Positions 1 through 64,000 of a DNA stretch of 64,000 nucleotides are shown piece after piece. The position numbers and the translations under genes were made by a program. Below the pieces are notes generated by a model. It did no database searches. It was given only the letters and a program-made list of their open reading frames with translations, and was not told where the DNA came from. The stretch comes from Entomospira culicis (GTDB lineage: Bacteria > Spirochaetota > Spirochaetia > WRBN01). The stretch covers positions 317,433 to 381,432 of the forward strand of contig NZ_CP118181.1 of the NCBI RefSeq assembly GCF_028748145.1, read 5' to 3'. Position 1 is the stretch's first letter. Each line of letters begins with the position of its first letter.

Positions 1-240
1 AGCGTGATCGTTTCGATTAGTCAAGGTCCTCAGAATAACTTAGTAAAAACCACCAAGGGGCTAGAGGCAAACCAGCGTGGCTTGCTCACCACCGATGACT
101 TAGGGCACACCTCACGCGCGGGAGTATTTGCCTCAGGCGACGTGGTACGTGGCGCACGCACCGTGGTAGAGGCGGTAGCCCATAGTAAAGTGGTTGCAAA
201 GGCCATGCATGAGTATATGCAAAGCTTACCTAAAGCGTAG
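1..240 (+). CDS. GltD-like NAD(P)H:flavin oxidoreductase, C-terminal end (partial)
   Basis: The reading frame is open from base 1, so the gene starts outside the window and only the last 79 codons are present. The fragment has the closing signature of the pyridine nucleotide-disulfide oxidoreductases related to the glutamate synthase small subunit: a TS-x-x-GVFASGDVV stretch, which in this family contacts FAD, followed by a helix ending at the stop. In the family this subunit passes electrons from NADPH to a partner such as the glutamate synthase large chain or a ferredoxin. Which partner applies here cannot be seen. It converges on the EF-G gene with a terminator in between. Confidence 0.75.
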   Translation, partial: SVIVSISQGPQNNLVKTTKGLEANQRGLLTTDDLGHTSRAGVFASGDVVRGARTVVEAVAHSKVVAKAMHEYMQSLPKA

Positions 241-250
241 TATTTTCAAC

Positions 251-305
251 AAAAAGATACCCCGTATCGTCTATATTATAATGTAAGAGATACGGGGAAG
301 TTTTG
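251..305. terminator. Bidirectional intrinsic terminator
   Basis: A 9-bp perfect stem (260-268 pairs with 289-297) has A-rich sequence on its left and T-rich sequence on its right. It lies between two convergent genes and can end transcription of both. The loop is long, about 20 nt. Confidence 0.6.
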
Positions 306-307
306 TT

Positions 308-2332
308 CTAGTTTGTCTTCTTCTCATAGTGGGAAAATTTCATCGAGAAGGAGGCGCGCCCTTGGCTCTGACTACGTAACTCGGTGCTGTAGCCAAACAT
401 CTTGGTGAGCGGAGCTTGCACGTCGAGCAACTGAATATTATCCTGCATATCTACCCCCATTACAATACCGCCACGCGTCGTGAGTTTGCTAATGACCTCG
501 CCCACATAGTCGTTAGGCACCTCGATGATCACCGCCATCACAGGTTCCAAGAGGATCGGATTGGCCTCGGTACAGGCTTTTTCGGTGAGTATCGCACCTA
601 AACTTTGATAGGCAACTTCGTGGGCAAGCTCCTCATTGTATTGCACACTCTGGATGGTGACGTGGATATCCAAGCAGGCGTAGCCCATCACGATACCCGA
701 AGCAAGCGAAGCTTCAATCCCACGAATGATCGCTTGTTGAAGTTCATCGGGTAGGGTTTTGGCTAGCTCATTGGTGATGCGATTACCAGCGCCGCGCTCG
801 TTAGGTGCTACGTGGAGGGTGAGACCAGCGAAGGACTCTTTGCCGTTAATTGGGCGATCGAAGGTCTCGGTGAGGGTGGCACTGCCTTCAATGCTTTCAC
901 GATAGCTAACTTGTGGTTTACCGACATTAAATTGTGCTTTAAAGTCATCCCTCGCTCGCGTGGTGAGGACATCGAGATGGAGCTCCCCCATGCCACTAAT
1001 CAACAATTGCCCCGTCTCACTATTCTCTTTAAGGAGGAAGGTCGGATCTTCGCGTTGGAGTAGCGTCATTACCTCTTTGAGTTTATCGAGATCGGCAAGG
1101 CTCTTTGGCTCAATAGCGATGGAGATGACTGGCTCGGGAAAGTCAATCGATTCGAGGACTACGTTTAAGCCATCGGTGATGGTATCTCCCGTCTGCGCGA
1201 GTTTAAAGCCCTGAATCACACCGACATCGCCGGCTTTTAGTTCATTGATCTGCTCGGGCGTGCGCGCGTGCATGCGGTAGAGTTTGCCAATACGCTCTTT
1301 CTTCTCCTTGCCCACGTTGAGCACCATCGTACCGCTCTTAATGCTACCGGCATAGACCCTCGCATAACAGAGCGCCCCGCTCTCTTTGTCTTGCTGAATT
1401 TTAAAGATCAATGCGACAAAATCCTTGGTAGAAAGACGCGAAATAGCAATCTCTTCGCGTTTATTCTTACTGACCAATTTAGCTGGCACGTCGCCAAGCT
1501 CAAAGGGATCGGGCAGGAAGTGGGTAACGGCATCCAAAAGCGGTTGCACGCCCTTGTTTTTAAGGGCACTGCCCATCAATACGGGGGTAAGCTCGCGTGC
1601 AATCGTAAGACGGCGAAGCTCGCTAAGAATAAGATCTTGTGGAATCTCGGCCTCTTCTAGCAAGAGCGTAATAAGCTCTTCGCTATAGGTAGAGAGGGTA
1701 TCAAGCATTTGATCTCGCGCCTCTTGGGCTTGCTCGAGGTGTTCGCTCGGAATGGGGGAGCTGATTACCGTTGCCCCCTGTGAGGATTCGTCAAATTGCA
1801 GATACTGCATGGTAATGAGATCGATGAGACCGAGTAACTCTTCTTGTTGATAGATGGGCAGTTGCAGTGCCAGTGGTTTGGTGTGGAGCTTTTCTTCGAT
1901 CTGCTTTAATACATGGAGATAGTTGGCACCGGTGCGATCGAGCTTGTTAATGAAGGCGATGCGTGGCACGTGATACTTGTTTGCCTGTCGCCAGACGGTC
2001 TCACTTTGGGGTTGCACGCCACCAACGGCACAGAATACGGCGACAGCGCCATCGAGTACGCGAAGCGAGCGCTCTACTTCGGCAGTAAAGTCGACGTGGC
2101 CTGGGGTGTCGATGAGGTTGATCTGGGTATTGTGCCAAAAACAGGTCGTCGCCGCGCTCTGAATGGTGATGCCACGCTGTTGCTCTTGCTCCATCCAATC
2201 CATCTGGGTGGTGCCGTCATCCACATCGCCGATGCGTCTACTCTTGCCCGTATAAAAGAGAATGCGCTCACTCACGGTGGTCTTGCCGGCATCCACGTGC
2301 GCCATAATCCCGATATTTCTCATCTGTGCCAT
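308..2332 (-). CDS. fusA: Elongation factor G paralogue (spirochaetal EF-G2 type)
   Basis: Translational GTPase of 674 residues. All G motifs are present: AHVDAGKT (11-18), RGITI (53-57), DTPGH (75-79) and NKLD (129-132), followed by EF-G domains II-V. Spirochaetes carry two EF-Gs; in Borrelia the second was reported to act only in ribosome recycling together with RRF. The short, uninterrupted G domain start here resembles that second form more than the translocase, so a recycling role is likely but is inference. A tetracycline-resistance ribosomal protection protein is a less likely alternative. An SD-like GGAG sits just before the ATG. The gene diverges from the DUF262 cluster. Confidence 0.85.
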   Translation of the reverse strand: MAQMRNIGIMAHVDAGKTTVSERILFYTGKSRRIGDVDDGTTQMDWMEQEQQRGITIQSAATTCFWHNTQINLIDTPGHVDFTAEVERSLRVLDGAVAVFCAVGGVQPQSETVWRQANKYHVPRIAFINKLDRTGANYLHVLKQIEEKLHTKPLALQLPIYQQEELLGLIDLITMQYLQFDESSQGATVISSPIPSEHLEQAQEARDQMLDTLSTYSEELITLLLEEAEIPQDLILSELRRLTIARELTPVLMGSALKNKGVQPLLDAVTHFLPDPFELGDVPAKLVSKNKREEIAISRLSTKDFVALIFKIQQDKESGALCYARVYAGSIKSGTMVLNVGKEKKERIGKLYRMHARTPEQINELKAGDVGVIQGFKLAQTGDTITDGLNVVLESIDFPEPVISIAIEPKSLADLDKLKEVMTLLQREDPTFLLKENSETGQLLISGMGELHLDVLTTRARDDFKAQFNVGKPQVSYRESIEGSATLTETFDRPINGKESFAGLTLHVAPNERGAGNRITNELAKTLPDELQQAIIRGIEASLASGIVMGYACLDIHVTIQSVQYNEELAHEVAYQSLGAILTEKACTEANPILLEPVMAVIIEVPNDYVGEVISKLTTRGGIVMGVDMQDNIQLLDVQAPLTKMFGYSTELRSQSQGRASFSMKFSHYEKKTN

Positions 2333-2437
2333 TGTTTACTCCGTTAGAAAAAGGTACTTTATTCTACCAAATTCGGCATAAAAGCACAAGGGTTAGAGGC
2401 GTGGTTTGTTGGCTGATAAATTTTTATTATTTTGTTA

Positions 2438-2466
2438 TTGAAAGGTAGAAATTTTTGTGCTATACT
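2438..2466 (+). promoter_or_regulatory. Sigma-70 type promoter of the DUF262 cluster (copy A)
   Basis: TTGAAA (2438-2443) and TATACT (2461-2466) are separated by exactly 17 bp. Transcription should begin near 2473, giving a leader of about 15 nt that contains the GGAGG ribosome binding site. The whole block 2424-2481 is repeated, diverged, at 5343-5400. Confidence 0.65.
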
Positions 2467-2487
2467 GGTACGAATGGAGGATAACGT

Positions 2488-3399
2488 ATGACAAAAATGG
2501 ATGAAATGATGCATGAGTTAGAGAAGGTGCAAGGCATTGATTGGGTGGCTATCTTTAAGAAACGCTACAAGATTAATAAGACTGAGGTACTTGCCGGCGC
2601 TTTTTTATGGTATGTTTGGGCGGATGAGCCAGAGGGTATTGACTTTGATGCGGATATTGCCTTTGATAAAAACGTGGTATTATTTGATAAAATTTTTACG
2701 CAAAAGATGGCGGTTGTGGATGCCATCGCCTCGCTGGAGCTAAATAAGGCAGTGGAGAGTGAGCATAATTTATTCAAGCTCTATACCCACTACTTGGCGA
2801 ATGAAGAGCATTTTGAGGCATTGCATCAGTATGTTATTGATTGGGAAAAAGCCGAATCCTTCCCAGATCAACAGTGGTATTATTGCTATGCTGCCGTGCG
2901 TCACCACTTGGTTAAGGATAAGAGTTTCCCTAAGATTAAAGGTAGTTTGCATGATATTTCGGATGAGGTTACTAACTATCTGATGGGCGAATCAGATATG
3001 AATACTTGGATGAATAAGAAAGAGCAAGATTTTACTGGGGATCTATCGGAGTGTTTAACCAATCTCTTTTATGAGGAGTATGAGCTACCCCGCAGTATTA
3101 CCGATGATGAAAGTGATAAGTTTTGGCACCGCTTTCATGCACGCATCTACGCTGCCCACGATTTAGCCCAGTTTAATCGTCGCTATAAAGATATCGCCTG
3201 CTTTGCTCTTGCCCAAGAGCTAAACATTGCTGTTGATCCTGAAGATCTTTATGGAAGTGCGTATTGGATTATTCTTGAACAAGAGCCGTTAAAGCATGCC
3301 GAGATTTGTCAACACTTTTACACCACGATGGATCGCGTGGCTAACCCACAAGCTTATGCACACTTTCTCTTACGCCATGGCTACCACGAACATCTTTAA
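2488..3399 (+). CDS. Unknown protein, first gene of the DUF262 cluster
   Basis: A 303-residue soluble, acidic and probably all-helical protein with many aromatic residues (Trp, Tyr, Phe) and no signal peptide or membrane segment. I do not recognise a family and see no catalytic motif. GGAGG lies 7 nt before the ATG. The next gene starts 12 nt after its stop, so it is almost certainly co-transcribed and co-expressed with the first DUF262 protein. Its position suggests an accessory subunit, inhibitor or recognition partner of the DUF262 proteins; that is inferred from position only. Confidence 0.8.
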   Translation: MTKMDEMMHELEKVQGIDWVAIFKKRYKINKTEVLAGAFLWYVWADEPEGIDFDADIAFDKNVVLFDKIFTQKMAVVDAIASLELNKAVESEHNLFKLYTHYLANEEHFEALHQYVIDWEKAESFPDQQWYYCYAAVRHHLVKDKSFPKIKGSLHDISDEVTNYLMGESDMNTWMNKKEQDFTGDLSECLTNLFYEEYELPRSITDDESDKFWHRFHARIYAAHDLAQFNRRYKDIACFALAQELNIAVDPEDLYGSAYWIILEQEPLKHAEICQHFYTTMDRVANPQAYAHFLLRHGYHEHL

Positions 3400-3411
3400 A
3401 GGAGAGGCGCG

Positions 3412-5307
3412 ATGGCAAGCATTTTAATGAAGATATCCGATCTTTTTAATGGAAAACGACTCTTACGTATTCCGCCGTATCAGCGAGGTTATGCTTGGCA
3501 GAAGGAGCAATGGCAGGATCTTTGGGATGATCTGGATGGGTTGCTGGAGCATAAAAAACACTATACGGGGCTACTTACCCTCGCTAAGGCAGAGCATTAT
3601 CAGACAAATGCAGTTGAGCAAGCGTGGTTAGCACACGAGAGCGATCGTGCTGTTTATTATTTGGTAGATGGTCAGCAACGCTTGACCACGCTCTTAATTA
3701 TGATGAGTTTGTTGACTGAACTGGGTGTTTTATCTTTAGCAGAAGAGCATCAATATCTCCAAACTACCGACTCTTTGGCTCTTTTTGATTATGAGATTCA
3801 TAAGACCACACAAGAGTTGCATGACACTTGGCATAGTATTCTTCAGAGTCGAGAGCTACCAACTAGCTATGAAAGTCTTTATGCGAAAAATATGCTGGAG
3901 GCTAGGCAATTTTTTCATAATCAATTCGTATCACGATTACCAACAGAGCAACGGATAGTGTGGCAAAAAATAGCTAGTGGGCTAGTGTTTAATCTCTTTG
4001 AGGTGGCAGCGGAACAAGATATGCACCTTCTTTTTGAGTCGATGAATAATCGAGGCAAGCCATTAACCATCGTCGAACTTTTAAAGAGTCGATTAATCCA
4101 CCTCTCTACCAAAATAGAAGCAACCTCCGAGCAAGTTAAGCAGCTACAAGCCAAGATTGATCAGACATGGCACACCTTGTTTCATTATTTAGATCATCAA
4201 GAGAGCAGTGGTACGGTAGAGGCATACCTTGAGGCACACTTTTTGATTATTTGGGAGCGTGAGGATGAAAGGTGGCAAGATCGCTTGTTAAAAAAGATCT
4301 TCCCTACAAAAATGTCATCTAGTGAATATGTAACCTTAGAATTTATCGAAAAGTACTTAAGGAGTCTCTCGGAATGGGTTAGTTATTGGGCATTGGTGCA
4401 TGATTTTGCTACGGTAACGATCTCTCGATTTGAGCATATTATGATCACTCCACAAGAGAGGCGTTGGTTGGCAGCAATTTTGCGAGAGAGTAACAACTCC
4501 TCTTTGGTTGCATTATTGGCGGTTACGCTCTTTGAGGTGCAAGATAATCCTCATGAGAGATCTTTTTTTCTTCCCTTTTTACAAGCTGTAGAGCGTTGGA
4601 TCTTTTTGCAAGGTAATTTTGGTGATTCTGGGGATTTTGGTTGGGCTCAAACCTATGCCTATCGTCTTTATCGCTATAGTCAATCTCATTATCCACGCCA
4701 AGGTTCGTTAAAGGCAATGAGAGAGAATCGCGAGAAATTATCCCAAAGCATGGTAGCTAACCTAGATTATTTTTTAAAGAAAATAGAAACTCTCTTTGAA
4801 AAAAGGAGCGGAAAGCTTAAAAATGGTTTTTATGCATGGACAGATTTACGCTATTTTTTATATGAATATGAATTATCCTTAGCCGAGCAAGCAGGAGTAG
4901 AGCAGATTATCTCTTGGTCTAAGGTAGCCAAAACCGCTGATGAAGATAAATCATCGCAGGTGAGTATTGAACACATTTTCCCACAAACATTTGAGAAGAT
5001 CGATTATTGGCAGCAGCATTTTGCTCATCATGATGAGGCGACACAGCATCGATTGTTGCATGCCTTGGGTAATCTCGTGTTGCTGGAGAAGAATAGTGAG
5101 GCGAGTAATAAATCTTATCCTGAGAAGTTAGCGATTTATCAAAAAGATACATGGAGTGCCAAGCGGTTAGCCAGCGATTATCCTTTAGATTGGCATGATG
5201 AAATGATTGTTAAACGAAGTGTAAATCTATTAACCTTTATGCAAGAGCGCTGGCATATTTCTAAACTTGTTGAGCAATATAACAAATTTTTTGATATGGA
5301 GAAGTAG
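3412..5307 (+). CDS. DUF262-DUF1524 protein (GmrSD/SspE-like), member 1
   Basis: A 631-residue protein with two recognisable parts. The N-terminal DUF262 part has IPPYQRGYAW (20-29), DGQQRLTT (86-93) and the later family motif ESMNNRGKPL. In the related GmrSD and SspE proteins this part binds and hydrolyses nucleotides (NTPase, ParB-like fold). The C-terminal DUF1524 part has EHIFPQ (His521) followed by GNLVLL and an Asn-rich segment, the layout of a His-Me (HNH-like) nuclease. Characterised relatives cut modified or phosphorothioated phage DNA. The start ATG follows AAAGGAGAGG. Its modification specificity cannot be told from the sequence. Confidence 0.88.
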   Translation: MASILMKISDLFNGKRLLRIPPYQRGYAWQKEQWQDLWDDLDGLLEHKKHYTGLLTLAKAEHYQTNAVEQAWLAHESDRAVYYLVDGQQRLTTLLIMMSLLTELGVLSLAEEHQYLQTTDSLALFDYEIHKTTQELHDTWHSILQSRELPTSYESLYAKNMLEARQFFHNQFVSRLPTEQRIVWQKIASGLVFNLFEVAAEQDMHLLFESMNNRGKPLTIVELLKSRLIHLSTKIEATSEQVKQLQAKIDQTWHTLFHYLDHQESSGTVEAYLEAHFLIIWEREDERWQDRLLKKIFPTKMSSSEYVTLEFIEKYLRSLSEWVSYWALVHDFATVTISRFEHIMITPQERRWLAAILRESNNSSLVALLAVTLFEVQDNPHERSFFLPFLQAVERWIFLQGNFGDSGDFGWAQTYAYRLYRYSQSHYPRQGSLKAMRENREKLSQSMVANLDYFLKKIETLFEKRSGKLKNGFYAWTDLRYFLYEYELSLAEQAGVEQIISWSKVAKTADEDKSSQVSIEHIFPQTFEKIDYWQQHFAHHDEATQHRLLHALGNLVLLEKNSEASNKSYPEKLAIYQKDTWSAKRLASDYPLDWHDEMIVKRSVNLLTFMQERWHISKLVEQYNKFFDMEK

Positions 5308-5356
5308 GCTTTTACTGATTATTTGTTATAAAATAGATAGATCTATCATTTTATTG

Positions 5357-5385
5357 TTGCATGATAGAAATTCTCGTGCTATAAT
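5357..5385 (+). promoter_or_regulatory. Sigma-70 type promoter inside the DUF262 cluster (copy B)
   Basis: TTGCAT (5357-5362) and a perfect TATAAT (5380-5385) are 17 bp apart. The leader again holds GGAGGA at the same distance from the -10 box as in copy A. The second and third DUF262 genes can therefore be expressed independently of the first two genes. Confidence 0.65.
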
Positions 5386-5406
5386 AGTGCGAATGGAGGA
5401 ATCATT

Positions 5407-7035
5407 GTGGAGACTAGTTGGAAAAAGACCGTTGGCGATTTGCGCAAAGGCGACAATGGAAAACCTTATCGCTTTTATGTGCCGGCCTATCAGCGTGGGT
5501 ATCGTTGGGGTAAGCAACAGGTGGAAGATTTATTACGGGATCTGATTGAGTTTAAGGATGCTAAGGAGAATGGTGCGGTTGAGGGTCAATATTGCTTGCA
5601 ACCGCTGATTGTGAAAAAACGCAACGATGGATCGTACACCGTAGTTGACGGGCAACAGCGACTCACTACTATCGCTATTTTTAGGCAAGTATCTAAGTCA
5701 GAGTCAGGATTTAGTATTGAGTATGAGACGCGTGAGAAGAGTAAGAACTTTTTGGCAAGTTTGGGAAAAGACGATGAGCAAGCCAAGAATGAGAAGGATG
5801 ATAACATTGATTATCATTATATGTGGCAAGCGTATGATGTGATGAATAAGTTTTTTGATAAGCAAGTTGAGCCAAGAGAAGAACTCATGACTGAACTTAA
5901 TGATAAAATAGAAAATTCGGCTTTTTTTATTTGGTACGAGATAGAGAAAAATACCGATAAAATTGACGACAACACCTACGAAATTGAGCTATTTCAGCGG
6001 GTTAATATGGGTAAAATTTCCCTAACCAATGCCGAGTTGATCAAGGGTGTCTTCTTTCGTGATCAAAACTATACTAATACCACGATGGAGAGCGAACAGC
6101 TAGCTTTGGCAAACTCTTGGCAAGAGATTGAGCATGGCTTAGAGAACGATGCCTTTTGGTACTTTTTTAATGGAGTAAACAAGAGCTATGAGACACGGCT
6201 GGATGTTCTTTTTCAGATCATTGCAAGGCAGGAAGATAAGAATAAGCGCGAGTCAGATCAAAAGGATCCCATCTATGCTTTTCATGTTTTTGATGAGCTC
6301 TTTCGCGAAGAAAAAGACCGAACACAACTGCGTGAGACTCTCTGGAAGAAAGTGAAACTTCTAAATGCACAGTTGCACTACTGGTATGATAACTTAGATT
6401 ATTATCATATTATTGGTTATTTGCTTGCCACGGGTACGGGGGTTCAAAAAATTCTTGATTTAATTGATGGTAAAAAGAAGAGTCAGCAGATCGATGATTT
6501 GATGGCTTTAGTGAAAAATCGAAAATTTGTGGATACCTTTCTACAGAATCCTGAAGCGATCGAGTATGGTAGCAGTGGCGATAAGAAAGCGATTGCTAAC
6601 TTATTATTGCTCTTCAATATCGCCACGCTGGTGGCTCAAGGGGATAAGCAACATCGTTTTCCCTTCGACATCTACAAAAAAGAGGACTGGGATATTGAAC
6701 ATATCCACGCTACCGCAGATAAGGATGGGGAAGGCGATGCTGATAATCGTATCCACAACTTAACCTTACTTGATGCTACTACCAATCGTGCTTATGGTAA
6801 TAAACCTTTTCTCGAGAAACGCGCATTTTTACTTAAAAAAGAGCAAGCGGGGCAGTTTATTCCCACCGCTACCCGTAATATCTTTATTAAAGCCTATACT
6901 GATGATCTACAAGAGGGAGAGTTGAAGCTGTGGACGGATGCAGATAAAAAGCAATATATCGAAAAAATGCAAGTAATTTTACAATCATTTTTTGACAAAG
7001 AGTGGCGAAAGAAGGAGCGAAACAGTGAGCGATAA
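5407..7035 (+). CDS. DUF262-DUF1524 protein, member 2
   Basis: A 542-residue protein starting at GTG, with GGAGGA ending 6 nt upstream. DUF262 motifs: VPAYQRGYRW (25-34), DGQQRLTT (81-88), and QRVNMGKISLTNAE further on. The C-terminal region contains EHIHA with His432 and His434 followed by IHNLTLLDATTN, the His-Me nuclease pattern of DUF1524 in the form with HA instead of the more usual PQ. It is only distantly similar to member 1 and clearly not a recent duplicate. Its stop overlaps the start of member 3, so the two are translationally coupled and probably made in fixed ratio. Confidence 0.88.
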   Translation: METSWKKTVGDLRKGDNGKPYRFYVPAYQRGYRWGKQQVEDLLRDLIEFKDAKENGAVEGQYCLQPLIVKKRNDGSYTVVDGQQRLTTIAIFRQVSKSESGFSIEYETREKSKNFLASLGKDDEQAKNEKDDNIDYHYMWQAYDVMNKFFDKQVEPREELMTELNDKIENSAFFIWYEIEKNTDKIDDNTYEIELFQRVNMGKISLTNAELIKGVFFRDQNYTNTTMESEQLALANSWQEIEHGLENDAFWYFFNGVNKSYETRLDVLFQIIARQEDKNKRESDQKDPIYAFHVFDELFREEKDRTQLRETLWKKVKLLNAQLHYWYDNLDYYHIIGYLLATGTGVQKILDLIDGKKKSQQIDDLMALVKNRKFVDTFLQNPEAIEYGSSGDKKAIANLLLLFNIATLVAQGDKQHRFPFDIYKKEDWDIEHIHATADKDGEGDADNRIHNLTLLDATTNRAYGNKPFLEKRAFLLKKEQAGQFIPTATRNIFIKAYTDDLQEGELKLWTDADKKQYIEKMQVILQSFFDKEWRKKERNSER

Positions 7036-9214
7036 TCAGCGTATGACATTATTAGAGTTATTAGCAAAGCAAGAGGTGGTGATCCCCCGTATTCAGCGAG
7101 ATTACGCGCAAGGGCGTGAGAGTGAGAAGATTGACTCTATCCGTAACAAATTTCTTAGCGATTTAAAAGAAGCGCTCTTGCATGATGATAAATCCTTGGA
7201 TTTAAACTTTATCTATGGTAAAACTGTCAACGATAGCTTTTTACCTGTCGATGGGCAACAACGCCTCACCACCGTATGGCTATTGCATCTCTATCTTTAC
7301 AGTCGAGCTGGCAACAGTGAAGCTTTGGAGAAATTGAAGAAATTCAGTTATGAAACCCGAGAAACTTCTAAAGCATTCCTCAAGGAACTGGTTGAGCATC
7401 ATGCCGATATGCACCACGAAGCTCCACCAAGTGAAGCGATTGTAGATAGTCATTGGTTCTCGCATGATTGGGCATTCGATCCGAGTGTGCAGTCGGTCTT
7501 GGTGATGCTGGATGCGATTCATAAACATTTTGCGGAGAGCGACTTACAAACGTTGATCGCAGGCTTGGAGTCTGGGAAGGTCTACTTCTTTTATCTGCCC
7601 ATTGCCGAAATCGGTTCACCAGATGATCTCTATATCAAATTAAATGCCCGTGGCAAGATGCTTAGCTCGTTTGAGAATGTTAAAGCTATCTTGGTGGGAC
7701 AGGCTCAAGAGCATTTGGATAAGGATGATTTTACAAAGAATATGGACGGCATCTGGACGGATTACTTTTGGTCTCGCTCTAAAGAGAAATTTGATGAAGA
7801 TTTTGCGCGCTTCCTTGAGGTCTTGTTTCATAACTACGGCGTGATTGATACTTATGGCAACAAAGATTGGTGGTATACGCTTTCTAATGAGACCACGCTT
7901 GCCAAGATTGATGCGCCGTTTCTCACCACGCTCTATCATACGCTCAACTTTTTGTGTAAGGTGGATAAGGACGAAAAGTTGAATGCTAAAATCGATCCCT
8001 TCATTCTACCAAAAGAAGAGATCAATATTGAGCGACGCTACATGTTTTTTGTCTTGAGTGAGTACGCCCGACAAGCTAAGGATAAAGCGGTGGATCTTTG
8101 GGCTGATGGTTTGGCGCATCAATGGTTTCGCGTGATGAACAACCTTGTCTACAATAGCTACACAACGGTTTTTCGCGAGGATGATGAGCGGGTAAAAACC
8201 TTTAGTAATGTGCTTGCTGAAATCAAAAATTTAAGCGAGCATTGGGATGGTATTTTAGCGTACATCAGTGATAGTAAGCATAAAATTGGCGCGTTGAATC
8301 AAGAGCAAGTGAAAGAGGAGCGAATCAAGGCCAGCATTATCTTACACCATCCAGAGAAGGAAGCCTTTGCTACAGCCATCTATGCGGCGGAAAAGCATCG
8401 ATACTTTGGTGGGCAAATCCGCGCAGCACTCTACCTAGCCGGCGATAAAGATAAGCCCGAAGCGTTGGCTTTGGCAACCTTTAATAAGTATTGGGCAACC
8501 CTTAGCCAGCTCTTTAAGGATAGTGTGGAGCAAGAGGCGCAGGCGATGCATGTATTACGCAGTGCTTTGCTTACTTTTGGTAATGATTGTTATTATCGTC
8601 CATCAGAATACATTCAGTATATGTTTTATTCTACTAATCCCCGTGAAACAAATAGTTTACGTGCACTCTTTGCCGATGAAGCTAAGCGAAAATACACGTT
8701 ACCTTTGTTAGATGTTTTACAGAAAAAGTCATTAGCTGACATCATTGAGAATCATCTAGTTGACCCAGCAACGAAAAGAAATGATTGGCAGTACTGTTTA
8801 GTCAAATACCCTCAATTATTTCGACATTTACATCCCACGCATATGTATGCAGATTTCTATACACATGTTAACCGATTTCTTTTACTATCAAAAAAGACGG
8901 GTGGTGGGTATTGCCACAGTGTTTTTTTGGCTGCATTAGAGGATGAATTGAATACGTCAGCTATTAAACAGAATCTACATGTAGAATATTGGTTTAAAAG
9001 TGGCGCAAAAGATTATCATAATTTAGTTTTTCCCAAAGAAAATGGGTGGGATCGTAAGGGCTGGGTCGTATATGATTATATTGAAAAACAATTTATTATT
9101 TTGCATCATAATAAAAAGGGGGATGAAGAGGAGCTGTGGCGTTCTACCTCAGACGATCCGATTTCCGAGACGGTGGCGTATATTGAAGAGAATATCAAGT
9201 TATTTCGTAAATAG
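7025..9214 (+). CDS. DUF262-only protein, member 3
   Basis: A 729-residue protein. The chosen start is GTG 7025, which overlaps the previous stop and has AAGGAG 7 nt upstream; a longer form from TTG 6992 has no such site. It has IPRIQRDYAQG (20-30), DGQQRLTT (76-83) and KLNARGKMLSSFEN, so the DUF262 NTPase part is intact. No EHI-type DUF1524 nuclease motif is visible in the roughly 500-residue remainder. It may be a nuclease-less regulatory or sensor subunit. Its last third (about 8560-9130) looks clearly more A+T-rich than its middle. A terminator follows. Confidence 0.85.
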   Translation: MSDNQRMTLLELLAKQEVVIPRIQRDYAQGRESEKIDSIRNKFLSDLKEALLHDDKSLDLNFIYGKTVNDSFLPVDGQQRLTTVWLLHLYLYSRAGNSEALEKLKKFSYETRETSKAFLKELVEHHADMHHEAPPSEAIVDSHWFSHDWAFDPSVQSVLVMLDAIHKHFAESDLQTLIAGLESGKVYFFYLPIAEIGSPDDLYIKLNARGKMLSSFENVKAILVGQAQEHLDKDDFTKNMDGIWTDYFWSRSKEKFDEDFARFLEVLFHNYGVIDTYGNKDWWYTLSNETTLAKIDAPFLTTLYHTLNFLCKVDKDEKLNAKIDPFILPKEEINIERRYMFFVLSEYARQAKDKAVDLWADGLAHQWFRVMNNLVYNSYTTVFREDDERVKTFSNVLAEIKNLSEHWDGILAYISDSKHKIGALNQEQVKEERIKASIILHHPEKEAFATAIYAAEKHRYFGGQIRAALYLAGDKDKPEALALATFNKYWATLSQLFKDSVEQEAQAMHVLRSALLTFGNDCYYRPSEYIQYMFYSTNPRETNSLRALFADEAKRKYTLPLLDVLQKKSLADIIENHLVDPATKRNDWQYCLVKYPQLFRHLHPTHMYADFYTHVNRFLLLSKKTGGGYCHSVFLAALEDELNTSAIKQNLHVEYWFKSGAKDYHNLVFPKENGWDRKGWVVYDYIEKQFIILHHNKKGDEEELWRSTSDDPISETVAYIEENIKLFRK

Positions 9215-9231
9215 CGTGTTTTTAAAGAGAG

Positions 9232-9254
9232 AACCCTCCAGAGGCCGGAGGGTT
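9232..9254. terminator. Hairpin between the DUF262 cluster and the peptide-binding protein gene
   Basis: An 8-bp G+C-rich stem (9232-9239 with 9247-9254) and 7-nt loop lie between two convergent genes. The T-tract is short, so it may act as a weak terminator from both sides. Confidence 0.5.
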
Positions 9255-9274
9255 TGCAAGCGAAAGGTGATGCG

Positions 9275-10849
9275 CTAGGGGCGGACGATGTCGCTCTCTT
9301 GAAACTGGTAGAGGCTGTTGATACGCTTCATGTTGATGAGGTGGGGTTTTACGAGGTTGAAGATATGTTGATTTGTTAGCGGAATGACCACGGTTGCCTC
9401 TTCCACCAAGATGCGTTCTGCCTCTTCATACAGGGCGCGACGTTCGTTGGCGTCGGGGCTAGCTTGGGCGCGCTCGAGGATATCATCTAGCTCGGGGTTT
9501 TGGTAGTTTACCGATGCGCGATGGCTACTTGTCCCGTGGAGATAGTCTAAAAAGATGCTGCCGTCGGGATAGGGCAAGAGCCATGCGCGATTATGCAGGT
9601 AGACTTGTCCGCTCATGGTGAGATCGAGAAAGGCAGCCGCGTCTGCTTCTTTGATGATAAGGTTGATACCTGCCTCTTTGAGCTGGGCTTGCGCGAGCGT
9701 CCATAATTGGCGATCGAGCACTTTTCCGCTGGTGTAAACCACTTCGATATTGAGAGGTTCGTTATAGCCTGCCTCGGCAAGGAGTTCTTTGGCGCGTTGG
9801 GTACTATGCTTAGGCAAGGTGATATGGGGGTTGTACCCTACCGATCCCACAGGAACGAAATTGTCTACTTTATCGGCAAGATGTTGGTAGACATGTTCTG
9901 CGATATCGTCGCGATCTAGCGCATAAAGTAGAGCCTTGCGCACCAATGGATTACCAAGATCTTGATGTTTGGTGTTGATGAAGATGACATTGGTACCAAG
10001 TGTATTCCAGCGATGAATTTCATCACGATAGTTGCCAGAGGCGTACTGTGCGTATTGATCGGGGTTGAGCTCTACCACATCGAGGTTGCCCTGTTCATAC
10101 TCTAAAAGCGCGGTATAGGCATCATCCATATAGCGGAATTCGATGCGATCGATAGCCGATCGCCCATCTCGATACGCCTCATTTACCTCCATGATCACAC
10201 CTTCATTGGGATGGTAGCGCACAAAACGGTACGGGCCACTGCCGATCAGCACGCTATGCCCCCATGTTTCTTGATGGGCGAGGAAACTTTCTCGAGGGAT
10301 AATGCCCGCATAGCCCATGCTCAGCGCATCAACAAAGGCAAGCGATGGTCGACTCAACTCGATGGTAAAGGTGTAATCATCGATGATGGTAAACCCACTG
10401 ATGCTTTGTGCCTCACCCGCAAAGTAGGCATCACTCCCGGCAACTTCTTTATAAAATGCGTTGGAGACACCGGGAGTCTGGGGATCAAAGAGACGCTCAA
10501 AGAGAAATTGCACATCACGACTGGTGAGGTGGCTTCCATCATGAAAGTAGACATCGTCTCTTAGCGTAAAGGTGTAATGCAATGCATCTTCGGAGATAGT
10601 GGGTAACGCCTTTGCCAAGAGAGGCACGATATTCATCTCTTCATCTACGGTATAGAGCGTCTCAACCATATGATTATAAATACTTTGTACCGCAGCTAAT
10701 GGCGAGAGATGCGTGTCGATAGGCGTGCGCGGATTAGGTACACCCACCATGATGCTCTTGCCCACTGGTTGCGACTTTTTATCGGGATTACACCCGACAA
10801 GAAGAAGTAATAACATCATGAATAGAAAACTTTTTTTAGGTATATGCAT
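9275..10849 (-). CDS. Peptide/nickel-type ABC transporter substrate-binding lipoprotein (SBP_bac_5)
   Basis: A 524-residue protein with a lipoprotein signal ending LLLVGC (Cys20), so it should be lipid-anchored at the outer face of the cytoplasmic membrane. The mature part follows the DppA/OppA family: an early LxPLLAKALP segment, then FTLRDDVYFHDG, and a late block for the second lobe. These proteins bind short peptides or similar ligands and deliver them to DppBCDF-type permeases. No permease or ATPase genes are next to it, so it either serves a transporter encoded elsewhere or has become a receptor. It is a single-gene unit. Confidence 0.88.
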   Translation of the reverse strand: MHIPKKSFLFMMLLLLLVGCNPDKKSQPVGKSIMVGVPNPRTPIDTHLSPLAAVQSIYNHMVETLYTVDEEMNIVPLLAKALPTISEDALHYTFTLRDDVYFHDGSHLTSRDVQFLFERLFDPQTPGVSNAFYKEVAGSDAYFAGEAQSISGFTIIDDYTFTIELSRPSLAFVDALSMGYAGIIPRESFLAHQETWGHSVLIGSGPYRFVRYHPNEGVIMEVNEAYRDGRSAIDRIEFRYMDDAYTALLEYEQGNLDVVELNPDQYAQYASGNYRDEIHRWNTLGTNVIFINTKHQDLGNPLVRKALLYALDRDDIAEHVYQHLADKVDNFVPVGSVGYNPHITLPKHSTQRAKELLAEAGYNEPLNIEVVYTSGKVLDRQLWTLAQAQLKEAGINLIIKEADAAAFLDLTMSGQVYLHNRAWLLPYPDGSIFLDYLHGTSSHRASVNYQNPELDDILERAQASPDANERRALYEEAERILVEEATVVIPLTNQHIFNLVKPHLINMKRINSLYQFQESDIVRP

Positions 10850-10879
10850 ATTGTCCTACCAAAATAATAAATATGCCTA

Positions 10880-10908
10880 ATTGTAGCATATATCATGAAA
10901 ATAAACAA
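10880..10908 (-). promoter_or_regulatory. Promoter of the peptide-binding lipoprotein gene
   Basis: On the minus strand TTGTTT (10908-10903) and TACAAT (10885-10880) are 17 bp apart, about 30 bp before the start codon. Confidence 0.5.
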
Positions 10909-10961
10909 GAGAATAGAAGATAACAGTATATTTATTCGCACTCGCCCATGCGTAGGCATGG

Positions 10962-10990
10962 TTGATCGATTTATCTTAATAGGATATAAT
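10962..10990 (+). promoter_or_regulatory. Promoter of coaB-coaC
   Basis: TTGATC (10962-10967) and TATAAT (10985-10990) are 17 bp apart. A 6-bp inverted repeat CCATGC/GCATGG (10946-10961) abuts the -35 box and could be an operator, which is untested. Confidence 0.6.
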
Positions 10991-11006
10991 AAGAGCGGAG
11001 GTGATT

Positions 11007-11786
11007 ATGCATATCTTAATAACAGCTGGCGGCACCAGCGAAAAGATTGATGATGTACGGAAGATTACCAATAGTTCTACGGGCGAACTAGGTGCGTTGA
11101 TTGCCAAGGAATTTGCCTTGAGGCAAGAGGTTGAATCGATACATTTGCTAACGACCAAGCAGGCGATTCTACCTGATATTCATGCAAAAATTACTACCCA
11201 TATTGTGGAGAGTCATGCGCAGGTGCAAGCCAGATTACGCTCGATTATGGAGCATCATTCGCCCGATGTCATCATTCATAGTATGGCGATAAGTGATTAT
11301 CACGTCTCGGCAGTATCATCGTTGGATACGCTTGCCGAAGAGCTGTCACTGTGGTTAGAATCTCATTCAAATCCTTCTACTACAATGATTAAAGCATATT
11401 TAGAGCAGTATCAGCAAGGAGCAGAGCTCCCCAAAAAGATGAGCTCTAGCATCACTAACCCGCTCTTAATGCTAGCGCCCAATGCTAAACTTATTGATCA
11501 ATTGCGCGCTTTAGCACCACACGCAACCATTGTGGGCTTTAAACTGGCAGCCACGGAAACTGTCGAGGAGTTAATAGTGATCGGATTTTCTCTTTTACAA
11601 AGATGCCAATGTGATTTTGTCCTTGCTAATCGGGTGGAAGATATCTCGGAGGATGGGCATGTTGCCTTTTTTATCGATGCCGATCGCCAGATTAGTACGT
11701 GGTCGTCTAAACCACACATCGCGCAGGGCATTGTGGAACGTCTCTTAAAAGAGAGAAATGCAATCAAAAGGAGCGAAAAGCAATGA
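11007..11786 (+). CDS. coaB: Phosphopantothenate-cysteine ligase (CoaB)
   Basis: A 259-residue stand-alone CoaB joining 4'-phosphopantothenate and cysteine in coenzyme A synthesis. It opens with ILITAGGTSEKIDDVR and NSSTGELG, the nucleotide-binding signature of the DFP family, and later has VGFKLAA, typical of the monofunctional ligase. In most bacteria CoaB is fused behind CoaC; here the two are separate and in reverse order, as in streptococci. I prefer ATG 11007 (GGAGG 5 nt upstream) over GTG 11001. Its last codons overlap coaC by 4 nt. Confidence 0.88.
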   Translation: MHILITAGGTSEKIDDVRKITNSSTGELGALIAKEFALRQEVESIHLLTTKQAILPDIHAKITTHIVESHAQVQARLRSIMEHHSPDVIIHSMAISDYHVSAVSSLDTLAEELSLWLESHSNPSTTMIKAYLEQYQQGAELPKKMSSSITNPLLMLAPNAKLIDQLRALAPHATIVGFKLAATETVEELIVIGFSLLQRCQCDFVLANRVEDISEDGHVAFFIDADRQISTWSSKPHIAQGIVERLLKERNAIKRSEKQ

Positions 11787-12340
11787 GTACAACGTTGATT
11801 ACATTGGGGATTACGGGGAGCATTGCTGCCTACAAGGCTGCCGATTTGGCGAGTCAACTGGGTAAGCGTGGCTATCGCGTGCAGGCGATGATGACCGAGT
11901 CTGCCGAGCGATTTATTACGCCTCACACGTTACAAGCCCTCACCAAAGAGCCGGTACTTACCCAGATGTTCGATTTGGAGCAATATCCGCATGAGATTCG
12001 GCATATTACGCTAGCTAAAGAGTCTGACTTATTGCTTATCGCGCCTGCTAGTGCAAATATCATCGCAAAACTTGCGCATGGGTTGGCCGATGATCTCCTC
12101 TCTACCTTTGCCTTAGTGATGGATGGCACCTCGATTATGCTAGCCCCTGCCATGAATACGCGTATGTATCAAAATCCGATTGTGCAGAATAATATTCAAA
12201 TTTTGCGGGGCTATGGCATGCAGATCATCGAGCCCAAAAGTGATCTCTTAGCCTGTGGAGATATTGGTCAAGGTGCGCTAGCCACGGTGGATACCATTTT
12301 AGCACATGTGGATAAATATTTAGATAGTAAGACTGAGTGA
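11783..12340 (+). CDS. coaC: Phosphopantothenoylcysteine decarboxylase (CoaC)
   Basis: A 185-residue HFCD-family flavoprotein that decarboxylates phosphopantothenoylcysteine to phosphopantetheine. The N-terminal GITGSIAAYKA flavin-binding motif, the active-site region around PASANIIAKLAHG and the PAMNTRM motif (substrate clamp) are all present, and a conserved Cys (LLACGDIGQG) lies near the end. The ATGA overlap with coaB and AAAGGAG upstream indicate tight co-translation of the two consecutive steps. Confidence 0.92.
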   Translation: MSTTLITLGITGSIAAYKAADLASQLGKRGYRVQAMMTESAERFITPHTLQALTKEPVLTQMFDLEQYPHEIRHITLAKESDLLLIAPASANIIAKLAHGLADDLLSTFALVMDGTSIMLAPAMNTRMYQNPIVQNNIQILRGYGMQIIEPKSDLLACGDIGQGALATVDTILAHVDKYLDSKTE

Positions 12341-12344
12341 ATAA

Positions 12345-12390
12345 AAACGCACTAATACCACGGTGAAATGGTATTAGTGCAGACCCTCTT
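12345..12390. terminator. Bidirectional terminator between coaC and bglA
   Basis: A perfect 12-bp stem (12349-12360 with 12369-12380) and 8-nt loop has AAAAA on the left and a T-tract on the right, serving both convergent units. Confidence 0.85.
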
Positions 12391-12405
12391 TTTTACCTTC
12401 CTTTT

Positions 12406-13848
<1,443 letters not shown>

Positions 13849-13902
13849 TTAGCTCCTTTGCTTAGTATATTTTTTCATACTTTTTGATAGATAGAGAAAG
13901 CA

Positions 13903-15297
13903 CTATTTAACTTTCTCCTCATGTCCCCATGCCAGAGCTAAGATCATGGCTAAGATGGCAGTAGCTACTTGAATAATCATGGCTAAGATGGCGATAGTGA
14001 AGGAGTTGCTTGGCGCACCAAGAAAACCCGGCCAGCTTAAAATTCCACCTAGTCCAGCGGGGGTGCTAGATACTTTTAGGATGGCAGTAAGCGCGCCACT
14101 GATGGCTCCGCTAAGGGCAACGATGGGGATGAGGCGTTTGTATTTGAGCACCACACCATAGACGATAGGCTCGGTGATGCCAGCAAGAATCGCTACGCCT
14201 GTCGCAGGCCGAATAAGCGTTTGAAAATTTTGATCTTTATTGCGAATAAGTACGGCAATGGTTACACCGATTTGTGCCATGGTAGAGACCCAAAAGAGGG
14301 CCAGTAAAGAAGAAGAGCCGTACTCGGCGTATTGAATATATGTGATAGGGATAAGCGCCCAGTGTAATCCTAGGGTTACAAGGAGGAACCATGTACCGCC
14401 CAGAATTGCACCCACCAGCCATGGGGCGATGTTGAGAAAGTATTCGATAAGGTTGACAAGCCCGATGGAAAGAAAGTACATCGCAGGACCAAAGAGCATC
14501 ACCACCACGGGAACAAGCACCAAGAGAATAGTGAGCGAGACGAGGATAATGGTTAAGCTTTTGGGCAATACGCGTTGGAGAAAACGCTCAAACGGGGCGA
14601 GGATAGCGACACTTACGAGTATGGGAAGCACGCTATTGGCATAGTTCATGGGGATAAAGGGAAGCCCTAAAAAGCGCTCTAATGTATTGGTTGCCATAAA
14701 ATTGGTTGCCATATTGCCAATGATGGGGTGGAGGAGAATTGCGCCAAGCAGCGCACCGATGTAGGGATTGCTCCCGAGGGTTTTGGCTGCACTAAAGCCT
14801 AAAAAGATGGGGAGAAAGTAGAAGGCACTATCACTGATGGCATCTAAAAGTTGATAGGTGCCACTGGTGGTAAAGGCGTAGTTTGGTGAGGTTTTGGCGA
14901 GGATGACAACTAAAAGCGCGAGTAATCCTTTAATGATACCTGCGCCAGCCATGGCGGGTAAGAGCGGTTGGAGCGAGCCTGAAATGTAATTAAAGATGAC
15001 GTCTTGGATTTTTGTGCCGGCTTGTCCTTTGTTGAGACGCGGGGTGGCATCGCTGATTTTGAGTACGTCATTGAGGTAGCGAAAGACGTCGATAACCCCA
15101 GGTCCGATGATAACTTGATACTGTCCACCACTGCGTACTACACTAAGTACGCCCTCGATGGCTTCTACGGCTTTGTCGTCCACTTGAGCGCTCTCTTTAA
15201 GCCGAAAACGCAGTCGCGTGGCGCAATGTTGCAGCCCTAAGATATACTCGGGTTTAATTTGGGTTAAGAGATCGCTGGCAATTTTTTTAGCATCCAT
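13903..15297 (-). CDS. PTS beta-glucoside-type permease EIIBC
   Basis: About 464 residues. The N-terminal EIIB domain of the glucose superfamily has the phosphorylated cysteine in LQHCATRLRF (Cys25). A polytopic EIIC domain follows with AGAGIIKGLL, GSNPYIGALLG and GITEPIVYG, typical of BglP/TreB-like transporters. There is no EIIA domain at the C terminus, so a separate glucose-type EIIA (Crr-like) must feed it. ATG 15297 is preferred over TTG 15303 because the AAAGGAG site is then about 10 nt away. It forms an operon with the GH1 gene. No antiterminator gene is adjacent. Confidence 0.88.
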   Translation of the reverse strand: MDAKKIASDLLTQIKPEYILGLQHCATRLRFRLKESAQVDDKAVEAIEGVLSVVRSGGQYQVIIGPGVIDVFRYLNDVLKISDATPRLNKGQAGTKIQDVIFNYISGSLQPLLPAMAGAGIIKGLLALLVVILAKTSPNYAFTTSGTYQLLDAISDSAFYFLPIFLGFSAAKTLGSNPYIGALLGAILLHPIIGNMATNFMATNTLERFLGLPFIPMNYANSVLPILVSVAILAPFERFLQRVLPKSLTIILVSLTILLVLVPVVVMLFGPAMYFLSIGLVNLIEYFLNIAPWLVGAILGGTWFLLVTLGLHWALIPITYIQYAEYGSSSLLALFWVSTMAQIGVTIAVLIRNKDQNFQTLIRPATGVAILAGITEPIVYGVVLKYKRLIPIVALSGAISGALTAILKVSSTPAGLGGILSWPGFLGAPSNSFTIAILAMIIQVATAILAMILALAWGHEEKVK

Positions 15298-15332
15298 AGA
15301 CAAAAAACTCCTTTTCTGCTCTTTCTTCTACT

Positions 15333-15361
15333 ATTATACTATGAGTTTACGCTGAATGCAA
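15333..15361 (-). promoter_or_regulatory. Promoter of the beta-glucoside PTS operon
   Basis: On the minus strand TTGCAT (15361-15356) and TATAAT (15338-15333) are 17 bp apart, a near-consensus promoter. Confidence 0.65.
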
Positions 15362-15375
15362 ATGCTTTTTTGCAT
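15356..15375. promoter_or_regulatory. Inverted repeat overlapping the PTS promoter (possible operator)
   Basis: ATGCAAA (15356-15362) and TTTGCAT (15369-15375) form a 7-bp inverted repeat with 6-bp spacer that covers the -35 box, as expected of a repressor site. No repressor gene is adjacent. Confidence 0.4.
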
Positions 15376-15390
15376 AAAATGTATGAGCGC

Positions 15391-15420
15391 TTGCTTTTGG
15401 GTAGATAAATTGTGTATAAT
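15391..15420 (+). promoter_or_regulatory. Promoter of the 15427 lipoprotein gene
   Basis: TTGCTT (15391-15396) and TATAAT (15415-15420) are 18 bp apart. The -10 box ends 6 nt before the ATG, so the transcript is probably leaderless. Confidence 0.55.
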
Positions 15421-15426
15421 GATGGA

Positions 15427-15987
15427 ATGAAGAAGATATTTTGGTTAGTAATGGGCATGATATTGGTAGGGTGTGGTGCGCAGAGCAAGCGAGAGAAGGC
15501 GCATTATCCCTTTTTGGGCGAGCCATTGGCGATGAGTTATCTCGACTTTTTGGCGCTTGAGGAGGTGGATGCCGAACGGGTAGAGTATCTTTTTGCGGAT
15601 ACTCAGCGGGTGTGGTTTGCCTTGCCTGCGCATCGTTGGCAGGGAATGGACGGCGCGTTGCAGGGCATTTATCAACCTGGTGGGGCGTTTTTGGCAGATA
15701 TTCGTTATGTAACGACGGGAATGGACTTTGTGGATGTCTTGGCGAAGTTGCAACGCATTTATCAACCGATCTCGGCGCACGACTATGTGATGATGGACGA
15801 AGCGATGTACGATGGGCAGTGGTTGGCTTTGACGATCGCCCGTTTTGAGAGGCGGATTGCCGATGGTCAGGTGGCGCTCTTTGTGGATGATCAATATCGC
15901 ATGGAGGTCTGGAATGAGGCCTTTTTCGACCCTACCGCCAGTGAGACACCCAAAACGACAATTCTCTATCGTAAAAAAGAGTCATAA
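15427..15987 (+). CDS. Unknown small lipoprotein
   Basis: About 186 residues from ATG 15427, beginning with a short lipoprotein signal that ends ILVGC (Cys16). The rest is a compact, acidic, aromatic-rich globular domain with no recognised motif. An upstream in-frame start (15412) lies inside the promoter and is unlikely. There is no clear ribosome binding site, in keeping with a leaderless message. It is a single-gene unit; its stop codon is part of the terminator stem that follows. Confidence 0.75.
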   Translation: MKKIFWLVMGMILVGCGAQSKREKAHYPFLGEPLAMSYLDFLALEEVDAERVEYLFADTQRVWFALPAHRWQGMDGALQGIYQPGGAFLADIRYVTTGMDFVDVLAKLQRIYQPISAHDYVMMDEAMYDGQWLALTIARFERRIADGQVALFVDDQYRMEVWNEAFFDPTASETPKTTILYRKKES

Positions 15988-16013
15988 AGGAGAGAATTTC
16001 TCCTCTCCTTTAT
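15984..16013. terminator. Bidirectional terminator
   Basis: An 11-bp perfect stem (15984-15994 with 16003-16013) and 8-nt loop overlap the stop codon of the lipoprotein gene and lie before the end of the convergent gene. Confidence 0.7.
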
Positions 16014-16051
16014 ACATTATAATATAGATCTCCTATAAAATGGATGAGTGT

Positions 16052-17110
16052 TTATGCGCTCTGGGTCATCTCGTCGAAAAGCTCTTGCACCGAGACGATC
16101 TTTTGGATGCGGTGGGCATTTTGTCCACAAAAGAGCAACCCCTCGTCCATGCGTCCTTCGGCAGCGTGAATAAGCGCCTCGGTGATGCAGTAGGGAATGG
16201 TGCGTGGATTGCACTTAGAGAGACACTTGTAGCACTTCTTAACCGGCACGCGTCCATCTTCTAAAACCTTCTGCATAAAGGGATTAACAATCGCGCGCCC
16301 CGGCATACCCACGGGGCTCTTAATGATGGTGATATCGCTCTCTTTCGCTGTAATATAGGAGTGCTTAAAGCTCATCGGAGCATCGCACTCGTGGGTGGCG
16401 ACAAAGCGTGTACCCATCTGGATACCATCGCATCCGAGCGTGAGATACTTCTTGAAATCGCTTTGATCGAAGACACCCCCGCCGAAGATAAGGGGGATCT
16501 TGCGTCCTACCTTTTCGCCGAACTCTTTCACCATCGCGATGATGTCGACTAGTTCAAGATCGAAATCGGCTTTGGTCTCAAAGTAGGTGGGAGCAAAGCC
16601 CAAGTGTCCACCAGCCATGGGGCCTTCCACCACGACAGCATCAGCAGGATAATCGAATTTGCGTAACCAATTGTTTAAAATCAATTTAGCTGCCCGCACC
16701 GAAGAGACAATCGGTGCAATTTTGGTCTTGCTTCCTTTCACAAATTCGGGCAACTCCATGGGAAGCCCCGCCCCCGAAAAGATAATGTCCGCCCCGCTCT
16801 TAACTGCCGTCTTGACGTACTCGGTATATTGATGCAGTGCCACCATCAAGTTGACCCCGATGATACCTTTTTTTGCCTTCTCCTTGGCGATGTGGATATG
16901 GCGAGTAAGTGCTTCTAGGTTGACTTTGAGAGGGTTTTTGGCAAAATCAGGCTGATCAAAACCAATTTGCGCCCCCGAAATCACCCCAATACCGCCGGCA
17001 TTGGCTACCGCACTAGCAAGTCCAGAGAGGCTGACTCCTACGCCCATGCCACCCTGAATGATCGGGATAGGCACATGTAAATCACCAATTTGTAAGGGTT
17101 TATAAAACAT
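16052..17110 (-). CDS. Nitronate monooxygenase / FabK-like flavoenzyme
   Basis: A 352-residue FMN TIM-barrel protein. It has the family start PIIQGGMGVGVS, the GGHLGF segment (the region of the catalytic histidine of nitronate monooxygenases), the glycine-rich phosphate-binding loop PLIFGGGVF and GCDGIQMGTRFVAT. Near the C terminus CYKCLSKCNPRTIPYC places four cysteines close together, as in the anaerobe-type members, and may bind a metal or Fe-S centre. Related enzymes include enoyl-ACP reductase FabK, so a fatty-acid role cannot be excluded. AAAGGAG precedes the ATG. It is monocistronic and divergent from metG. Confidence 0.85.
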   Translation of the reverse strand: MFYKPLQIGDLHVPIPIIQGGMGVGVSLSGLASAVANAGGIGVISGAQIGFDQPDFAKNPLKVNLEALTRHIHIAKEKAKKGIIGVNLMVALHQYTEYVKTAVKSGADIIFSGAGLPMELPEFVKGSKTKIAPIVSSVRAAKLILNNWLRKFDYPADAVVVEGPMAGGHLGFAPTYFETKADFDLELVDIIAMVKEFGEKVGRKIPLIFGGGVFDQSDFKKYLTLGCDGIQMGTRFVATHECDAPMSFKHSYITAKESDITIIKSPVGMPGRAIVNPFMQKVLEDGRVPVKKCYKCLSKCNPRTIPYCITEALIHAAEGRMDEGLLFCGQNAHRIQKIVSVQELFDEMTQSA

Positions 17111-17235
17111 ACACAGCTCCTTTGTGTGAAAAAAATATATTAGTACGTGAATTTACTAGATACGGATATTAGTGTATATTTATTCAATAGTCTACACTTT
17201 CTTTTGAGAAGTGTCAAGCGATTGCGCATAATATC

Positions 17236-17264
17236 TTGATTTATTAGCAAACATCGGCTATAAT
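17236..17264 (+). promoter_or_regulatory. Promoter of metG
   Basis: TTGATT (17236-17241) and TATAAT (17259-17264) are 17 bp apart. The ATG begins 7 nt after the -10 box, exactly at the expected start of transcription, so the mRNA should be leaderless. Confidence 0.65.
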
Positions 17265-17270
17265 AAAAGC

Positions 17271-19439
17271 ATGAAGAGACGATTAATTACGGCAGCATTG
17301 CCTTATGTGAACAACATTCCGCATTTAGGAAATTTAATTCAAGTGCTTTCGGCCGATGTCTTTGCGCGTTATTGTCGATCTGCAGGCTTTGAGACGCTCT
17401 ATATCTGTGGCACCGACGAATATGGCACCGCCACCGAGACCAAGGCGCTCAAAGAGGGCGTTACCCCACAGGCGCTTTGCGAGCGCTATCACTATGAACA
17501 TCGGGGTATCTATACGTGGTTTAATATCAATTTTGATAATTTTAGTCGTACCAGTAATCCCACCCACACCAAAATTGTGCAGGATATCTTTACCCGCATC
17601 GATGAGGCGGGATATATCCACGCGCAAGAGGATGAGCAACATTATTGTCTCTCCTGCGATCGCTTTTTAGCCGATCGTTTTGTCATTGGTACGTGCGCGC
17701 ATTGTGGATACAATCAAGCCCGTGGCGATCAGTGTGAGCATTGTGGTAAGGTGTTGGATACGCACGAATTAAAAGAGCCTCACTGTGAGGTTTGCGGAGA
17801 AGCTTCGCAGCTTCGTACAACACAAAATTTATACATCGATTTGCCTGCGCTTGCCGAGGGGCTAACCCAGTGGATGCAGGAGTCGAAAGCCGAGGAGTTG
17901 TGGGCTGCCAACGCCCTTGCCATGACACACAGTTGGATGCGTGATGGGCTTAAGCAACGGTGCATTACCCGCGACTTAAAGTGGGGGATTCCTGTGCCCA
18001 AGGCGGGCTTTGAGGATAAAGTCTTTTATGTTTGGTTTGATGCGCCCATCGGCTACATCTCGATGACCGCCGAGCTACGCAAAAATGATTGGCACAGCTG
18101 GTGGCAAAATCCCCAGCATGTCGAGTTAATTCAATTTATCGGTAAAGATAATATTCCTTTCCACACGGTAGTCTTCCCCTCCACGCTCTTGGCGACGGGA
18201 CAGAAGTGGACGATGCTTCATCGCATGAGTTCTACGGAGTATCTTAATTATGAAAACGGAAAATTCAGTAAGACGCGTGGCGTGGGTGTCTTTGGTAACG
18301 ACTGCATTGCGACGACTATCGACACCGATGTTTGGCGCTTCTATTTAATGTATATGCGCCCCGAGAAGAGTGATACGCAATTTAGCTGGAAGGGCTTTAA
18401 AGAGGTGGTCAATAGCGAGTTGGTGGGAAACTTTGGGAATTTGGTCAACCGTACGCTCTCTTTTATCCATAAATTCTATGATGGTGCGATTCCTGCTGGT
18501 GTGCGTGATGAGCCATTTTGGCAACATGTGCAAGCCCAAGAGGCGGTGATTATCGCGCACTTGGAGAAGGCGGAACTTAAAGATGCGCTCAAAGAGATTT
18601 TGGCTTTGAGCGACTTTGGGAATAAGCAATTTCAAGCAGGAGAGCCTTGGCGCACGCGTACCGAAGAGCCTGCGCGTGCCGTAAATTTGATCTTCAATTT
18701 AACTTATCTTATTTTGGATCTTGCGCGTCTCATGTTGCCATTTATCCCGATGAGTGCGCAAAAAATTGGCATTATGCTTCAAGGTGATCTCAACTGGACG
18801 CATCTTGGGCAGACTTCGGGCTTGAGTAAACTCGGAACGAGCATGCTTCTCTTTGAGATGCTCGAAGAGGAGTACATCGAAAAATTACGCCTAAAATTCG
18901 GAGGAGATCCCGTGCAAGAAGTAACCCAATCCCCCAACAAGAGTGAGTCAACGTCTGATGCGCCTGCATCTTTTGCTAGCCTTATCGACCTGCGTGTGGC
19001 AAAAGTTACCAAGGTGGAGCGCCATGCCGATGCCGACAAGCTCTATATTTTGCAACTTGACTTAGGCGATAGCCAGCGTCAAATTGTCTCCTCTATCGTA
19101 CCATATTATAAAGAAGAAGAGCTTTTGGATAAGCATATTGTGGTGGTGGCAAACCTCAAAAAGAGCAAATTCCGTGGGGTGGAGAGCCTTGGTATGCTCC
19201 TTGCCGCCGAGGATGAGGCAGATAATTGTGAGGTGATCTTTACGCAAGCGCCGATGGGTAGTCGTGTGTTACCCGAGGGTGAGGCGGATCTTCCAGCCAA
19301 GGCGAATATCAAAATTGACGACTTTGATAAATTCCCCATGGAAGCGAAATCGGGCGTTGTTACGCTTACCGGGAAAAAAATGATTGCTGATGGGCATCAT
19401 TTATCCACGACCAAGCTACTAAATGCAAAAATTGGCTAA
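17271..19439 (+). CDS. metG: Methionyl-tRNA synthetase
   Basis: A 722-residue class I synthetase charging tRNA-Met. The HIGH box appears as HLGN (18-21) and the KMSKS loop as KFSKT (331-335). Four CxxC zinc-knuckle half-sites lie between residues 125 and 185 (CLSC, CAHC, CEHC, CEVC), marking the two-knuckle form. The C-terminal 160 residues are a Trbp111/EMAPII-like tRNA-binding domain (LIDLRVAKVTKVERH). No ribosome binding site is visible upstream; see the promoter entry. Confidence 0.96.
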   Translation: MKRRLITAALPYVNNIPHLGNLIQVLSADVFARYCRSAGFETLYICGTDEYGTATETKALKEGVTPQALCERYHYEHRGIYTWFNINFDNFSRTSNPTHTKIVQDIFTRIDEAGYIHAQEDEQHYCLSCDRFLADRFVIGTCAHCGYNQARGDQCEHCGKVLDTHELKEPHCEVCGEASQLRTTQNLYIDLPALAEGLTQWMQESKAEELWAANALAMTHSWMRDGLKQRCITRDLKWGIPVPKAGFEDKVFYVWFDAPIGYISMTAELRKNDWHSWWQNPQHVELIQFIGKDNIPFHTVVFPSTLLATGQKWTMLHRMSSTEYLNYENGKFSKTRGVGVFGNDCIATTIDTDVWRFYLMYMRPEKSDTQFSWKGFKEVVNSELVGNFGNLVNRTLSFIHKFYDGAIPAGVRDEPFWQHVQAQEAVIIAHLEKAELKDALKEILALSDFGNKQFQAGEPWRTRTEEPARAVNLIFNLTYLILDLARLMLPFIPMSAQKIGIMLQGDLNWTHLGQTSGLSKLGTSMLLFEMLEEEYIEKLRLKFGGDPVQEVTQSPNKSESTSDAPASFASLIDLRVAKVTKVERHADADKLYILQLDLGDSQRQIVSSIVPYYKEEELLDKHIVVVANLKKSKFRGVESLGMLLAAEDEADNCEVIFTQAPMGSRVLPEGEADLPAKANIKIDDFDKFPMEAKSGVVTLTGKKMIADGHHLSTTKLLNAKIG

Positions 19440-19440
19440 A

Positions 19441-19462
19441 GAAAGGCGCGTGCGCCTCTTTA
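19441..19462 (+). terminator. Short hairpin after metG
   Basis: AGGCGC/GCGCCT (about 19444-19457) followed by CTTT forms a small hairpin just after the metG stop. It overlaps the -35 region of the rpmB promoter. Confidence 0.45.
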
Positions 19463-19487
19463 CAAAGTGGGCTAATTTTAGTATAAT
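19459..19487 (+). promoter_or_regulatory. Promoter of rpmB
   Basis: TTTACA (19459-19464) and TATAAT (19482-19487) are 17 bp apart, giving a leader of about 40 nt. Confidence 0.6.
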
Positions 19488-19533
19488 AGAGTTCGTCTAA
19501 TGGATATCCAAGAAAGAGTAGAGGTCAAATAGA

Positions 19534-19761
19534 ATGTCTAGAGAGTGTGATTTTTGTGGCAAAGCAACCATTACCGGCAACAGTGTGCCACGTAAGGGTA
19601 AAAGTAAGAAACAAGGTGGTAACGGCGAGCACGTAGTACGTCGCACGGGACGCACCTTTAAACCTAATCTATTTAAAGTACGTGCTTTGGTGGCTGGTCG
19701 TCGGTCGCAGGTTAAAGTGTGTGCAAAGTGTATGAAGGCGGGTAAGGTCGTTAAAGCCTAA
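19534..19761 (+). CDS. rpmB: 50S ribosomal protein L28
   Basis: A 75-residue L28 of the zinc-binding (C+) type, with CDFC near the start and CAKC near the end making the four-cysteine site. The basic core RRTGRTFKPNL and the motif GRRSQVKVCAKC are characteristic of L28. The gene is alone between its own promoter and a terminator, so it is transcribed separately from metG. Confidence 0.95.
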   Translation: MSRECDFCGKATITGNSVPRKGKSKKQGGNGEHVVRRTGRTFKPNLFKVRALVAGRRSQVKVCAKCMKAGKVVKA

Positions 19762-19797
19762 GGCAGACGTTTTTATGCAAATAGATGCACAATGAAA

Positions 19798-19840
19798 GGC
19801 CTCTTCGTGTCTTATGGACATGAGAGGTCGTTTTGTGTTT
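19798..19840 (+). terminator. Terminator after rpmB
   Basis: A 13-bp stem with one bulged T and two G-T pairs (19799-19812 with 19817-19830, short loop) is followed by TTTTGTGTTT. Confidence 0.7.
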
Positions 19841-19872
19841 ATTAGCCTTGTGCAATAAAAGGGAGTTTGTCG

Positions 19873-20247
19873 ATGATAATATTAGAACAATTGCTTATTT
19901 TGATTGGATTTGGTCTCTTGGGGCACCTTGTCTCTTTGCTGGTGCCGTTGCCAGGCTTAATTTTGTCGATGATGTTTCTTTTTCTTGCGTTGAAATTTAA
20001 GTGGCTAAAGCCTGAGCGGGTCGGTTTATTAAGCAATCAGCTTATGGCGATCTCGGGCATGTTGTTTATTCCCATGATTGTGGGTATCTTAGAGTACTGG
20101 GAGCAAGTGCAATCGGTGATTATTCCGTTTCTATTGGTGGTAACATTAGGCACACTTGCCCCGCTGATGATCACCGGTTTTGTGTTAGAGTGGATGATTA
20201 AGCGGCAAGATGCACGAGAAGTCAGAGAGATTAAGCTGGGCAAGTGA
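19873..20247 (+). CDS. lrgA: LrgA/CidA family membrane protein
   Basis: A 124-residue protein with four predicted membrane helices and the family motifs PLPGLILSMMFLFL and an early FGLLGHLV. CidA/LrgA proteins are holin-like and, with LrgB, have been linked to control of murein hydrolases, pyruvate uptake and programmed lysis. ATG 19873 is chosen over TTG 19867 because GGGAG is 7 nt upstream. Its stop lies 10 nt before the lrgB start, so the two form the usual pair. Confidence 0.85.
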   Translation: MIILEQLLILIGFGLLGHLVSLLVPLPGLILSMMFLFLALKFKWLKPERVGLLSNQLMAISGMLFIPMIVGILEYWEQVQSVIIPFLLVVTLGTLAPLMITGFVLEWMIKRQDAREVREIKLGK

Positions 20248-20257
20248 GGGAATGATG

Positions 20258-20974
20258 ATGGAGAAACTCATTAAAATTATTAATGAACCACTGGTTTTAG
20301 TGGGATTGACGATTGCCGTCTACTTGGCGGTGCGTTGGATGCAACGTAAAGCTAAGGGGTTGGCTCTCTTAAATTCGACGCTGTGGGGTGGCATTATCAT
20401 TATTTTTCTGGTGCAATATGGTAAAGTTGACTTTACAGAATATATGTTGGCGAACAAGACGATTACATTTTTCTTGTGGCCGATGACCATCGCGCTAGGG
20501 TACTCCATGTACGAGGGCTGGGAGTTGATTAAACGTTATCCTATTCCGCTACTTGTCTCGACCTTTGTTGCGGTCATTTCGGCATTAAGTTTGGCGCAAC
20601 TGGGCATTATGGCGGTGGGTCTTGAGGGTTTGGTTGCACACTCTGTTGTTCCCAAGTCGGTAACTTCTCCAATTGGTCTGCTGATTATTGATCGCATTGG
20701 TGGCATTGGTGAGCTTGCTGTCTTTGGGATCATTTGGGCGGGAGTGGTGGGGAATTTATTTGGCCCGTTTCTCTTTAAGATCCTTAAAATTGAGACACCT
20801 TTGGCGCAAGGATACGCATTAGGAGCAGTTGCCCACGTTTTGGGGATGGCTCGTGCGACTGAAATGGGTAAAGAACAAGGCGCTGCTGCCAGCGCATCCA
20901 TCGGCTTTACCGGATTGCTAACCATTGTCGCGGTAGAGGTGTTATTGCGCTTAAATATCATGGCAGTTTTGTAG
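20258..20974 (+). CDS. lrgB: LrgB/CidB family membrane protein
   Basis: A polytopic protein of about 238 residues with the LrgB signatures: LAQLG, SVVPKSVTSPIGLLI and, near the end, YALGAVAHVLGMARATEMG. It is the partner of LrgA in a putative holin/antiholin-like or metabolite export system. Three tandem ATG codons (20252, 20255, 20258) are possible; the last has the best spacing (7 nt) from GAGGG. No LytTR/LytSR-type regulator gene is adjacent, so its control is unknown. Confidence 0.88.
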   Translation: MEKLIKIINEPLVLVGLTIAVYLAVRWMQRKAKGLALLNSTLWGGIIIIFLVQYGKVDFTEYMLANKTITFFLWPMTIALGYSMYEGWELIKRYPIPLLVSTFVAVISALSLAQLGIMAVGLEGLVAHSVVPKSVTSPIGLLIIDRIGGIGELAVFGIIWAGVVGNLFGPFLFKILKIETPLAQGYALGAVAHVLGMARATEMGKEQGAAASASIGFTGLLTIVAVEVLLRLNIMAVL

Positions 20975-20976
20975 AA

Positions 20977-20998
20977 AACCCTAGATTGCTCTAGGGTT
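20977..20998. terminator. Bidirectional terminator between lrgB and the thioredoxin-fold gene
   Basis: A perfect 9-bp stem (20977-20985 with 20990-20998) and TTGC loop lie between the convergent genes. Confidence 0.7.
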
Positions 20999-21009
20999 AT
21001 GTATTGAAC

Positions 21010-21396
21010 CTAATGACAACCACAGCTACCCGAGCCACAACCGCCACCGCCGCTAGAGCCCCCTGAACCACAGCCACAACCACCACCGGAACTGCTTCCA
21101 GTGCCACAACCACCGCTTCCACAACTAGAGCCACTTTCCAAGGTTTCGCCTTCGATGACTTCGAAGATACGGGTGATGATATCACGGGCTTCGAGTTGTT
21201 CACCGGCAATGACAAGCTCTTCGTCGATGATGAGGGCGGGGGTCATCTCGATATGGGAACGGGCAAAGATATCGGGAGCAAAATTCTTATCGTACTTAGT
21301 GATTGTTGCTTGCATGCCACGGGCCTCTAGGTAGGATTCTAACATGGCGGTAACTAAATCAGCGTCGCCGTCGTTTTCAAATATTTGACAAATCAT
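21010..21396 (-). CDS. Thioredoxin-fold protein with Gly/Ser/Cys-rich tail
   Basis: 128 residues in two unlike parts. Residues 1-85 fit a small thioredoxin fold, with MTPALIIDEELVIAG giving the conserved cis-Pro (TP, 52-53) and following strand, but the CxxC redox site expected near the N terminus is missing; only Cys3 is there. Residues 88-128 are nearly all Gly, Ser and Cys, with seven cysteines (92, 97, 107, 109, 120, 125, 127) and a terminal His. Such a tail could bind metal or form disulfides; that is inference. A good ribosome site (GGAGGAAAT) precedes the ATG. Single-gene unit. Confidence 0.75.
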   Translation of the reverse strand: MICQIFENDGDADLVTAMLESYLEARGMQATITKYDKNFAPDIFARSHIEMTPALIIDEELVIAGEQLEARDIITRIFEVIEGETLESGSSCGSGGCGTGSSSGGGCGCGSGGSSGGGGCGSGSCGCH

Positions 21397-21763
21397 CTAT
21401 TTCCTCCAATAAAATTCATTTCAAACTATACACAAAGAATAACGACATTATAGCATAAAGAGATAAGAAAAGCAAATTTTTGTCAAATTTTCTCTTTTTC
21501 GTAAAAATAAGAAGGTTGTGCGCGATTTTTACGGGGTTATCTAGTTATATGATAAAAATAATGGTAATATAAGATGCCAAGATCTAGTCAAAAAGTGAAT
21601 AATGTGCTAAACTTAAGAAGAGTAAACAACTCTTCATGCTAAGGAGGGTGAGATGGATAAAGATGAAGAGCTACATGAGCTTGATGCGATTATCGATCGA
21701 CTTTTAGCGTGATAGCGTCGATACTAATAGTAGTATAAAATAAATTTTAGTAGGAGAGTGCAG
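21397..21763. other. Intergenic region before flaA
   Basis: A 367-bp A+T-rich stretch between the divergent thioredoxin-fold gene and flaA. It holds a 7-bp hairpin GAAGAGT/ACTCTTC (21617-21623 with 21629-21635), immediately followed by a strong AAGGAGG and a 19-codon open frame (21653-21712). I could not find a convincing flagellar sigma-28 promoter; TAGTCA (21585-21590) with TAAACT (21608-21613), 17 bp apart, is the best sigma-70 candidate. Confidence 0.5.
21653..21712 (+). CDS. Possible 19-residue leader peptide
   Basis: ATG preceded by a near-perfect AAGGAGG with good spacing, then 19 acidic, helix-prone codons (ending DAIIDRLLA) and TGA, 51 nt before the flaA start. The ribosome site is better than that of most full genes here, so it may well be translated. 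It could be a leader peptide acting on flaA, a tiny protein, or the remnant of a truncated gene. There is no evidence beyond the sequence. Confidence 0.4.
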   Translation: MDKDEELHELDAIIDRLLA

Positions 21764-23149
21764 ATGAAAAAGAGCTTAACACTTATAGGTATGTTGTTAG
21801 CTGCTGGCTTCACCGCCCAAGCACAAAGCCTAGGGCCTATGCTCACTTTGGAGACACGTGTGGTGGACTCCTTTGATGGCGATGGTACCTATGCCGATGA
21901 GGGGCAGGAGAACATTCAGTGGAGTGTTGTGGGTAGTCAAAACAGTGTAGAGGATTTTCCTTTAATGACCCTTGCCAACACTTGGCCACGCGATAAGTAC
22001 GGTGAGCGTCCTGAAAACGCAGAATCGTTACAGGTTTTGGCTATCAATGGTGCGTTTACTCAGCGTGGACGCAATTACATCGAGATTATCCCTACCCGCG
22101 ATGGTAGTACGCCATCTCCTATCCCCCTAACAGGTGTGGTTAAGGCGATGGGTATTTGGGTGTGGGGAAGTAACTTTAACCACGACTTTATCGCGGTAGT
22201 AGAAGATTCTAATCAAGTACAACATCGTATTAACATGGGTCGCCTTAATTACATGGGATGGCGCAATCTAAGTGCAAGCATTCCTTCTAGCATCAATCAA
22301 CGTAATGATACCTTCCCACTACGTCGTGAATTACGTTTGGTGAAGTTTATTGTGGAGATCAATGCTGCCGAGCGTGCGGATAATTTCTTTGTCTATCTTG
22401 ATAACTTTACCACGATTAGTCAACGTCGCAATATGAGCAACTTTGATGGTATCGATTTGACTGAGCCTCGCGTGCTTGATCAAATCTGGGAAGGTCGTCC
22501 TGTAAGTACGCAGGCAGGTCAAGTAGGCACCAACAGCGCTGTTTCTGATCCAACCAAACTCCAAGAGGTACAGGTAAGCACGATGAGTGATCCTAGTGCT
22601 TGGGTTGGACGTATGTCTCGCGATAATGGTATCATTACCGTGCGTGGTCTCGAGAGCGATGGTTCTGTAGAGAAGTTGCCTCTCAATGGTGAAGATGGTG
22701 CACAAGACGAGAGTGGATTTATTCTTGGTGCGCGTGTACAATTTATTCGCCGTGCGCTTTCTCACTTTACCATTAAATCCGTGAATCCTCTGCTCATTGA
22801 GGGTGTAACCAAGACAATCAGCGTGCAGGTTGCTGGACGTAATGTTCCTCATACTTTGAGTATTGTGATTCGTGATTATGAAGGTCGCCGTCATGAGTTG
22901 GTGATGGGTAAGCTTGATTTTGCTGGTTGGAAGCAGTTGAGTGTCTCTATTCCTGAGTCTGTGGTGCAAAAAGATCGTCATTATGGACACCTTGCTGGTA
23001 TCTTTGTGGAGGAGTTTATTGTTCGTGCTGACTTAGAAGAGGCGCGTGGCGTTTACCTCTTATGGTTAGACGATTTACGTGCTGTGGTTGACCTATATGG
23101 TGTAACAACCGGACGTGCAGACGATGATCCTCGTGATGAGTTGTGGTAA
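21764..23149 (+). CDS. flaA: Flagellar filament outer layer (sheath) protein FlaA, duplicated domain
   Basis: 461 residues from ATG 21764 (AGGAG 7 nt upstream), with a Sec signal peptide ending AQAQ near residue 20. FlaA proteins coat the FlaB core of spirochaetal periplasmic flagella and are exported by Sec, as the signal peptide here implies. The FlaA-type block (short hydrophobic strand, MGxLxxxGWxxLxxSIP, then a YLDN/LDDL end) occurs twice, at about residues 125-215 and 345-445. Family members such as Treponema FlaA are nearer 350 residues with one such block. Monocistronic or behind the small peptide; not next to other flagellar genes. Confidence 0.88.
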   Translation: MKKSLTLIGMLLAAGFTAQAQSLGPMLTLETRVVDSFDGDGTYADEGQENIQWSVVGSQNSVEDFPLMTLANTWPRDKYGERPENAESLQVLAINGAFTQRGRNYIEIIPTRDGSTPSPIPLTGVVKAMGIWVWGSNFNHDFIAVVEDSNQVQHRINMGRLNYMGWRNLSASIPSSINQRNDTFPLRRELRLVKFIVEINAAERADNFFVYLDNFTTISQRRNMSNFDGIDLTEPRVLDQIWEGRPVSTQAGQVGTNSAVSDPTKLQEVQVSTMSDPSAWVGRMSRDNGIITVRGLESDGSVEKLPLNGEDGAQDESGFILGARVQFIRRALSHFTIKSVNPLLIEGVTKTISVQVAGRNVPHTLSIVIRDYEGRRHELVMGKLDFAGWKQLSVSIPESVVQKDRHYGHLAGIFVEEFIVRADLEEARGVYLLWLDDLRAVVDLYGVTTGRADDDPRDELW

Positions 23150-23170
23150 CCAACTTCTTTTAAAGTAAAT

Positions 23171-23204
23171 AAAAAATAGCGACCAATTGGTCGCTATTTT
23201 TTTT
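23171..23204. terminator. Strong bidirectional terminator
   Basis: A perfect palindrome, AAAAAATAGCGACC / GGTCGCTATTTTTT around an AATT loop (23171-23202), has A- and T-tracts on both sides. It serves flaA and the convergent chemoreceptor pair. Confidence 0.9.
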
Positions 23205-23224
23205 GTCTGGGGAGGTTTTCCTCC

Positions 23225-25399
23225 TTATTTAACAACAACTCTGAAGGCAAGCAACTCATTGGACATCTCATCAAGGACTTCATGAGACTCCTTTACGATG
23301 CGTAGGATTTTGCGGATGATATCGACATTCTTCTTCTCCAAGGATTCAATATCACCAATAGAGGTATTAAGTTCCGCCTCAATTTCCTCCAGTGTGGCAA
23401 CGTTAGCGAGGATTTTATGGGTAACATTAATAATAGCGGTCATCTCCTGTTGGATTTGATCAGAATTCTTTTTGAGGATATCCAGAGAGCTAACAATATC
23501 TTTGGTACCACTACTCTGTTCGCGCATAGCTTCTTCAACTTGTGTGGTCTTTTCGTTAAGCTGTTGCATACCGTCGAGAATCGAGACAAAGCTGTTCTCC
23601 ATCGCCCGACTTGCATCGAAAATGTTAGAGACGAGGTCGTTAACCGCTTGAAGGTTTTGCGCGCTAATGGTAAGTTGGGTACCAGAATTCATCGCCAAGA
23701 TACGAATTTCACCAGCAACAACGGCAAAGCCTCGCCCCATATCGCCTGCATGAGCAGCTTCAATGGCAGCGTTCATGGCAAGGAGGTTGGTGCGTTCGGC
23801 AATGTCTTCAATAACCAAGTTAGTAGCGTTTAGACTTTCAGATTTTTCAAGAATTTGACGAATAAGCGTATCGGTTTGAATTAATTGCTCTTTACCACTG
23901 ACTCCTGCTTCGCGTAGGTCGCGTGCATTTTTTGCCATGATATTAATGTTATTATTGATGGAGTTGATGTTAGCGGAGAGCTCCTCTACCGAGACTGAAG
24001 AGCTGGTAAGTGCGCGCAATTGCTCGCTGTTGCTATCTTGAATGGCGGTAAGTTGCCCAAGTTTGGTGGTAATGAGCGCTTTCATCTCGGTGCGCGTCTG
24101 TGTTTCACCTTGCACTTCGGTTTTGAGCGCGTTTACTTTTTGCTGAATGGAGTCGAAGGTCTTTTGCGTGAGCTCAATTTGGTTTAGGACACTATCTTTT
24201 GTCTGGCGCATGCCCTCAAGGGAGGATACAGAGGCACAAAGTGATTCCTTAAAGTGTTTTACTAGATGAAAGAGCTCATTGGAGACCATATTAATTTCAA
24301 GCATGGTAACCTTTGGCATTTTAATGTTGACTAAATCACCGTCGCTAAGCTTAGCAACTTGTCTTGCAAGATTATTGAAGGGATCTTTGACGAAGAGGAG
24401 AATGACGAGCATACTCAAGAGAATAGCGATGACGATAACGGCGATGGAGCTGAGAATAAAGCCTAATCGTTCTCTGGTAAAGTCGTCGAGATTACCATAA
24501 ATGGTGAGAAGCCAAGGGGTGTTGGGAATAAATTTCGAGATAGTATAACGGTTGGCAGCCCCATGCATAAGGGGTTCACCTCGGGCCTCAAAAATGCGCT
24601 TCCAATCGTTTTCGGAGACTTTCATCAAGTGATCAGAGAGTTGATCCCCCACAGAATAAGATCGTCCAGTGGTTTCATTGTGGGAGCTTACAACTAAGGA
24701 ACCAGTACGATCGCTGATCATCGGCCAAGCTGATTCAGATATGGCACGGCTGTAAAGCAGGGAAACTTTAAAAAAATCTTCAATGTCAAAATCTGCAATA
24801 ATAATCCCAATAATCTCTCCATATTGGCTATAGACGGGGGTAAGTACGCTAAAGACGGGTACGTTTATAATGGTATCCATATAAACATCGGTAACCACTT
24901 GTTGAGAGGTATTAAGCACCTCGTTTATGCCGGGGATGTTAAGCGACTTACGAATTTGATCGCGCCCAACTTGATCTGCGTGCAACGCAATGGAATAAAA
25001 GCCACCTTCATTAAAATCTTTGAGGGTAAAGAAGGAGATATTGGTAATAGAGGGATGGTTTTTTACGGCTTTTACGGTGATGTTGGAGAGCGTATCGTAA
25101 TTGTTTTCATCAAAACCGATGACAGTAAAGTGTTGCGACATTTCTGATAAGAAGCGCTTAAATTGCACCACGGAGTTGCCAATTCCCGATACTGTGTCAG
25201 AGATACCGGTGCTAGTGCGCGACATAATACGACCGGTGAGACCAGTGTTGTACATTGTAAGAAAGAGGGCAGATTGTAAAAGCGAAATAAAGACGATGAA
25301 GAGGATTAAGGTAAAGTTAGCAGAGTTACGAAAGGGCTTACGCACTTTTTTTGGCTTTTTGGTTTTTTTGATCTTCTCTTTTTTTGATGGTTCTATCAT
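23225..25399 (-). CDS. Methyl-accepting chemotaxis protein 1
   Basis: A 724-residue transmembrane chemoreceptor. A very basic cytoplasmic start (many Lys) precedes TM1 at about 28-50; an extracellular Cache-like sensor domain follows to about 310, then TM2, a HAMP-like segment and the signalling coiled coil. The hairpin tip [24 protein letters not shown]... is conserved. Just after it the usual acidic residue of VVA(D/E)EIR is Gly (VVAGEIR). There is no CheR/CheB-binding pentapeptide at the C terminus. Its ATG follows the stop of the sibling receptor with no gap, so both come from one transcript. Ligand unknown. Confidence 0.92.
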
Positions 25400-27574
25400 T
25401 TATTTTCCTCCGTTAGAGTGCGTCTGACTCTCATCGCTAGTGAATTTTTGGACAAAGGTGTTAATCCCTTGAATGTTTTTCGCATTAGAATTCATGATCT
25501 CAAGCGCCTTTTTGCTACTGTCACGAGTAATTTCTTCCTCGGTAGTAATGGCTCTCACCACATCGAGAAATTGTGTATTGAATTTAGATAGCTCGTTAGC
25601 ATGCTTGGCAATACCAGATGCCGTAACCTTAACCAATTCAGACTTATCACGAATATCTTGCGAAGCAACCTTAAGGGATCCTAGTGCATTAACGATACTC
25701 TGTGTGCCACGACTTTGCTCATAAACAGACTCTTTAACTTGCGTACTTTGCATGTTAAGAGAGGCGATACCTTCCTCAATCTGAAGGAAATTACCATCTA
25801 GCAGACGACTTGCCTTGAAGATTTGGGTAATCAGGCTACTAACTTGGTTGAGATTTTCCGAACTAATAGCCAATTGTTCGCTTGAGTTGGTGGCCAGGGT
25901 ACGAATCTCTTCTGCAACCACGGCAAAACCACGTCCCATATCCCCCGCATGAGCAGCCTCGATAGCTGCGTTCATCGCTAAGAGGTTGGTGCGCTCGGAT
26001 ATCTCCTCGATGACTTTGTTTGTTTCATAGAGGGTGCGAGATTTCTCCAAAATGGCACGAATAAGTTTATCCGTGGTTTGTAGCTGGCGTCGCCCCTCTT
26101 CTCCCACCACTTGAAGCTCTTTCGCACTCTCCTCAACAGCGGTCATATTCGTATCAATGGAGGTCATGTTTGCCGAGAGTTGCTCTAGGGCTACAGTTGC
26201 TTCGGAGATACGTTCGGCTTGCATGGCCGCAAGTTTACTGATAAGCTCTACGCGCTCTTCTTTAAAGGCAATGCTGGATAAGATTCCCTCTTTGAGTCCA
26301 CGCGATTTATCTAAGTAGACAGGGTGCAGATGGATTTGATGGTCGACTTCTACCGTGTTCGCGTTAATGATCTCAAGGCTAGCAACGGCAGTTTTACTCT
26401 TAAGGATAAGCTCTTTGTTGTGCAGATGGAGATTCTGGACAACTTGACTAACACGATTGGTAAATTGTTGTATGGCTTGATCCACTACGTAGATTTCTTC
26501 CAAATCTCTATTAGATATATGTAGTGAAGCAAAATTGCCCTCATTCGTGTTGATAATGTGCTTGGCAGTACGATAGAGCGGGCGACGGATATAAAAGTAG
26601 ACAATCAGGAAGGAGGCAAGTAGCGCAAAGAGACCTACCATGATTGCCCAGAAGACAAGGGAGTAGAGCTCGTTGGTAAAGTCGCTGATGCTACCATAGG
26701 TGTAGACAATCCAGCGGGGATTAGCGGTGAGCTTAACGGTAGAGTAGTAGAACCCGTGATTATTATTTATGTAAAAGTGCATGGGGCTATTGAGCATGCG
26801 TTCTTGTTCAAGCGGTGGGATACCCGAATGCAGGGAGAAGATGTTGGAGTTTTCATTAAAGATGCCGTTATCTCTGGGGTTTTTGAAGCTGTGGGTAATC
26901 AGTCCCTTATCACTAATAAGAATGCTAAAAGCAGAGTTACTGATACGATTGGTCTGGCTGGTGATGGCTGCGATGACCTTTTCAAAGAGCACATCGCCCA
27001 TGAGCATGGCTACGACATTTCCGCTATTGTCAAAGACCGGTACGTAGACAGTGAAGACTCTCTCCCCCGTAAAGTTATCGGAATAGGCAGGAGAAAGGAA
27101 GGTTTTCTCGTTATTTTGTGCATCCTTATATCCGTTGAGCGTCCAGCTACGGCGAATGGCAGTTTCTGGGATTTCCGTGTTGCTATCGGTGCGAATATAG
27201 GTACCGCCTTTATCATAGTCGTAGACGGTGGAGAGACCGAATTTACTAAAGATATTGGGAGAGTCCTCGGTAACGCGCATAAGACGCTGGATGGTTTGTT
27301 CTTTTTCTGTGCTCATGTCGGGGGTAATGCCGACCATACCTATAACATCAGCAAGAGATTCGGCATTTTGAATGCTGGAGATAAGAAGACTGTCAAGGTT
27401 TTGCAGTCTCACCGTTTGTGAGCGGATGGCACGGTTTTCGATACGGCTGTAAATTTCATTTTTATAAAGCCAATAAAAGGCTCCTGTTTGCATAAAGATG
27501 ATTACAAACGTGAACATCACGAGCATAACAACAGCTACTATGCCTTCGTATTGCTTTCTTGGGTTCAACTTCAT
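25400..27574 (-). CDS. Methyl-accepting chemotaxis protein 2
   Basis: From ATG 27574 (AAGGAAG 5 nt upstream) the protein has 724 residues, the same length as its neighbour. TM1 is at about 10-33, followed by a Cache-like sensor domain to about 300, TM2 and a signalling domain with the canonical tip and [10 protein letters not shown]. It differs from its neighbour mostly in the sensor part, so the pair probably arose by duplication and now detects different ligands, signalling through CheA/CheW encoded elsewhere. A longer start at 27613 lacks a ribosome site. Confidence 0.92.
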
Positions 27575-27814
27575 AACTTCCTTCCTAATACTTTTCTTAA
27601 TGTTAGTATACACTATTTTCCTAAATTGTTTCTACTATTCCATCATCTTTTTAGAGATAAATTTGAGATAATTTGATGAGATTAGGGCGATTTTAGCAAA
27701 ATTTATCTTGTAAAATAAATAAATTATTTAAAAATAAGGCGAAGCGTCTATGTTTCTAAGCGTCTGATCATTTCTCTTAAGAATAATTTTTTGTAAAATA
27801 ATCATCTTAGCTAG

Positions 27815-27843
27815 TTGACAAGATTTTAATTTTGGCGTATAGT
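27815..27843 (+). promoter_or_regulatory. Promoter of tRNA-Tyr/tRNA-Thr
   Basis: A consensus TTGACA (27815-27820) and TATAGT (27838-27843) are 17 bp apart, 19 bp before tRNA-Tyr. Confidence 0.8.
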
Positions 27844-27862
27844 GTTTCTTGTAAGTTGAATA

Positions 27863-27944
27863 GGGGAGTTTCCCGAGCGGTCAAAGGGATCAGACTGTAA
27901 ATCTGCTGGCTTCGCCTTCGTAGGTTCGAATCCTACACTCCCCA
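27863..27944 (+). tRNA. tRNA-Tyr (GTA)
   Basis: 82 nt with acceptor GGGGAGT/ACTCCCC, anticodon GTA at 27897-27899, a class II long variable arm and TTCGAAT T-loop. The CCA end is not encoded. Confidence 0.95.
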
Positions 27945-27949
27945 TCCTT

Positions 27950-28022
27950 GCCAACTTAGCTCATTTGGTAGAGCAGCTGACTTGTAATCTGCAGGTGGTG
28001 GGTTCGAATCCCACAGTTGGCT
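27950..28022 (+). tRNA. tRNA-Thr (TGT)
   Basis: 73 nt with acceptor GCCAACT/AGTTGGC and anticodon TGT at 27983-27985. The anticodon stem has one T-T mismatch. It lies 5 nt after tRNA-Tyr and is surely on the same transcript. Confidence 0.95.
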
Positions 28023-28058
28023 TTGGCGTGCTCTATCCTAAATTGTTGCGAGATCTTC

Positions 28059-28517
28059 ATGTATCTTTTTATACAAAAATATATCTTTATCATCACTCCT
28101 TTTACAGCTTGGGTTCTTGCACAATGGCTAAAGCCTCTTTTTGAGTATCTACGTACCGGTAGCTGGGATGTACATCTCGTTAAAGGAGCCGGCGGAATGC
28201 CCAGTTCCCACTCCTCTACCATGATTAGCCTCACGACTATTTTAGGTTTCGCCAGAGGTGTCCAAAGCGATATCTTTGCCCTATCCTTTGTTACCTCCCT
28301 CATCGTTATGTACGACGCGCGTGGCGTGCGTCAAGCCGCAGGCTCTCATGCCGTCTATCTTAACTATATTAAAGACGAACTCACTACGCTTTTTGGGCGT
28401 GGCTTTACCGTGGAGGGCTTCAAAACGAACCTCGGGCACACCTCCCTTCAAGTGGCCGCTGGTGCTCTGCTTGGTTTAATTATCGGCTTGATTTATGGTT
28501 TTACTTTTTTTCATTAA
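28059..28517 (+). CDS. Divergent PAP2 family (YuiD-like, DUF212) membrane protein
   Basis: 152 residues with three or four membrane helices. The motif GGMPSSHS (45-52) and the later MYDARGVRQAAG-x-HA segment identify the divergent PAP2 (acid phosphatase/vanadium haloperoxidase-like) family, exemplified by Bacillus YuiD. The substrate of the family is not established; a lipid phosphate is likely. ATG 28059 is chosen because an upstream frame start at 28017 would lie inside tRNA-Thr. It may be read from the tRNA promoter. Confidence 0.8.
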   Translation: MYLFIQKYIFIITPFTAWVLAQWLKPLFEYLRTGSWDVHLVKGAGGMPSSHSSTMISLTTILGFARGVQSDIFALSFVTSLIVMYDARGVRQAAGSHAVYLNYIKDELTTLFGRGFTVEGFKTNLGHTSLQVAAGALLGLIIGLIYGFTFFH

Positions 28518-28553
28518 TTTTTCTTATATTTATTATCTACGGGAGGTAGTGTC

Positions 28554-30770
28554 ATGTTAGTAGATTTTTTAAGAGGTTTTGATTTCAGTCAACTACGTGA
28601 TGCTAATTTTAAAGAAGACTCGGTAAGAGAAGAAATTATTATGCCTATTCTTCATGCTTTGGGATGGGGCATAGAGAAAGAAAAACGAATTGTACGAAGT
28701 AAAAAATTGCAAAATCCATTGATGCAAGTACGCTCAATTAGGCGTGAGGTACATGTTTTTCCAGATTATCTCTTGGAGGAGCAGGGGCAAACTATTTTTG
28801 TTTTAGACGCTAAAGCTCCCAATCAGGATGTTGAGCAAGGGAAAAATGTCGAGCAAGTTTATTACTATGCCATGCATCCAGAAATAAAAAGTAGATATTT
28901 TGGCTTGTGTAATGGTTTTTTATTTACTATGTTTGAATTTAGTAAAGAGACCCCTATTGTCAGGCTTGATCTTACGAATCCAAGACAAGTGGACATAGAT
29001 AATTTGATTCTAATCATAAATGGGCAATTAACCCCAAATTTAAAATTAGCTTCGGTATCCCACCCCTCTAATTTCGATTATGCCACATGTAAAATTCCTC
29101 AACCATTGGGTAAAATTCAGAAGCAAGCGACAAGGCGCCATTATGGAGTACATGGCTACTTTACGCGTCAAAGTTGGGATGTCCTGCAAAGCCATATTAA
29201 TGCCTTTACTAATCCAGGCGATACGGTTTTGGATCCCTTTGGCGGGGGTGGAGTTACCGCCATCGAGGCTTTTGTTTTAGGGCGAAAGGCGATTCATGTT
29301 GACTTAAATCCTATATCGAGTTTTTGGGTAGAAAGTTTGCTAATGTCCGTAGAAAGCAAGGAGTTAGAAAAAGCTAAAATTGATATTTTAGCACAATTTG
29401 ATAAACAAAGACCCAAAAATGCCTCTGAGGTTAAAAAGTTACTAGAGAAGTTACCATTGCCTAAAAATGAACCCATTAATAGTACTGGTAGTGATTTTCA
29501 TAACCTCTATGAATTGTTTACTGATATACAGTTAGCAGAATTAGCATTGCTAAAGAGCATCATCTTACAACAAAAAAAAGAGGGGATAAGAAGAAGTTGT
29601 TTGTTGGCATTTAGCTCATCCTTAACGAAACATAATTTAACCTATCATCCTTCTAAGAGTAGAACACCAAATGCCGGAGACTCAGCAGTATTTCGTTATT
29701 CTCGTTATAGAAAGGCAAAAAATCCCGTTTCCTTAGATCTATCTAAAACCTATGGGCATAAGCTATCACGACTAATTAAAGCCAAAGAAGAGATTTATAT
29801 GGAACGAAATCAGCGATATGCCTACTCTATTTTACGTGGTGATGCAACTAAGTTGGAGGGTATCCCTGATGAATCTGTAGATTTTATCTATACAGATCCG
29901 CCTTATGGCGCTAAAATAGCATATTTAGATCTCTCTACCATGTTTAATGCTTGGTTAGACCTAGAGGTTACACAGCAAGATAAAGAGAATGAGGTTATTG
30001 AAAAAGGTTCTTTAGATAAGAGTTTTGAAGAGTATAAAAATTTATTAACTCGATCTGTTGAAGCCATGTTTAGAGTGTTAAAGTGGGATAGATGGGTTGC
30101 TTTCGTCTTTCAGCATGAGAAACCTAAGTATTGGAGCACAATAGTTGATACCTTCAAGAGTGTTGGTTTTGAATACGTGGCTTCACGTAAAGAGTCCGTC
30201 TCTCAGACTAGTTTTAAAAAAAGACAAGGTCATATGGTGCTTTCGGGTCAACTTATTCTATACTTTAGAAAGGTTAAATCTCCGCTCTCACTATTAAAGG
30301 CGAATATCGGCGCTTCGCTAAGCGATCTGGTCTTTAATCATATTGAGTCAATGATTGCTCAAAACAAAGGGGCGACTATTGAGGGAATTAATGATTTTAT
30401 TGTTCAAGATGGTTTAGAAAATGGGTATTTAGATTTATTGGAGAAGGAATTTCCTGATTTAGATGCAGTTTTGCATAAACATTATGAGTACGATGCTACC
30501 AGTAAAAAATTTACTTTAAAAGCTAAAACAAAATTTAAAACACATATTCCTTTAACAAAAAGAATTGAATATTATCTGAGTTCATATCTTATTCGAGAAA
30601 ATAGGCAAGAAAACTATCCTTCCTTTGATCAAATTGTATTGGATATTATGCCGTTACTTCAAAATGGTACTATTCCAGATGAACAAGATATTTTGTTAAC
30701 TCTCAATAAAATTGCAACAAAGGGTGAGAGAGGTTATCATTTCTCTCAAAATAGATTGTTACCACTTTAG
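28554..30770 (+). CDS. Single-chain restriction-modification enzyme (HsdR_N-like nuclease fused to N6/N4 methyltransferase)
   Basis: 738 residues, ATG 28554 after GGGAGG. Residues about 20-130 match the HsdR N-terminal PD-(D/E)xK nuclease: PD (70-71) and DAK (85-87), then a QxxxYYYA segment. The methyltransferase has motif I DPFGGGG (227-233) and catalytic motif IV DPPYG (448-452). Motif I precedes IV by about 220 residues, the alpha-class order, so the target-recognition part probably lies between them. Residues beyond about 570 are unassigned. Fusion of cutting and methylating activity resembles type IIG enzymes. The gene is visibly more A+T-rich than its neighbours and sits between tRNA genes, suggesting acquisition. 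Confidence 0.8.
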   Translation: MLVDFLRGFDFSQLRDANFKEDSVREEIIMPILHALGWGIEKEKRIVRSKKLQNPLMQVRSIRREVHVFPDYLLEEQGQTIFVLDAKAPNQDVEQGKNVEQVYYYAMHPEIKSRYFGLCNGFLFTMFEFSKETPIVRLDLTNPRQVDIDNLILIINGQLTPNLKLASVSHPSNFDYATCKIPQPLGKIQKQATRRHYGVHGYFTRQSWDVLQSHINAFTNPGDTVLDPFGGGGVTAIEAFVLGRKAIHVDLNPISSFWVESLLMSVESKELEKAKIDILAQFDKQRPKNASEVKKLLEKLPLPKNEPINSTGSDFHNLYELFTDIQLAELALLKSIILQQKKEGIRRSCLLAFSSSLTKHNLTYHPSKSRTPNAGDSAVFRYSRYRKAKNPVSLDLSKTYGHKLSRLIKAKEEIYMERNQRYAYSILRGDATKLEGIPDESVDFIYTDPPYGAKIAYLDLSTMFNAWLDLEVTQQDKENEVIEKGSLDKSFEEYKNLLTRSVEAMFRVLKWDRWVAFVFQHEKPKYWSTIVDTFKSVGFEYVASRKESVSQTSFKKRQGHMVLSGQLILYFRKVKSPLSLLKANIGASLSDLVFNHIESMIAQNKGATIEGINDFIVQDGLENGYLDLLEKEFPDLDAVLHKHYEYDATSKKFTLKAKTKFKTHIPLTKRIEYYLSSYLIRENRQENYPSFDQIVLDIMPLLQNGTIPDEQDILLTLNKIATKGERGYHFSQNRLLPL

Positions 30771-30802
30771 TATTATTTTATTTGTACTTCTCTAAAAAGT
30801 AC

Positions 30803-30831
30803 TTGACAAAAATCAACCAATCTGCTATCAT
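30803..30831 (+). promoter_or_regulatory. Promoter of tRNA-Glu
   Basis: A consensus TTGACA (30803-30808) and TATCAT (30826-30831) are 17 bp apart, 18 bp before the tRNA. Confidence 0.8.
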
Positions 30832-30849
30832 ATTAACAGATGAATAAAT

Positions 30850-30921
30850 GTCTCCTTCGTCTATCGGTTAGGACATCAGGTTTTCATCCTGAGAAGAGGG
30901 GTTCGATTCCCCTAGGAGATG
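30850..30921 (+). tRNA. tRNA-Glu (TTC)
   Basis: 72 nt with acceptor GTCTCCT/AGGAGAT, anticodon TTC at 30883-30885 between the TCAGG/CCTGA stem, and GGTTCGATTCC T-arm. The CCA end is not encoded. Confidence 0.95.
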
Positions 30922-30928
30922 TATTTTT

Positions 30929-30953
30929 AACCTCACAGCTGTGAGGTTTTTTT
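30929..30953 (+). terminator. Terminator after tRNA-Glu
   Basis: AACCTCAC-AGCT-GTGAGGTT (30929-30948) followed by a T-run forms a classic intrinsic terminator. The rhomboid gene begins only 14 nt later, so it depends on read-through or its own unseen promoter. Confidence 0.85.
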
Positions 30954-30966
30954 ATAGGAGAATCAT

Positions 30967-31542
30967 ATGCGCATCACCTACAATGCACCTGTTACCCTAA
31001 CTTTTGCTTTTTTCGCCATGCTTATTCTCTTTATCGATGCGCAACTCGCCCCAAACCTCATCCATAATGTCTTTACTGCCGAAGGTAAAATGACTTTTGA
31101 TCCTAAAAATTATTCGGCTTACTTGCGTTTAGTTACCTACATTTTTGGTCATGTCGATATTAATCATCTCACCAGTAATATGATGTTTATTCTTCTTTTA
31201 GGCCCAAGTTTGGAGGAGCGTTATAGCTCGGGAAGCATCGCGATTATGATTTTTATGACAGCCTTATTGAATGGATTAATCAATGCGTTTTTCTTCTCTA
31301 CCATGCTCTTGGGTGCCAGTGGAATTGTCTTTATGATGATTGTTTTGACCTCTTTTGCCAATGTTAAGCGTGGGGAAATTCCTTTAAGTTTCTTTCTTGT
31401 TGCCGCTATGTACGTCTGGATGGAGGTGGTGCGCGCCAAAAGCGAGGGCGACATCTCTTATTTTGCGCACCTTTTAGGCGGAATTTGTGGAGCAATTTTT
31501 GGTCTCTTTGAGAATAGTGTTAGCCGAAAAAGTGCCTCTTAA
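30967..31542 (+). CDS. Rhomboid family intramembrane serine protease
   Basis: 191 residues with six predicted membrane helices. The catalytic dyad is visible: Ser118 in GASG (116-119) and His168 in AHLLGG; HLTSN (67-71) supplies the helix-2 His and Asn of the oxyanion site. Rhomboids cleave membrane-anchored proteins within or near the bilayer; substrates here are unknown. AGGAG lies 6 nt before the ATG. It converges on dgt with only 3 nt between them. Confidence 0.88.
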   Translation: MRITYNAPVTLTFAFFAMLILFIDAQLAPNLIHNVFTAEGKMTFDPKNYSAYLRLVTYIFGHVDINHLTSNMMFILLLGPSLEERYSSGSIAIMIFMTALLNGLINAFFFSTMLLGASGIVFMMIVLTSFANVKRGEIPLSFFLVAAMYVWMEVVRAKSEGDISYFAHLLGGICGAIFGLFENSVSRKSAS

Positions 31543-31545
31543 TTA

Positions 31546-32664
31546 TTAAAATCTTTGGGGAATAATCAACTTTTCCACGGTATCTAGGGCGTAGTTGTCG
31601 GTCATCCCTGCGATAAAATCTAACGAGGCAAAAATGGAGAGCTCCTCTTTGGTGCTATACAAATGTTGCATACTCTCTAAGTATTTACCAAAGTGATTGT
31701 CTAATGGGGTATAGCTTGCTTTATACGAAGAAAAATCTAGCCCCCACTTATCGGTTATCTCCATAAGATGGCGATATAAAATCCGTAACACATCACGTAA
31801 TTGCGTATTAAAGCGAGTAAGTTGTGAGCTAAAGTAAATTTTTTCATAATTAAATTTTCTTAAAACGGTGAATGCCTCAAAAATATCATCGGAAAAGCCA
31901 ATCTTTCCACTCTTTTCACTGGTTTTAATCATGTCGGAGGTGAGGGTGTTAATAATTGTGGCATTGCTGTTGCCTAGCATTTTTTGCACTAAAGGGGGCA
32001 GATCGCTAACTTTTACGATGCCTAGGGTTATAGCATCTTCAAAATCTCTACCCAGATAAGCGATTTTATCGGACATCCGCATCACACAACCCTCCCACGT
32101 ACTGGGATAGAAGGTGCGATCGGTGATGGTTTCTAGTGGTTTGATACGAAAATCTGGTTCAATTGCCTGTTCGAATTTCTCTCCACAGTGGGTAATAATA
32201 CCATCGCGCACCGCATAGGTAAGATTGAGTCCTTTTCCATCGGATACCAATTTATCGACGACACGTAAGCCATAAATTTCATGCTTAAAACTTAACGAGG
32301 CGTTCTGTTCCTTAATGACATCACTTAAAATTTCTTCACCCACATGCCCAAAGGGGGCGTGTCCTAAATCGTGTCCTAAGCCGATAGCCCAAGCGAGATC
32401 TGCATCTAATCCTAACGATCGACAGATGACGTTAGAGATGGTGGAGACGTGCATCACATGCTCCATGCGGGTGCAGATATGATCGTTTTTGGGGGCAAAA
32501 AAGACTTGTGTTTTGTGTTTTAGTCGACGAAAAGGAGAGCTATGGATAATAGCTGTTGCATCTCGGAAGTAAGTGGTGCGAAAATCTTGACGTTCGCGTT
32601 CGGTGGCGCGTTTTTTCAGCTCTTCGTCAGTTAAGGGAGTGGTAAAAAAGAGATCTCGTTCCAT
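31546..32664 (-). CDS. dgt: dGTP triphosphohydrolase-like HD protein
   Basis: 372 residues. FRRLKHKTQVF (45-55), RMEH (66-69) and GHDLGHAPFGH (97-107) form the HD-domain metal site of the Dgt/SAMHD1-like family, which converts dNTPs to deoxynucleosides and triphosphate. This helps set dNTP pools and in some bacteria restricts phage. The length fits the shorter, non-enterobacterial class. AGGAGG precedes the ATG, 13 nt after the map stop, so it is the last gene of the operon. Confidence 0.92.
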   Translation of the reverse strand: MERDLFFTTPLTDEELKKRATERERQDFRTTYFRDATAIIHSSPFRRLKHKTQVFFAPKNDHICTRMEHVMHVSTISNVICRSLGLDADLAWAIGLGHDLGHAPFGHVGEEILSDVIKEQNASLSFKHEIYGLRVVDKLVSDGKGLNLTYAVRDGIITHCGEKFEQAIEPDFRIKPLETITDRTFYPSTWEGCVMRMSDKIAYLGRDFEDAITLGIVKVSDLPPLVQKMLGNSNATIINTLTSDMIKTSEKSGKIGFSDDIFEAFTVLRKFNYEKIYFSSQLTRFNTQLRDVLRILYRHLMEITDKWGLDFSSYKASYTPLDNHFGKYLESMQHLYSTKEELSIFASLDFIAGMTDNYALDTVEKLIIPQRF

Positions 32665-32677
32665 GGTTGCCTCCTAG

Positions 32678-33433
32678 TTAAATTAATGTAAGGATTTCTA
32701 TTCCATTTTCTGTAATCGCAATCGTGTGTTCAAAGTGTGCCGAGAGTGCGCCGTCTTTGGTGTAGACACTCCACTTGTCTTTACGATCGACGTAAACATC
32801 GGGGCTACCAAGATTTATCATTGGTTCGATGGCAAATACCATTCCCTCTTTAAAGCGAGGATTTGCACCAAAGGATGGGTAGTCGTGCGAAATTTGCGGA
32901 TCTTCGTGTACAGCTAAGCCAACCCCATGCCCGCAAAAGTCGTGCACAATTCCGTAGCCTTTTGGTTTTAAAAATGCAGAAATTGCCTTGCCAATATCTT
33001 GGATGCGACCATTTTCTGAGTCGACAGCCTCGATGCCTAACATCAAGGAGGCTTTGGTGTCTTCCAAGAGCTTTTGAGCAGAATTTGAGATTGTACCAAT
33101 GGCGAAGGTGATAGCCATATCGCTAAAAAAGCCATTGAGCTCCAATCCAAAATCGATGCCAACAATATCACCTTCCTTAAACGGTTGGGCATTCGGAACA
33201 CCGTGAATCACACAGTGGTTCACGGAAATACAGGTTGCCGTGGGGAATCCCCCATAGGTGCTAAAGGACGGCTTGGCGTTATGCTTTTTTGCATACTCTT
33301 CTGCCCATTGATTAATCTCTAAGCCAGAAACTCCAGCACGCATGAGAGGTGTGAGTTCTCGAAAGCCACCTGCTAATAACTGACAACTGGATTTGATGCC
33401 GGCGATCTCTTTTTTGGTTTTTAACTTAATCAT
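32678..33433 (-). CDS. map: Methionine aminopeptidase, type I
   Basis: A 251-residue type Ia enzyme that removes the initiator Met from new proteins. Metal ligands of the pita-bread fold are visible: the D in GIDFGLELNGFFSDMA (two Asp), GHGVG with the His, and the late Glu residues in FAIEPMI and EHTIAI. There is no N-terminal SH3-binding extension. It lies between the TPR gene (5 nt gap) and dgt on one transcript. Confidence 0.95.
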   Translation of the reverse strand: MIKLKTKKEIAGIKSSCQLLAGGFRELTPLMRAGVSGLEINQWAEEYAKKHNAKPSFSTYGGFPTATCISVNHCVIHGVPNAQPFKEGDIVGIDFGLELNGFFSDMAITFAIGTISNSAQKLLEDTKASLMLGIEAVDSENGRIQDIGKAISAFLKPKGYGIVHDFCGHGVGLAVHEDPQISHDYPSFGANPRFKEGMVFAIEPMINLGSPDVYVDRKDKWSVYTKDGALSAHFEHTIAITENGIEILTLI

Positions 33434-33438
33434 CTGCG

Positions 33439-35052
33439 TTATCTCTCTTTGGCGATAGTTTGAAGTAATTCTAAGGCATGCTTATGGTTAGGATCATTAC
33501 GAAGTGCCTCTTGAATGGCGCTTTGTGCCATGGGTAGGTTGCCATTAGAGAGGTAGGCAAGTGCAAGTTGCGCCTGTATCTGGGCAAAATAATGTTGATT
33601 AAAATCATCGGGATCCAGTGCGCGATAGAGAGCGGTGGCGTTAATAAGATGGTTAATTGCATCTGTATAATTATGTAGATGGATAAGGATTACTGCATGG
33701 TTATATAGATTGATCCAATTAGCATCTTCCTCTTTTAGGAGCGCTGATGCGTCTGAAAAATTACGTTCTAAGGCAAAAATGAGCGCTTCGTAACTTTTTT
33801 TCCAGCTTTCGTCTACTCCACGATAACGTTGTAGTACCAGTCGGGCATCATCAAAATTACGTTGTCCGAGGAAGAACCAAATCATGTAGCGGGTGAGGTA
33901 GGCATCGCTAGGATTGTAATTGAAGAGATTCCAAAGTTTAGCGCTGATCACCTCTAAATGCTCTATGGGATTAAAGTGATTCAACCAAAAGAGATAGCTA
34001 TAGGAGTTGTTGGGATAAGTTTGGTTAAACGCACGAATCTGCTGTTGCGCTTCCACTTGGTTTTGCATATATTGTAGGCGCGCAATTACCAGTAGCGTAT
34101 GCGTGGGAAAGCGATTGAATCCCTCATTGAGCATGCTAAAAGTATCGGCTTGAGAGGTGTTTAGCAGTTTTTGTGAGAGCAATGCGACATTGAGCCAAGG
34201 AATAGGGCTAAACTGAGGATCCATCGCCAGTGCAGTACGATAAAGATCGAGAGCGATGAGCTGATTACCGCGTAAGAGTTCGAGATCGGCAAGAAGGAGA
34301 ACAGCTTGGATAGAGTCTAATTGATTAGCTCCTTGCTCATGGAGAAGGTTGAATGCGATGTCGTAGAAGCCTAGTTCGTAGGCGATAATGGCACGGCGGG
34401 TAGTAGATATCTCATTGCTATAGATAAAATTGTTAAGGAGGTCTTGTGCTTTCTTTGTGTCATGATTCATGAGGTAGAGTAAAGATGTGTTGAAGTAGAG
34501 AATAGGTGAGTTGAGCAGTTGTGCCATTTCTAAGTAGAAGGCAGGCTCGGTATTATTGGTGAGTTGTTCTTGGGCAGCAAGAAGCGGATTCCCTTCGTTT
34601 CTAAAGAGTTCGCTAAGAATGGCTCTGGCACGAATATCTTTAAAACGAAGATCATGGAGGTGATTTTTTGCGATTTGACTGGCTGGTTTTCTCTTGTTAT
34701 TCTCGCTAAGGGCGAGGACTTGGAAAGCTTTGAAATCTTCTCGATTATTAAATGCGCGTACGGCGCTGGCGCTCTCTTTTTCGAGGTAGGTGAAGTCGTT
34801 GGTTTTATCGGCGATTTCAAAGGCTCTGGCGAGAATTCTCAAACGATTACGGGCATCTAATCGCGAGCGACTGATGCTTTTAAGGTAGCGGTGAGCTTGG
34901 TCATAATCCTCATTTTGGATGGCGATATCTGCTTTGCGCAGGAGGGCATCGATGTCGTTATTGCCCATGATACGGAAGAAGAATGACCAGACGCCGTAGA
35001 GAACGATCAAAACCAAAAAGAAATAACCCAATTTTATGAATGCATCGCGCAT
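33439..35052 (-). CDS. TPR-repeat membrane-anchored protein
   Basis: A 537-residue protein with a single N-terminal membrane anchor (about residues 8-27) and then a long array of helical hairpins. Regular Ala/Tyr/Leu spacing such as ALDLYRTALAMDP and AQSAIQEALRNDPNHKHALE marks tetratricopeptide repeats. Such proteins serve as periplasmic or cell-envelope scaffolds; the partner is unknown. It follows the PpiC chaperone gene after a weak terminator. Confidence 0.8.
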   Translation of the reverse strand: MRDAFIKLGYFFLVLIVLYGVWSFFFRIMGNNDIDALLRKADIAIQNEDYDQAHRYLKSISRSRLDARNRLRILARAFEIADKTNDFTYLEKESASAVRAFNNREDFKAFQVLALSENNKRKPASQIAKNHLHDLRFKDIRARAILSELFRNEGNPLLAAQEQLTNNTEPAFYLEMAQLLNSPILYFNTSLLYLMNHDTKKAQDLLNNFIYSNEISTTRRAIIAYELGFYDIAFNLLHEQGANQLDSIQAVLLLADLELLRGNQLIALDLYRTALAMDPQFSPIPWLNVALLSQKLLNTSQADTFSMLNEGFNRFPTHTLLVIARLQYMQNQVEAQQQIRAFNQTYPNNSYSYLFWLNHFNPIEHLEVISAKLWNLFNYNPSDAYLTRYMIWFFLGQRNFDDARLVLQRYRGVDESWKKSYEALIFALERNFSDASALLKEEDANWINLYNHAVILIHLHNYTDAINHLINATALYRALDPDDFNQHYFAQIQAQLALAYLSNGNLPMAQSAIQEALRNDPNHKHALELLQTIAKER

Positions 35053-35130
35053 GCCTAGATACCCTCGTTTGTCAAAGATTTATTATCTTGCATTTTATTT
35101 ATCGGCCGTTTCCTCTGGATTCTAAACGAA

Positions 35131-35165
35131 TAAAGAAGAGACTCGAGGTGAGCCTCCTCTTTTTA
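35131..35165 (-). terminator. Possible terminator after the PpiC gene
   Basis: A GAGG/CCTC core with outer AAGAG/CTCTT pairing (about 35135-35162) lies just past the stop of the PpiC gene; the T-tract is modest. Confidence 0.4.
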
Positions 35166-35175
35166 TGGGGATGGT

Positions 35176-36243
35176 TTAGGGATTTTTGGAACCTTGCTCC
35201 CAGCCTAACCATTGGGCTTGGTTGATGTTGATGGTGGCTTGGGATCGCATATTTTGGATGAGTGCTGTAGCATCATCTTGGAAGAATTGCATTTGAAGCT
35301 GTTGGAAGACGAGGTCGCGTACGGACATGTTTGGGTTGTAGGGGTTGGCGTCATTGAGGGTGAGGAGTTTGCCTTCTTCGCGGTCGGTAACACGGATGAT
35401 GTGGTAGCCTCGAGGGGAGGTGATGACTTGAGAGACTTGACCGGGGCGTAAGGAGAGGGCGGCATTCATAAAAGCATCGCCAAAGATGGTGCGTGCTTCG
35501 GATTCATCGGGGATAGCGCCGAGGTAGCCAAGTTGGTTGGCACTACCAGCATCTTCACTGTATTGACGCACACCTTGCTCAAAGGTGATAGCACCTGAGT
35601 TGATGCGTTGAGAGGCCTCTTGGGCGACTTGCAATTTACGCTGACGTTCCTCGGCAGGGAGCGGGTTTCCCTCGTTATTGATGGTAGCGATAAAGATGTG
35701 CGATACGCCAACGCGGGTGGGTAAGATGAAGTTGTCTCGGTTATCAACATAAGCCTTTTCGATTTCAGCATTGGTGGGCGTGCGAGGCTTAATCTGGCTT
35801 ACAATGTAGTTCTGTTTGATGATCTCTTTACGTAAAGATTCAATCATCTCTTCCCAGCTCTGATGGCGTCGCATTTCACTGCTGTTATACTGATCTTTGA
35901 TGGCCTGAAGTGACCAACCAGGGGGCACTTGCCCCATCTCTTTTAGCTTTTGGATCACATCGCCTTCGGTTGCACGAATATTGGCGCTAGTGGCTGCTTG
36001 CATGACAATAATATCATCAATCATGGCATCAAGAAGCGCCTTGCGCTCGGTGCCATTGAGGATTTGTCCAGATCTAATTTGAATAAGATTTAAAATCTTT
36101 CTAAATTCACTCTCGGGGATAGTCTCTGGTTTGAGGTAGTTGACCGTAACTAAGGTTTGTGAGAGAGCTTGCGCGAAAATTTGCGCAGTAGGTAGTAGAA
36201 GGAGAAGTGTCAATAGAGTCAATGCTTTGCTAAATTTATTCAT
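35176..36243 (-). CDS. PpiC-type peptidyl-prolyl isomerase / SurA-like chaperone
   Basis: 355 residues with a Sec signal peptide ending IFAQA near residue 25. An N-terminal SurA-like helical chaperone part is followed by one parvulin domain (about 175-285): RVGVSHIFIA, then FEQGVRQYSEDAGSANQLGYLG and SPRGYHIIRV. It should help fold outer-membrane or periplasmic proteins, and its location fits a cell-envelope biogenesis group with the neighbouring secG. SurA of proteobacteria has two parvulin domains; this has one. Confidence 0.9.
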   Translation of the reverse strand: MNKFSKALTLLTLLLLLPTAQIFAQALSQTLVTVNYLKPETIPESEFRKILNLIQIRSGQILNGTERKALLDAMIDDIIVMQAATSANIRATEGDVIQKLKEMGQVPPGWSLQAIKDQYNSSEMRRHQSWEEMIESLRKEIIKQNYIVSQIKPRTPTNAEIEKAYVDNRDNFILPTRVGVSHIFIATINNEGNPLPAEERQRKLQVAQEASQRINSGAITFEQGVRQYSEDAGSANQLGYLGAIPDESEARTIFGDAFMNAALSLRPGQVSQVITSPRGYHIIRVTDREEGKLLTLNDANPYNPNMSVRDLVFQQLQMQFFQDDATALIQNMRSQATININQAQWLGWEQGSKNP

Positions 36244-36271
36244 ACGTTGTTCCTGTTTATTCCTTAATGTG

Positions 36272-36296
36272 GCAGGTTTTCATCATAAAAACCTGC
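36272..36296 (-). terminator. Hairpin after secG
   Basis: GCAGGTTTT/AAAACCTGC (36272-36280 with 36288-36296) forms a 9-bp stem past the secG stop. There is no T-run on the downstream (minus) side, so termination is uncertain. Confidence 0.4.
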
Positions 36297-36306
36297 TTAT
36301 TTATGG

Positions 36307-36774
36307 TTACTCTTGTTCGCTAGAGGCCTCGTTTGTTGTTGCTTCCGTAGTGGGAGTGGGAGGCGTGACCTGCCCAAAGGGAGAAGAAGCTCCTGTGAGG
36401 TTATCTCCAAAGCCGATGCCACTACTGTTGGCGTTAAGATCGAAGTTGAAGTTGAGCGCATCGGGCTCTTGCGAATCTGCTTGATTGATGCTCTCTAAAT
36501 AGGTTCCCTCATCGGGAGCGATATTGAGATTAGCCAAGGGATCGCGAGGCTTCATGGCAAACGCGTAGCCTAGTGCCGTTACAAAAAAGAAGATCGCCAC
36601 CGCGGTGGTCATGTGTTGCAAAAGGTTGCCTGAACGGGAGCGAAAAGGTGAACTTCCACTGCTAAACAATCCGCCAATGCCATCGCCTTGATCGTCTTGA
36701 AAGATAACCAAGAGCGTCATGAGGATTGCGCTGATAATGAAGAGAACCAATAAAACGTTGCTAATAATAGCCAT
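36307..36774 (-). CDS. secG: Preprotein translocase subunit SecG with long C-terminal tail
   Basis: 155 residues. The SecG core is clear: a first membrane helix, the cytosolic loop VIFQDDQGDGIGGLFSSGSS, and a second helix at about 53-72. The usual length is 75-110; here an extra 80-residue acidic, Asn/Ser/Thr-rich tail follows and ends in a Pro-Thr-Glu stretch, probably disordered and outside the membrane. SecG assists SecYE in protein export. It is 17 nt behind tpiA, an arrangement also found in Borrelia. Confidence 0.9.
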   Translation of the reverse strand: MAIISNVLLVLFIISAILMTLLVIFQDDQGDGIGGLFSSGSSPFRSRSGNLLQHMTTAVAIFFFVTALGYAFAMKPRDPLANLNIAPDEGTYLESINQADSQEPDALNFNFDLNANSSGIGFGDNLTGASSPFGQVTPPTPTTEATTNEASSEQE

Positions 36775-36791
36775 AAATGCTTCCTACCTCT

Positions 36792-37544
36792 TTACTTGTT
36801 GTAATTGATCAGTGCGCCAAAGGAGTCGGCTTTGAGGCTGGCTCCGCCTACCAATGCACCGTCGATGTTGGGTTTTGCCATCAACTCTTTCACGTTCTCT
36901 GGGTTGACGCTTCCACCATATTGAATAGTTACCGCATCGGCGACACTCTGGCTGTAGAGCGTGGCAAGGACCCTGCGAATATGGGCATGCACCTCTTCGG
37001 CTTGCTCACCCGATGCGACTTTACCCGTACCAATGGCCCAAACTGGTTCGTAAGCAATGATGACTTTAGGCATATCCGTTGCGCTGATATTGTGAAGTCC
37101 TTCTTTCACTTGTTGCTCGATAATGGCTAAGAATTTACCACCTTCACGCTCTTCTAGGGTCTCGCCTACACAGTAGATAGGGATGAGTTGATGTTGTAGC
37201 GCCAGAGCGATCTTTTTGTTGACAATCTCATTGGTCTCACCAAAGTATTGACGGCGCTCACTATGACCCAAAATGACCGCTTCTACCCCGATATCCTTGA
37301 GCATGAGTACGCTCGTCTCCCCAGTAACCGCACCCGATTCGATAGCACACATGTTTTGCGCCGCTACCTTAATCTTCGATCCCTTCACTTGCGCAGTAAC
37401 GCTAGGCAGACTCACAAAATTAGGGGCAATAATCACCTCAACATCACTCTCTTTGGCAAGAGGCAATAGCGCCTCAACCAACACCTTAGCCTCACTAGGG
37501 CTCTTATTCATCTTCCAATTACCGGCGATAACACTCTTTCTCAT
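36792..37544 (-). CDS. tpiA: Triose-phosphate isomerase
   Basis: A 250-residue glycolytic enzyme interconverting glyceraldehyde 3-phosphate and dihydroxyacetone phosphate. AGNWKMN holds the active-site Asn and Lys, HSERR the catalytic His, and YEPVWAIGTG the catalytic Glu and flexible loop 6; VGGASL is the phosphate-binding end. ATG 37544 with GGAGG upstream gives the standard length; a longer start at 37562 is unlikely. Co-transcribed with secG. Confidence 0.96.
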   Translation of the reverse strand: MRKSVIAGNWKMNKSPSEAKVLVEALLPLAKESDVEVIIAPNFVSLPSVTAQVKGSKIKVAAQNMCAIESGAVTGETSVLMLKDIGVEAVILGHSERRQYFGETNEIVNKKIALALQHQLIPIYCVGETLEEREGGKFLAIIEQQVKEGLHNISATDMPKVIIAYEPVWAIGTGKVASGEQAEEVHAHIRRVLATLYSQSVADAVTIQYGGSVNPENVKELMAKPNIDGALVGGASLKADSFGALINYNK

Positions 37545-37605
37545 CTTCACTTCCTCCAACAATTTTCTCTAGGGATGGTTGATTAAGATACAATCATCCA
37601 TCTTA

Positions 37606-37634
37606 AGTATAACGAATTTTCTCTTTTAACGCAA
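37606..37634 (-). promoter_or_regulatory. Promoter of tpiA-secG
   Basis: On the minus strand TTGCGT (37634-37629) and TATACT (37611-37606) are 17 bp apart, about 60 bp before the tpiA start. Confidence 0.6.
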
Positions 37635-37645
37635 GTAGACATGGT

Positions 37646-38653
37646 TTACTCCGCGTGGGTGTGCAGGTTGGCAAGGAGCTCATCAAAAAGGGTGAGCATC
37701 TCTTGGTAGCTGGTGGCAAGCACAAGGGCTTTACGATAGTGGGTAAAGAGCGCGTTGCCACGCATGTATTGGGCAAGGTGCTTTTTGATCTCGTTGGTGG
37801 TGTAGCGCTCGCCTCGATAGTGGTACATAAGCGTGAGGTGTTGATGAGCAACTTGCACGCGTTGACGATCGCTCTCAACGTGATACGATCCTGTGGTCAT
37901 GAGCTCTTTGGTCTGGTTAAAGATGAAGGGATTTCCGATGCTCCCGCGAGCGATCATGGCGGCGTCCACGCCGGTCTCTTCAAACATCTGCTTGATAGCT
38001 TCTGGCGACATGAGATCGCCTGAGGCACAGACGGTTGCATCAGGGAAGGTCTCTTTTAGGGTTTTGAGAAGCGACCAATCGGCATTGCCACCGTAGGCTT
38101 GCGATCGGGTACGCGGATGCATACTTATCATGTCCGCCCCAGCATTGAGGGCGATTTCAGCCACATCCAGATAATTACGACTCTCTTGCGTCCAGCCACT
38201 ACGAAATTTTACGGTCATCGGGATCTCTTTGGGCACTAGTGCTCTAATGGTGGTGAGAATTGCCTTGAGTTCGTCGGTGTTCTGCATCAACGCAGATCCA
38301 GCACCGCTCTTGTTCACTTTGGGAACGGGACAGCCTACATTAAAATCGACAATTGCAGGCTTCATTGCCAAGACACGAGGCATACTGTTAGCCACGGCTT
38401 CGGCATTACCGGCAAAGAGTTGCAAGGCTAAATGCTTCTCATTTGGGTAGGGTTGCATGATGAGATCGGTCTTTTCGCTGTCGATATTCCGCCACAGCGC
38501 CTCACAGCTAGACATCTCGGCATAGGCCATGCTCGCGCCATGCTCCATGGAGATTTGACGAAAGGCTTGATCGGTGTAGCCAGCCATGGGTGCTAAAATG
38601 AGATTCCCGTCGAGGGTAATATTGCCAATCTTGAGGGGTTTGTATTGATGCAT
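37646..38653 (-). CDS. dus: tRNA-dihydrouridine synthase (DusB-like)
   Basis: A 335-residue FMN TIM-barrel enzyme that reduces uridines in the tRNA D-arm. It has LAPMAGYTD at the start, then the DFNVGCPVPKVNKSGAGSAL block with the catalytic Cys, MTVKFRSGW, MHPRTRSQAYGG and IARGSIGNPFIF, all typical of the family. The GCPxPK form and length favour the DusB group. The ribosome site (AAGGATAG) is weak. Confidence 0.92.
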   Translation of the reverse strand: MHQYKPLKIGNITLDGNLILAPMAGYTDQAFRQISMEHGASMAYAEMSSCEALWRNIDSEKTDLIMQPYPNEKHLALQLFAGNAEAVANSMPRVLAMKPAIVDFNVGCPVPKVNKSGAGSALMQNTDELKAILTTIRALVPKEIPMTVKFRSGWTQESRNYLDVAEIALNAGADMISMHPRTRSQAYGGNADWSLLKTLKETFPDATVCASGDLMSPEAIKQMFEETGVDAAMIARGSIGNPFIFNQTKELMTTGSYHVESDRQRVQVAHQHLTLMYHYRGERYTTNEIKKHLAQYMRGNALFTHYRKALVLATSYQEMLTLFDELLANLHTHAE

Positions 38654-38680
38654 ATAATTGTACTATCCTTATCTTTATCC

Positions 38681-39454
38681 TTAAATTTGAAAAAGTTTTT
38701 TTGCATTATCAAAAAGTGTTCGAGCGACATCTTCTAATGGTTCATCGCGCAAGTGAGCCAGAAATTCTACGGTGCTATGGATGAAGGCGGGTTTCGTACG
38801 CTGATCATGATAGGCACTAGGCTTCATAAAGGGCGACTCGCTCTCCACTAAGATGCGTTCTATAGGTAATTGTACTGCAGCTTTATGAAGATTGTATGAA
38901 GTTTTCCAAGTTAAATTCCCCGCAAACGAGATATAGAGGTGTTCAAATTGCTCAATCGCCTTGAGGGCAAAGGGCGCATCCTCACAAAAGCAGTGGAGTA
39001 CCGCACCTCGGCTGGGCATGTAGGAGCTTAGTACGTCTAAGATTTCGTCGCCGGCTTCTCGGTTGTGAATGATCACGGGCTTGTTGCTCTTTTGGGCGAG
39101 CTGGAGGTGTTTGATAAAGAGTTCGATCTGCTGGCTTCGGCTGCCACTCTTTTTGACATAGTCCAAGCCGGTCTCCCCCACGGCGACAACTTTGGGACGC
39201 TCAAGGATAGCTTCCAGTTGATCCATCCACTCTTTTGGTTTGTGCTCTACCTCGGTGGGCGAGATACCTGCAGCAAAATAGAGGTTTGGGCTCATTGCCA
39301 GTTGTTGGTAGATCTCTTCAAAATCGATGAGGTTGTTAGAGATCGCGATGATCGCCTCCACGCCCGCCTTCTTGGCGCTCTTGAGGGTGATTAACCGCTC
39401 AATCGGGTCGTTACTGATGAGCCCAATGTGGGCGTGGGTATCAAAAAATTGCAT
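38681..39454 (-). CDS. tatD: TatD family metal-dependent DNase
   Basis: 257 residues with the amidohydrolase-fold metal motifs: FDTHAH at the N terminus, GETGLDY in the middle, KPVIIHNREA and VLHCFCED further on, and VESESPFMKP near the end, where most TatDs have ETDxP (here Ser replaces Asp). TatD proteins are 3'-5' exonucleases and repair-linked hydrolases. The Asp to Ser change at that last metal site may alter activity. Confidence 0.9.
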   Translation of the reverse strand: MQFFDTHAHIGLISNDPIERLITLKSAKKAGVEAIIAISNNLIDFEEIYQQLAMSPNLYFAAGISPTEVEHKPKEWMDQLEAILERPKVVAVGETGLDYVKKSGSRSQQIELFIKHLQLAQKSNKPVIIHNREAGDEILDVLSSYMPSRGAVLHCFCEDAPFALKAIEQFEHLYISFAGNLTWKTSYNLHKAAVQLPIERILVESESPFMKPSAYHDQRTKPAFIHSTVEFLAHLRDEPLEDVARTLFDNAKKLFQI

Positions 39455-39558
39455 AGGTACCTTCCTTTTTTTTCACAGGGTTTGATGTTTCCCAACTATG
39501 ATAATGACACAAGAGGCGCTGCTATCTCTATTCTTAGTGCGCGAGGAGTGATTGTAGG

Positions 39559-40104
39559 TTACATGGACTGTACCTTTATAATGGCATAACATGCCCCTGA
39601 TTGTCCATCCCTGTAGCCGGCTTGTTTGACTTTTTTAATGCGTTTATCGGCCTCTAAGTAGTCATAGACCCGCTGTTTGAGCACGCCCCCTTCCACCTTA
39701 GAGCGATTGCCTTTTCCATGAATGATCCGTACGGCAATGATGCCATCTTGCCTTGCGCGCTGGATAAAACGATTCATCGCCTCTTGCGCCTCTAACCAGG
39801 TCATGCCGTGGAGGTCGAGTTCACGCTCGGCTTTCACGTTATTCACCTTCTGGTGTCGCGATGGCTCGAAATACTCTTCCGCCTTCTTCTCTTTAGGGGG
39901 ATAGATCTCTAGCCAGTCAGCCATACTCTTCGGCGTAAGGTGTTTGGTTTCACGTTTGGTACTTTTGGACGGCTCATTTTTTCTTTCTGCCTTGGTTTGA
40001 TCGGGATTTTTTACAGTTGGGGTATAGCGTCGTTGTTCTTGATAGGGCGGATAGGCACGAAGTGCCTCCTCCATGATATGTTTACGTTGATGATTCTCTT
40101 TCAT
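39559..40104 (-). CDS. Smr-domain protein
   Basis: 181 residues: a charged, flexible first half rich in Lys and Glu, then an Smr domain (about 95-181) with LDLHGMTWLEA and IIHGKGNRS, the two hallmarks of the MutS2 C-terminal nuclease domain. Stand-alone Smr proteins have DNA-nicking or, in some bacteria, collided-ribosome mRNA-cleaving activity. It starts 3 nt after the last Bat gene, so it is the end of that operon. Confidence 0.88.
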   Translation of the reverse strand: MKENHQRKHIMEEALRAYPPYQEQRRYTPTVKNPDQTKAERKNEPSKSTKRETKHLTPKSMADWLEIYPPKEKKAEEYFEPSRHQKVNNVKAERELDLHGMTWLEAQEAMNRFIQRARQDGIIAVRIIHGKGNRSKVEGGVLKQRVYDYLEADKRIKKVKQAGYRDGQSGACYAIIKVQSM

Positions 40105-40107
40105 ATT

Positions 40108-42087
40108 TTATTCCTTGATCACTAAAATATAACGCTCTTGCACCCAGCCCTCTTTCCCCGCTCGATCGCTTAGTTGTACATAGTTACGCCCTCTGCCCTC
40201 TAGGTAAAAGACCTCGCCTTCTTGAATCGTCTCGCCGAAATTGGCCTGCTCATCAGGGATGCGTAGCGCTTGAAAATCTTCCTTAGCCACGGCAATGCTG
40301 GGCTGTGGCGCATGCAGTGCGATAAGCGATCCCCATAAGAGAATGCTAAAAAAGATAACTGCAGAGAGTGTTTCGCGCCATCGCAGATGTTTATGATGAA
40401 AGAGCCATGCATAAATGATCAGAGCCAGCCATGCTAGCCAATAGCTTAGCACAAAGAGTCGATGTTGATAACTTCGATTCTTGGCAAATTGCTCCAATCC
40501 CTCCAGTTGCAGAGCTTCTCTAAAGAGCGGGGAGAGGGGTGCTAGCTGACTAGCCTTGATAAAAAAGTAGCGTTTCTCCGCTAGATGCCCCAAATGATGG
40601 TGGGCTACAGCGGTATTAAAGGCAATAATGCCTTGCGTGTGGCGATAGCGAGGATCTTGTGCAAGCGTCTCTAAATGATCGAGGGCTTGCTCCCATTGAC
40701 CTAAAGCCATCGTATGTTCCGCTTGATCGAGTGCCGGATTTGCTGGCGATGGCCAGAACGCATAGAGAAAAAAGAGCCAAGGCAGATGCCAAGAGAAGAA
40801 GCGTAGGCTGGTGCGCTTTTTCGGGCGATAGCGAATCATTAAGAAGGCAACCCCGATGTACCATACGCCCATCGCAATAAGATAGGGCATGAGACGTAAA
40901 TCGCCATTAAATCCCAAGGGTTCTTGTAAAGAGTGATAGGTACGATAGGTGGTGGGATTAATCGGGGTTTTAGTGCGAATAAACGAGATTGTCTGGGGTT
41001 CGCTCTGGTGATAACGCTGGGTTTGCGGGTTGAACCAACTAAAGCTATCTAAGAAAATTCGGCTATCTTGATAATTGTCAATCAGAAAAAAATAGCCATC
41101 CTCTTTGCTTCCGCTATAGCCGTGGGCACTTGGCTTGATAAGATTCGCGCTCTCTTTGTGAAGCAACTGCATCCCCTCGACCTGAATGGGTGGGACATCG
41201 ATGAGATGGATCGCCCCTTCGCCTGCAAGTTGCACCCGTACGTAAACGATATTTTCGTTGTTAGGTGGATCGTATAAAAGATTTAACGTAAAGTTACCAA
41301 TGGCAGTCGCATTGAAGTTATCGAGAAGAGAAGCTTGTGGCAAGGGTTTCACCGTAATGCGTTGCTCTGGGCTGACAAACGGAATATTAGCAATCGTCAA
41401 GGCAACAGGGTCGATGACGTGTGTTCCCGTACTACTGGAGAAGAATGTCCATTGTCCAAGGCGCAGGCTGGGTTTGTTTTGATAGTAAATTTTTTGTATA
41501 TAAGGAGAACTTCGCTCAATAATCAGACCTCTGGCGCTCACTTTAGGTGAGTGAAGAATCCGCCAATCGTGAAAGGCATTTAGCAAAATGAGTTCGGCTT
41601 GGAAACTCTCCCCTTGATAGATCTCTTTGGGTACGCCTAGCCAACGCAAGTGCGGAGTATCCTCTTTTTGTGCGTTGATGCTCTGCACTTCGAGGTAAAA
41701 AGGGGCAATACGACTATACGCTTCGGTGGTGCGTAACGAGAAGCTATCGATAGCGATGGCGCCGGTTCGCTTAGCACGTAAAAGATAGCGATACTCCATG
41801 ATGCTACCTTGCGCGGTGTAGCTGATACGTGGGGTTGGGCCTTCGAGAACCTCTAAATCGATGCCGGGGAAGTCGAGCGGGGGGGTGAGTTGATTACGCG
41901 TGGTGTATTTAATCGGAAAGACTAAGATCAATTCAAAGGGAAATTCTTGATAAAAGACATTCTGCTCGGTACGATAATACCCTTGGACAAAATCCTCCTC
42001 CAGCTCAGGCATTTCTTGAGCTGTTAGCTGACTGGTTATCGCAAACCAGAGTGCAAGGAGGATTAAATGTCGTCGGGATCGATCCAT
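40108..42087 (-). CDS. BatD-like protein with TPR and SH3 ends
   Basis: 659 residues: a signal peptide (to about 24), then tandem beta-sandwich BatD-type regions, a membrane helix near 410, a short helical TPR-like segment (ALDQAEHTMALGQWEQALDHL), two more helices near 555-600, and a bacterial SH3 domain at the end (GRNYVQLSDRAGKEGWV). It appears to combine BatD with BatE-like TPR and SH3 parts. Bat proteins form an envelope complex tied to oxidative-stress tolerance, with uncertain mechanism. It overlaps the upstream TPR gene by 25 nt. Confidence 0.75.
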   Translation of the reverse strand: MDRSRRHLILLALWFAITSQLTAQEMPELEEDFVQGYYRTEQNVFYQEFPFELILVFPIKYTTRNQLTPPLDFPGIDLEVLEGPTPRISYTAQGSIMEYRYLLRAKRTGAIAIDSFSLRTTEAYSRIAPFYLEVQSINAQKEDTPHLRWLGVPKEIYQGESFQAELILLNAFHDWRILHSPKVSARGLIIERSSPYIQKIYYQNKPSLRLGQWTFFSSSTGTHVIDPVALTIANIPFVSPEQRITVKPLPQASLLDNFNATAIGNFTLNLLYDPPNNENIVYVRVQLAGEGAIHLIDVPPIQVEGMQLLHKESANLIKPSAHGYSGSKEDGYFFLIDNYQDSRIFLDSFSWFNPQTQRYHQSEPQTISFIRTKTPINPTTYRTYHSLQEPLGFNGDLRLMPYLIAMGVWYIGVAFLMIRYRPKKRTSLRFFSWHLPWLFFLYAFWPSPANPALDQAEHTMALGQWEQALDHLETLAQDPRYRHTQGIIAFNTAVAHHHLGHLAEKRYFFIKASQLAPLSPLFREALQLEGLEQFAKNRSYQHRLFVLSYWLAWLALIIYAWLFHHKHLRWRETLSAVIFFSILLWGSLIALHAPQPSIAVAKEDFQALRIPDEQANFGETIQEGEVFYLEGRGRNYVQLSDRAGKEGWVQERYILVIKE

Positions 42088-42740
42088 GTGTCGTCCTGTG
42101 TTTCGATGTTGAGAAAGATCGTGCTTCGACGCTTGAGATAGTCAAGTTGTCGTTGATTTTGTTGCGAGAGTGGCGGAGCTTCATTTGCGTTCTCATCGCG
42201 ATTCTCTTTACGATGCTGTGCATTTTGGGCAATTTCCATATTGATTTTTGCCGCTCTATCTTGGCTATTGAGCAAAAGCGCTTTGCGAAATTGTGCGATC
42301 GCCTGCTTGTACTCGCCAAGTTGATACAAGACCACTCCTCGATTATAATGCGCCTTTGCACGTAAGAGATCAGGTGCAGTCGCATCAACGAGTTCCCACT
42401 TACTTTGGGCAGCTTCCACTTCGCCTTGCGCATGGTAGAGCACCCCAAGATTATATTGAATCACATCGATTTCATACTCCTGTTGTAGCGCGCTAAAGTA
42501 GTTGGTGGTAGCTTGCGTATAGCGCCCTTGTTCATAGCGATAGTTACCCACCATCACTTGCCACATGGCCTGCGATTGGCTACAACCCGTGAGGAGAAGA
42601 CCAAAGAGAAGAGCCAAAATCTTGCGCCCAGACCTCTTTAGATAGATGGATGTTGGCATAAGGCTTGCTAGCTTGATTGATATTGGTGTGCGATAAGGTA
42701 ACGTTATTGATATTCGCGTACGCCAAAAAGGGATTTCCAT
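42063..42740 (-). CDS. BatC-like TPR lipoprotein
   Basis: ATG 42740 has TAGGAG 6 nt upstream and overlaps the end of batB, giving about 225 residues. A lipobox LLLTGC then lies some 50 residues in, which is far for a signal peptide; the ATG at 42659 would put the cysteine at residue 26 but has no ribosome site. Tetratricopeptide repeats follow (YNLGVLYHAQGEVEAAQSKW, YNRGVVLYQLGEYKQAIAQF), then an Asn/Gln/Glu-rich tail. Position and repeats match BatC of other spirochaetes. Confidence 0.75.
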   Translation of the reverse strand: MEIPFWRTRISITLPYRTPISIKLASLMPTSIYLKRSGRKILALLFGLLLTGCSQSQAMWQVMVGNYRYEQGRYTQATTNYFSALQQEYEIDVIQYNLGVLYHAQGEVEAAQSKWELVDATAPDLLRAKAHYNRGVVLYQLGEYKQAIAQFRKALLLNSQDRAAKINMEIAQNAQHRKENRDENANEAPPLSQQNQRQLDYLKRRSTIFLNIETQDDTWIDPDDI

Positions 42741-43690
42741 GACCAACTCCTAATGATAAGATGTAATGTTAAGGAAAATATCGCAATAAAAGTGAACAGA
42801 GGAAAGAGCGATCGCGGTTGTTGCACCAGCCGAACGCTTTTAAATTCGTTTTGCTTAACGATTTTTTTAAGCTGATCAACGGTTTGCACATCGCCTGCCC
42901 AGAAGTAGGCGCCGTTGCTATTGGTGGCGATATTGCGTAATAAGGCAGGGTTAAGACTACTACGCAAGGGCTCTCCCTCTTGACTCATGCGCGGTTTACC
43001 TTGATCGTCCAAGACTTGCGCTCCATTAGGATCGCCAATGCCGATCGCATACACTTTGACATTATCATGAAAGAGGATACGTAACTCCTCACGGGTGTTG
43101 CCTTGGGTCGTCTCCCCATCGGAGAAGAGAATAATAATGCGTTCGGCTTGGCTATCCTTAGAGAAGAGTTCGCGCGAATGGCGCAATGCTTGGGCGATAT
43201 TTGTCCCCGCATGGGTCAACCAACTTGTCTCTATTGCCTCTAAAACCTCGGCCACCAGCTCACGATCGGTGGTTAACGGTAGGGCAGTAAAGGCATCTCC
43301 TTTGAAGACAACCACGCCTACGTACGGATCTTTGATGCTAAAGAGAAGCTCTTGCGCGAGGGTCTTCGCCACGTTAAGTCGTTGCCCCGGAGCATCCTCG
43401 GCGAGCATACTGCGTGAAACATCCATGGCAAAGACAATCTCTACCCCGCTATGTGCTTCGCGTACCAAAGAGCTACCCCAATAGCTGTCGGTCATTGCCA
43501 GCACGATGGCACTGGTCGCCAAACCTAGCGTGATATCCTTACCAAAATGGCGTAGGGTAAAAGGTAGACGTTGCTTAGCATTGGCGCCCAATTGGGTGTA
43601 AATCTTCCAGCTCTGCCGATAGCGCAAGAGCGAGAGTATTGTTAAGGGAATGAGTAAGAGAAGCCACCATAAGGCTTGTGGATTTAACAT
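42704..43690 (-). CDS. batB: BatB-like von Willebrand factor A protein
   Basis: 328 residues from ATG 43690 (GGGAGG 7 nt upstream). Two N-terminal membrane helices, a VWA domain with the MIDAS motif DVSRS and later SDGETT, and a C-terminal helix. This is the BatA/BatB layout: a metal-dependent protein-binding domain held outside the membrane. Its start overlaps the batA stop (TGATG), so the pair is translationally coupled and probably forms a heteromer. Confidence 0.88.
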   Translation of the reverse strand: MLNPQALWWLLLLIPLTILSLLRYRQSWKIYTQLGANAKQRLPFTLRHFGKDITLGLATSAIVLAMTDSYWGSSLVREAHSGVEIVFAMDVSRSMLAEDAPGQRLNVAKTLAQELLFSIKDPYVGVVVFKGDAFTALPLTTDRELVAEVLEAIETSWLTHAGTNIAQALRHSRELFSKDSQAERIIILFSDGETTQGNTREELRILFHDNVKVYAIGIGDPNGAQVLDDQGKPRMSQEGEPLRSSLNPALLRNIATNSNGAYFWAGDVQTVDQLKKIVKQNEFKSVRLVQQPRSLFPLFTFIAIFSLTLHLIIRSWSWKSLFGVREYQ

Positions 43691-44691
43691 CAAAAGACCT
43701 CCCGCAAGAGCAGATAGCGGATGATGATGAATCCCCACAAAGCCATAAATGCAATAAAGATAAGGTCAAACTGAGTCGAGTAGGCAGTAACGCTAATGCG
43801 GTGGATGCCCTCTTGTTCGCGCTGTTGTTCTACTACGGTAAACATCGAATCAAAGGCGCTGGCACTTTCGCTCTTAAAGAAATAACCACCTGTTTGTACG
43901 GCAATGGCGCGCATCAACTCCTCGTCGTAGGCATCACTGACGACTCCTTGTAAAAGTTGCTCATTTTTTTTATCCCACACTGAAATGGGTAAGCGCTCTT
44001 GCGAGCCCACGCCCACGGTAAAGGCTTGGATATTCAACGACTGTAACAAGGCAATGGCATCGTCGGTGTTGATATCCTCGACATTATTCGCGCCATCGGT
44101 GATGAGAATGATAGTTTTGTGCTCGGCTTTGGAGCGCTGAAGTTGCAACGCAGCCAACGAGAGCGCCATGCCGATATTGGTGCCATCCCCATGCTCCATC
44201 AACCAGACATCGTCAAGACGCTGGGCGAAGAAGGGATAATCCTTGGTCAGCGGGATGCGTACCGCCGCCTCTAGCCCAAAGGTGATAAGCCCAATCGGGG
44301 TATTCTCCCTCTGGGCGATAAAGCGTAGGATAGCCTCGCGTGCGATGTCAAAACGCGAGTCGTTCTGTCCAGAGTCTTGCGCAGCCATCGAGGGCGAGAC
44401 GTCCATCACGATCATAATAGCAGAACTTTCATGTAAAAGGATACGGTGTCTCTCGATGAAAGTGGGATTCGCCAAGGCAATAATCAAGAGAATAAAGGTG
44501 GCAAACAAGAAGATCTGGCTAACTCCCGCCAAGAAGAAGATACCGTACTGCCTCGCGATGGCTTGCTTATCTTTGTAGATTTTATAACTGATCACGACGC
44601 GTCCGCCTCGACTAGGCCAAAGATAATAGAGATAGCCTAACGGAATCAACAGAAGCAAGAGGAGCAAATAACTGGGTTTATCAAAGAGCAT
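43690..44691 (-). CDS. batA: BatA-like von Willebrand factor A protein
   Basis: 333 residues from ATG 44691. Helix pair near the N terminus, MIDAS DVSPSM followed by TDGANN, and a last membrane helix ending at the stop. It is the sister of BatB and starts by TGATG overlap with the gene before it. BatA/BatB with MoxR and DUF58 proteins are thought to work as AAA+ ATPase plus VWA-adaptor systems that activate or insert metal into target proteins; the target here is unknown. Confidence 0.88.
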   Translation of the reverse strand: MLFDKPSYLLLLLLLIPLGYLYYLWPSRGGRVVISYKIYKDKQAIARQYGIFFLAGVSQIFLFATFILLIIALANPTFIERHRILLHESSAIMIVMDVSPSMAAQDSGQNDSRFDIAREAILRFIAQRENTPIGLITFGLEAAVRIPLTKDYPFFAQRLDDVWLMEHGDGTNIGMALSLAALQLQRSKAEHKTIILITDGANNVEDINTDDAIALLQSLNIQAFTVGVGSQERLPISVWDKKNEQLLQGVVSDAYDEELMRAIAVQTGGYFFKSESASAFDSMFTVVEQQREQEGIHRISVTAYSTQFDLIFIAFMALWGFIIIRYLLLREVF

Positions 44692-45620
44692 CACCGTTTT
44701 GCCTCTTTTGTCGAAATTTCTAGCTCTTTAGCCAAACTTAGCATAAATGTGGTGTCCGCTTCGCGCTCTCCGACCTCGGCATAATGCCCGCCAAAGCGAA
44801 TGCTATCGCTACGTTGGATGATTTGCATCAATTTTTGGCTCGATTCCTGCGGAAAAATATCCATCAGCAACCGTCGCATCTCAAGGGGCGTGGCAGAGGG
44901 CAACGTGGGTAGAGAGAGCTGATGGGTAAGATAGTGGCGCATACTCTGATTTAATTGATGGTAGTATTGCGCGTCGGTGAGTTGGCTCTCGTTACGCATT
45001 AGCTGGGCGATACTCTTAATAAAAATACGATAAGGAATCATACTTCGTTTTTTATAGAAAAGAAGAATTTGCTTAATCACGTGCATAATGAGGAGGATAA
45101 GTGGAACACCCAAGAGGAGAATAGAGGTAATCGTGATAGCAAAGAATTTAGTTTTGGGTAACAACAGCGGTGGGTAGATATCGCGTGCTTGGTCGTATCC
45201 CTCGTTGACAAGCGATCGCGTAGTGATGGGGATCGGTTCGACCTGAACATCGCCAAAATAGAGATCGAGCGACTGCGTGCCGACGGCAAAGCTCTTAAAG
45301 TGAATGCTCACATAGACCTTAGTTTGATTACGGATAAGCTCAATGTTTTCGATGAGGAGCGTCTCTTGTTGTGGATAGAGTCCACTCTCCACTTGCTCAT
45401 CGGGTAGGGTATGTAGCCAAAAGTGCAAGATGACATCGTCGCCTAGGTAGAAGTGCGCTGGGGTAAAGGTAACCTCTTGGGCAATAACTGTTCGGCTACG
45501 GTTGGATGGGCGTATCTCTTCTATCATGTGTTCCGTTTGGCTGAAGATAGCGTTGGGGAAAAAGATGATCAAAGCCAAGCCAAAGCATATCTTTTTATGA
45601 AAAAAGTATTTATTGCTCAC
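44691..45620 (-). CDS. Bat operon membrane protein (DUF4381-like position)
   Basis: Chosen start is GTG 45620 with AGGAGG 8 nt upstream, giving 309 residues; a longer frame start at 45791 has no support. A signal peptide (ending IFSQT) leads to a beta-rich outer domain, a membrane helix near 170-195 just after RDIYPPLLLPKT, and a basic cytosolic part with several amphipathic helices. It occupies the slot between DUF58 and BatA where proteobacteria carry DUF4381, and the RDI-x-PP segment is reminiscent of that family. Homology is inferred, not shown. It overlaps DUF58 by 11 nt. Confidence 0.7.
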   Translation of the reverse strand: MSNKYFFHKKICFGLALIIFFPNAIFSQTEHMIEEIRPSNRSRTVIAQEVTFTPAHFYLGDDVILHFWLHTLPDEQVESGLYPQQETLLIENIELIRNQTKVYVSIHFKSFAVGTQSLDLYFGDVQVEPIPITTRSLVNEGYDQARDIYPPLLLPKTKFFAITITSILLLGVPLILLIMHVIKQILLFYKKRSMIPYRIFIKSIAQLMRNESQLTDAQYYHQLNQSMRHYLTHQLSLPTLPSATPLEMRRLLMDIFPQESSQKLMQIIQRSDSIRFGGHYAEVGEREADTTFMLSLAKELEISTKEAKR

Positions 45621-46476
45621 GATGGCGCCTCCTAAAGAAGCGAAGGAGCGCGCGCACGATATCATCTTGGGTGTTGATAATGAGCGTGGAGATGCCACGC
45701 CGGCGACAATTATTGCGCCACTGATTACGCGATGTCTGCCAAAAGCCCTGATACTCTTGGCGAAAGCGTCTGCCACTAGGCATAAGCGCAAGGCTCTGAT
45801 GCTCTTCTGGATCGAGAAGGGTCATATAGCCAGCTTTGGGGAGAATTTGATCGCTATTACTCTCAATGCGGATTGCCACCACATCGTGTCTGCGCGCGAG
45901 CATGGAGAGCTCTTTCCAGTAATGATCGCTTTTAAAATCACTGATCACCACACAGATTCCTCGACGTTTCATCACTTCGCTAGCCGTGCGCAGAGCCATG
46001 GCAATGTCTGATCCACGTCCTTTGGGTTTGAGTGAGAGGATCTGTTGGATTTGGCTAAAGATGGAATTTTGTCCACGATTAGGCGGAAAGTGAAGTTCAA
46101 TGAGATCACTAAAGGCCAAAATCCCGACGCGATCGCCATTTTCGCTAGCAGCCAAACTCAGTAATGCTAAGACCTCTTGCGCTGTGGTGCTCTTGGTGTG
46201 GCTAAATTCCCCATACATACTTGCCGAAACGTCGATAATAATCGTGAGTACCAACTCGCGCTCTTCTTTGAAAATTTTACAGAAAGGTTGACCCATACGT
46301 CCGGTCACATTCCAGTCGATAAAGCGCGTATCGTCGCCAGCAATGTAGGGGCGCGCCTCGTAAAATTCAAGCCCACTCCCCTTAAAGAGGCTCGAATAGT
46401 CGCCTGCAAAGAAGCTATCCACCAGCTTTTGGCTCTTAATTTTGAGTTTTTTGAGTCGACTAGCGTGTTGTTTCAT
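45610..46476 (-). CDS. DUF58 domain protein of the Bat operon
   Basis: A 288-residue cytosolic protein. GDDTRFIDWNVTGRMGQPFCKIF is the DUF58 signature that defines the family, and LTIIIDVSASM is a VWA-like MIDAS just behind it. DUF58 proteins nearly always lie next to MoxR ATPases and are presumed adaptors. The end runs into a basic RRRHR stretch. It lies 4 nt downstream of the moxR stop. Confidence 0.9.
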   Translation of the reverse strand: MKQHASRLKKLKIKSQKLVDSFFAGDYSSLFKGSGLEFYEARPYIAGDDTRFIDWNVTGRMGQPFCKIFKEERELVLTIIIDVSASMYGEFSHTKSTTAQEVLALLSLAASENGDRVGILAFSDLIELHFPPNRGQNSIFSQIQQILSLKPKGRGSDIAMALRTASEVMKRRGICVVISDFKSDHYWKELSMLARRHDVVAIRIESNSDQILPKAGYMTLLDPEEHQSLALMPSGRRFRQEYQGFWQTSRNQWRNNCRRRGISTLIINTQDDIVRALLRFFRRRHREQ

Positions 46477-46480
46477 GCGT

Positions 46481-47446
46481 TTAAGGTACGGCCACCATGG
46501 AGAGAATCGACGTAATCACATCGTCGCTATCAAGTTCTTCGGCTTCAGCATCGTAGCTAAGTACTAATCGGTGGCGCAAGACGGGCAATGCACTCATCTT
46601 AACATCTTCAGGTAAGACAAAATCACGCCCCTCAAAGAGCGCGCGCGCCTTAGCAACGCGATAGAGCGCCAACGTGGCACGCGGACTTGCCCCATAGTCG
46701 AGCCAACGGGTAAAGGGCAACGACTCATCAGTACTGCGCGAGGCGACAATGATACTCACGATATACTTTTCAATCGACTCTTCGACCCGCACCGCATCGG
46801 TCGCCACTTTGAGCAGGGTGATATCATCGGCAGTGAGAATTTTGTGAATGGGAATATCTTTTTCGATGCCCATCTTTTGCAGAATAGCTAACTCTTCGTG
46901 GGCATTGGGGTAGTCAATTTTTGCTTTAATTAAAAAGCGATCAAGCTGTGCCTCGGGTAAGCGATAGGCGCCCTCTTGTTCGATTGGGTTCTGCGTTGCT
47001 AGAACAAGGAAGGGCGAGGGTAGGATATGCGTCTGTTCACCGATGGTAACCTGACGTTCCGCCATCGCCTCAAGTAGGGCGCTTTGCACTTTTGCCGGTG
47101 CGCGGTTAATCTCATCGGCCAAGACTAAATTGGCAAAGATCGCCCCCTTTTTTGTGGTAAAGATACCCGTTGCTTGATTGTAAACCATCGTACCCACGAT
47201 ATCGGCGGGCAGAAGGTCGGGGGTAAATTGAATACGCTTAAAGTCGAGGTCGGCAATTTGACAGAGCGTGCTTACTGCTAAGGTCTTCGCCAACCCCGGA
47301 GCGCCCTCGATGAGTACGTGCCCAGAGGTGACTAGCCCAGTGAGTAGTGCAAAGATCAGCTCCTCTTGGGCGACAAGCTTTTTATGCATTTCGGTTTTAA
47401 TTTGATGGATCAATTGGCTTGCGCGTGCAGATAGCGAATCACTCAC
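46481..47446 (-). CDS. MoxR family AAA+ ATPase
   Basis: 321 residues from GTG 47446, which overlaps the cyclase stop and has GAGGAGG about 9 nt upstream. Walker A GAPGLAKT (the MoxR form with LA), Walker B LADEINRAP, sensor 1 ATQNP and the arginine-finger region LPEAQLDRFL are all present. MoxR proteins use ATP to remodel or activate target proteins together with VWA-domain partners, encoded here by the next genes. Confidence 0.93.
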   Translation of the reverse strand: MSDSLSARASQLIHQIKTEMHKKLVAQEELIFALLTGLVTSGHVLIEGAPGLAKTLAVSTLCQIADLDFKRIQFTPDLLPADIVGTMVYNQATGIFTTKKGAIFANLVLADEINRAPAKVQSALLEAMAERQVTIGEQTHILPSPFLVLATQNPIEQEGAYRLPEAQLDRFLIKAKIDYPNAHEELAILQKMGIEKDIPIHKILTADDITLLKVATDAVRVEESIEKYIVSIIVASRSTDESLPFTRWLDYGASPRATLALYRVAKARALFEGRDFVLPEDVKMSALPVLRHRLVLSYDAEAEELDSDDVITSILSMVAVP

Positions 47447-48554
47447 GTAAAAATTCCTCCTCATTGATAAATCCTTTTTCTACCATGTCAAAGTAGGAAA
47501 AGGCGTAGGTTACACTGTCGCGACCACGTAAATTGAAGGCGGTCATCTCCTCAATGGGTACGTTAAGATTGGCTTGGGCAGCGGCACTTTGGCTCACCAT
47601 AATGCCACCAACGGGCGCTTCATGTTCGAGTCGACTGGCGGTGTTGACAGTATCGCCAATCAAGGTGTTGTCATAACGCTTGTTGCCTCCGACATTTCCA
47701 CGAATAACCGAACCGGTGTGTACCGAGATGCGGAACATGACAGGAACTTCGTTATTTGCTTCGCGCTGACGCGAGGCTTCGACGAGTTCTAACTGCATAT
47801 TACGGATAGCTTTGATGGCATCCTTTGAGTTCGTGAAGACAGCAAAGAAGGCATCACCAATAAATTTATCGATATCGCCATTGTGGGCGTAGACATTACG
47901 GGTAACGATTTCGTAGGCCACATTGAGGAAGGAGATCACTTCGCTAGGAGTCATGGTTTGCGAGATGGTAGTGAATCCTTTTACGTCGCCAAAGGCACAG
48001 GTGAGTTCAAGACTCTGCTCGTTGATTTGCATCGTTTGCTCTTCGGCACACTTGTTGGCAATCTCCCAGATGGTGCGGGGTACGTATTGCTTAATAATAT
48101 CTAGGAGGATAAAATCGAGGAGGGCTTTCTCTTGAAGCTCGCTGGAGTGGAGGATTTTGAGTTGAAACAACGCCGATTGCGAGATAAGCGGACGCGCGCG
48201 TACTTGCAAGTGTCCAAGATCTACCTCTTGATAGGTGAGAACGGCGTCGGCACCCGCTTCGTAGAGGCGCTTAAAGTAGTGGCGATTGTACTCTTTGGTT
48301 ACGAGGATGACGGGAATATGGCGATACATTTCCTCTTCTTTGAGCATTTGGAGATTTTCAGGTCCGCCTTCTAGGTGAGCATTGGCGATAATGAGGACGG
48401 GAAGATGTTCAAAGAAGATATTATAGGCCTCATCTATACTCTTGGCATAGGCGACGATGAATTCGTCAAATCCTTCGTGTTTGCCCAAGCTTAAGAGGTC
48501 TCTAATGTGCTTAGAGTAGTCATATTGATCGATGATTAAAATAATTCCATGCAT
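47439..48554 (-). CDS. Class III nucleotide cyclase with degenerate receiver domain
   Basis: 371 residues. Residues 1-125 have a receiver fold, but the phosphoacceptor position aligns with Asn58 (LIIAN) instead of Asp, so phosphorylation is unlikely. A linker helix follows, then a class III cyclase catalytic domain (185-345): metal-binding Asp190 (FGDVKGFT) and Asp234 (KFIGDAFFAVF), HTGSVIRGNVGG, and NTASRLE with the transition-state Asn and Arg. It should make cAMP (or cGMP). It heads the Bat operon and overlaps moxR by 8 nt. Confidence 0.88.
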   Translation of the reverse strand: MHGIILIIDQYDYSKHIRDLLSLGKHEGFDEFIVAYAKSIDEAYNIFFEHLPVLIIANAHLEGGPENLQMLKEEEMYRHIPVILVTKEYNRHYFKRLYEAGADAVLTYQEVDLGHLQVRARPLISQSALFQLKILHSSELQEKALLDFILLDIIKQYVPRTIWEIANKCAEEQTMQINEQSLELTCAFGDVKGFTTISQTMTPSEVISFLNVAYEIVTRNVYAHNGDIDKFIGDAFFAVFTNSKDAIKAIRNMQLELVEASRQREANNEVPVMFRISVHTGSVIRGNVGGNKRYDNTLIGDTVNTASRLEHEAPVGGIMVSQSAAAQANLNVPIEEMTAFNLRGRDSVTYAFSYFDMVEKGFINEEEFLRE

Positions 48555-48589
48555 GAATTTGATTTTACCTCAAAAAAGGAAATAAAGCA

Positions 48590-48642
48590 ATAAAAAAGAA
48601 GGATTTTTTAGAAAAATCTAAGTAAGATCCTCTAAAAAATCC
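48590..48642 (-). terminator. Terminator after the LysM gene
   Basis: A 12-bp perfect stem (48601-48612 with 48631-48642) is followed on the minus strand by a T-rich tract. It separates the pnp-LysM operon from the cyclase-Bat operon. Confidence 0.8.
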
Positions 48643-48667
48643 TCTGTTATGGTGAAGACGCGGAGTT

Positions 48668-49261
48668 TTAACGCGGAATATCGAAGATTTGACCGGGATA
48701 GATGAGGTCGGGGTTTTCTGGGTAGCGCAATTTGTGTTTGTTAGCCATGTAGATGCGTGGCCAAGCGAAGGGATCGCCGTAAATGCTGGGGCGTCCTGCA
48801 ATTTTCCATAAGGAGTCGCCCTTAACGACCGTGTAGGTCTCCACAAGATTTGTAGTTTTACTCATGAGTTGATCGAGAAGGAGAAGGGCACTGTCGCTGT
48901 GTTCTTTACCCTCGGCGAATTTTTCTGCCTGTAAGTTAGCTCTGGCCGCATCAACTTCTTCAACAATTTGTGCAAAGAGTTCGGGATCTTGGTTGTTAAG
49001 TCCTCGCTGACGAGCCGTGTTCATACGTTGCTCGGCAAGAAGATAGGAGTTGACGCTCTCAAATTTTTCGAGTTCTTTCAAGCCTTCTTCGGCATAACGA
49101 TAGGCAGCGTCATAGTCTCCTTTGGTGAGTGCTTCTTCGGATTGTTTGCGTAACTCCATGCTACGCTTAAAATAAGGGTTGTCTTCAATGGTAGATTGGG
49201 CAAAGAGTAGTGTGGGAATCAGCAAAAGAGGTAATAAAAATTTGGAGATTTTCTTAGGCAT
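48668..49261 (-). CDS. LysM-domain envelope protein
   Basis: 197 residues from ATG 49261 (GGAGG upstream); a longer frame start is not supported. A signal peptide ends LLFAQS at about 20. A helical TPR/coiled-coil region (about 30-130) precedes a C-terminal LysM domain: TYTVVKGDSLWKIAG and NPDLIYPGQIFDIP. LysM binds the glycan strands of peptidoglycan, so this links a periplasmic scaffold to the wall. It overlaps the preceding lipoprotein gene by 8 nt. Confidence 0.88.
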   Translation of the reverse strand: MPKKISKFLLPLLLIPTLLFAQSTIEDNPYFKRSMELRKQSEEALTKGDYDAAYRYAEEGLKELEKFESVNSYLLAEQRMNTARQRGLNNQDPELFAQIVEEVDAARANLQAEKFAEGKEHSDSALLLLDQLMSKTTNLVETYTVVKGDSLWKIAGRPSIYGDPFAWPRIYMANKHKLRYPENPDLIYPGQIFDIPR

Positions 49262-49481
49262 TTGTTTGCTCCTCCGATTGATTCTCTTGCTGACCACCGT
49301 AACGACGCTTGAGCTCTTCTTGTTTACGAATAAGCTCGGCATGTTTGGCTTCCGCTTCCTCTTTAGTGCGACCGTCGCTAGATGATGAGCTAGAATCCTC
49401 CTGAGTCTCTGGAGCACTTTTACATGCTACAGCGAGTAAGAACGCCATTAAAATTAGTGCAAATCGTACACCACGCTTCAT
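49254..49481 (-). CDS. Small lipoprotein upstream of the LysM gene
   Basis: 75 residues with a lipobox LAVAC (Cys20), then a Ser-rich, highly charged helix (many Glu, Lys, Gln) and no domain. GGGAGG precedes the ATG. Overlap with the LysM gene indicates paired expression; the two may anchor one another between membrane and peptidoglycan, which is inference. Confidence 0.75.
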   Translation of the reverse strand: MKRGVRFALILMAFLLAVACKSAPETQEDSSSSSSDGRTKEEAEAKHAELIRKQEELKRRYGGQQENQSEEQTNA

Positions 49482-49525
49482 TTTAATCCTCCCGTTAGAT
49501 TTTTTTATATAAATTAAGTAAGCGG

Positions 49526-51589
49526 TTAAACATCACTCATGCTTAGGTTAAGGCGACCCATTTTGTCAATCTCAACCAGTTTCACTTTTACAACATCCCC
49601 CTCTTTCACAACATCGCTTACTTTTTCTACACGCTTTTTAGATAGCTTGGAAATATGGCATAGCCCCTCTTTACCGGGCAAAATTTCGATAAATGCCCCA
49701 AATTCCATAAGCCGTTTGACGGTGCCTTGGTAGACTACGCCAACTTCCGGATCGCTAACCAACCCCATAATGTACGAGCGCGCCTGCTGTCCCTGTTCTT
49801 TGGTCTTGGCGGCGATGGTAACCGTGCCGTCATCTTCGATATTGATTTTGGATTGACTGCTATCGGCAATGGCTTTAATGTTTTTACCACCAGGCCCAAT
49901 GATTGCGCCAATTTTGTCGATCTCTACCTTAAAGCTCTCGATGCTCGGGGCAAATTCGCTCGGCGTACCAGGTTCGCTAATCGACTCGTTCATAATTTTG
50001 AGGATATGTTTGCGTCCCGCATGCGCTTGCGCTAGCGATTGACGCATGATCTCGATGGTGATACCGGGGCATTTGATGTCCATCTGAAACGCGGTGATGC
50101 CTTTATCGCTACCGGCAACTTTGAAGTCCATGTCGCCAAGGTGATCTTCTTCGCCAAGAATATCACTTAGAATGGCAAAACGATCACCCTCTTTGATCAA
50201 CCCCATCGCAATACCAGCAACCGATGATTTAATCGGTACGCCCGCATGCAATAGCGCCATGCTTCCTGAACAGATGGTGGCTTGGCTTGAGGATCCATTC
50301 GACTCCAAAATTTCCGATACCACGCGAATCGTGTAGGGGAAGGCTTCCTTAGATGGGATGATCGGCTCTAGTGCGCGCTGGGCAAGGTGTCCATGACCAA
50401 TCTCGCGTCGACCCGTACTCAGACGACCGGTCTCTCCCACGCTAAAGGGGGGAAAGTTGTAATGAAGCATAAAACGTGAGCGCGTATCGCCATCAATATT
50501 ATCCATAATCTGCTCATCAAAGGTGCTTCCCAAGGTAGCAACGCCCAAGCTTTGCGTCTCGCCACGCGTAAAGAGTGCCGAACCGTGCGCGCGCTGAAGC
50601 AGACCAATATCACAGTAAATATCACGGATATCGGTGGTGCTACGTCCGTCGGTGCGCATGCCTTTCTCTAAGATGCTCTCACGCACCACATCACGCTCGA
50701 TATTCTCGAGTAAAGAGCTAAGCTTGCCTAGCGATTCTTCGTCGTATTCGCTCGCAAATTTCTCCTTGGCGGCAGCTTTGGCGGCATCGATGGCTTCGTG
50801 TCTTGCTTGCTTACCTTTCACAAAGACAGCATGCGCCAATTGAGGCTTGGCAAACGCAATGATATCAGCCTCTTCTGGTAGCGCCGATTTTGCTGTAGGG
50901 AGAGGAAGTTTCGCTTTGCCTGCACGCTCGCCAAATTCGCGTAAGAACTGGAGCAACTTGGCAAGAAACTCCTCGGCATGTGCGATGGCAGCGAGCATAA
51001 TCTCCTCACCGACCTCTTTGGCACCGCCCTCTACCATACAGATGCCTTCTGGATTGGATGCAACCACGATATCAAGGTCAGCCTTTTCAATCTCTTCGAA
51101 GGTAGGATTGATAATGAAGTTGCCATCAAGGGAGGCGACGCGGATGGCAGCGACCGGTCCATTAAAAGGAATGTCGGAAATTTGTACGGCGGCGAAGGCG
51201 GCAATCATACCGATGACGTCGGGGGTGTGGATTTGGTCGGCAGAGACGACGGTAGGAATCACTTGAATATCGCGTCCAAATTCCTTGTAGAATAGCGGAC
51301 GCATCGGACGGTCAATCAGGCGGGAGACGAGAATCTCCTTATCTTTGGGTCTAGCCTCGCGCTTGAGAAACCCACCGGGAATCTTACCAGCGGCGTAATA
51401 TTTTTCGTTATACTCTACACTTACGGGCACATAGTCGAGGGGTTCGCCTGCCTCGCTGGAGCAACAGATGGTGGCAAAAACGGCAACGCCGGCATACTTA
51501 GCAAAGACCGCTCCGTTGGCTTGTCTACCCATTTTTCCCGTCTCTAAGATGAGGTCATGCTGACCAATTTTGAAAACAGCTCTTTCCAT
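49526..51589 (-). CDS. pnp: Polyribonucleotide nucleotidyltransferase (PNPase)
   Basis: A 687-residue phosphorolytic 3'-5' exoribonuclease: two RNase PH-like domains, with the second carrying GRREIGHGHLAQRAL and SGSMALLHAG, then a KH domain (IGAIIGPGGKNIKAIA) and an S1 domain (GTVKRLMEFGAFIEILPGKEGLCHIS). PNPase degrades mRNA and is usually autoregulated at its own leader. Order rpsO-pnp is conserved across bacteria; here an extra gene and a large hairpin lie between them. Confidence 0.97.
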   Translation of the reverse strand: MERAVFKIGQHDLILETGKMGRQANGAVFAKYAGVAVFATICCSSEAGEPLDYVPVSVEYNEKYYAAGKIPGGFLKREARPKDKEILVSRLIDRPMRPLFYKEFGRDIQVIPTVVSADQIHTPDVIGMIAAFAAVQISDIPFNGPVAAIRVASLDGNFIINPTFEEIEKADLDIVVASNPEGICMVEGGAKEVGEEIMLAAIAHAEEFLAKLLQFLREFGERAGKAKLPLPTAKSALPEEADIIAFAKPQLAHAVFVKGKQARHEAIDAAKAAAKEKFASEYDEESLGKLSSLLENIERDVVRESILEKGMRTDGRSTTDIRDIYCDIGLLQRAHGSALFTRGETQSLGVATLGSTFDEQIMDNIDGDTRSRFMLHYNFPPFSVGETGRLSTGRREIGHGHLAQRALEPIIPSKEAFPYTIRVVSEILESNGSSSQATICSGSMALLHAGVPIKSSVAGIAMGLIKEGDRFAILSDILGEEDHLGDMDFKVAGSDKGITAFQMDIKCPGITIEIMRQSLAQAHAGRKHILKIMNESISEPGTPSEFAPSIESFKVEIDKIGAIIGPGGKNIKAIADSSQSKINIEDDGTVTIAAKTKEQGQQARSYIMGLVSDPEVGVVYQGTVKRLMEFGAFIEILPGKEGLCHISKLSKKRVEKVSDVVKEGDVVKVKLVEIDKMGRLNLSMSDV

Positions 51590-51689
51590 TTACTTCATTC
51601 CTTTTACTTCTGACCTATCGCTTCCATAAGAAATTACCCGAGAGGTCTTGCCTTATACATAAGACATTGTTTGATTCTACAAATAAAAT

Positions 51690-51733
51690 ATCTCTTATAT
51701 CTTCGGCACAAAAGTACCTAGAATATAAGAGAT
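51690..51733 (-). terminator. Large hairpin between the S15 paralogue and pnp
   Basis: An 11-bp A+T-rich stem (51690-51700 with 51723-51733), extended by further CCG/AGG-type pairing inside, is followed on the minus strand by a T-rich tract. It could be a partial terminator or, like the pnp leader hairpin of E. coli, an RNase III processing site for PNPase autoregulation. Confidence 0.6.
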
Positions 51734-51767
51734 TTTTGCAAAAATGTAAAGACGTAGGTCTTTAATT

Positions 51768-52055
51768 TTAGTGTTTTTGGTGATAATGGTGCTTAATGAT
51801 GCCAAGGGAGCTCTCAAGTTTGAGGGATGCGTCCTTGTCTAAGCGGCGGTAAGTGCTGATGAGCTGGCTACGGGTGCGCTTGAGTTTGATGATTTGGTGT
51901 TTAGCGGTGCCGTTCTTTACGCCCTTGAGCGCTTCGATGCGGGTGTGAATGCCAACAATTTGCACGGGGAGAGAGCCATCTAGGTGGTTCTTTTCAGCTT
52001 TGCCCTTGCCATGTTCTTGGGCGATTTTTTCTTTTACTTCGCGAGTCAATCTCAT
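51768..52055 (-). CDS. Divergent paralogue of ribosomal protein S15
   Basis: 95 residues directly behind rpsO (48 nt gap), with AGAGGAAG before the ATG. It aligns from end to end with its neighbour: MRLTREVKEKIAQEHGK against [30 protein letters not shown] against [13 protein letters not shown], and a helix ending YRRLDKDASLKLESSLGI against [19 protein letters not shown]. The family's HxxDH loop for rRNA contact is lost and the tail is His-rich (HHYHQKH). It may be an alternative S15, an rRNA- or mRNA-binding regulator, or a decaying duplicate. Confidence 0.7.
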   Translation of the reverse strand: MRLTREVKEKIAQEHGKGKAEKNHLDGSLPVQIVGIHTRIEALKGVKNGTAKHQIIKLKRTRSQLISTYRRLDKDASLKLESSLGIIKHHYHQKH

Positions 52056-52103
52056 GATTTATCTTCCTCTTCTCTTGATCTTTTTCGGGTTCAACCGCAA
52101 CAA

Positions 52104-52373
52104 TTACTTACGTAGACCAAGCTCGGCGATGAGCTGGCGGTAGGCGTTTAGGTCGCGAGATTTTAAATAATTGAGCAACGAACGGCGTTGACCTACCAAT
52201 TTAAGTAGACCACGGCGGCCAGTGTGATCCTTCTTGTGGATCTTAAAGTGCTCGGTAAGCTCGTTGATGCGGGTGGTAAGCAGGGCAACTTGCACGTGGG
52301 TGTTTCCTGTGTCTGCCCCACTCTTGCCGTACTTAGCAATGATTTCTGCTTTCTTCTCTTTCGATAAAGACAT
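52104..52373 (-). CDS. rpsO: 30S ribosomal protein S15
   Basis: An 89-residue protein from ATG 52373 (AAGGAG 5 nt upstream), the standard S15 length. [18 protein letters not shown], the [15 protein letters not shown] motif that binds helix 22 of 16S rRNA, and RRSLLNYLK are all intact. S15 nucleates the platform of the 30S subunit. Confidence 0.97.
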
Positions 52374-52504
52374 TTGTTCTCCTTCGCCAATCCTTAAAGG
52401 ATTGCTCGTTTTGGCCTCTTTTGCCATGATTTATTTATGACACGCTCCGATTAGCCAGCTCCAACGCGAAGAGTTAAGCGGTTAATCAGGATCATGTGAT
52501 ATCT

Positions 52505-53230
52505 TTATAGGAACGCTTGTTCTAACTGAATGGCGCTCACTAATAGTCCCTCTTTTTTGACAATCTCGATACCCTCTACTGTCTGGTAGCGACCATCAGG
52601 TGGTAAGACTTGCTCGCTAGATTCCAGCCGATAGTGCCAAGCACCTTCTGCTTGGTAGCAATCAAGATGCCGAAGATCGATCGCATAGCCATAGCCAGAA
52701 GTCGCCTCAATGAGCGCGAAATTCCTCGATAGAACCGCCTCGCGTAAGGTACTAGAGCTATACTTATCCCCTTCTCCTGCTTCGTAGCGCAATGGGTGAA
52801 TGCTCACGTTGATTGCCTTGGTTTTTGCCCAAGCTTTAATCTCGGTGTGTGTAACCTGCGCACCTTTACCTAGGCGAAAATCCTCCCCGATAATCAGTTG
52901 CTTCATCGCCACTTTTTGGTAGAGTTCCTCCAGAAAGTCAATACCGTTCATTTTACTGATTTCTGGAGAAAAGTCAAGGCTTAGCGCCCCATCTAGCCCT
53001 AAATTTGCAAAAATTTCTAAGCGTTGAGCTTCGCTGCGCACCATCCCTTGAAAGGTTGTTTGGCGCAGAGCTTGTGGGGCAAGCCGAAAGTACAACACCC
53101 AGCGCTCTAGCGAATCTATCTTCTCTTTCAATAAATCCTGATGCCCATAGTGAATTGCATCAAAACTCCCCAGCGCGAGGGAGAGAGGGGAGACATAATA
53201 ATCATCGGTTTGCCAGTTGCGTTGGATCAT
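52505..53230 (-). CDS. ribF: RibF-like FAD synthetase, shortened
   Basis: 241 residues, against about 310 for bifunctional RibF. The FMN adenylyltransferase part is present: GSFDAIHYGHQ (the GxFDxxHxGH nucleotide-binding motif), then IIGEDFRLGKGAQ and KYSSSTLREAVL. After this, where riboflavin kinase should begin with its G-hydrophobic-PTANL motifs, only about 70 unlike residues remain. Thus it probably makes FAD from FMN but cannot make FMN. It overlaps truB by 4 nt. Confidence 0.8.
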   Translation of the reverse strand: MIQRNWQTDDYYVSPLSLALGSFDAIHYGHQDLLKEKIDSLERWVLYFRLAPQALRQTTFQGMVRSEAQRLEIFANLGLDGALSLDFSPEISKMNGIDFLEELYQKVAMKQLIIGEDFRLGKGAQVTHTEIKAWAKTKAINVSIHPLRYEAGEGDKYSSSTLREAVLSRNFALIEATSGYGYAIDLRHLDCYQAEGAWHYRLESSEQVLPPDGRYQTVEGIEIVKKEGLLVSAIQLEQAFL

Positions 53231-54153
53231 GGGGCGTGTACCACAAATTGATAGCTCCAGCGCCCATCGCGGTGATGCACTTCGGCAAGAAGCGCGCCTG
53301 TATCATTGAGGAGAAAGAGCGGTTTATCTCGATCAGACTGTCCCATATCTAGCAGAAATTCCTCGCGAAATGGCTTGCCTTGACTGACGGATGAGAGATA
53401 TTCGGGCTTTACATACGCTAGCTGATGGGGCAATAATAGACCTAATGCCTCTCGTGCCGATAGTAGCTGATGCTGGATTGCACTAGGATCAGCGATGGCT
53501 TTATCCAGTGCGAAGGCCCAAGGTCTATCACGATGCCCAATGCCCACGCGCTCAAGCGCGGTGAGCGTGGCGAGACTATGGCAACTATAGGCAAAGTCGC
53601 GTGCAAACGATCGCACATAAAAGCCACTGCCACAGGTAATATCTAGCACAATGCTCTGCACGCGTTGGTCGTCGTCGGTGTGAATGGCAATCACTTCGAC
53701 ATTATAAAGCGATACGGGGCGCATCTTCATCTCGATGGCTTGGTCGGATCGCGCATACTGATAGGCGCGCTTGCCATCCACATGGATGGCACTATAGAGA
53801 GGCGGTGCTTGCATGATCGTGCCAAAGCGCAACTCTTTTAGCGCCCGTTGCACCCGTTGATAGCTGGGCAGTTCCCCTGTTTTGATCACACTGCCTTCGC
53901 GATCGAGGGTGTCGGTCTCTGATCCAAAGCTGATGGTGGCGATATACTCTTTGTCCAGATGGCTAAAGAGCGGGTTGAGGCGCGTAAACGCCCCCACCAG
54001 CACTAACTGAAGACCTTCGGCGGCTTTGTCTAGCGTGCCGGCATGTCCCACTTTTACGCCTTTACCCAGCGCCTTTTTGATAGGGTGCAGGGCTTGAAAG
54101 CTCGTTACGTTAGGATGTTTATGCCATAGCAACAATCCATGCGGGGCGCTCAT
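53227..54153 (-). CDS. truB: tRNA pseudouridine-55 synthase
   Basis: A 308-residue enzyme making pseudouridine 55 in the T-loop of tRNAs. The catalytic Asp lies in GHAGTLDKAAEGLQL; the family motifs YSAIHVDGKRAYQYAR and GSGFYVRSFARD are intact. The C-terminal region has a small PUA-like segment. Overlaps by ATGA with both rbfA and ribF show strict co-translation. Confidence 0.95.
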   Translation of the reverse strand: MSAPHGLLLWHKHPNVTSFQALHPIKKALGKGVKVGHAGTLDKAAEGLQLVLVGAFTRLNPLFSHLDKEYIATISFGSETDTLDREGSVIKTGELPSYQRVQRALKELRFGTIMQAPPLYSAIHVDGKRAYQYARSDQAIEMKMRPVSLYNVEVIAIHTDDDQRVQSIVLDITCGSGFYVRSFARDFAYSCHSLATLTALERVGIGHRDRPWAFALDKAIADPSAIQHQLLSAREALGLLLPHQLAYVKPEYLSSVSQGKPFREEFLLDMGQSDRDKPLFLLNDTGALLAEVHHRDGRWSYQFVVHAP

Positions 54154-54557
54154 TCTTGACCAAAGCCCTCCGCCTGTGCCTTTTTGACATCCTCTTCGGT
54201 GATGCCAGCTGCGCGATTGGCCTGCACGATCTTCTTGCCTAGATAAAAGCCCTCTTTAAGACGCTCGTCCATAATAAAGATAGGTCTAGGCGTTTGCTTG
54301 GTCTGCAAGACGCGCCCTAAGATGCTACGCATTAATCCCGATGCTGAGTTGAGACCCTCTACGGCTCTCTCGAGTTCGTCTTTGCTAAGATAGCTACCCA
54401 CATACACCTTCACCTGACTCATATCGCGTGCTAAATCGATCTCTGTAATAACGATCTCGCTCTTCACGCGCGGATCTTTAATCTCGCCTTGGCTAATGGC
54501 TAACATAATTGTCTGCTCAATGGTACTGGCTAAACGTTGTTGTCGTCTTGTATTCAT
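54150..54557 (-). CDS. rbfA: Ribosome-binding factor A
   Basis: About 135 residues from ATG 54557. The KH-like RbfA core is recognisable: an N-terminal RRQQRLASTIEQTI helix, then ITEIDLARDMSQVKVYV, and a late FIMDERLKEGF strand. RbfA matures the 16S 5' end. The tail after about 115 is an extra charged helix. It is the first gene in view of the rbfA-truB-ribF-rpsO-pnp operon; infB is not before it here, unlike many bacteria. Confidence 0.9.
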   Translation of the reverse strand: MNTRRQQRLASTIEQTIMLAISQGEIKDPRVKSEIVITEIDLARDMSQVKVYVGSYLSKDELERAVEGLNSASGLMRSILGRVLQTKQTPRPIFIMDERLKEGFYLGKKIVQANRAAGITEEDVKKAQAEGFGQE

Positions 54558-54626
54558 ACTCTTTCTTGCTCCTTTGCTTATAGTATACGCATTGTAGGCT
54601 TTTGTGTCTATATCCAAAAAAAATGA

Positions 54627-54655
54627 TTGACAATTGCCTAAAGATAGCTTACACT
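54627..54655 (+). promoter_or_regulatory. Promoter of the orphan EIIB gene
   Basis: TTGACA (54627-54632) and TACACT (54650-54655) are 17 bp apart. Confidence 0.65.
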
Positions 54656-54699
54656 ATTCTTATATTGGAAAGTTTGTTTCATCGATAAGGAGATGGTGT

Positions 54700-55017
54700 A
54701 TGTTACGTATTTTATTAACCTGTGCTGGCGGAATGTCTAGCTCTATGGTCGTCAACGCGCTCATTAAAGAGGGTAAGAATCGTGGAATGGAGATCGAATC
54801 CAAAGCCGTGGGCACCGCCGAGGTTGCCGGTGAGCTTGAATCTAGTAAGTGGGATGGTATTCTTGTTGCACCACAAGTGCGTCATATGCTCGATCCCCTC
54901 AAGGTTACCGCCGAGGCCAAGGGCGTGCCTATTGTCGCCATTAAGCCACAAGCCTACAGCCCACTAGGTGCAAAATTTCTCATGGAGCACCTCAAAGAGA
55001 TGAATCTTATTGACTAA
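54700..55017 (+). CDS. PTS EIIB component, lactose/cellobiose family
   Basis: 105 residues from ATG 54700, with AAGGAG 6 nt upstream. LLTCAGGMSSSM at the start gives the phosphorylated Cys8 and its P-loop-like turn, typical of CelA-type EIIB. A stretch about APQVRHMLD follows that in the family contacts EIIA. No EIIA or EIIC is adjacent, but a cellobiose-type EIIC without its EIIB is at 61298-62614, so they may work together. It is followed at once by an unrelated small gene. Confidence 0.9.
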   Translation: MLRILLTCAGGMSSSMVVNALIKEGKNRGMEIESKAVGTAEVAGELESSKWDGILVAPQVRHMLDPLKVTAEAKGVPIVAIKPQAYSPLGAKFLMEHLKEMNLID

Positions 55018-55381
55018 ACCCATCCAGCGTTTAGTGATGATACTCACCTTGTTGCTCCTACTTTTAGGCGCGACGGTGGGTTATTTTTTGTTGCAACAAA
55101 AACCGTTTCCTCTCCCAGAGCACCCGTACTATCGCGCCCCTATGGGCGATGACGACCGTCTTTATTATCAGCTTGCTTTTTATGATGAACATGTGGTTTG
55201 GGGATTATCCAACCCAATGGAGAATACAGAATTTATCAAGCAGTATCCCTTTTGGTTAGAGAAAAATCGTCTCTATTGGCAAGATGAGGCAGAGAATCTC
55301 TATTATTTATATTGGAAGCGCGATGGGACGCTAGCCTTAGTGATGGAAGATAAAGAGTTAATACTTTGGCGTGAGGAATAA
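55010..55381 (+). CDS. Unknown small membrane-anchored protein
   Basis: Up to 123 residues with one N-terminal membrane helix (about 8-28) and an outer domain rich in Tyr, Trp and Leu. TTG 55010 overlaps the EIIB stop and has AAAGAGA 9 nt upstream; GTG 55034 or ATG 55037 would start within the helix. No family is recognised. Probably made from the EIIB transcript. Confidence 0.6.
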   Translation: MTKPIQRLVMILTLLLLLLGATVGYFLLQQKPFPLPEHPYYRAPMGDDDRLYYQLAFYDEHVVWGLSNPMENTEFIKQYPFWLEKNRLYWQDEAENLYYLYWKRDGTLALVMEDKELILWREE

Positions 55382-55406
55382 AAAATCTCTCTTTAACAGA
55401 GAGATT
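55380..55406 (-). terminator. Terminator of tRNA-Val (and of the EIIB unit)
   Basis: A perfect 9-bp stem (55384-55392 with 55398-55406) and 5-nt loop has six T on its minus-strand downstream side. It lies right after the tRNA and between convergent units. Confidence 0.85.
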
Positions 55407-55408
55407 GA

Positions 55409-55481
55409 TGATCGCACTTGGGCTCGAACCAAGGACATCCACTTTGTAAGAGTGGTGCTCTACCAACTGAGCTATACGACC
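55409..55481 (-). tRNA. tRNA-Val (TAC)
   Basis: 73 nt on the minus strand. The anticodon TAC (complement of 55446-55448) lies in the loop closed by CCACT/AGTGG; the T-arm is CTTGG/CCAAG with TTCGAGC. The acceptor stem has two G-T pairs. CCA is not encoded. Confidence 0.93.
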
Positions 55482-55492
55482 CTATGTTCACA

Positions 55493-55521
55493 ATACTAAC
55501 AGAATCGATAAAAAATGTCAA
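55493..55521 (-). promoter_or_regulatory. Promoter of tRNA-Val
   Basis: On the minus strand a consensus TTGACA (55521-55516) and TAGTAT (55498-55493) are 17 bp apart. Confidence 0.75.
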
Positions 55522-55595
55522 TAGGGTTGCTTGCAATTTTTTCTTTTTTTGTGTATCATGAGATAAATTCTCTTTATATATAAGGAATAAAGATT

Positions 55596-55859
55596 ATGTC
55601 TACTAGCAAAAAACCCCCACTCGCTTGGCAGGCAACGAGCATTTGGGCGCTCTTTTTTTATGCGTTGCTCCTATTTATCGGGGTGGCGATTGCCTTCTGG
55701 CTGGCGCCGATGCTGGGTAATATGGCAAGCGATCTCTTGTTGTTGGTTGCAGGCGTAAGCTTTCTCTTGGGAGTTCTCTTTATCTTGATAAGCATCGTAA
55801 AGATTGCGCTTTATGTGCGCTCCTTGCTTAGCTATCTTGAGGATAAAAAAAACTCATAA
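55596..55859 (+). CDS. Small two-helix membrane protein
   Basis: 87 residues with two hydrophobic helices (about 16-38 and 44-72) joined by a short loop, and a charged end. No recognised family. It precedes the SPFH gene by 48 nt and may be made with it; small two-helix partners are common beside SPFH proteins, but that is context only. Confidence 0.65.
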   Translation: MSTSKKPPLAWQATSIWALFFYALLLFIGVAIAFWLAPMLGNMASDLLLLVAGVSFLLGVLFILISIVKIALYVRSLLSYLEDKKNS

Positions 55860-55906
55860 CTCTTTTTAATGTCATATATTATTGTTCAACTAAGGAGACA
55901 TGAACT

Positions 55907-56722
55907 ATGCGGATTTCACGAACCATCACGGTGATCACTTTGTCGCTTTTTGCCCTCTCTTGCTATCGGGTTCCCCCTGGAAATGTCGGCTTGAAGGTTA
56001 ATACCCTAGGCTCCAAGCAGGGCGAAATTGAGCTTTATGATGTAGGGCGCTACTGGCGAGGCATTAACACCGACTGGTATCAGTTTCCCACCTTTTTGCA
56101 AAATCACAATTACAATGAACCTTTTAAGTTTCCGATTAACGGTGGCTTGGTGATTACCCTACAATTGGGTATCGAATTTAGCTTGGAGCGCGATCAAATT
56201 ATCGAGATTTTTCAGCGTTACCGCTACGGCGTAACCGAGATCCGCGATGTGGTGATCCGTAAAGAGATCCTCAACTCGTTGCAGAAAAATTCCTCCAAGT
56301 ACGATATCGACTCCTTTTTGGAGGAGGGCACGATGCAGTTAATCGCGCAGGTCAATGACGAGGTGCGCGCACGTTTTATTCCTTATGGTATCAATGTGAT
56401 CCAAATTTCGGTGGTGGGTGAACCTATCTATCCAGAGGAGATCCGTAAAGCCATTATTGCTAAGATTCAGGCCACACAAAATGCACTTACTCGTGAAAAT
56501 GAGTTGCGCGAGACCAAGGCTGAAGCTGAAAAGAAGATTGCTCAAGCCGAAGGCGAAGCCGAATCGATGTTGATTAAGGCTCGTGCAGAAGCCGAAGCAA
56601 ATAAAATTCGTCAAGCTACTCTCACGGATAATCTGTTGCGTCAATTGTGGATAGAGAAGTGGAACGGTAAACTCCCCGATGTTATCTCCGACGAAGCAAT
56701 GATTTATGGCTTAAAGAAATAA
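55907..56722 (+). CDS. SPFH/prohibitin domain lipoprotein
   Basis: 271 residues. The signal ends LFALSC (Cys19), predicting a lipid anchor in place of the usual transmembrane helix. The SPFH domain starts VPPGNVGLKVNTLG and continues to about 190; a coiled coil rich in Glu, Ala and Lys (EAEKKIAQAEGEAES) spans about 195-240. SPFH proteins form rings that organise membrane microdomains and proteases. AAGGAG precedes the ATG. Confidence 0.85.
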   Translation: MRISRTITVITLSLFALSCYRVPPGNVGLKVNTLGSKQGEIELYDVGRYWRGINTDWYQFPTFLQNHNYNEPFKFPINGGLVITLQLGIEFSLERDQIIEIFQRYRYGVTEIRDVVIRKEILNSLQKNSSKYDIDSFLEEGTMQLIAQVNDEVRARFIPYGINVIQISVVGEPIYPEEIRKAIIAKIQATQNALTRENELRETKAEAEKKIAQAEGEAESMLIKARAEAEANKIRQATLTDNLLRQLWIEKWNGKLPDVISDEAMIYGLKK

Positions 56723-56754
56723 ATATCTCTTTGATATATTTATCGATGCAAAGA

Positions 56755-56782
56755 AGATGCCCTAATGGGCATCTCTCTCTTT
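56755..56782 (+). terminator. Terminator after the SPFH gene
   Basis: AGATGCCC-TAAT-GGGCATCT (56755-56774) with a CTCTCTTTTT tail. The stem overlaps the last codons of the convergent Fe-S protein gene. Confidence 0.8.
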
Positions 56783-57412
56783 TTGATTCTGTTGACGAGC
56801 AATCGCCTTGGCTAATTTACGCGCCTCTTCTTTGGCGTTATCCTCACAGAGATTTTGGGTGAGCGTCCCCATTGGGCAGTAGGCGCACCACGTGCGCGGA
56901 CGGTAGAGCACCATCGTAATGAGGCTCAAGATTAGGGAGGTGAGCAACGACGCATAGCTTGCCATGGCAAAGGTGGAAAGTGCAAAGGGTACGTTGTCGA
57001 TATGGCGCACTGTCCACGGTAGATAGAATTGCCAGAGTTCGCGAATGCTCTCACGGATGGGTCGCCCAGCGATAATAATGAGCGTAGTACACGAGATAAT
57101 AAACGCCGAGCCAAAGTAGAGCCACATAAAGACATTGCGAAAGATCTTAGAGCTTAACCACTTTGGTGGCTTTTTGTTACGTGATAGCTTGAATTTACCT
57201 CCCAGTAAATCAAGTAATTTACTACGTGGACAGGTGCTGTAACAGAACGACTTATCACTCTTAAACATTGCCGATAAGATAGGGGTGAGTATACAGAGCA
57301 ACCCCAGCCAAGCAAATAAGATATTAAATAAACCCAACGCAAAGTAGAGAATCGAGGCAAGCCAAAGATACTCGTGCCACTTCTTGGTGATGGGTTGAAA
57401 CGAACCTTTCAT
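56762..57412 (-). CDS. NapH-like 4Fe-4S membrane protein
   Basis: A 216-residue protein with about four membrane helices and two Cys clusters on the cytosolic side: CYSTCPRSKLLD near 57-68 and WCAYCPMGTLTQNLC near 180-195, patterned like the polyferredoxin membrane subunits NapH/YccM/RnfD-like. The soluble ferredoxin half usual in NapH is absent but is supplied by the gene just upstream. Likely an electron carrier between quinone or membrane partners and a reductase not seen here. Confidence 0.75.
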   Translation of the reverse strand: MKGSFQPITKKWHEYLWLASILYFALGLFNILFAWLGLLCILTPILSAMFKSDKSFCYSTCPRSKLLDLLGGKFKLSRNKKPPKWLSSKIFRNVFMWLYFGSAFIISCTTLIIIAGRPIRESIRELWQFYLPWTVRHIDNVPFALSTFAMASYASLLTSLILSLITMVLYRPRTWCAYCPMGTLTQNLCEDNAKEEARKLAKAIARQQNQKERDAH

Positions 57413-57436
57413 ATATTATCCTTTTAATAGAGATTT

Positions 57437-57643
57437 TTATTTTGAAACATTTTCTCGTGCTTGCATGTTGATGACCGCCGCCGGGCAAGTGCGCTCACAC
57501 TTGGTACAGCCAATGCAAATATCGGGGTTGACTAGCGCATACATACCACTCTCCATGGTAATCGCCTTAACTGGACAGACGAGGCTACACGCCCCACACG
57601 AAACACAATTTGCGCCCACATGGGCAACACGTTTACTTTTCAT
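57437..57643 (-). CDS. Ferredoxin with two 4Fe-4S clusters
   Basis: 68 residues from ATG 57643. Two full motifs, CVSCGACSLVCP and CIGCTKCERTCP, bind two [4Fe-4S] clusters. The gene is 24 nt upstream of the NapH-like gene, so the two products probably form one electron-transfer unit. An 18-nt longer start is possible. Confidence 0.9.
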   Translation of the reverse strand: MKSKRVAHVGANCVSCGACSLVCPVKAITMESGMYALVNPDICIGCTKCERTCPAAVINMQARENVSK

Positions 57644-57692
57644 GATCTCTATTATCGACAAAAGAAAACAAAAAATGAGTCGTGTTAAGCTC

Positions 57693-57721
57693 TTGCGAAC
57701 TTTGTAACTTTTGGCTACAAT
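57693..57721 (+). promoter_or_regulatory. Promoter of the UvrD/PcrA helicase gene
   Basis: TTGCGA (57693-57698) and TACAAT (57716-57721) are 17 bp apart; the ATG begins 7 nt after the -10 box. Confidence 0.6.
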
Positions 57722-57727
57722 GTGGCT

Positions 57728-59722
57728 ATGAGTTTAGCATCATTAAATCCCCAGCAGTTTCAGGCGGCCACCACGATTGAAGGCCCGCTCTTGATTATTG
57801 CCGGTGCGGGTTCGGGCAAGACGGGCGTGATTACCCATCGTATTGCCTACATGTTAGAGCAAGGCATTGCGCAGAGCCATATTTTGGCGCTCACTTTTAC
57901 CAACAAGGCCGCCGATGAGATGGCGCATCGCATTAAAAAGATGACGGGGCGCAAGCTCTCGAATTTAACGATTGCCACCTTTCATGCTTTTGGGGTAAAG
58001 GTCTTGCGCGAGCAGGCCAGGGCTATTGGCTATCGCGATGGCTTTACCATTTATGACAGTTCGGATCGTCGGGATGTGATTAAAGAGAGTGCGCGCGAGT
58101 TGGGTATGATTCTTGAGCATGAGGATCTGCTCGATCTGGAGCATCTCTTTGGGCAAATCAAGTCGGGCATGGTCGATTTAGCAACGCAGAGCAAGGGGAT
58201 TATCCAGCTCTTTCAGGAGTATCAAGAGTTTTTGCAACTCAAAAATGCCTTCGACTTCGATGATCTTGTCGCCCGTCCTCTCGAGCTCTTCCGCACCCAT
58301 CCTGAGATCCTCCAGTCGTATCAACAGCGCTATCAATATATTATGGTTGATGAGTTTCAGGATACCAGTTTGCAACAGTATCAGTTGATTCAATTATTGG
58401 CAAGCGCACACGCCAATTTGTGTGTGGTCGGCGATGATGATCAGTCGATTTACAGTTGGCGTGGGGCAAACTACACCAACATTCAGGCCTTTGAGACGGA
58501 TTTCCCTCAGCGCATGGAGATTAAGCTAGAGCGAAATTATCGTAGTACGGGAGTTATCCTCGAGGCGGCCAATGCGTTGATTGCCAATAATACCAATCGT
58601 AAGGAGAAGGAGCTCTGGACAGAGTCGACCACGGCCGAGGCCTCGTTACAGGTGCGCTATTTAGAGAACGATCAGGCAGAGAGTGAGTTCATTTGCGACA
58701 CGGTGCGTACCTTACGGGTGAGTGAGCATCGTGGGTATGATCACTTTGGTGTGCTCTCACGCAATAATTCGCTGATGGATGCGATCGAGGAGGCGTTTAT
58801 CCGCCACGATATTCCTTATCGCCGTTCGGGTGGGCGTAGCTTCTTTGAGCGTAAAGAGATCAAGGATACCATTGCCTATATGCGTCTTGCCGATAATCCC
58901 GATGATGATATTGCGTTTGTCCGGATTATCAACACGCCCAGACGCGGTGTGGGCAAGCAGTCGCTGGCGACATTAAGAGAGCACTCCGACGATCGTAAAG
59001 AGGCGCTCTACTACACCGCAAAACGTCTTTTAGGGTGGTCAGATCCGCCCTTTCCTAAGCCAACGATTGCCGGTTTAACCTATTTTATCGACACGATGGA
59101 GCAATTTCGTCAGCGATTTACCACCAATAAAGAGATGGCACGCACCGCCGGCGATATGATGGTCGCGCTCGATTACTGGGGCTATTTGGTGCGCGAGTAT
59201 CCCGATAACGAGAAGGCAGCAAAGTGGAAGTACGACAATATCTTTACATTTTTGGGCTGGTTTGAGCGTTGGGAGAAGAATCCTGATAACTTGGAACCCA
59301 AACTCTCTACCTACTTAACGCGTATTGCCTTGGCAGGGCGCGAGCGTAGTGGCGATGATGAGGAGCGCGCGGTCAGTTTGATGACGATTCATGCGGCCAA
59401 GGGACTTGAGTTCGATGTTACCTTTATTGCGGGCGTGGAGGATGGTATCTTGCCTTCACTGCGCAGTTTACAAGAAGACGAAGCCAACATGGAGGAAGAG
59501 CGTCGGTTATTTTATGTCGCACTCACTCGCGCGCGGGAGAAGCTCTTTATGACGGTATGCGCCCAGCGCAAAATTCAGCGCGAGTTGCAAATTTGCACGC
59601 CAAGCCCGTTTCTTAGCGAGCTTCCTTCCGCCCTTATCGAGACCGAGGAGCAAGCGCCCACCCCAGAAGATGTCGAGCGCGTGGCGATGAGCGTCTTTAC
59701 CATGTTTAAGGATAACTCTTAA
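57728..59722 (+). CDS. pcrA: UvrD/PcrA/Rep-family DNA helicase
   Basis: 664 residues from ATG 57728. Superfamily 1A motifs are all visible: LNPQQFQAA (Q motif), AGAGSGKT (25-32), LTFTNKAADEM, VDEFQDTSLQQ, VGDDDQSIYSWRGA, YRSTG, MTIHAAKGLEF and VALTRA. Such 3'-5' helicases act in excision repair, replication restart and plasmid replication. The length is nearer to Rep than to long PcrA, as the C-terminal extension is short. Its last four bases overlap the convergent gene at 59719. Probably leaderless. Confidence 0.94.
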   Translation: MSLASLNPQQFQAATTIEGPLLIIAGAGSGKTGVITHRIAYMLEQGIAQSHILALTFTNKAADEMAHRIKKMTGRKLSNLTIATFHAFGVKVLREQARAIGYRDGFTIYDSSDRRDVIKESARELGMILEHEDLLDLEHLFGQIKSGMVDLATQSKGIIQLFQEYQEFLQLKNAFDFDDLVARPLELFRTHPEILQSYQQRYQYIMVDEFQDTSLQQYQLIQLLASAHANLCVVGDDDQSIYSWRGANYTNIQAFETDFPQRMEIKLERNYRSTGVILEAANALIANNTNRKEKELWTESTTAEASLQVRYLENDQAESEFICDTVRTLRVSEHRGYDHFGVLSRNNSLMDAIEEAFIRHDIPYRRSGGRSFFERKEIKDTIAYMRLADNPDDDIAFVRIINTPRRGVGKQSLATLREHSDDRKEALYYTAKRLLGWSDPPFPKPTIAGLTYFIDTMEQFRQRFTTNKEMARTAGDMMVALDYWGYLVREYPDNEKAAKWKYDNIFTFLGWFERWEKNPDNLEPKLSTYLTRIALAGRERSGDDEERAVSLMTIHAAKGLEFDVTFIAGVEDGILPSLRSLQEDEANMEEERRLFYVALTRAREKLFMTVCAQRKIQRELQICTPSPFLSELPSALIETEEQAPTPEDVERVAMSVFTMFKDNS

Positions 59723-61149
59723 CTAACGCTGAGAGCAAGATAACGCTTTGCCATGGTTAGGTGATAGAGATCAACGTATAATGTAAAGCGTTGCTGGGGG
59801 TAGTAGCGATAGTTTGGCGCCTCGATGCCGTACTCTAAGAGGAACTCAATGATGAGTTGGTTGGCTTCTTCGTTGATGTGGTGCGCACTAAAGGTGTAGA
59901 GCTTAGGGTGATAGGTCTCCTCTTTGTTGAGTTTTAAATAGAATTGCTGATTAAACGCATCTATTCGTTCGTGAATGCCTTTGGCACGCGTGGATGATAA
60001 CGCCGTGAGCGCTGGATAATGTAACGTAATCTCCTCTTCTCGGGAGTGGCGGTTGGTTAAAAGATGATTCTCTGCATAGATAACCATATTTTGGACGAGG
60101 GTGGGCTGTTCACTCTCCCACGTACGTATCATTTTACTATCGCGAGCGTCGGAGTGGCGATCTCCGGTTATATGTGTGGCGCTGGCATCGTGTTGACGAT
60201 TTTGGGGATCGTCTAGGTAGTCGCAGAGCTTCTGTTGGAGCTGTATCTCTCTTTTTAACCACCTAAAGTAAGCATTGGCTGTGGTTTGAGGAATTTCAAG
60301 GCTAGCACCTGTACGAATTTGGGCATCTATAGCGAGCATATCTTTAAGGCGGTGCGCGTATCGTTTTTGATAGATCATCCAGCCTAGAAATAGTGTAATA
60401 AAGAATAATATGGGAAAAATGGCATGGATTAAAGAGCGCTGATTCTCTTGCTTTTGGATACGATGCCGCTCTTCGGGTGAGGCGTAGGCATAGCGTTTGA
60501 TTGGTTCGTAGAGGGTGATGGTCTGTTCGCGTGAGGTAGCCGATCCGTCCTGATAGAGGATGGTTAAGTCGACGTGGAGCATATCGCCATAGATGGCAAC
60601 ATCACCAAAAATGTAGCGTTGCGCGCGATAGGCTTTGGGGTGGGTGAGACCGTTCCGTAGATCGCTCTCGGCGCGCTTGACAAGTGCTTGCACAACGTCG
60701 GGGGTTTCGTCTTGCCATTTATTGACTGTTATATTGCTATCGCGACCGACACCTTGAGGAGATTTTGTGGCAGTGGCATCTTGAATATGTCGGGAACGGG
60801 GGAGCTCTAGGTAATCGACAAGCACGATCTCGCGTAAAAGCTCCGCATCTTGCCACGCTTTTAACCGATTCTTACGCCATCGGCTCCAATTCTCCTGTTC
60901 GGTGGCAGAGCTCCTCTCCCAAGCCTGCATCGTCCGTTGATAATGTCTATCTATCGTGCGCCTTGTCCAACTATTGGGGAGAGTAATTTGTGGAAAAATC
61001 AGCCCAAAGAGGAGAATCAGCAGGATAACGCGAATGATTGCTCTCTTTTTCGCGTGTGGTTGTTGATAAAAGAGCCGTCGCGAAATCTTATGCGTATTGC
61101 CTAGTTGGGCATAGAGATCGCGCTTGTGGATGGTGGTTAGTTTCGGCAT
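59719..61149 (-). CDS. Unknown membrane protein with internal duplication
   Basis: 476 residues with two membrane helices (about 38-56 and 241-260). I do not recognise a family. Two halves resemble each other: residues about 88-215 and 293-460 share the order W-R-x-K, a VDYLELPRSR/CDYLDDPQNR block, DATAT/DASAT, a W-x-x-E-x-P-x-x-VQ segment and an AExxL helix, then HPK-x-Y and a last TLYxD strand. The repeated domain would lie on the same side of the membrane as the loop between helices for one copy. Charged and Gln-rich throughout. Confidence 0.75.
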   Translation of the reverse strand: MPKLTTIHKRDLYAQLGNTHKISRRLFYQQPHAKKRAIIRVILLILLFGLIFPQITLPNSWTRRTIDRHYQRTMQAWERSSATEQENWSRWRKNRLKAWQDAELLREIVLVDYLELPRSRHIQDATATKSPQGVGRDSNITVNKWQDETPDVVQALVKRAESDLRNGLTHPKAYRAQRYIFGDVAIYGDMLHVDLTILYQDGSATSREQTITLYEPIKRYAYASPEERHRIQKQENQRSLIHAIFPILFFITLFLGWMIYQKRYAHRLKDMLAIDAQIRTGASLEIPQTTANAYFRWLKREIQLQQKLCDYLDDPQNRQHDASATHITGDRHSDARDSKMIRTWESEQPTLVQNMVIYAENHLLTNRHSREEEITLHYPALTALSSTRAKGIHERIDAFNQQFYLKLNKEETYHPKLYTFSAHHINEEANQLIIEFLLEYGIEAPNYRYYPQQRFTLYVDLYHLTMAKRYLALSVS

Positions 61150-61182
61150 GGAATCGCTCCTTTACACTAAGTAAGTGAAGCT

Positions 61183-61211
61183 AGTATAGGGGATATCGGC
61201 ATAAAAATCAA
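61183..61211 (-). promoter_or_regulatory. Promoter of the 59719-61149 gene
   Basis: On the minus strand TTGATT (61211-61206) and TATACT (61188-61183) are 17 bp apart. Confidence 0.55.
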
Positions 61212-61239
61212 GATAAAATTTCTTGACAACATGCTTAGA

Positions 61240-61268
61240 AAGGGAGGATATTATTTTATCCTTCCCTT
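61240..61268 (-). terminator. Possible terminator of the GH4-EIIC operon
   Basis: An 11-bp stem with one bulged T (61240-61250 with 61257-61268) lies after the EIIC gene. The T-tract is short. Confidence 0.5.
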
Positions 61269-61297
61269 GTTAAAAGAGTGTGCGGGTATCCAAAAGG

Positions 61298-62614
61298 TTA
61301 TTTTTCAGAGCTGTTCATGGCTATTTTATGAGCGATCATTTCATTCATTTTCATGAAGGGAAGGTAAATAAATACCCCCATGACAATGATGATAATTTGG
61401 AGGAGACTAGCGCGCCAATCCCCGCCTGTGGCGAGGTAACCACTCAAAATCGGAGGCGTCGTCCATGGAAGCATGACGACAATACGATTGACTAATCCTA
61501 GCGCTGTTGCAAAGTAGGCAAGCGTTCCTCCCAGTAGTGGTACGAGGACAAAGGGAATCATCATCGGGGGGTTGAAGATAATCGGATAGCCAAAGATAAC
61601 AGGTTCATTAATATTAAAGAGTGCGGGCCCAATAGAGAGCTTACCCAAGGTACGAGACTGTTTATCTTTACTAAAGAGAAAAATAGCAATGAGGAGAGGA
61701 AGTGTAAGCCCATGTCCACTCATATTCATGTATGTTGCCATGAAGGGTTCGACTAAAATATGTGGTGCAGGTACTCCCTCGCTAAAGGCGATCATATTTT
61801 CGTTGATGTTAATAAGTAAAAATGGTCCAATAAATGCGGAGGTAATCACATTATGATGAATGCCCAAGGAGAAAAGGAAGGTACCTAGCCCATAAAGAAA
61901 GAGAAATCCGATGAGGCTATTATTTACGCCTTGGAGCGGACGCTGGATTAAAAAGACAATTAGCGACATTAAATCCATGCCTGTTATCACCTTAAGGAGA
62001 AGTGAAGACGCAGCAATGGTACTCATGGTGAGGATAACGGGAATTAATGCTTCAAAAGATCTAGCTACACCGGTGGGTACGCCCTCACCCAGATAAATCT
62101 TAAATATTTTTACTTTAGATAGAAAGATGAAGAGTTCACTGGCGAGGATGCTAATGACAATCGCACTAATCATTCCACCAGATCCCAACATATTAAAGGA
62201 GATTAATCCATTGAGTTGCACGGTTTCATCGCCTATTGGAGTGGGTAGTGATAGTGGTAGAATCATCATAAACGATCCCAGCGCGACGACTGCGGTGGCA
62301 ATTGGGTTAATAAATTGTCGATTTTTGGCAAGATTATAGGCAATTAAGATAGCAATACCCAATGCTGCCATATTAAGCGTACCATTATTAATGGCAGTGC
62401 CCCACTCTTGTACGGTAGCAAGAATCTCTCCAGATAAGAATATCGGCAAGATAACATTATTTATTAAGACGGCTAGACCAGCTAAGATAAAGAGAGGCAT
62501 CATTGTGACAAAGCCATCTTTCATCGAGCGTAGATGGATCTGCTCGCTAATTTTTGTTGAGACAAGAATAAATTTATGCAAAAATTTATTCTCCATTAAC
62601 TGTTCACTACTCAT
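61298..62614 (-). CDS. celB: PTS EIIC, lactose/cellobiose family
   Basis: A 438-residue polytopic permease. It has MMPLFILAG near helix 1, LGEGVPTGVARSFEALIP, LGIHHNVITSAF, and NINEPVIFGYPIIFNP, the conserved substrate-region motif of CelB-type EIIC. No EIIA or EIIB is fused or adjacent. It lies 75 nt behind the GH4 gene, so import and phospho-glucoside cleavage are coupled. AAAAGGAG precedes the ATG. Confidence 0.93.
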   Translation of the reverse strand: MSSEQLMENKFLHKFILVSTKISEQIHLRSMKDGFVTMMPLFILAGLAVLINNVILPIFLSGEILATVQEWGTAINNGTLNMAALGIAILIAYNLAKNRQFINPIATAVVALGSFMMILPLSLPTPIGDETVQLNGLISFNMLGSGGMISAIVISILASELFIFLSKVKIFKIYLGEGVPTGVARSFEALIPVILTMSTIAASSLLLKVITGMDLMSLIVFLIQRPLQGVNNSLIGFLFLYGLGTFLFSLGIHHNVITSAFIGPFLLININENMIAFSEGVPAPHILVEPFMATYMNMSGHGLTLPLLIAIFLFSKDKQSRTLGKLSIGPALFNINEPVIFGYPIIFNPPMMIPFVLVPLLGGTLAYFATALGLVNRIVVMLPWTTPPILSGYLATGGDWRASLLQIIIIVMGVFIYLPFMKMNEMIAHKIAMNSSEK

Positions 62615-62637
62615 AAAAGACTCCTTTTAATGTAATG

Positions 62638-62666
62638 AGCGAGGATGTTTACTCTCCCCGCTCGCT
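62638..62666 (-). other. Hairpin between the GH4 and EIIC genes
   Basis: AGCGAG/CTCGCT (62638-62643 with 62661-62666) closes a 17-nt loop. With no T-tract it is more likely an mRNA-stability or processing element than a terminator. Confidence 0.4.
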
Positions 62667-62689
62667 GTATTATGATCTATGTTGTGTGG

Positions 62690-64000
62690 TTACTTTCTGA
62701 CTTGCCATTTAGGAAGGTGTGCTTTATGCGCTTGAATCATTTCATTGAGGACTTGACGGGTAATCTCGCCTTTCTTCACGAGGGGATTGAGGGTTAAGGC
62801 TTGGATGGCGGTGTCGTAGTTTCCACTGATTGCTGCTTCAATGGTGAGTCGCTCAAATGTCTTCATGATATGAAGTTCGGTTTGGGCGATGATAGGCAGG
62901 GCAGTGGCCTTGAGGGGGATAGGTCCTGCATCGGTAATCATGGCGGAGGTCTCGATGGTTGCGTCATCGGGCAAGAAGGGGAGCGTGCCATTATTTTGGG
63001 TGTTGACGATCATAATTTGATGATTATTTGTATAAATCGCCTGAATTAAATCACAAGCGGCATCGCTGTAGTAGGTACCGCCTCGTTCTTCGAGTTCTTT
63101 TGGTTTTACGGCTAAGTCTGGATCTTCGTAGAGTTTAAAGAGTTTCTCCTCCACCTCTTTTACCTCTTGTCCACGGGTTTTTCCTTTACCACCGTCAAAT
63201 TTAGTGAGTTCCTCCTCCAACATTTGCTCCGTCATATAGTAATAACGATGATAGCTTACTGGCATCATCCCTAGATGTTGTACAAAGTTGACATCCCAAG
63301 GGATGTTTTTGACATTACGCACTTGCTCACTTTCGTTTGTGGTACGCACAAAATCGGCGAGCTTTTCTGGCAGAATATCATTTCCTTTGTAGTAAAGATG
63401 TCTTGCCCATAAATAGTGATTCATCCCCACGCAATGCAAGAGAAAATTACTATCGCCTAACATTTGTTCGGCTGTTTTTACTAAGTAGATAGGGACATTG
63501 CATAGACCCACACACTTAATTTTACTGAAACGTTGCACTGCTTCGGTTACCATGCTACTAGGATTAGTAAAGTTGATGAGCCAAGCATTCGGGCACAACT
63601 CTTCCATATCCTTGGCGATATCCAAGATAACTGGGATAGTGCGTAGCGCTTTCATGAAGCCACCAAAACCGTTGGTCTCTTGCCCAATCATCCCGTGCGA
63701 TAGTGGGATACGCTCATCGAGAATGCGGGCTTCCATTAGTCCCACCCGAAATTGTGTGGTAACAAAGCTAGCCCCCTTGAGCGCTTCGCGTCTGTTTAGC
63801 GTAAGATGAACTTTACAGTTGATTCCAGCTTTTTCTACCATGCGTTGCGCGAGTCTTCCTACTGTTTCAAGCTTTTTCTTGCCAGCCTCAATGTCTACAA
63901 GCCAAATTTCACTTACGGGTAAATTTTTATGGCGATTAATAAATCCTTCAATAATCTCTGGAGTGTAGCTTGAGCCTCCACCAATCGTTACAATTTTCAT
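62690..64000 (-). CDS. 6-phospho-beta-glucosidase, GH4
   Basis: 436 residues, with ATG at the very end of the window, so the promoter is outside. The NAD-binding GGGSSYTPE (7-15), NPSSMVTEA, CNVP (metal-binding Cys) and GMNH (metal-binding His) mark family GH4, whose members use NAD+ and Mn2+ for a redox-assisted elimination. Mid-chain and C-terminal features fit LicH/CelF-type enzymes acting on cellobiose-6-phosphate. It is the second 6-phospho-beta-glucosidase of the window, by a different mechanism from the GH1 enzyme at 12406. Confidence 0.9.
   Translation of the reverse strand: MKIVTIGGGSSYTPEIIEGFINRHKNLPVSEIWLVDIEAGKKKLETVGRLAQRMVEKAGINCKVHLTLNRREALKGASFVTTQFRVGLMEARILDERIPLSHGMIGQETNGFGGFMKALRTIPVILDIAKDMEELCPNAWLINFTNPSSMVTEAVQRFSKIKCVGLCNVPIYLVKTAEQMLGDSNFLLHCVGMNHYLWARHLYYKGNDILPEKLADFVRTTNESEQVRNVKNIPWDVNFVQHLGMMPVSYHRYYYMTEQMLEEELTKFDGGKGKTRGQEVKEVEEKLFKLYEDPDLAVKPKELEERGGTYYSDAACDLIQAIYTNNHQIMIVNTQNNGTLPFLPDDATIETSAMITDAGPIPLKATALPIIAQTELHIMKTFERLTIEAAISGNYDTAIQALTLNPLVKKGEITRQVLNEMIQAHKAHLPKWQVRK

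Follow-up and report, generated by a model that had tools for sequence, protein, structure and literature searches.

Two probable modification-dependent restriction modules, one of GrwAB type, side by side in the spirochaete Entomospira culicis

GrwAB, encoded on VSP-II of V. cholerae and published in 2025, is a two-gene modification-dependent restriction system in which GrwA combines DUF262 with DUF1524, while GrwB, encoded second, consists of DUF262 followed by unknown domains (PMC12137116). Defence is abolished by mutation of R81, H431, N521 or N530 of GrwA, or of R86 of GrwB, and GrwAB homologues occur in ~1% of genomes (PMC12137116). Together with TgvAB, described in 2024 (PMC11411939), GrwAB (PMC12137116) combines one nuclease-bearing with one nuclease-free DUF262 protein, both required for defence. 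An earlier note on the DNA analysed here had taken the known relatives (GmrSD, SspE) to act alone or as a pair; as far as acting alone is concerned, these two-protein GmrSD-like systems have made the view outdated. A DUF262-DUF1524 enzyme in the pglX-pglZ gap of a BREX operon is also a known arrangement, like that of BrxU (PMC10117892).

Here we examine a four-gene cluster (P1 to P4) in the chromosome of Entomospira culicis, contained in a window of 64,000 nucleotides (the whole stretch of DNA analysed). Entomospira culicis is a mosquito-associated spirochaete. The cluster had been proposed to encode one machine of four subunits with separate sensing and cutting parts. Our results favour a different reading, which we consider likely, namely two type IV-like (modification-dependent) restriction modules that lie side by side but are independent of each other: module A (P1-P2), a GmrSD/BrxU-like enzyme accompanied by P1, and module B (P3-P4), of GrwAB type. 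Two-protein modification-dependent restriction enzymes would thereby be extended to a mosquito-associated spirochaete.

Gene content and leader elements of the cluster

The cluster is flanked by a fusA-like gene (308-2332, minus strand) and by a gene for a peptide-binding lipoprotein (9275-10849, minus strand). Its GC content is 39-44%, against ~50% in the upstream neighbour fusA, and it is therefore compatible with acquired DNA. The four reading frames, all on the plus strand, are open and intact where the first reading had placed them. P1 (2488-3399) encodes a predicted helical protein of 303 aa; P2 (3412-5307), a GmrSD/BrxU-like protein of 631 aa with DUF262 and DUF1524 in a single chain; P3 (5407-7035, GTG start), a GrwA-like protein of 542 aa with the same two domains in a compact form; and P4 (~7025-9214, GTG start), a GrwB-like protein of 729 aa with DUF262 and without a nuclease. 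P1 and P2 are separated by 12 nt, P3 and P4 overlap by 11 nt, and ~100 nt lie between P2 and P3.

Pfam recognised GmrSD_N and GmrSD_C in P2 (E-values 1e-32 and 2e-15) and in P3 (1e-30 and 1e-8), and GmrSD_N only in P4 (2e-20). The motif DGQQRLTT is present in all three proteins, EHIFPQ in P2 and EHIHA in P3, while P4 has neither nuclease motif, which bears out the earlier observation of three DUF262 proteins with only two nucleases. The key residues are R90 (DGQQR), H521, N554 and N566 in P2, R85, H432, N451 and N460 in P3 (the histidine 19 residues from the first asparagine), and R80 in P4; the motif residues of P2 are invariant across 13 relatives. The three proteins are indeed dissimilar, with pairwise identities of only ~23-30% over short stretches. 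PADLOC profiles gave just partial matches of the cluster proteins to other DUF262 systems, and NCBIfam profiles gave no matches. As the earlier note had stated, P1 belongs to no known family, with nothing above the cut-off in Pfam and nothing in PADLOC or NCBIfam. A role in anti-phage restriction, as first suggested, is likely.

A 57-bp promoter/leader element precedes both P1 and P3. The first copy (2431-2486, plus strand) has the form TTGAAA-17-TATACT and the second (5350-5406, plus strand) TTGCAT-17-TATAAT, each with an extended -10 and GGAGG. The copies are identical at 46/57 positions and align with a score of 35, against <=17 in 500 shuffles. Allowing <=3 mismatches, the 35-bp core of the element was found at exactly two sites in the 1.77-Mb genome, and a reversed control at none. 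The module A promoter was the best promoter-like site in the scan, such sites being equally frequent in shuffles. Because the second promoter/leader lies in the P2-P3 gap, transcription of the four genes probably starts at two or more points, and it may also read through from P2 into P3. The genes are tightly packed within the pairs P1-P2 and P3-P4, but co-transcription of all four as one operon, previously assumed, is unsupported, given the ~100-nt gap with its own promoter-like sequence. The common leader may co-regulate the two modules, which we put forward as a guess. A hairpin located 3' of P4, AACCCTCC-GGAGGGTT (9232-9254), resembles a terminator for the minus strand and may work in both directions, terminator-like hairpins in the region being no more numerous than in shuffles.

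The two halves occur apart in the same genome

Plasmid p28 of strain BR149 (NZ_CP118187.1, 28,402 bp) carries a P3-P4 pair with 44% and 40% identity to P3 and P4 of the window, and neither P1 nor P2 was found on it. Conversely, a second chromosomal locus (C1, ~970 kb) has the order P1'-P1''-P2', in which P2' and P1' are 40% and 27% identical to their counterparts in the window, and neither P3 nor P4 was found there. It is because each half occurs separately in the E. culicis genome that we divide the cluster into modules A and B. In all, the 1.77-Mb genome holds eight DUF262 genes; a 2015 survey counted <=5 GmrSD homologues per genome, with the maximum in Helicobacter. Plasmid p28 also bears a solitary DUF262 protein gene convergent with its P3-P4 pair (L012:14106-15932, minus strand), an Abi-family gene and RelE/HicA toxin genes.

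A single four-gene system, in which P1 and P4 would be sensing or regulatory subunits common to the nucleases P2 and P3 and co-expressed from twin promoters, would agree with the head-to-tail order without any other gene in between, and with a leader whose core is confined to the starts of the two modules. We regard it as very unlikely given the separate halves, the P3-P4 loci lacking P1 and P2 described below, and the relatives of P2. The latter are single-chain enzymes, several located in the BREX pglX-pglZ gap and others solitary; the closest on plasmids occupy this gap in Acinetobacter BREX operons (29% identity over 97%). No second case of the four-gene order was seen, neither at the P4 loci described below, which have P3-P4 alone, nor among P2 relatives, none of which is accompanied by P1 outside the E. 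culicis genome. Since the order was found nowhere else and the halves are separate in the same genome, two outcomes that the earlier note had itself set beforehand as speaking against its proposal, the four-part machine is unsupported. The associated idea of separate sensing and cutting parts fares better, as the pairing of a nuclease-free with a nuclease-bearing DUF262 protein suggests divided labour.

P1 homologues have so far been found in E. culicis only, in the window and at the second locus, both times beside a P2-type gene. Searches of 148 relatives, of 393 genomes from the phylum and of plasmids and viral contigs detected none, and no P1-like neighbour of P2 relatives was present at 27 viral-contig loci. 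Its paralogues in the genome, one full (27% identity) and one truncated, both lie beside the P2 paralogue. The truncated copy, P1'' (L013:7361-7774, minus strand), sits between P1' and P2', probably starts at MFNID, and comprises ~119 aa with the middle missing. A P1 profile had no similarity to the P2, P3 and P4 family profiles. A match of P1 to a cos-phage capsid protein in PDB (E 4e-4, two-row profile, 114 aa, low similarity) was judged to be due to chance.

On present sequence evidence, P1 is a lineage-specific, fast-evolving partner of P2 and the really new-looking part of module A, which otherwise consists of a known enzyme type. P2 would act as a single-chain restriction enzyme that P1 most likely controls or tunes, the latter being a guess. 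In a toxin-antitoxin-like variant, P1 would restrain the P2 nuclease until infection, module B being a separate GrwAB-like system. A small gene immediately 5' of a nuclease gene, the fast divergence of P1 relative to P2 (27% against 40% identity) and the tandem P1 copies at the second locus are compatible with such an arrangement; nevertheless, P2 relatives exist without P1, so that the enzyme type needs no antitoxin, and AlphaFold2 gave no usable fold for P1 from two sequences (pLDDT 39), which leads us to consider this variant unlikely. Somewhat less doubtful, but still rather unlikely, is the idea that P1 represents an accessory subunit of a new type, serving a single-chain GmrSD/BrxU-like enzyme as sensor, inhibitor or specificity switch, and that the two modules are jointly run from duplicated promoters, covering different phage DNA modifications at once. 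P1 is in any case a small, restricted and quickly testable candidate.

P3 and P4 are strictly linked and co-evolving

The P4 alignment was scanned against 85,000 species genomes, and 80 loci were fetched, belonging to Firmicutes, Actinobacteria, Proteobacteria, Bacteroidetes, Verrucomicrobia and Spirochaetes. A P3-like nuclease gene lies directly upstream of the P4-like gene in every one of them (80/80), the junction being overlapping in 64 and a gap of 0-20 nt in 14. No P1- or P2-like genes were found near the pair in these 80 loci, of which 67 include >3 kb of sequence upstream. Most P4-like proteins are 690-860 aa long, and the family has no recognisable DUF1524 nuclease; P4 as a broken nuclease was accordingly ruled out, the nuclease-free family being conserved across the 80 loci. 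The distance matrices of P3 and P4 are correlated (mirror-tree r = 0.92; <=0.16 in 999 permutations), and a compact clade (window, p28, L021 and L022) is present in both trees with a support of 0.99. The two proteins are thus strictly linked and co-evolve.

In the P3 family the arginine, histidine and both asparagines are invariant in 53 sequences and the two asparagines are spaced by 9 in 53/53, while the distance from the histidine to the first asparagine is 70-97 outside the compact clade and 17-20 within it. The nucleases of compact form (those of the window, of p28, which is locus L012, and of L021, L022 and L155) lack ~65-70 residues between the catalytic histidine and the first asparagine. 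On a viral contig (L155/L162) a compact P3-like gene was seen with no P4 detectable nearby, and on two others (L158, L161) a short nuclease-free DUF262 gene lies directly upstream of a ~595-aa DUF262 gene, in TgvAB-like order. In the P4 family (55 aligned sequences) the arginine of DGQQR is invariant and falls at position 72-101 in 54/55. In the AlphaFold2 model of P4, built from 55 sequences (pLDDT 85.6), the DUF262 core is followed by a long helical stretch and, at the C terminus, by a beta-rich domain (~606-710). Searched by fold, the model had SspE as its sole significant PDB match and returned two DUF262 proteins from the viral library; the C-terminal beta domain received no family name from Foldseek, which listed DUF262 proteins and SspE only.

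In six loci the order is hsdM-hsdS-P3-P4-hsdR, with the pair nested in a type I restriction operon, and other loci have type IIG-like, Schlafen-like helicase, IetA-like or WYL genes nearby. A DUF2779 protein with weak Cas4 similarity is encoded directly 3' of P4 in two Sulfurimonas genomes (L036:8238-9713 and L085:8238-9713), and relatives lie near the pair in three other loci. No P4 relatives were found in a phage-genome collection, and a Pseudomonas P3-P4 pair had no DNA-level match in E. coli complete genomes.

By analogy with published work on GrwAB, BrxU and SspE, P3 and P4 would each use their DGQQR pocket to bind and hydrolyse NTP. P4, with its DUF262, helical body and C-terminal beta domain, may help to recognise modified incoming DNA and then allow P3 to cut it with its His-Me nuclease. 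Two points count against the overall reading, namely the compact P3 of L155 without detectable P4, and the leader common to both modules, which hints at some tie between them. In 80 loci the nuclease-free DUF262 protein is accompanied by one particular nuclease, sometimes in type I restriction-modification operons, and this makes the question of why there are two DUF262 proteins testable by comparative work.

Comparison with described DUF262 systems

SspE is the closest relative of solved structure, the one that P2 and P4 match best in PDB by sequence or by fold, and an SspE-type effector reading phosphorothioate DNA may be envisaged on that ground. Nonetheless, the likeness is confined to the DUF262 core with DGQQR. 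Phosphorothioate sensing is unlikely because no gene of the PAPS-reductase family (PF01507, DndC/SspD) was found in the E. culicis genome, the profile matching in all 14 control genomes, and we deem this the least probable of the readings considered. P2 resembles BrxU and the BREX-embedded enzymes in joining an N-terminal DUF262 to a C-terminal DUF1524 within a single chain, and in having DGQQR and the His-Me histidine and asparagines, but it lies outside BREX and has the P1 gene upstream; a PDB search gave no significant sequence match of P2 to the BrxU structures.

Like TgvAB, P3-P4 is a two-gene DUF262 pair with one nuclease that can sit within a type I restriction-modification operon, so that a TgvAB-type rather than a GrwAB-type identity deserves consideration. 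We hold it to be highly improbable, as tgvAB starts with the nuclease-free gene and has the nuclease gene in second place, H571 and N602 of TgvB are 31 apart as opposed to 17-20 or 70-97 in the P3 family, and GrwB and TgvA differ outside DUF262 (published comparison, PMC12137116). P1-P2 differs from TgvAB in that its first protein has no DUF262.

The GrwAB-type reading of module B agrees with most of what has been published on GrwAB. Both consist of two adjacent genes, the nuclease-bearing DUF262 protein first and the nuclease-free one, with a long extension, second (window, p28 and 80/80 loci). DGQQR is intact in both proteins and H...N(9)N in the first (53 and 55 sequences), as in N521/N530 of GrwA; the distance between H431 and N521 of GrwA (~90 residues) compares with 70-97 in most of the P3 family but with 19 in the compact P3 of the window, a difference that counts against the match, and R86 of GrwB falls inside the range of the P4 family (72-101). 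GrwAB occurs in ~1% of genomes and the P3-P4 family in 3/369 genomes from a sample of the class to which a Pseudomonas host belongs; none of the three carriers has exactly the residue numbers of GrwAB. We write GrwAB-type and not GrwAB because the likeness is drawn from published architecture, gene order and residue spacing, and because the P4 family has Y (YIKLN) in the place of F in the GrwB motif FxxxN. Module B thus appears to be a member of an emerging, already published kind of two-protein restriction system rather than part of a new four-part machine.
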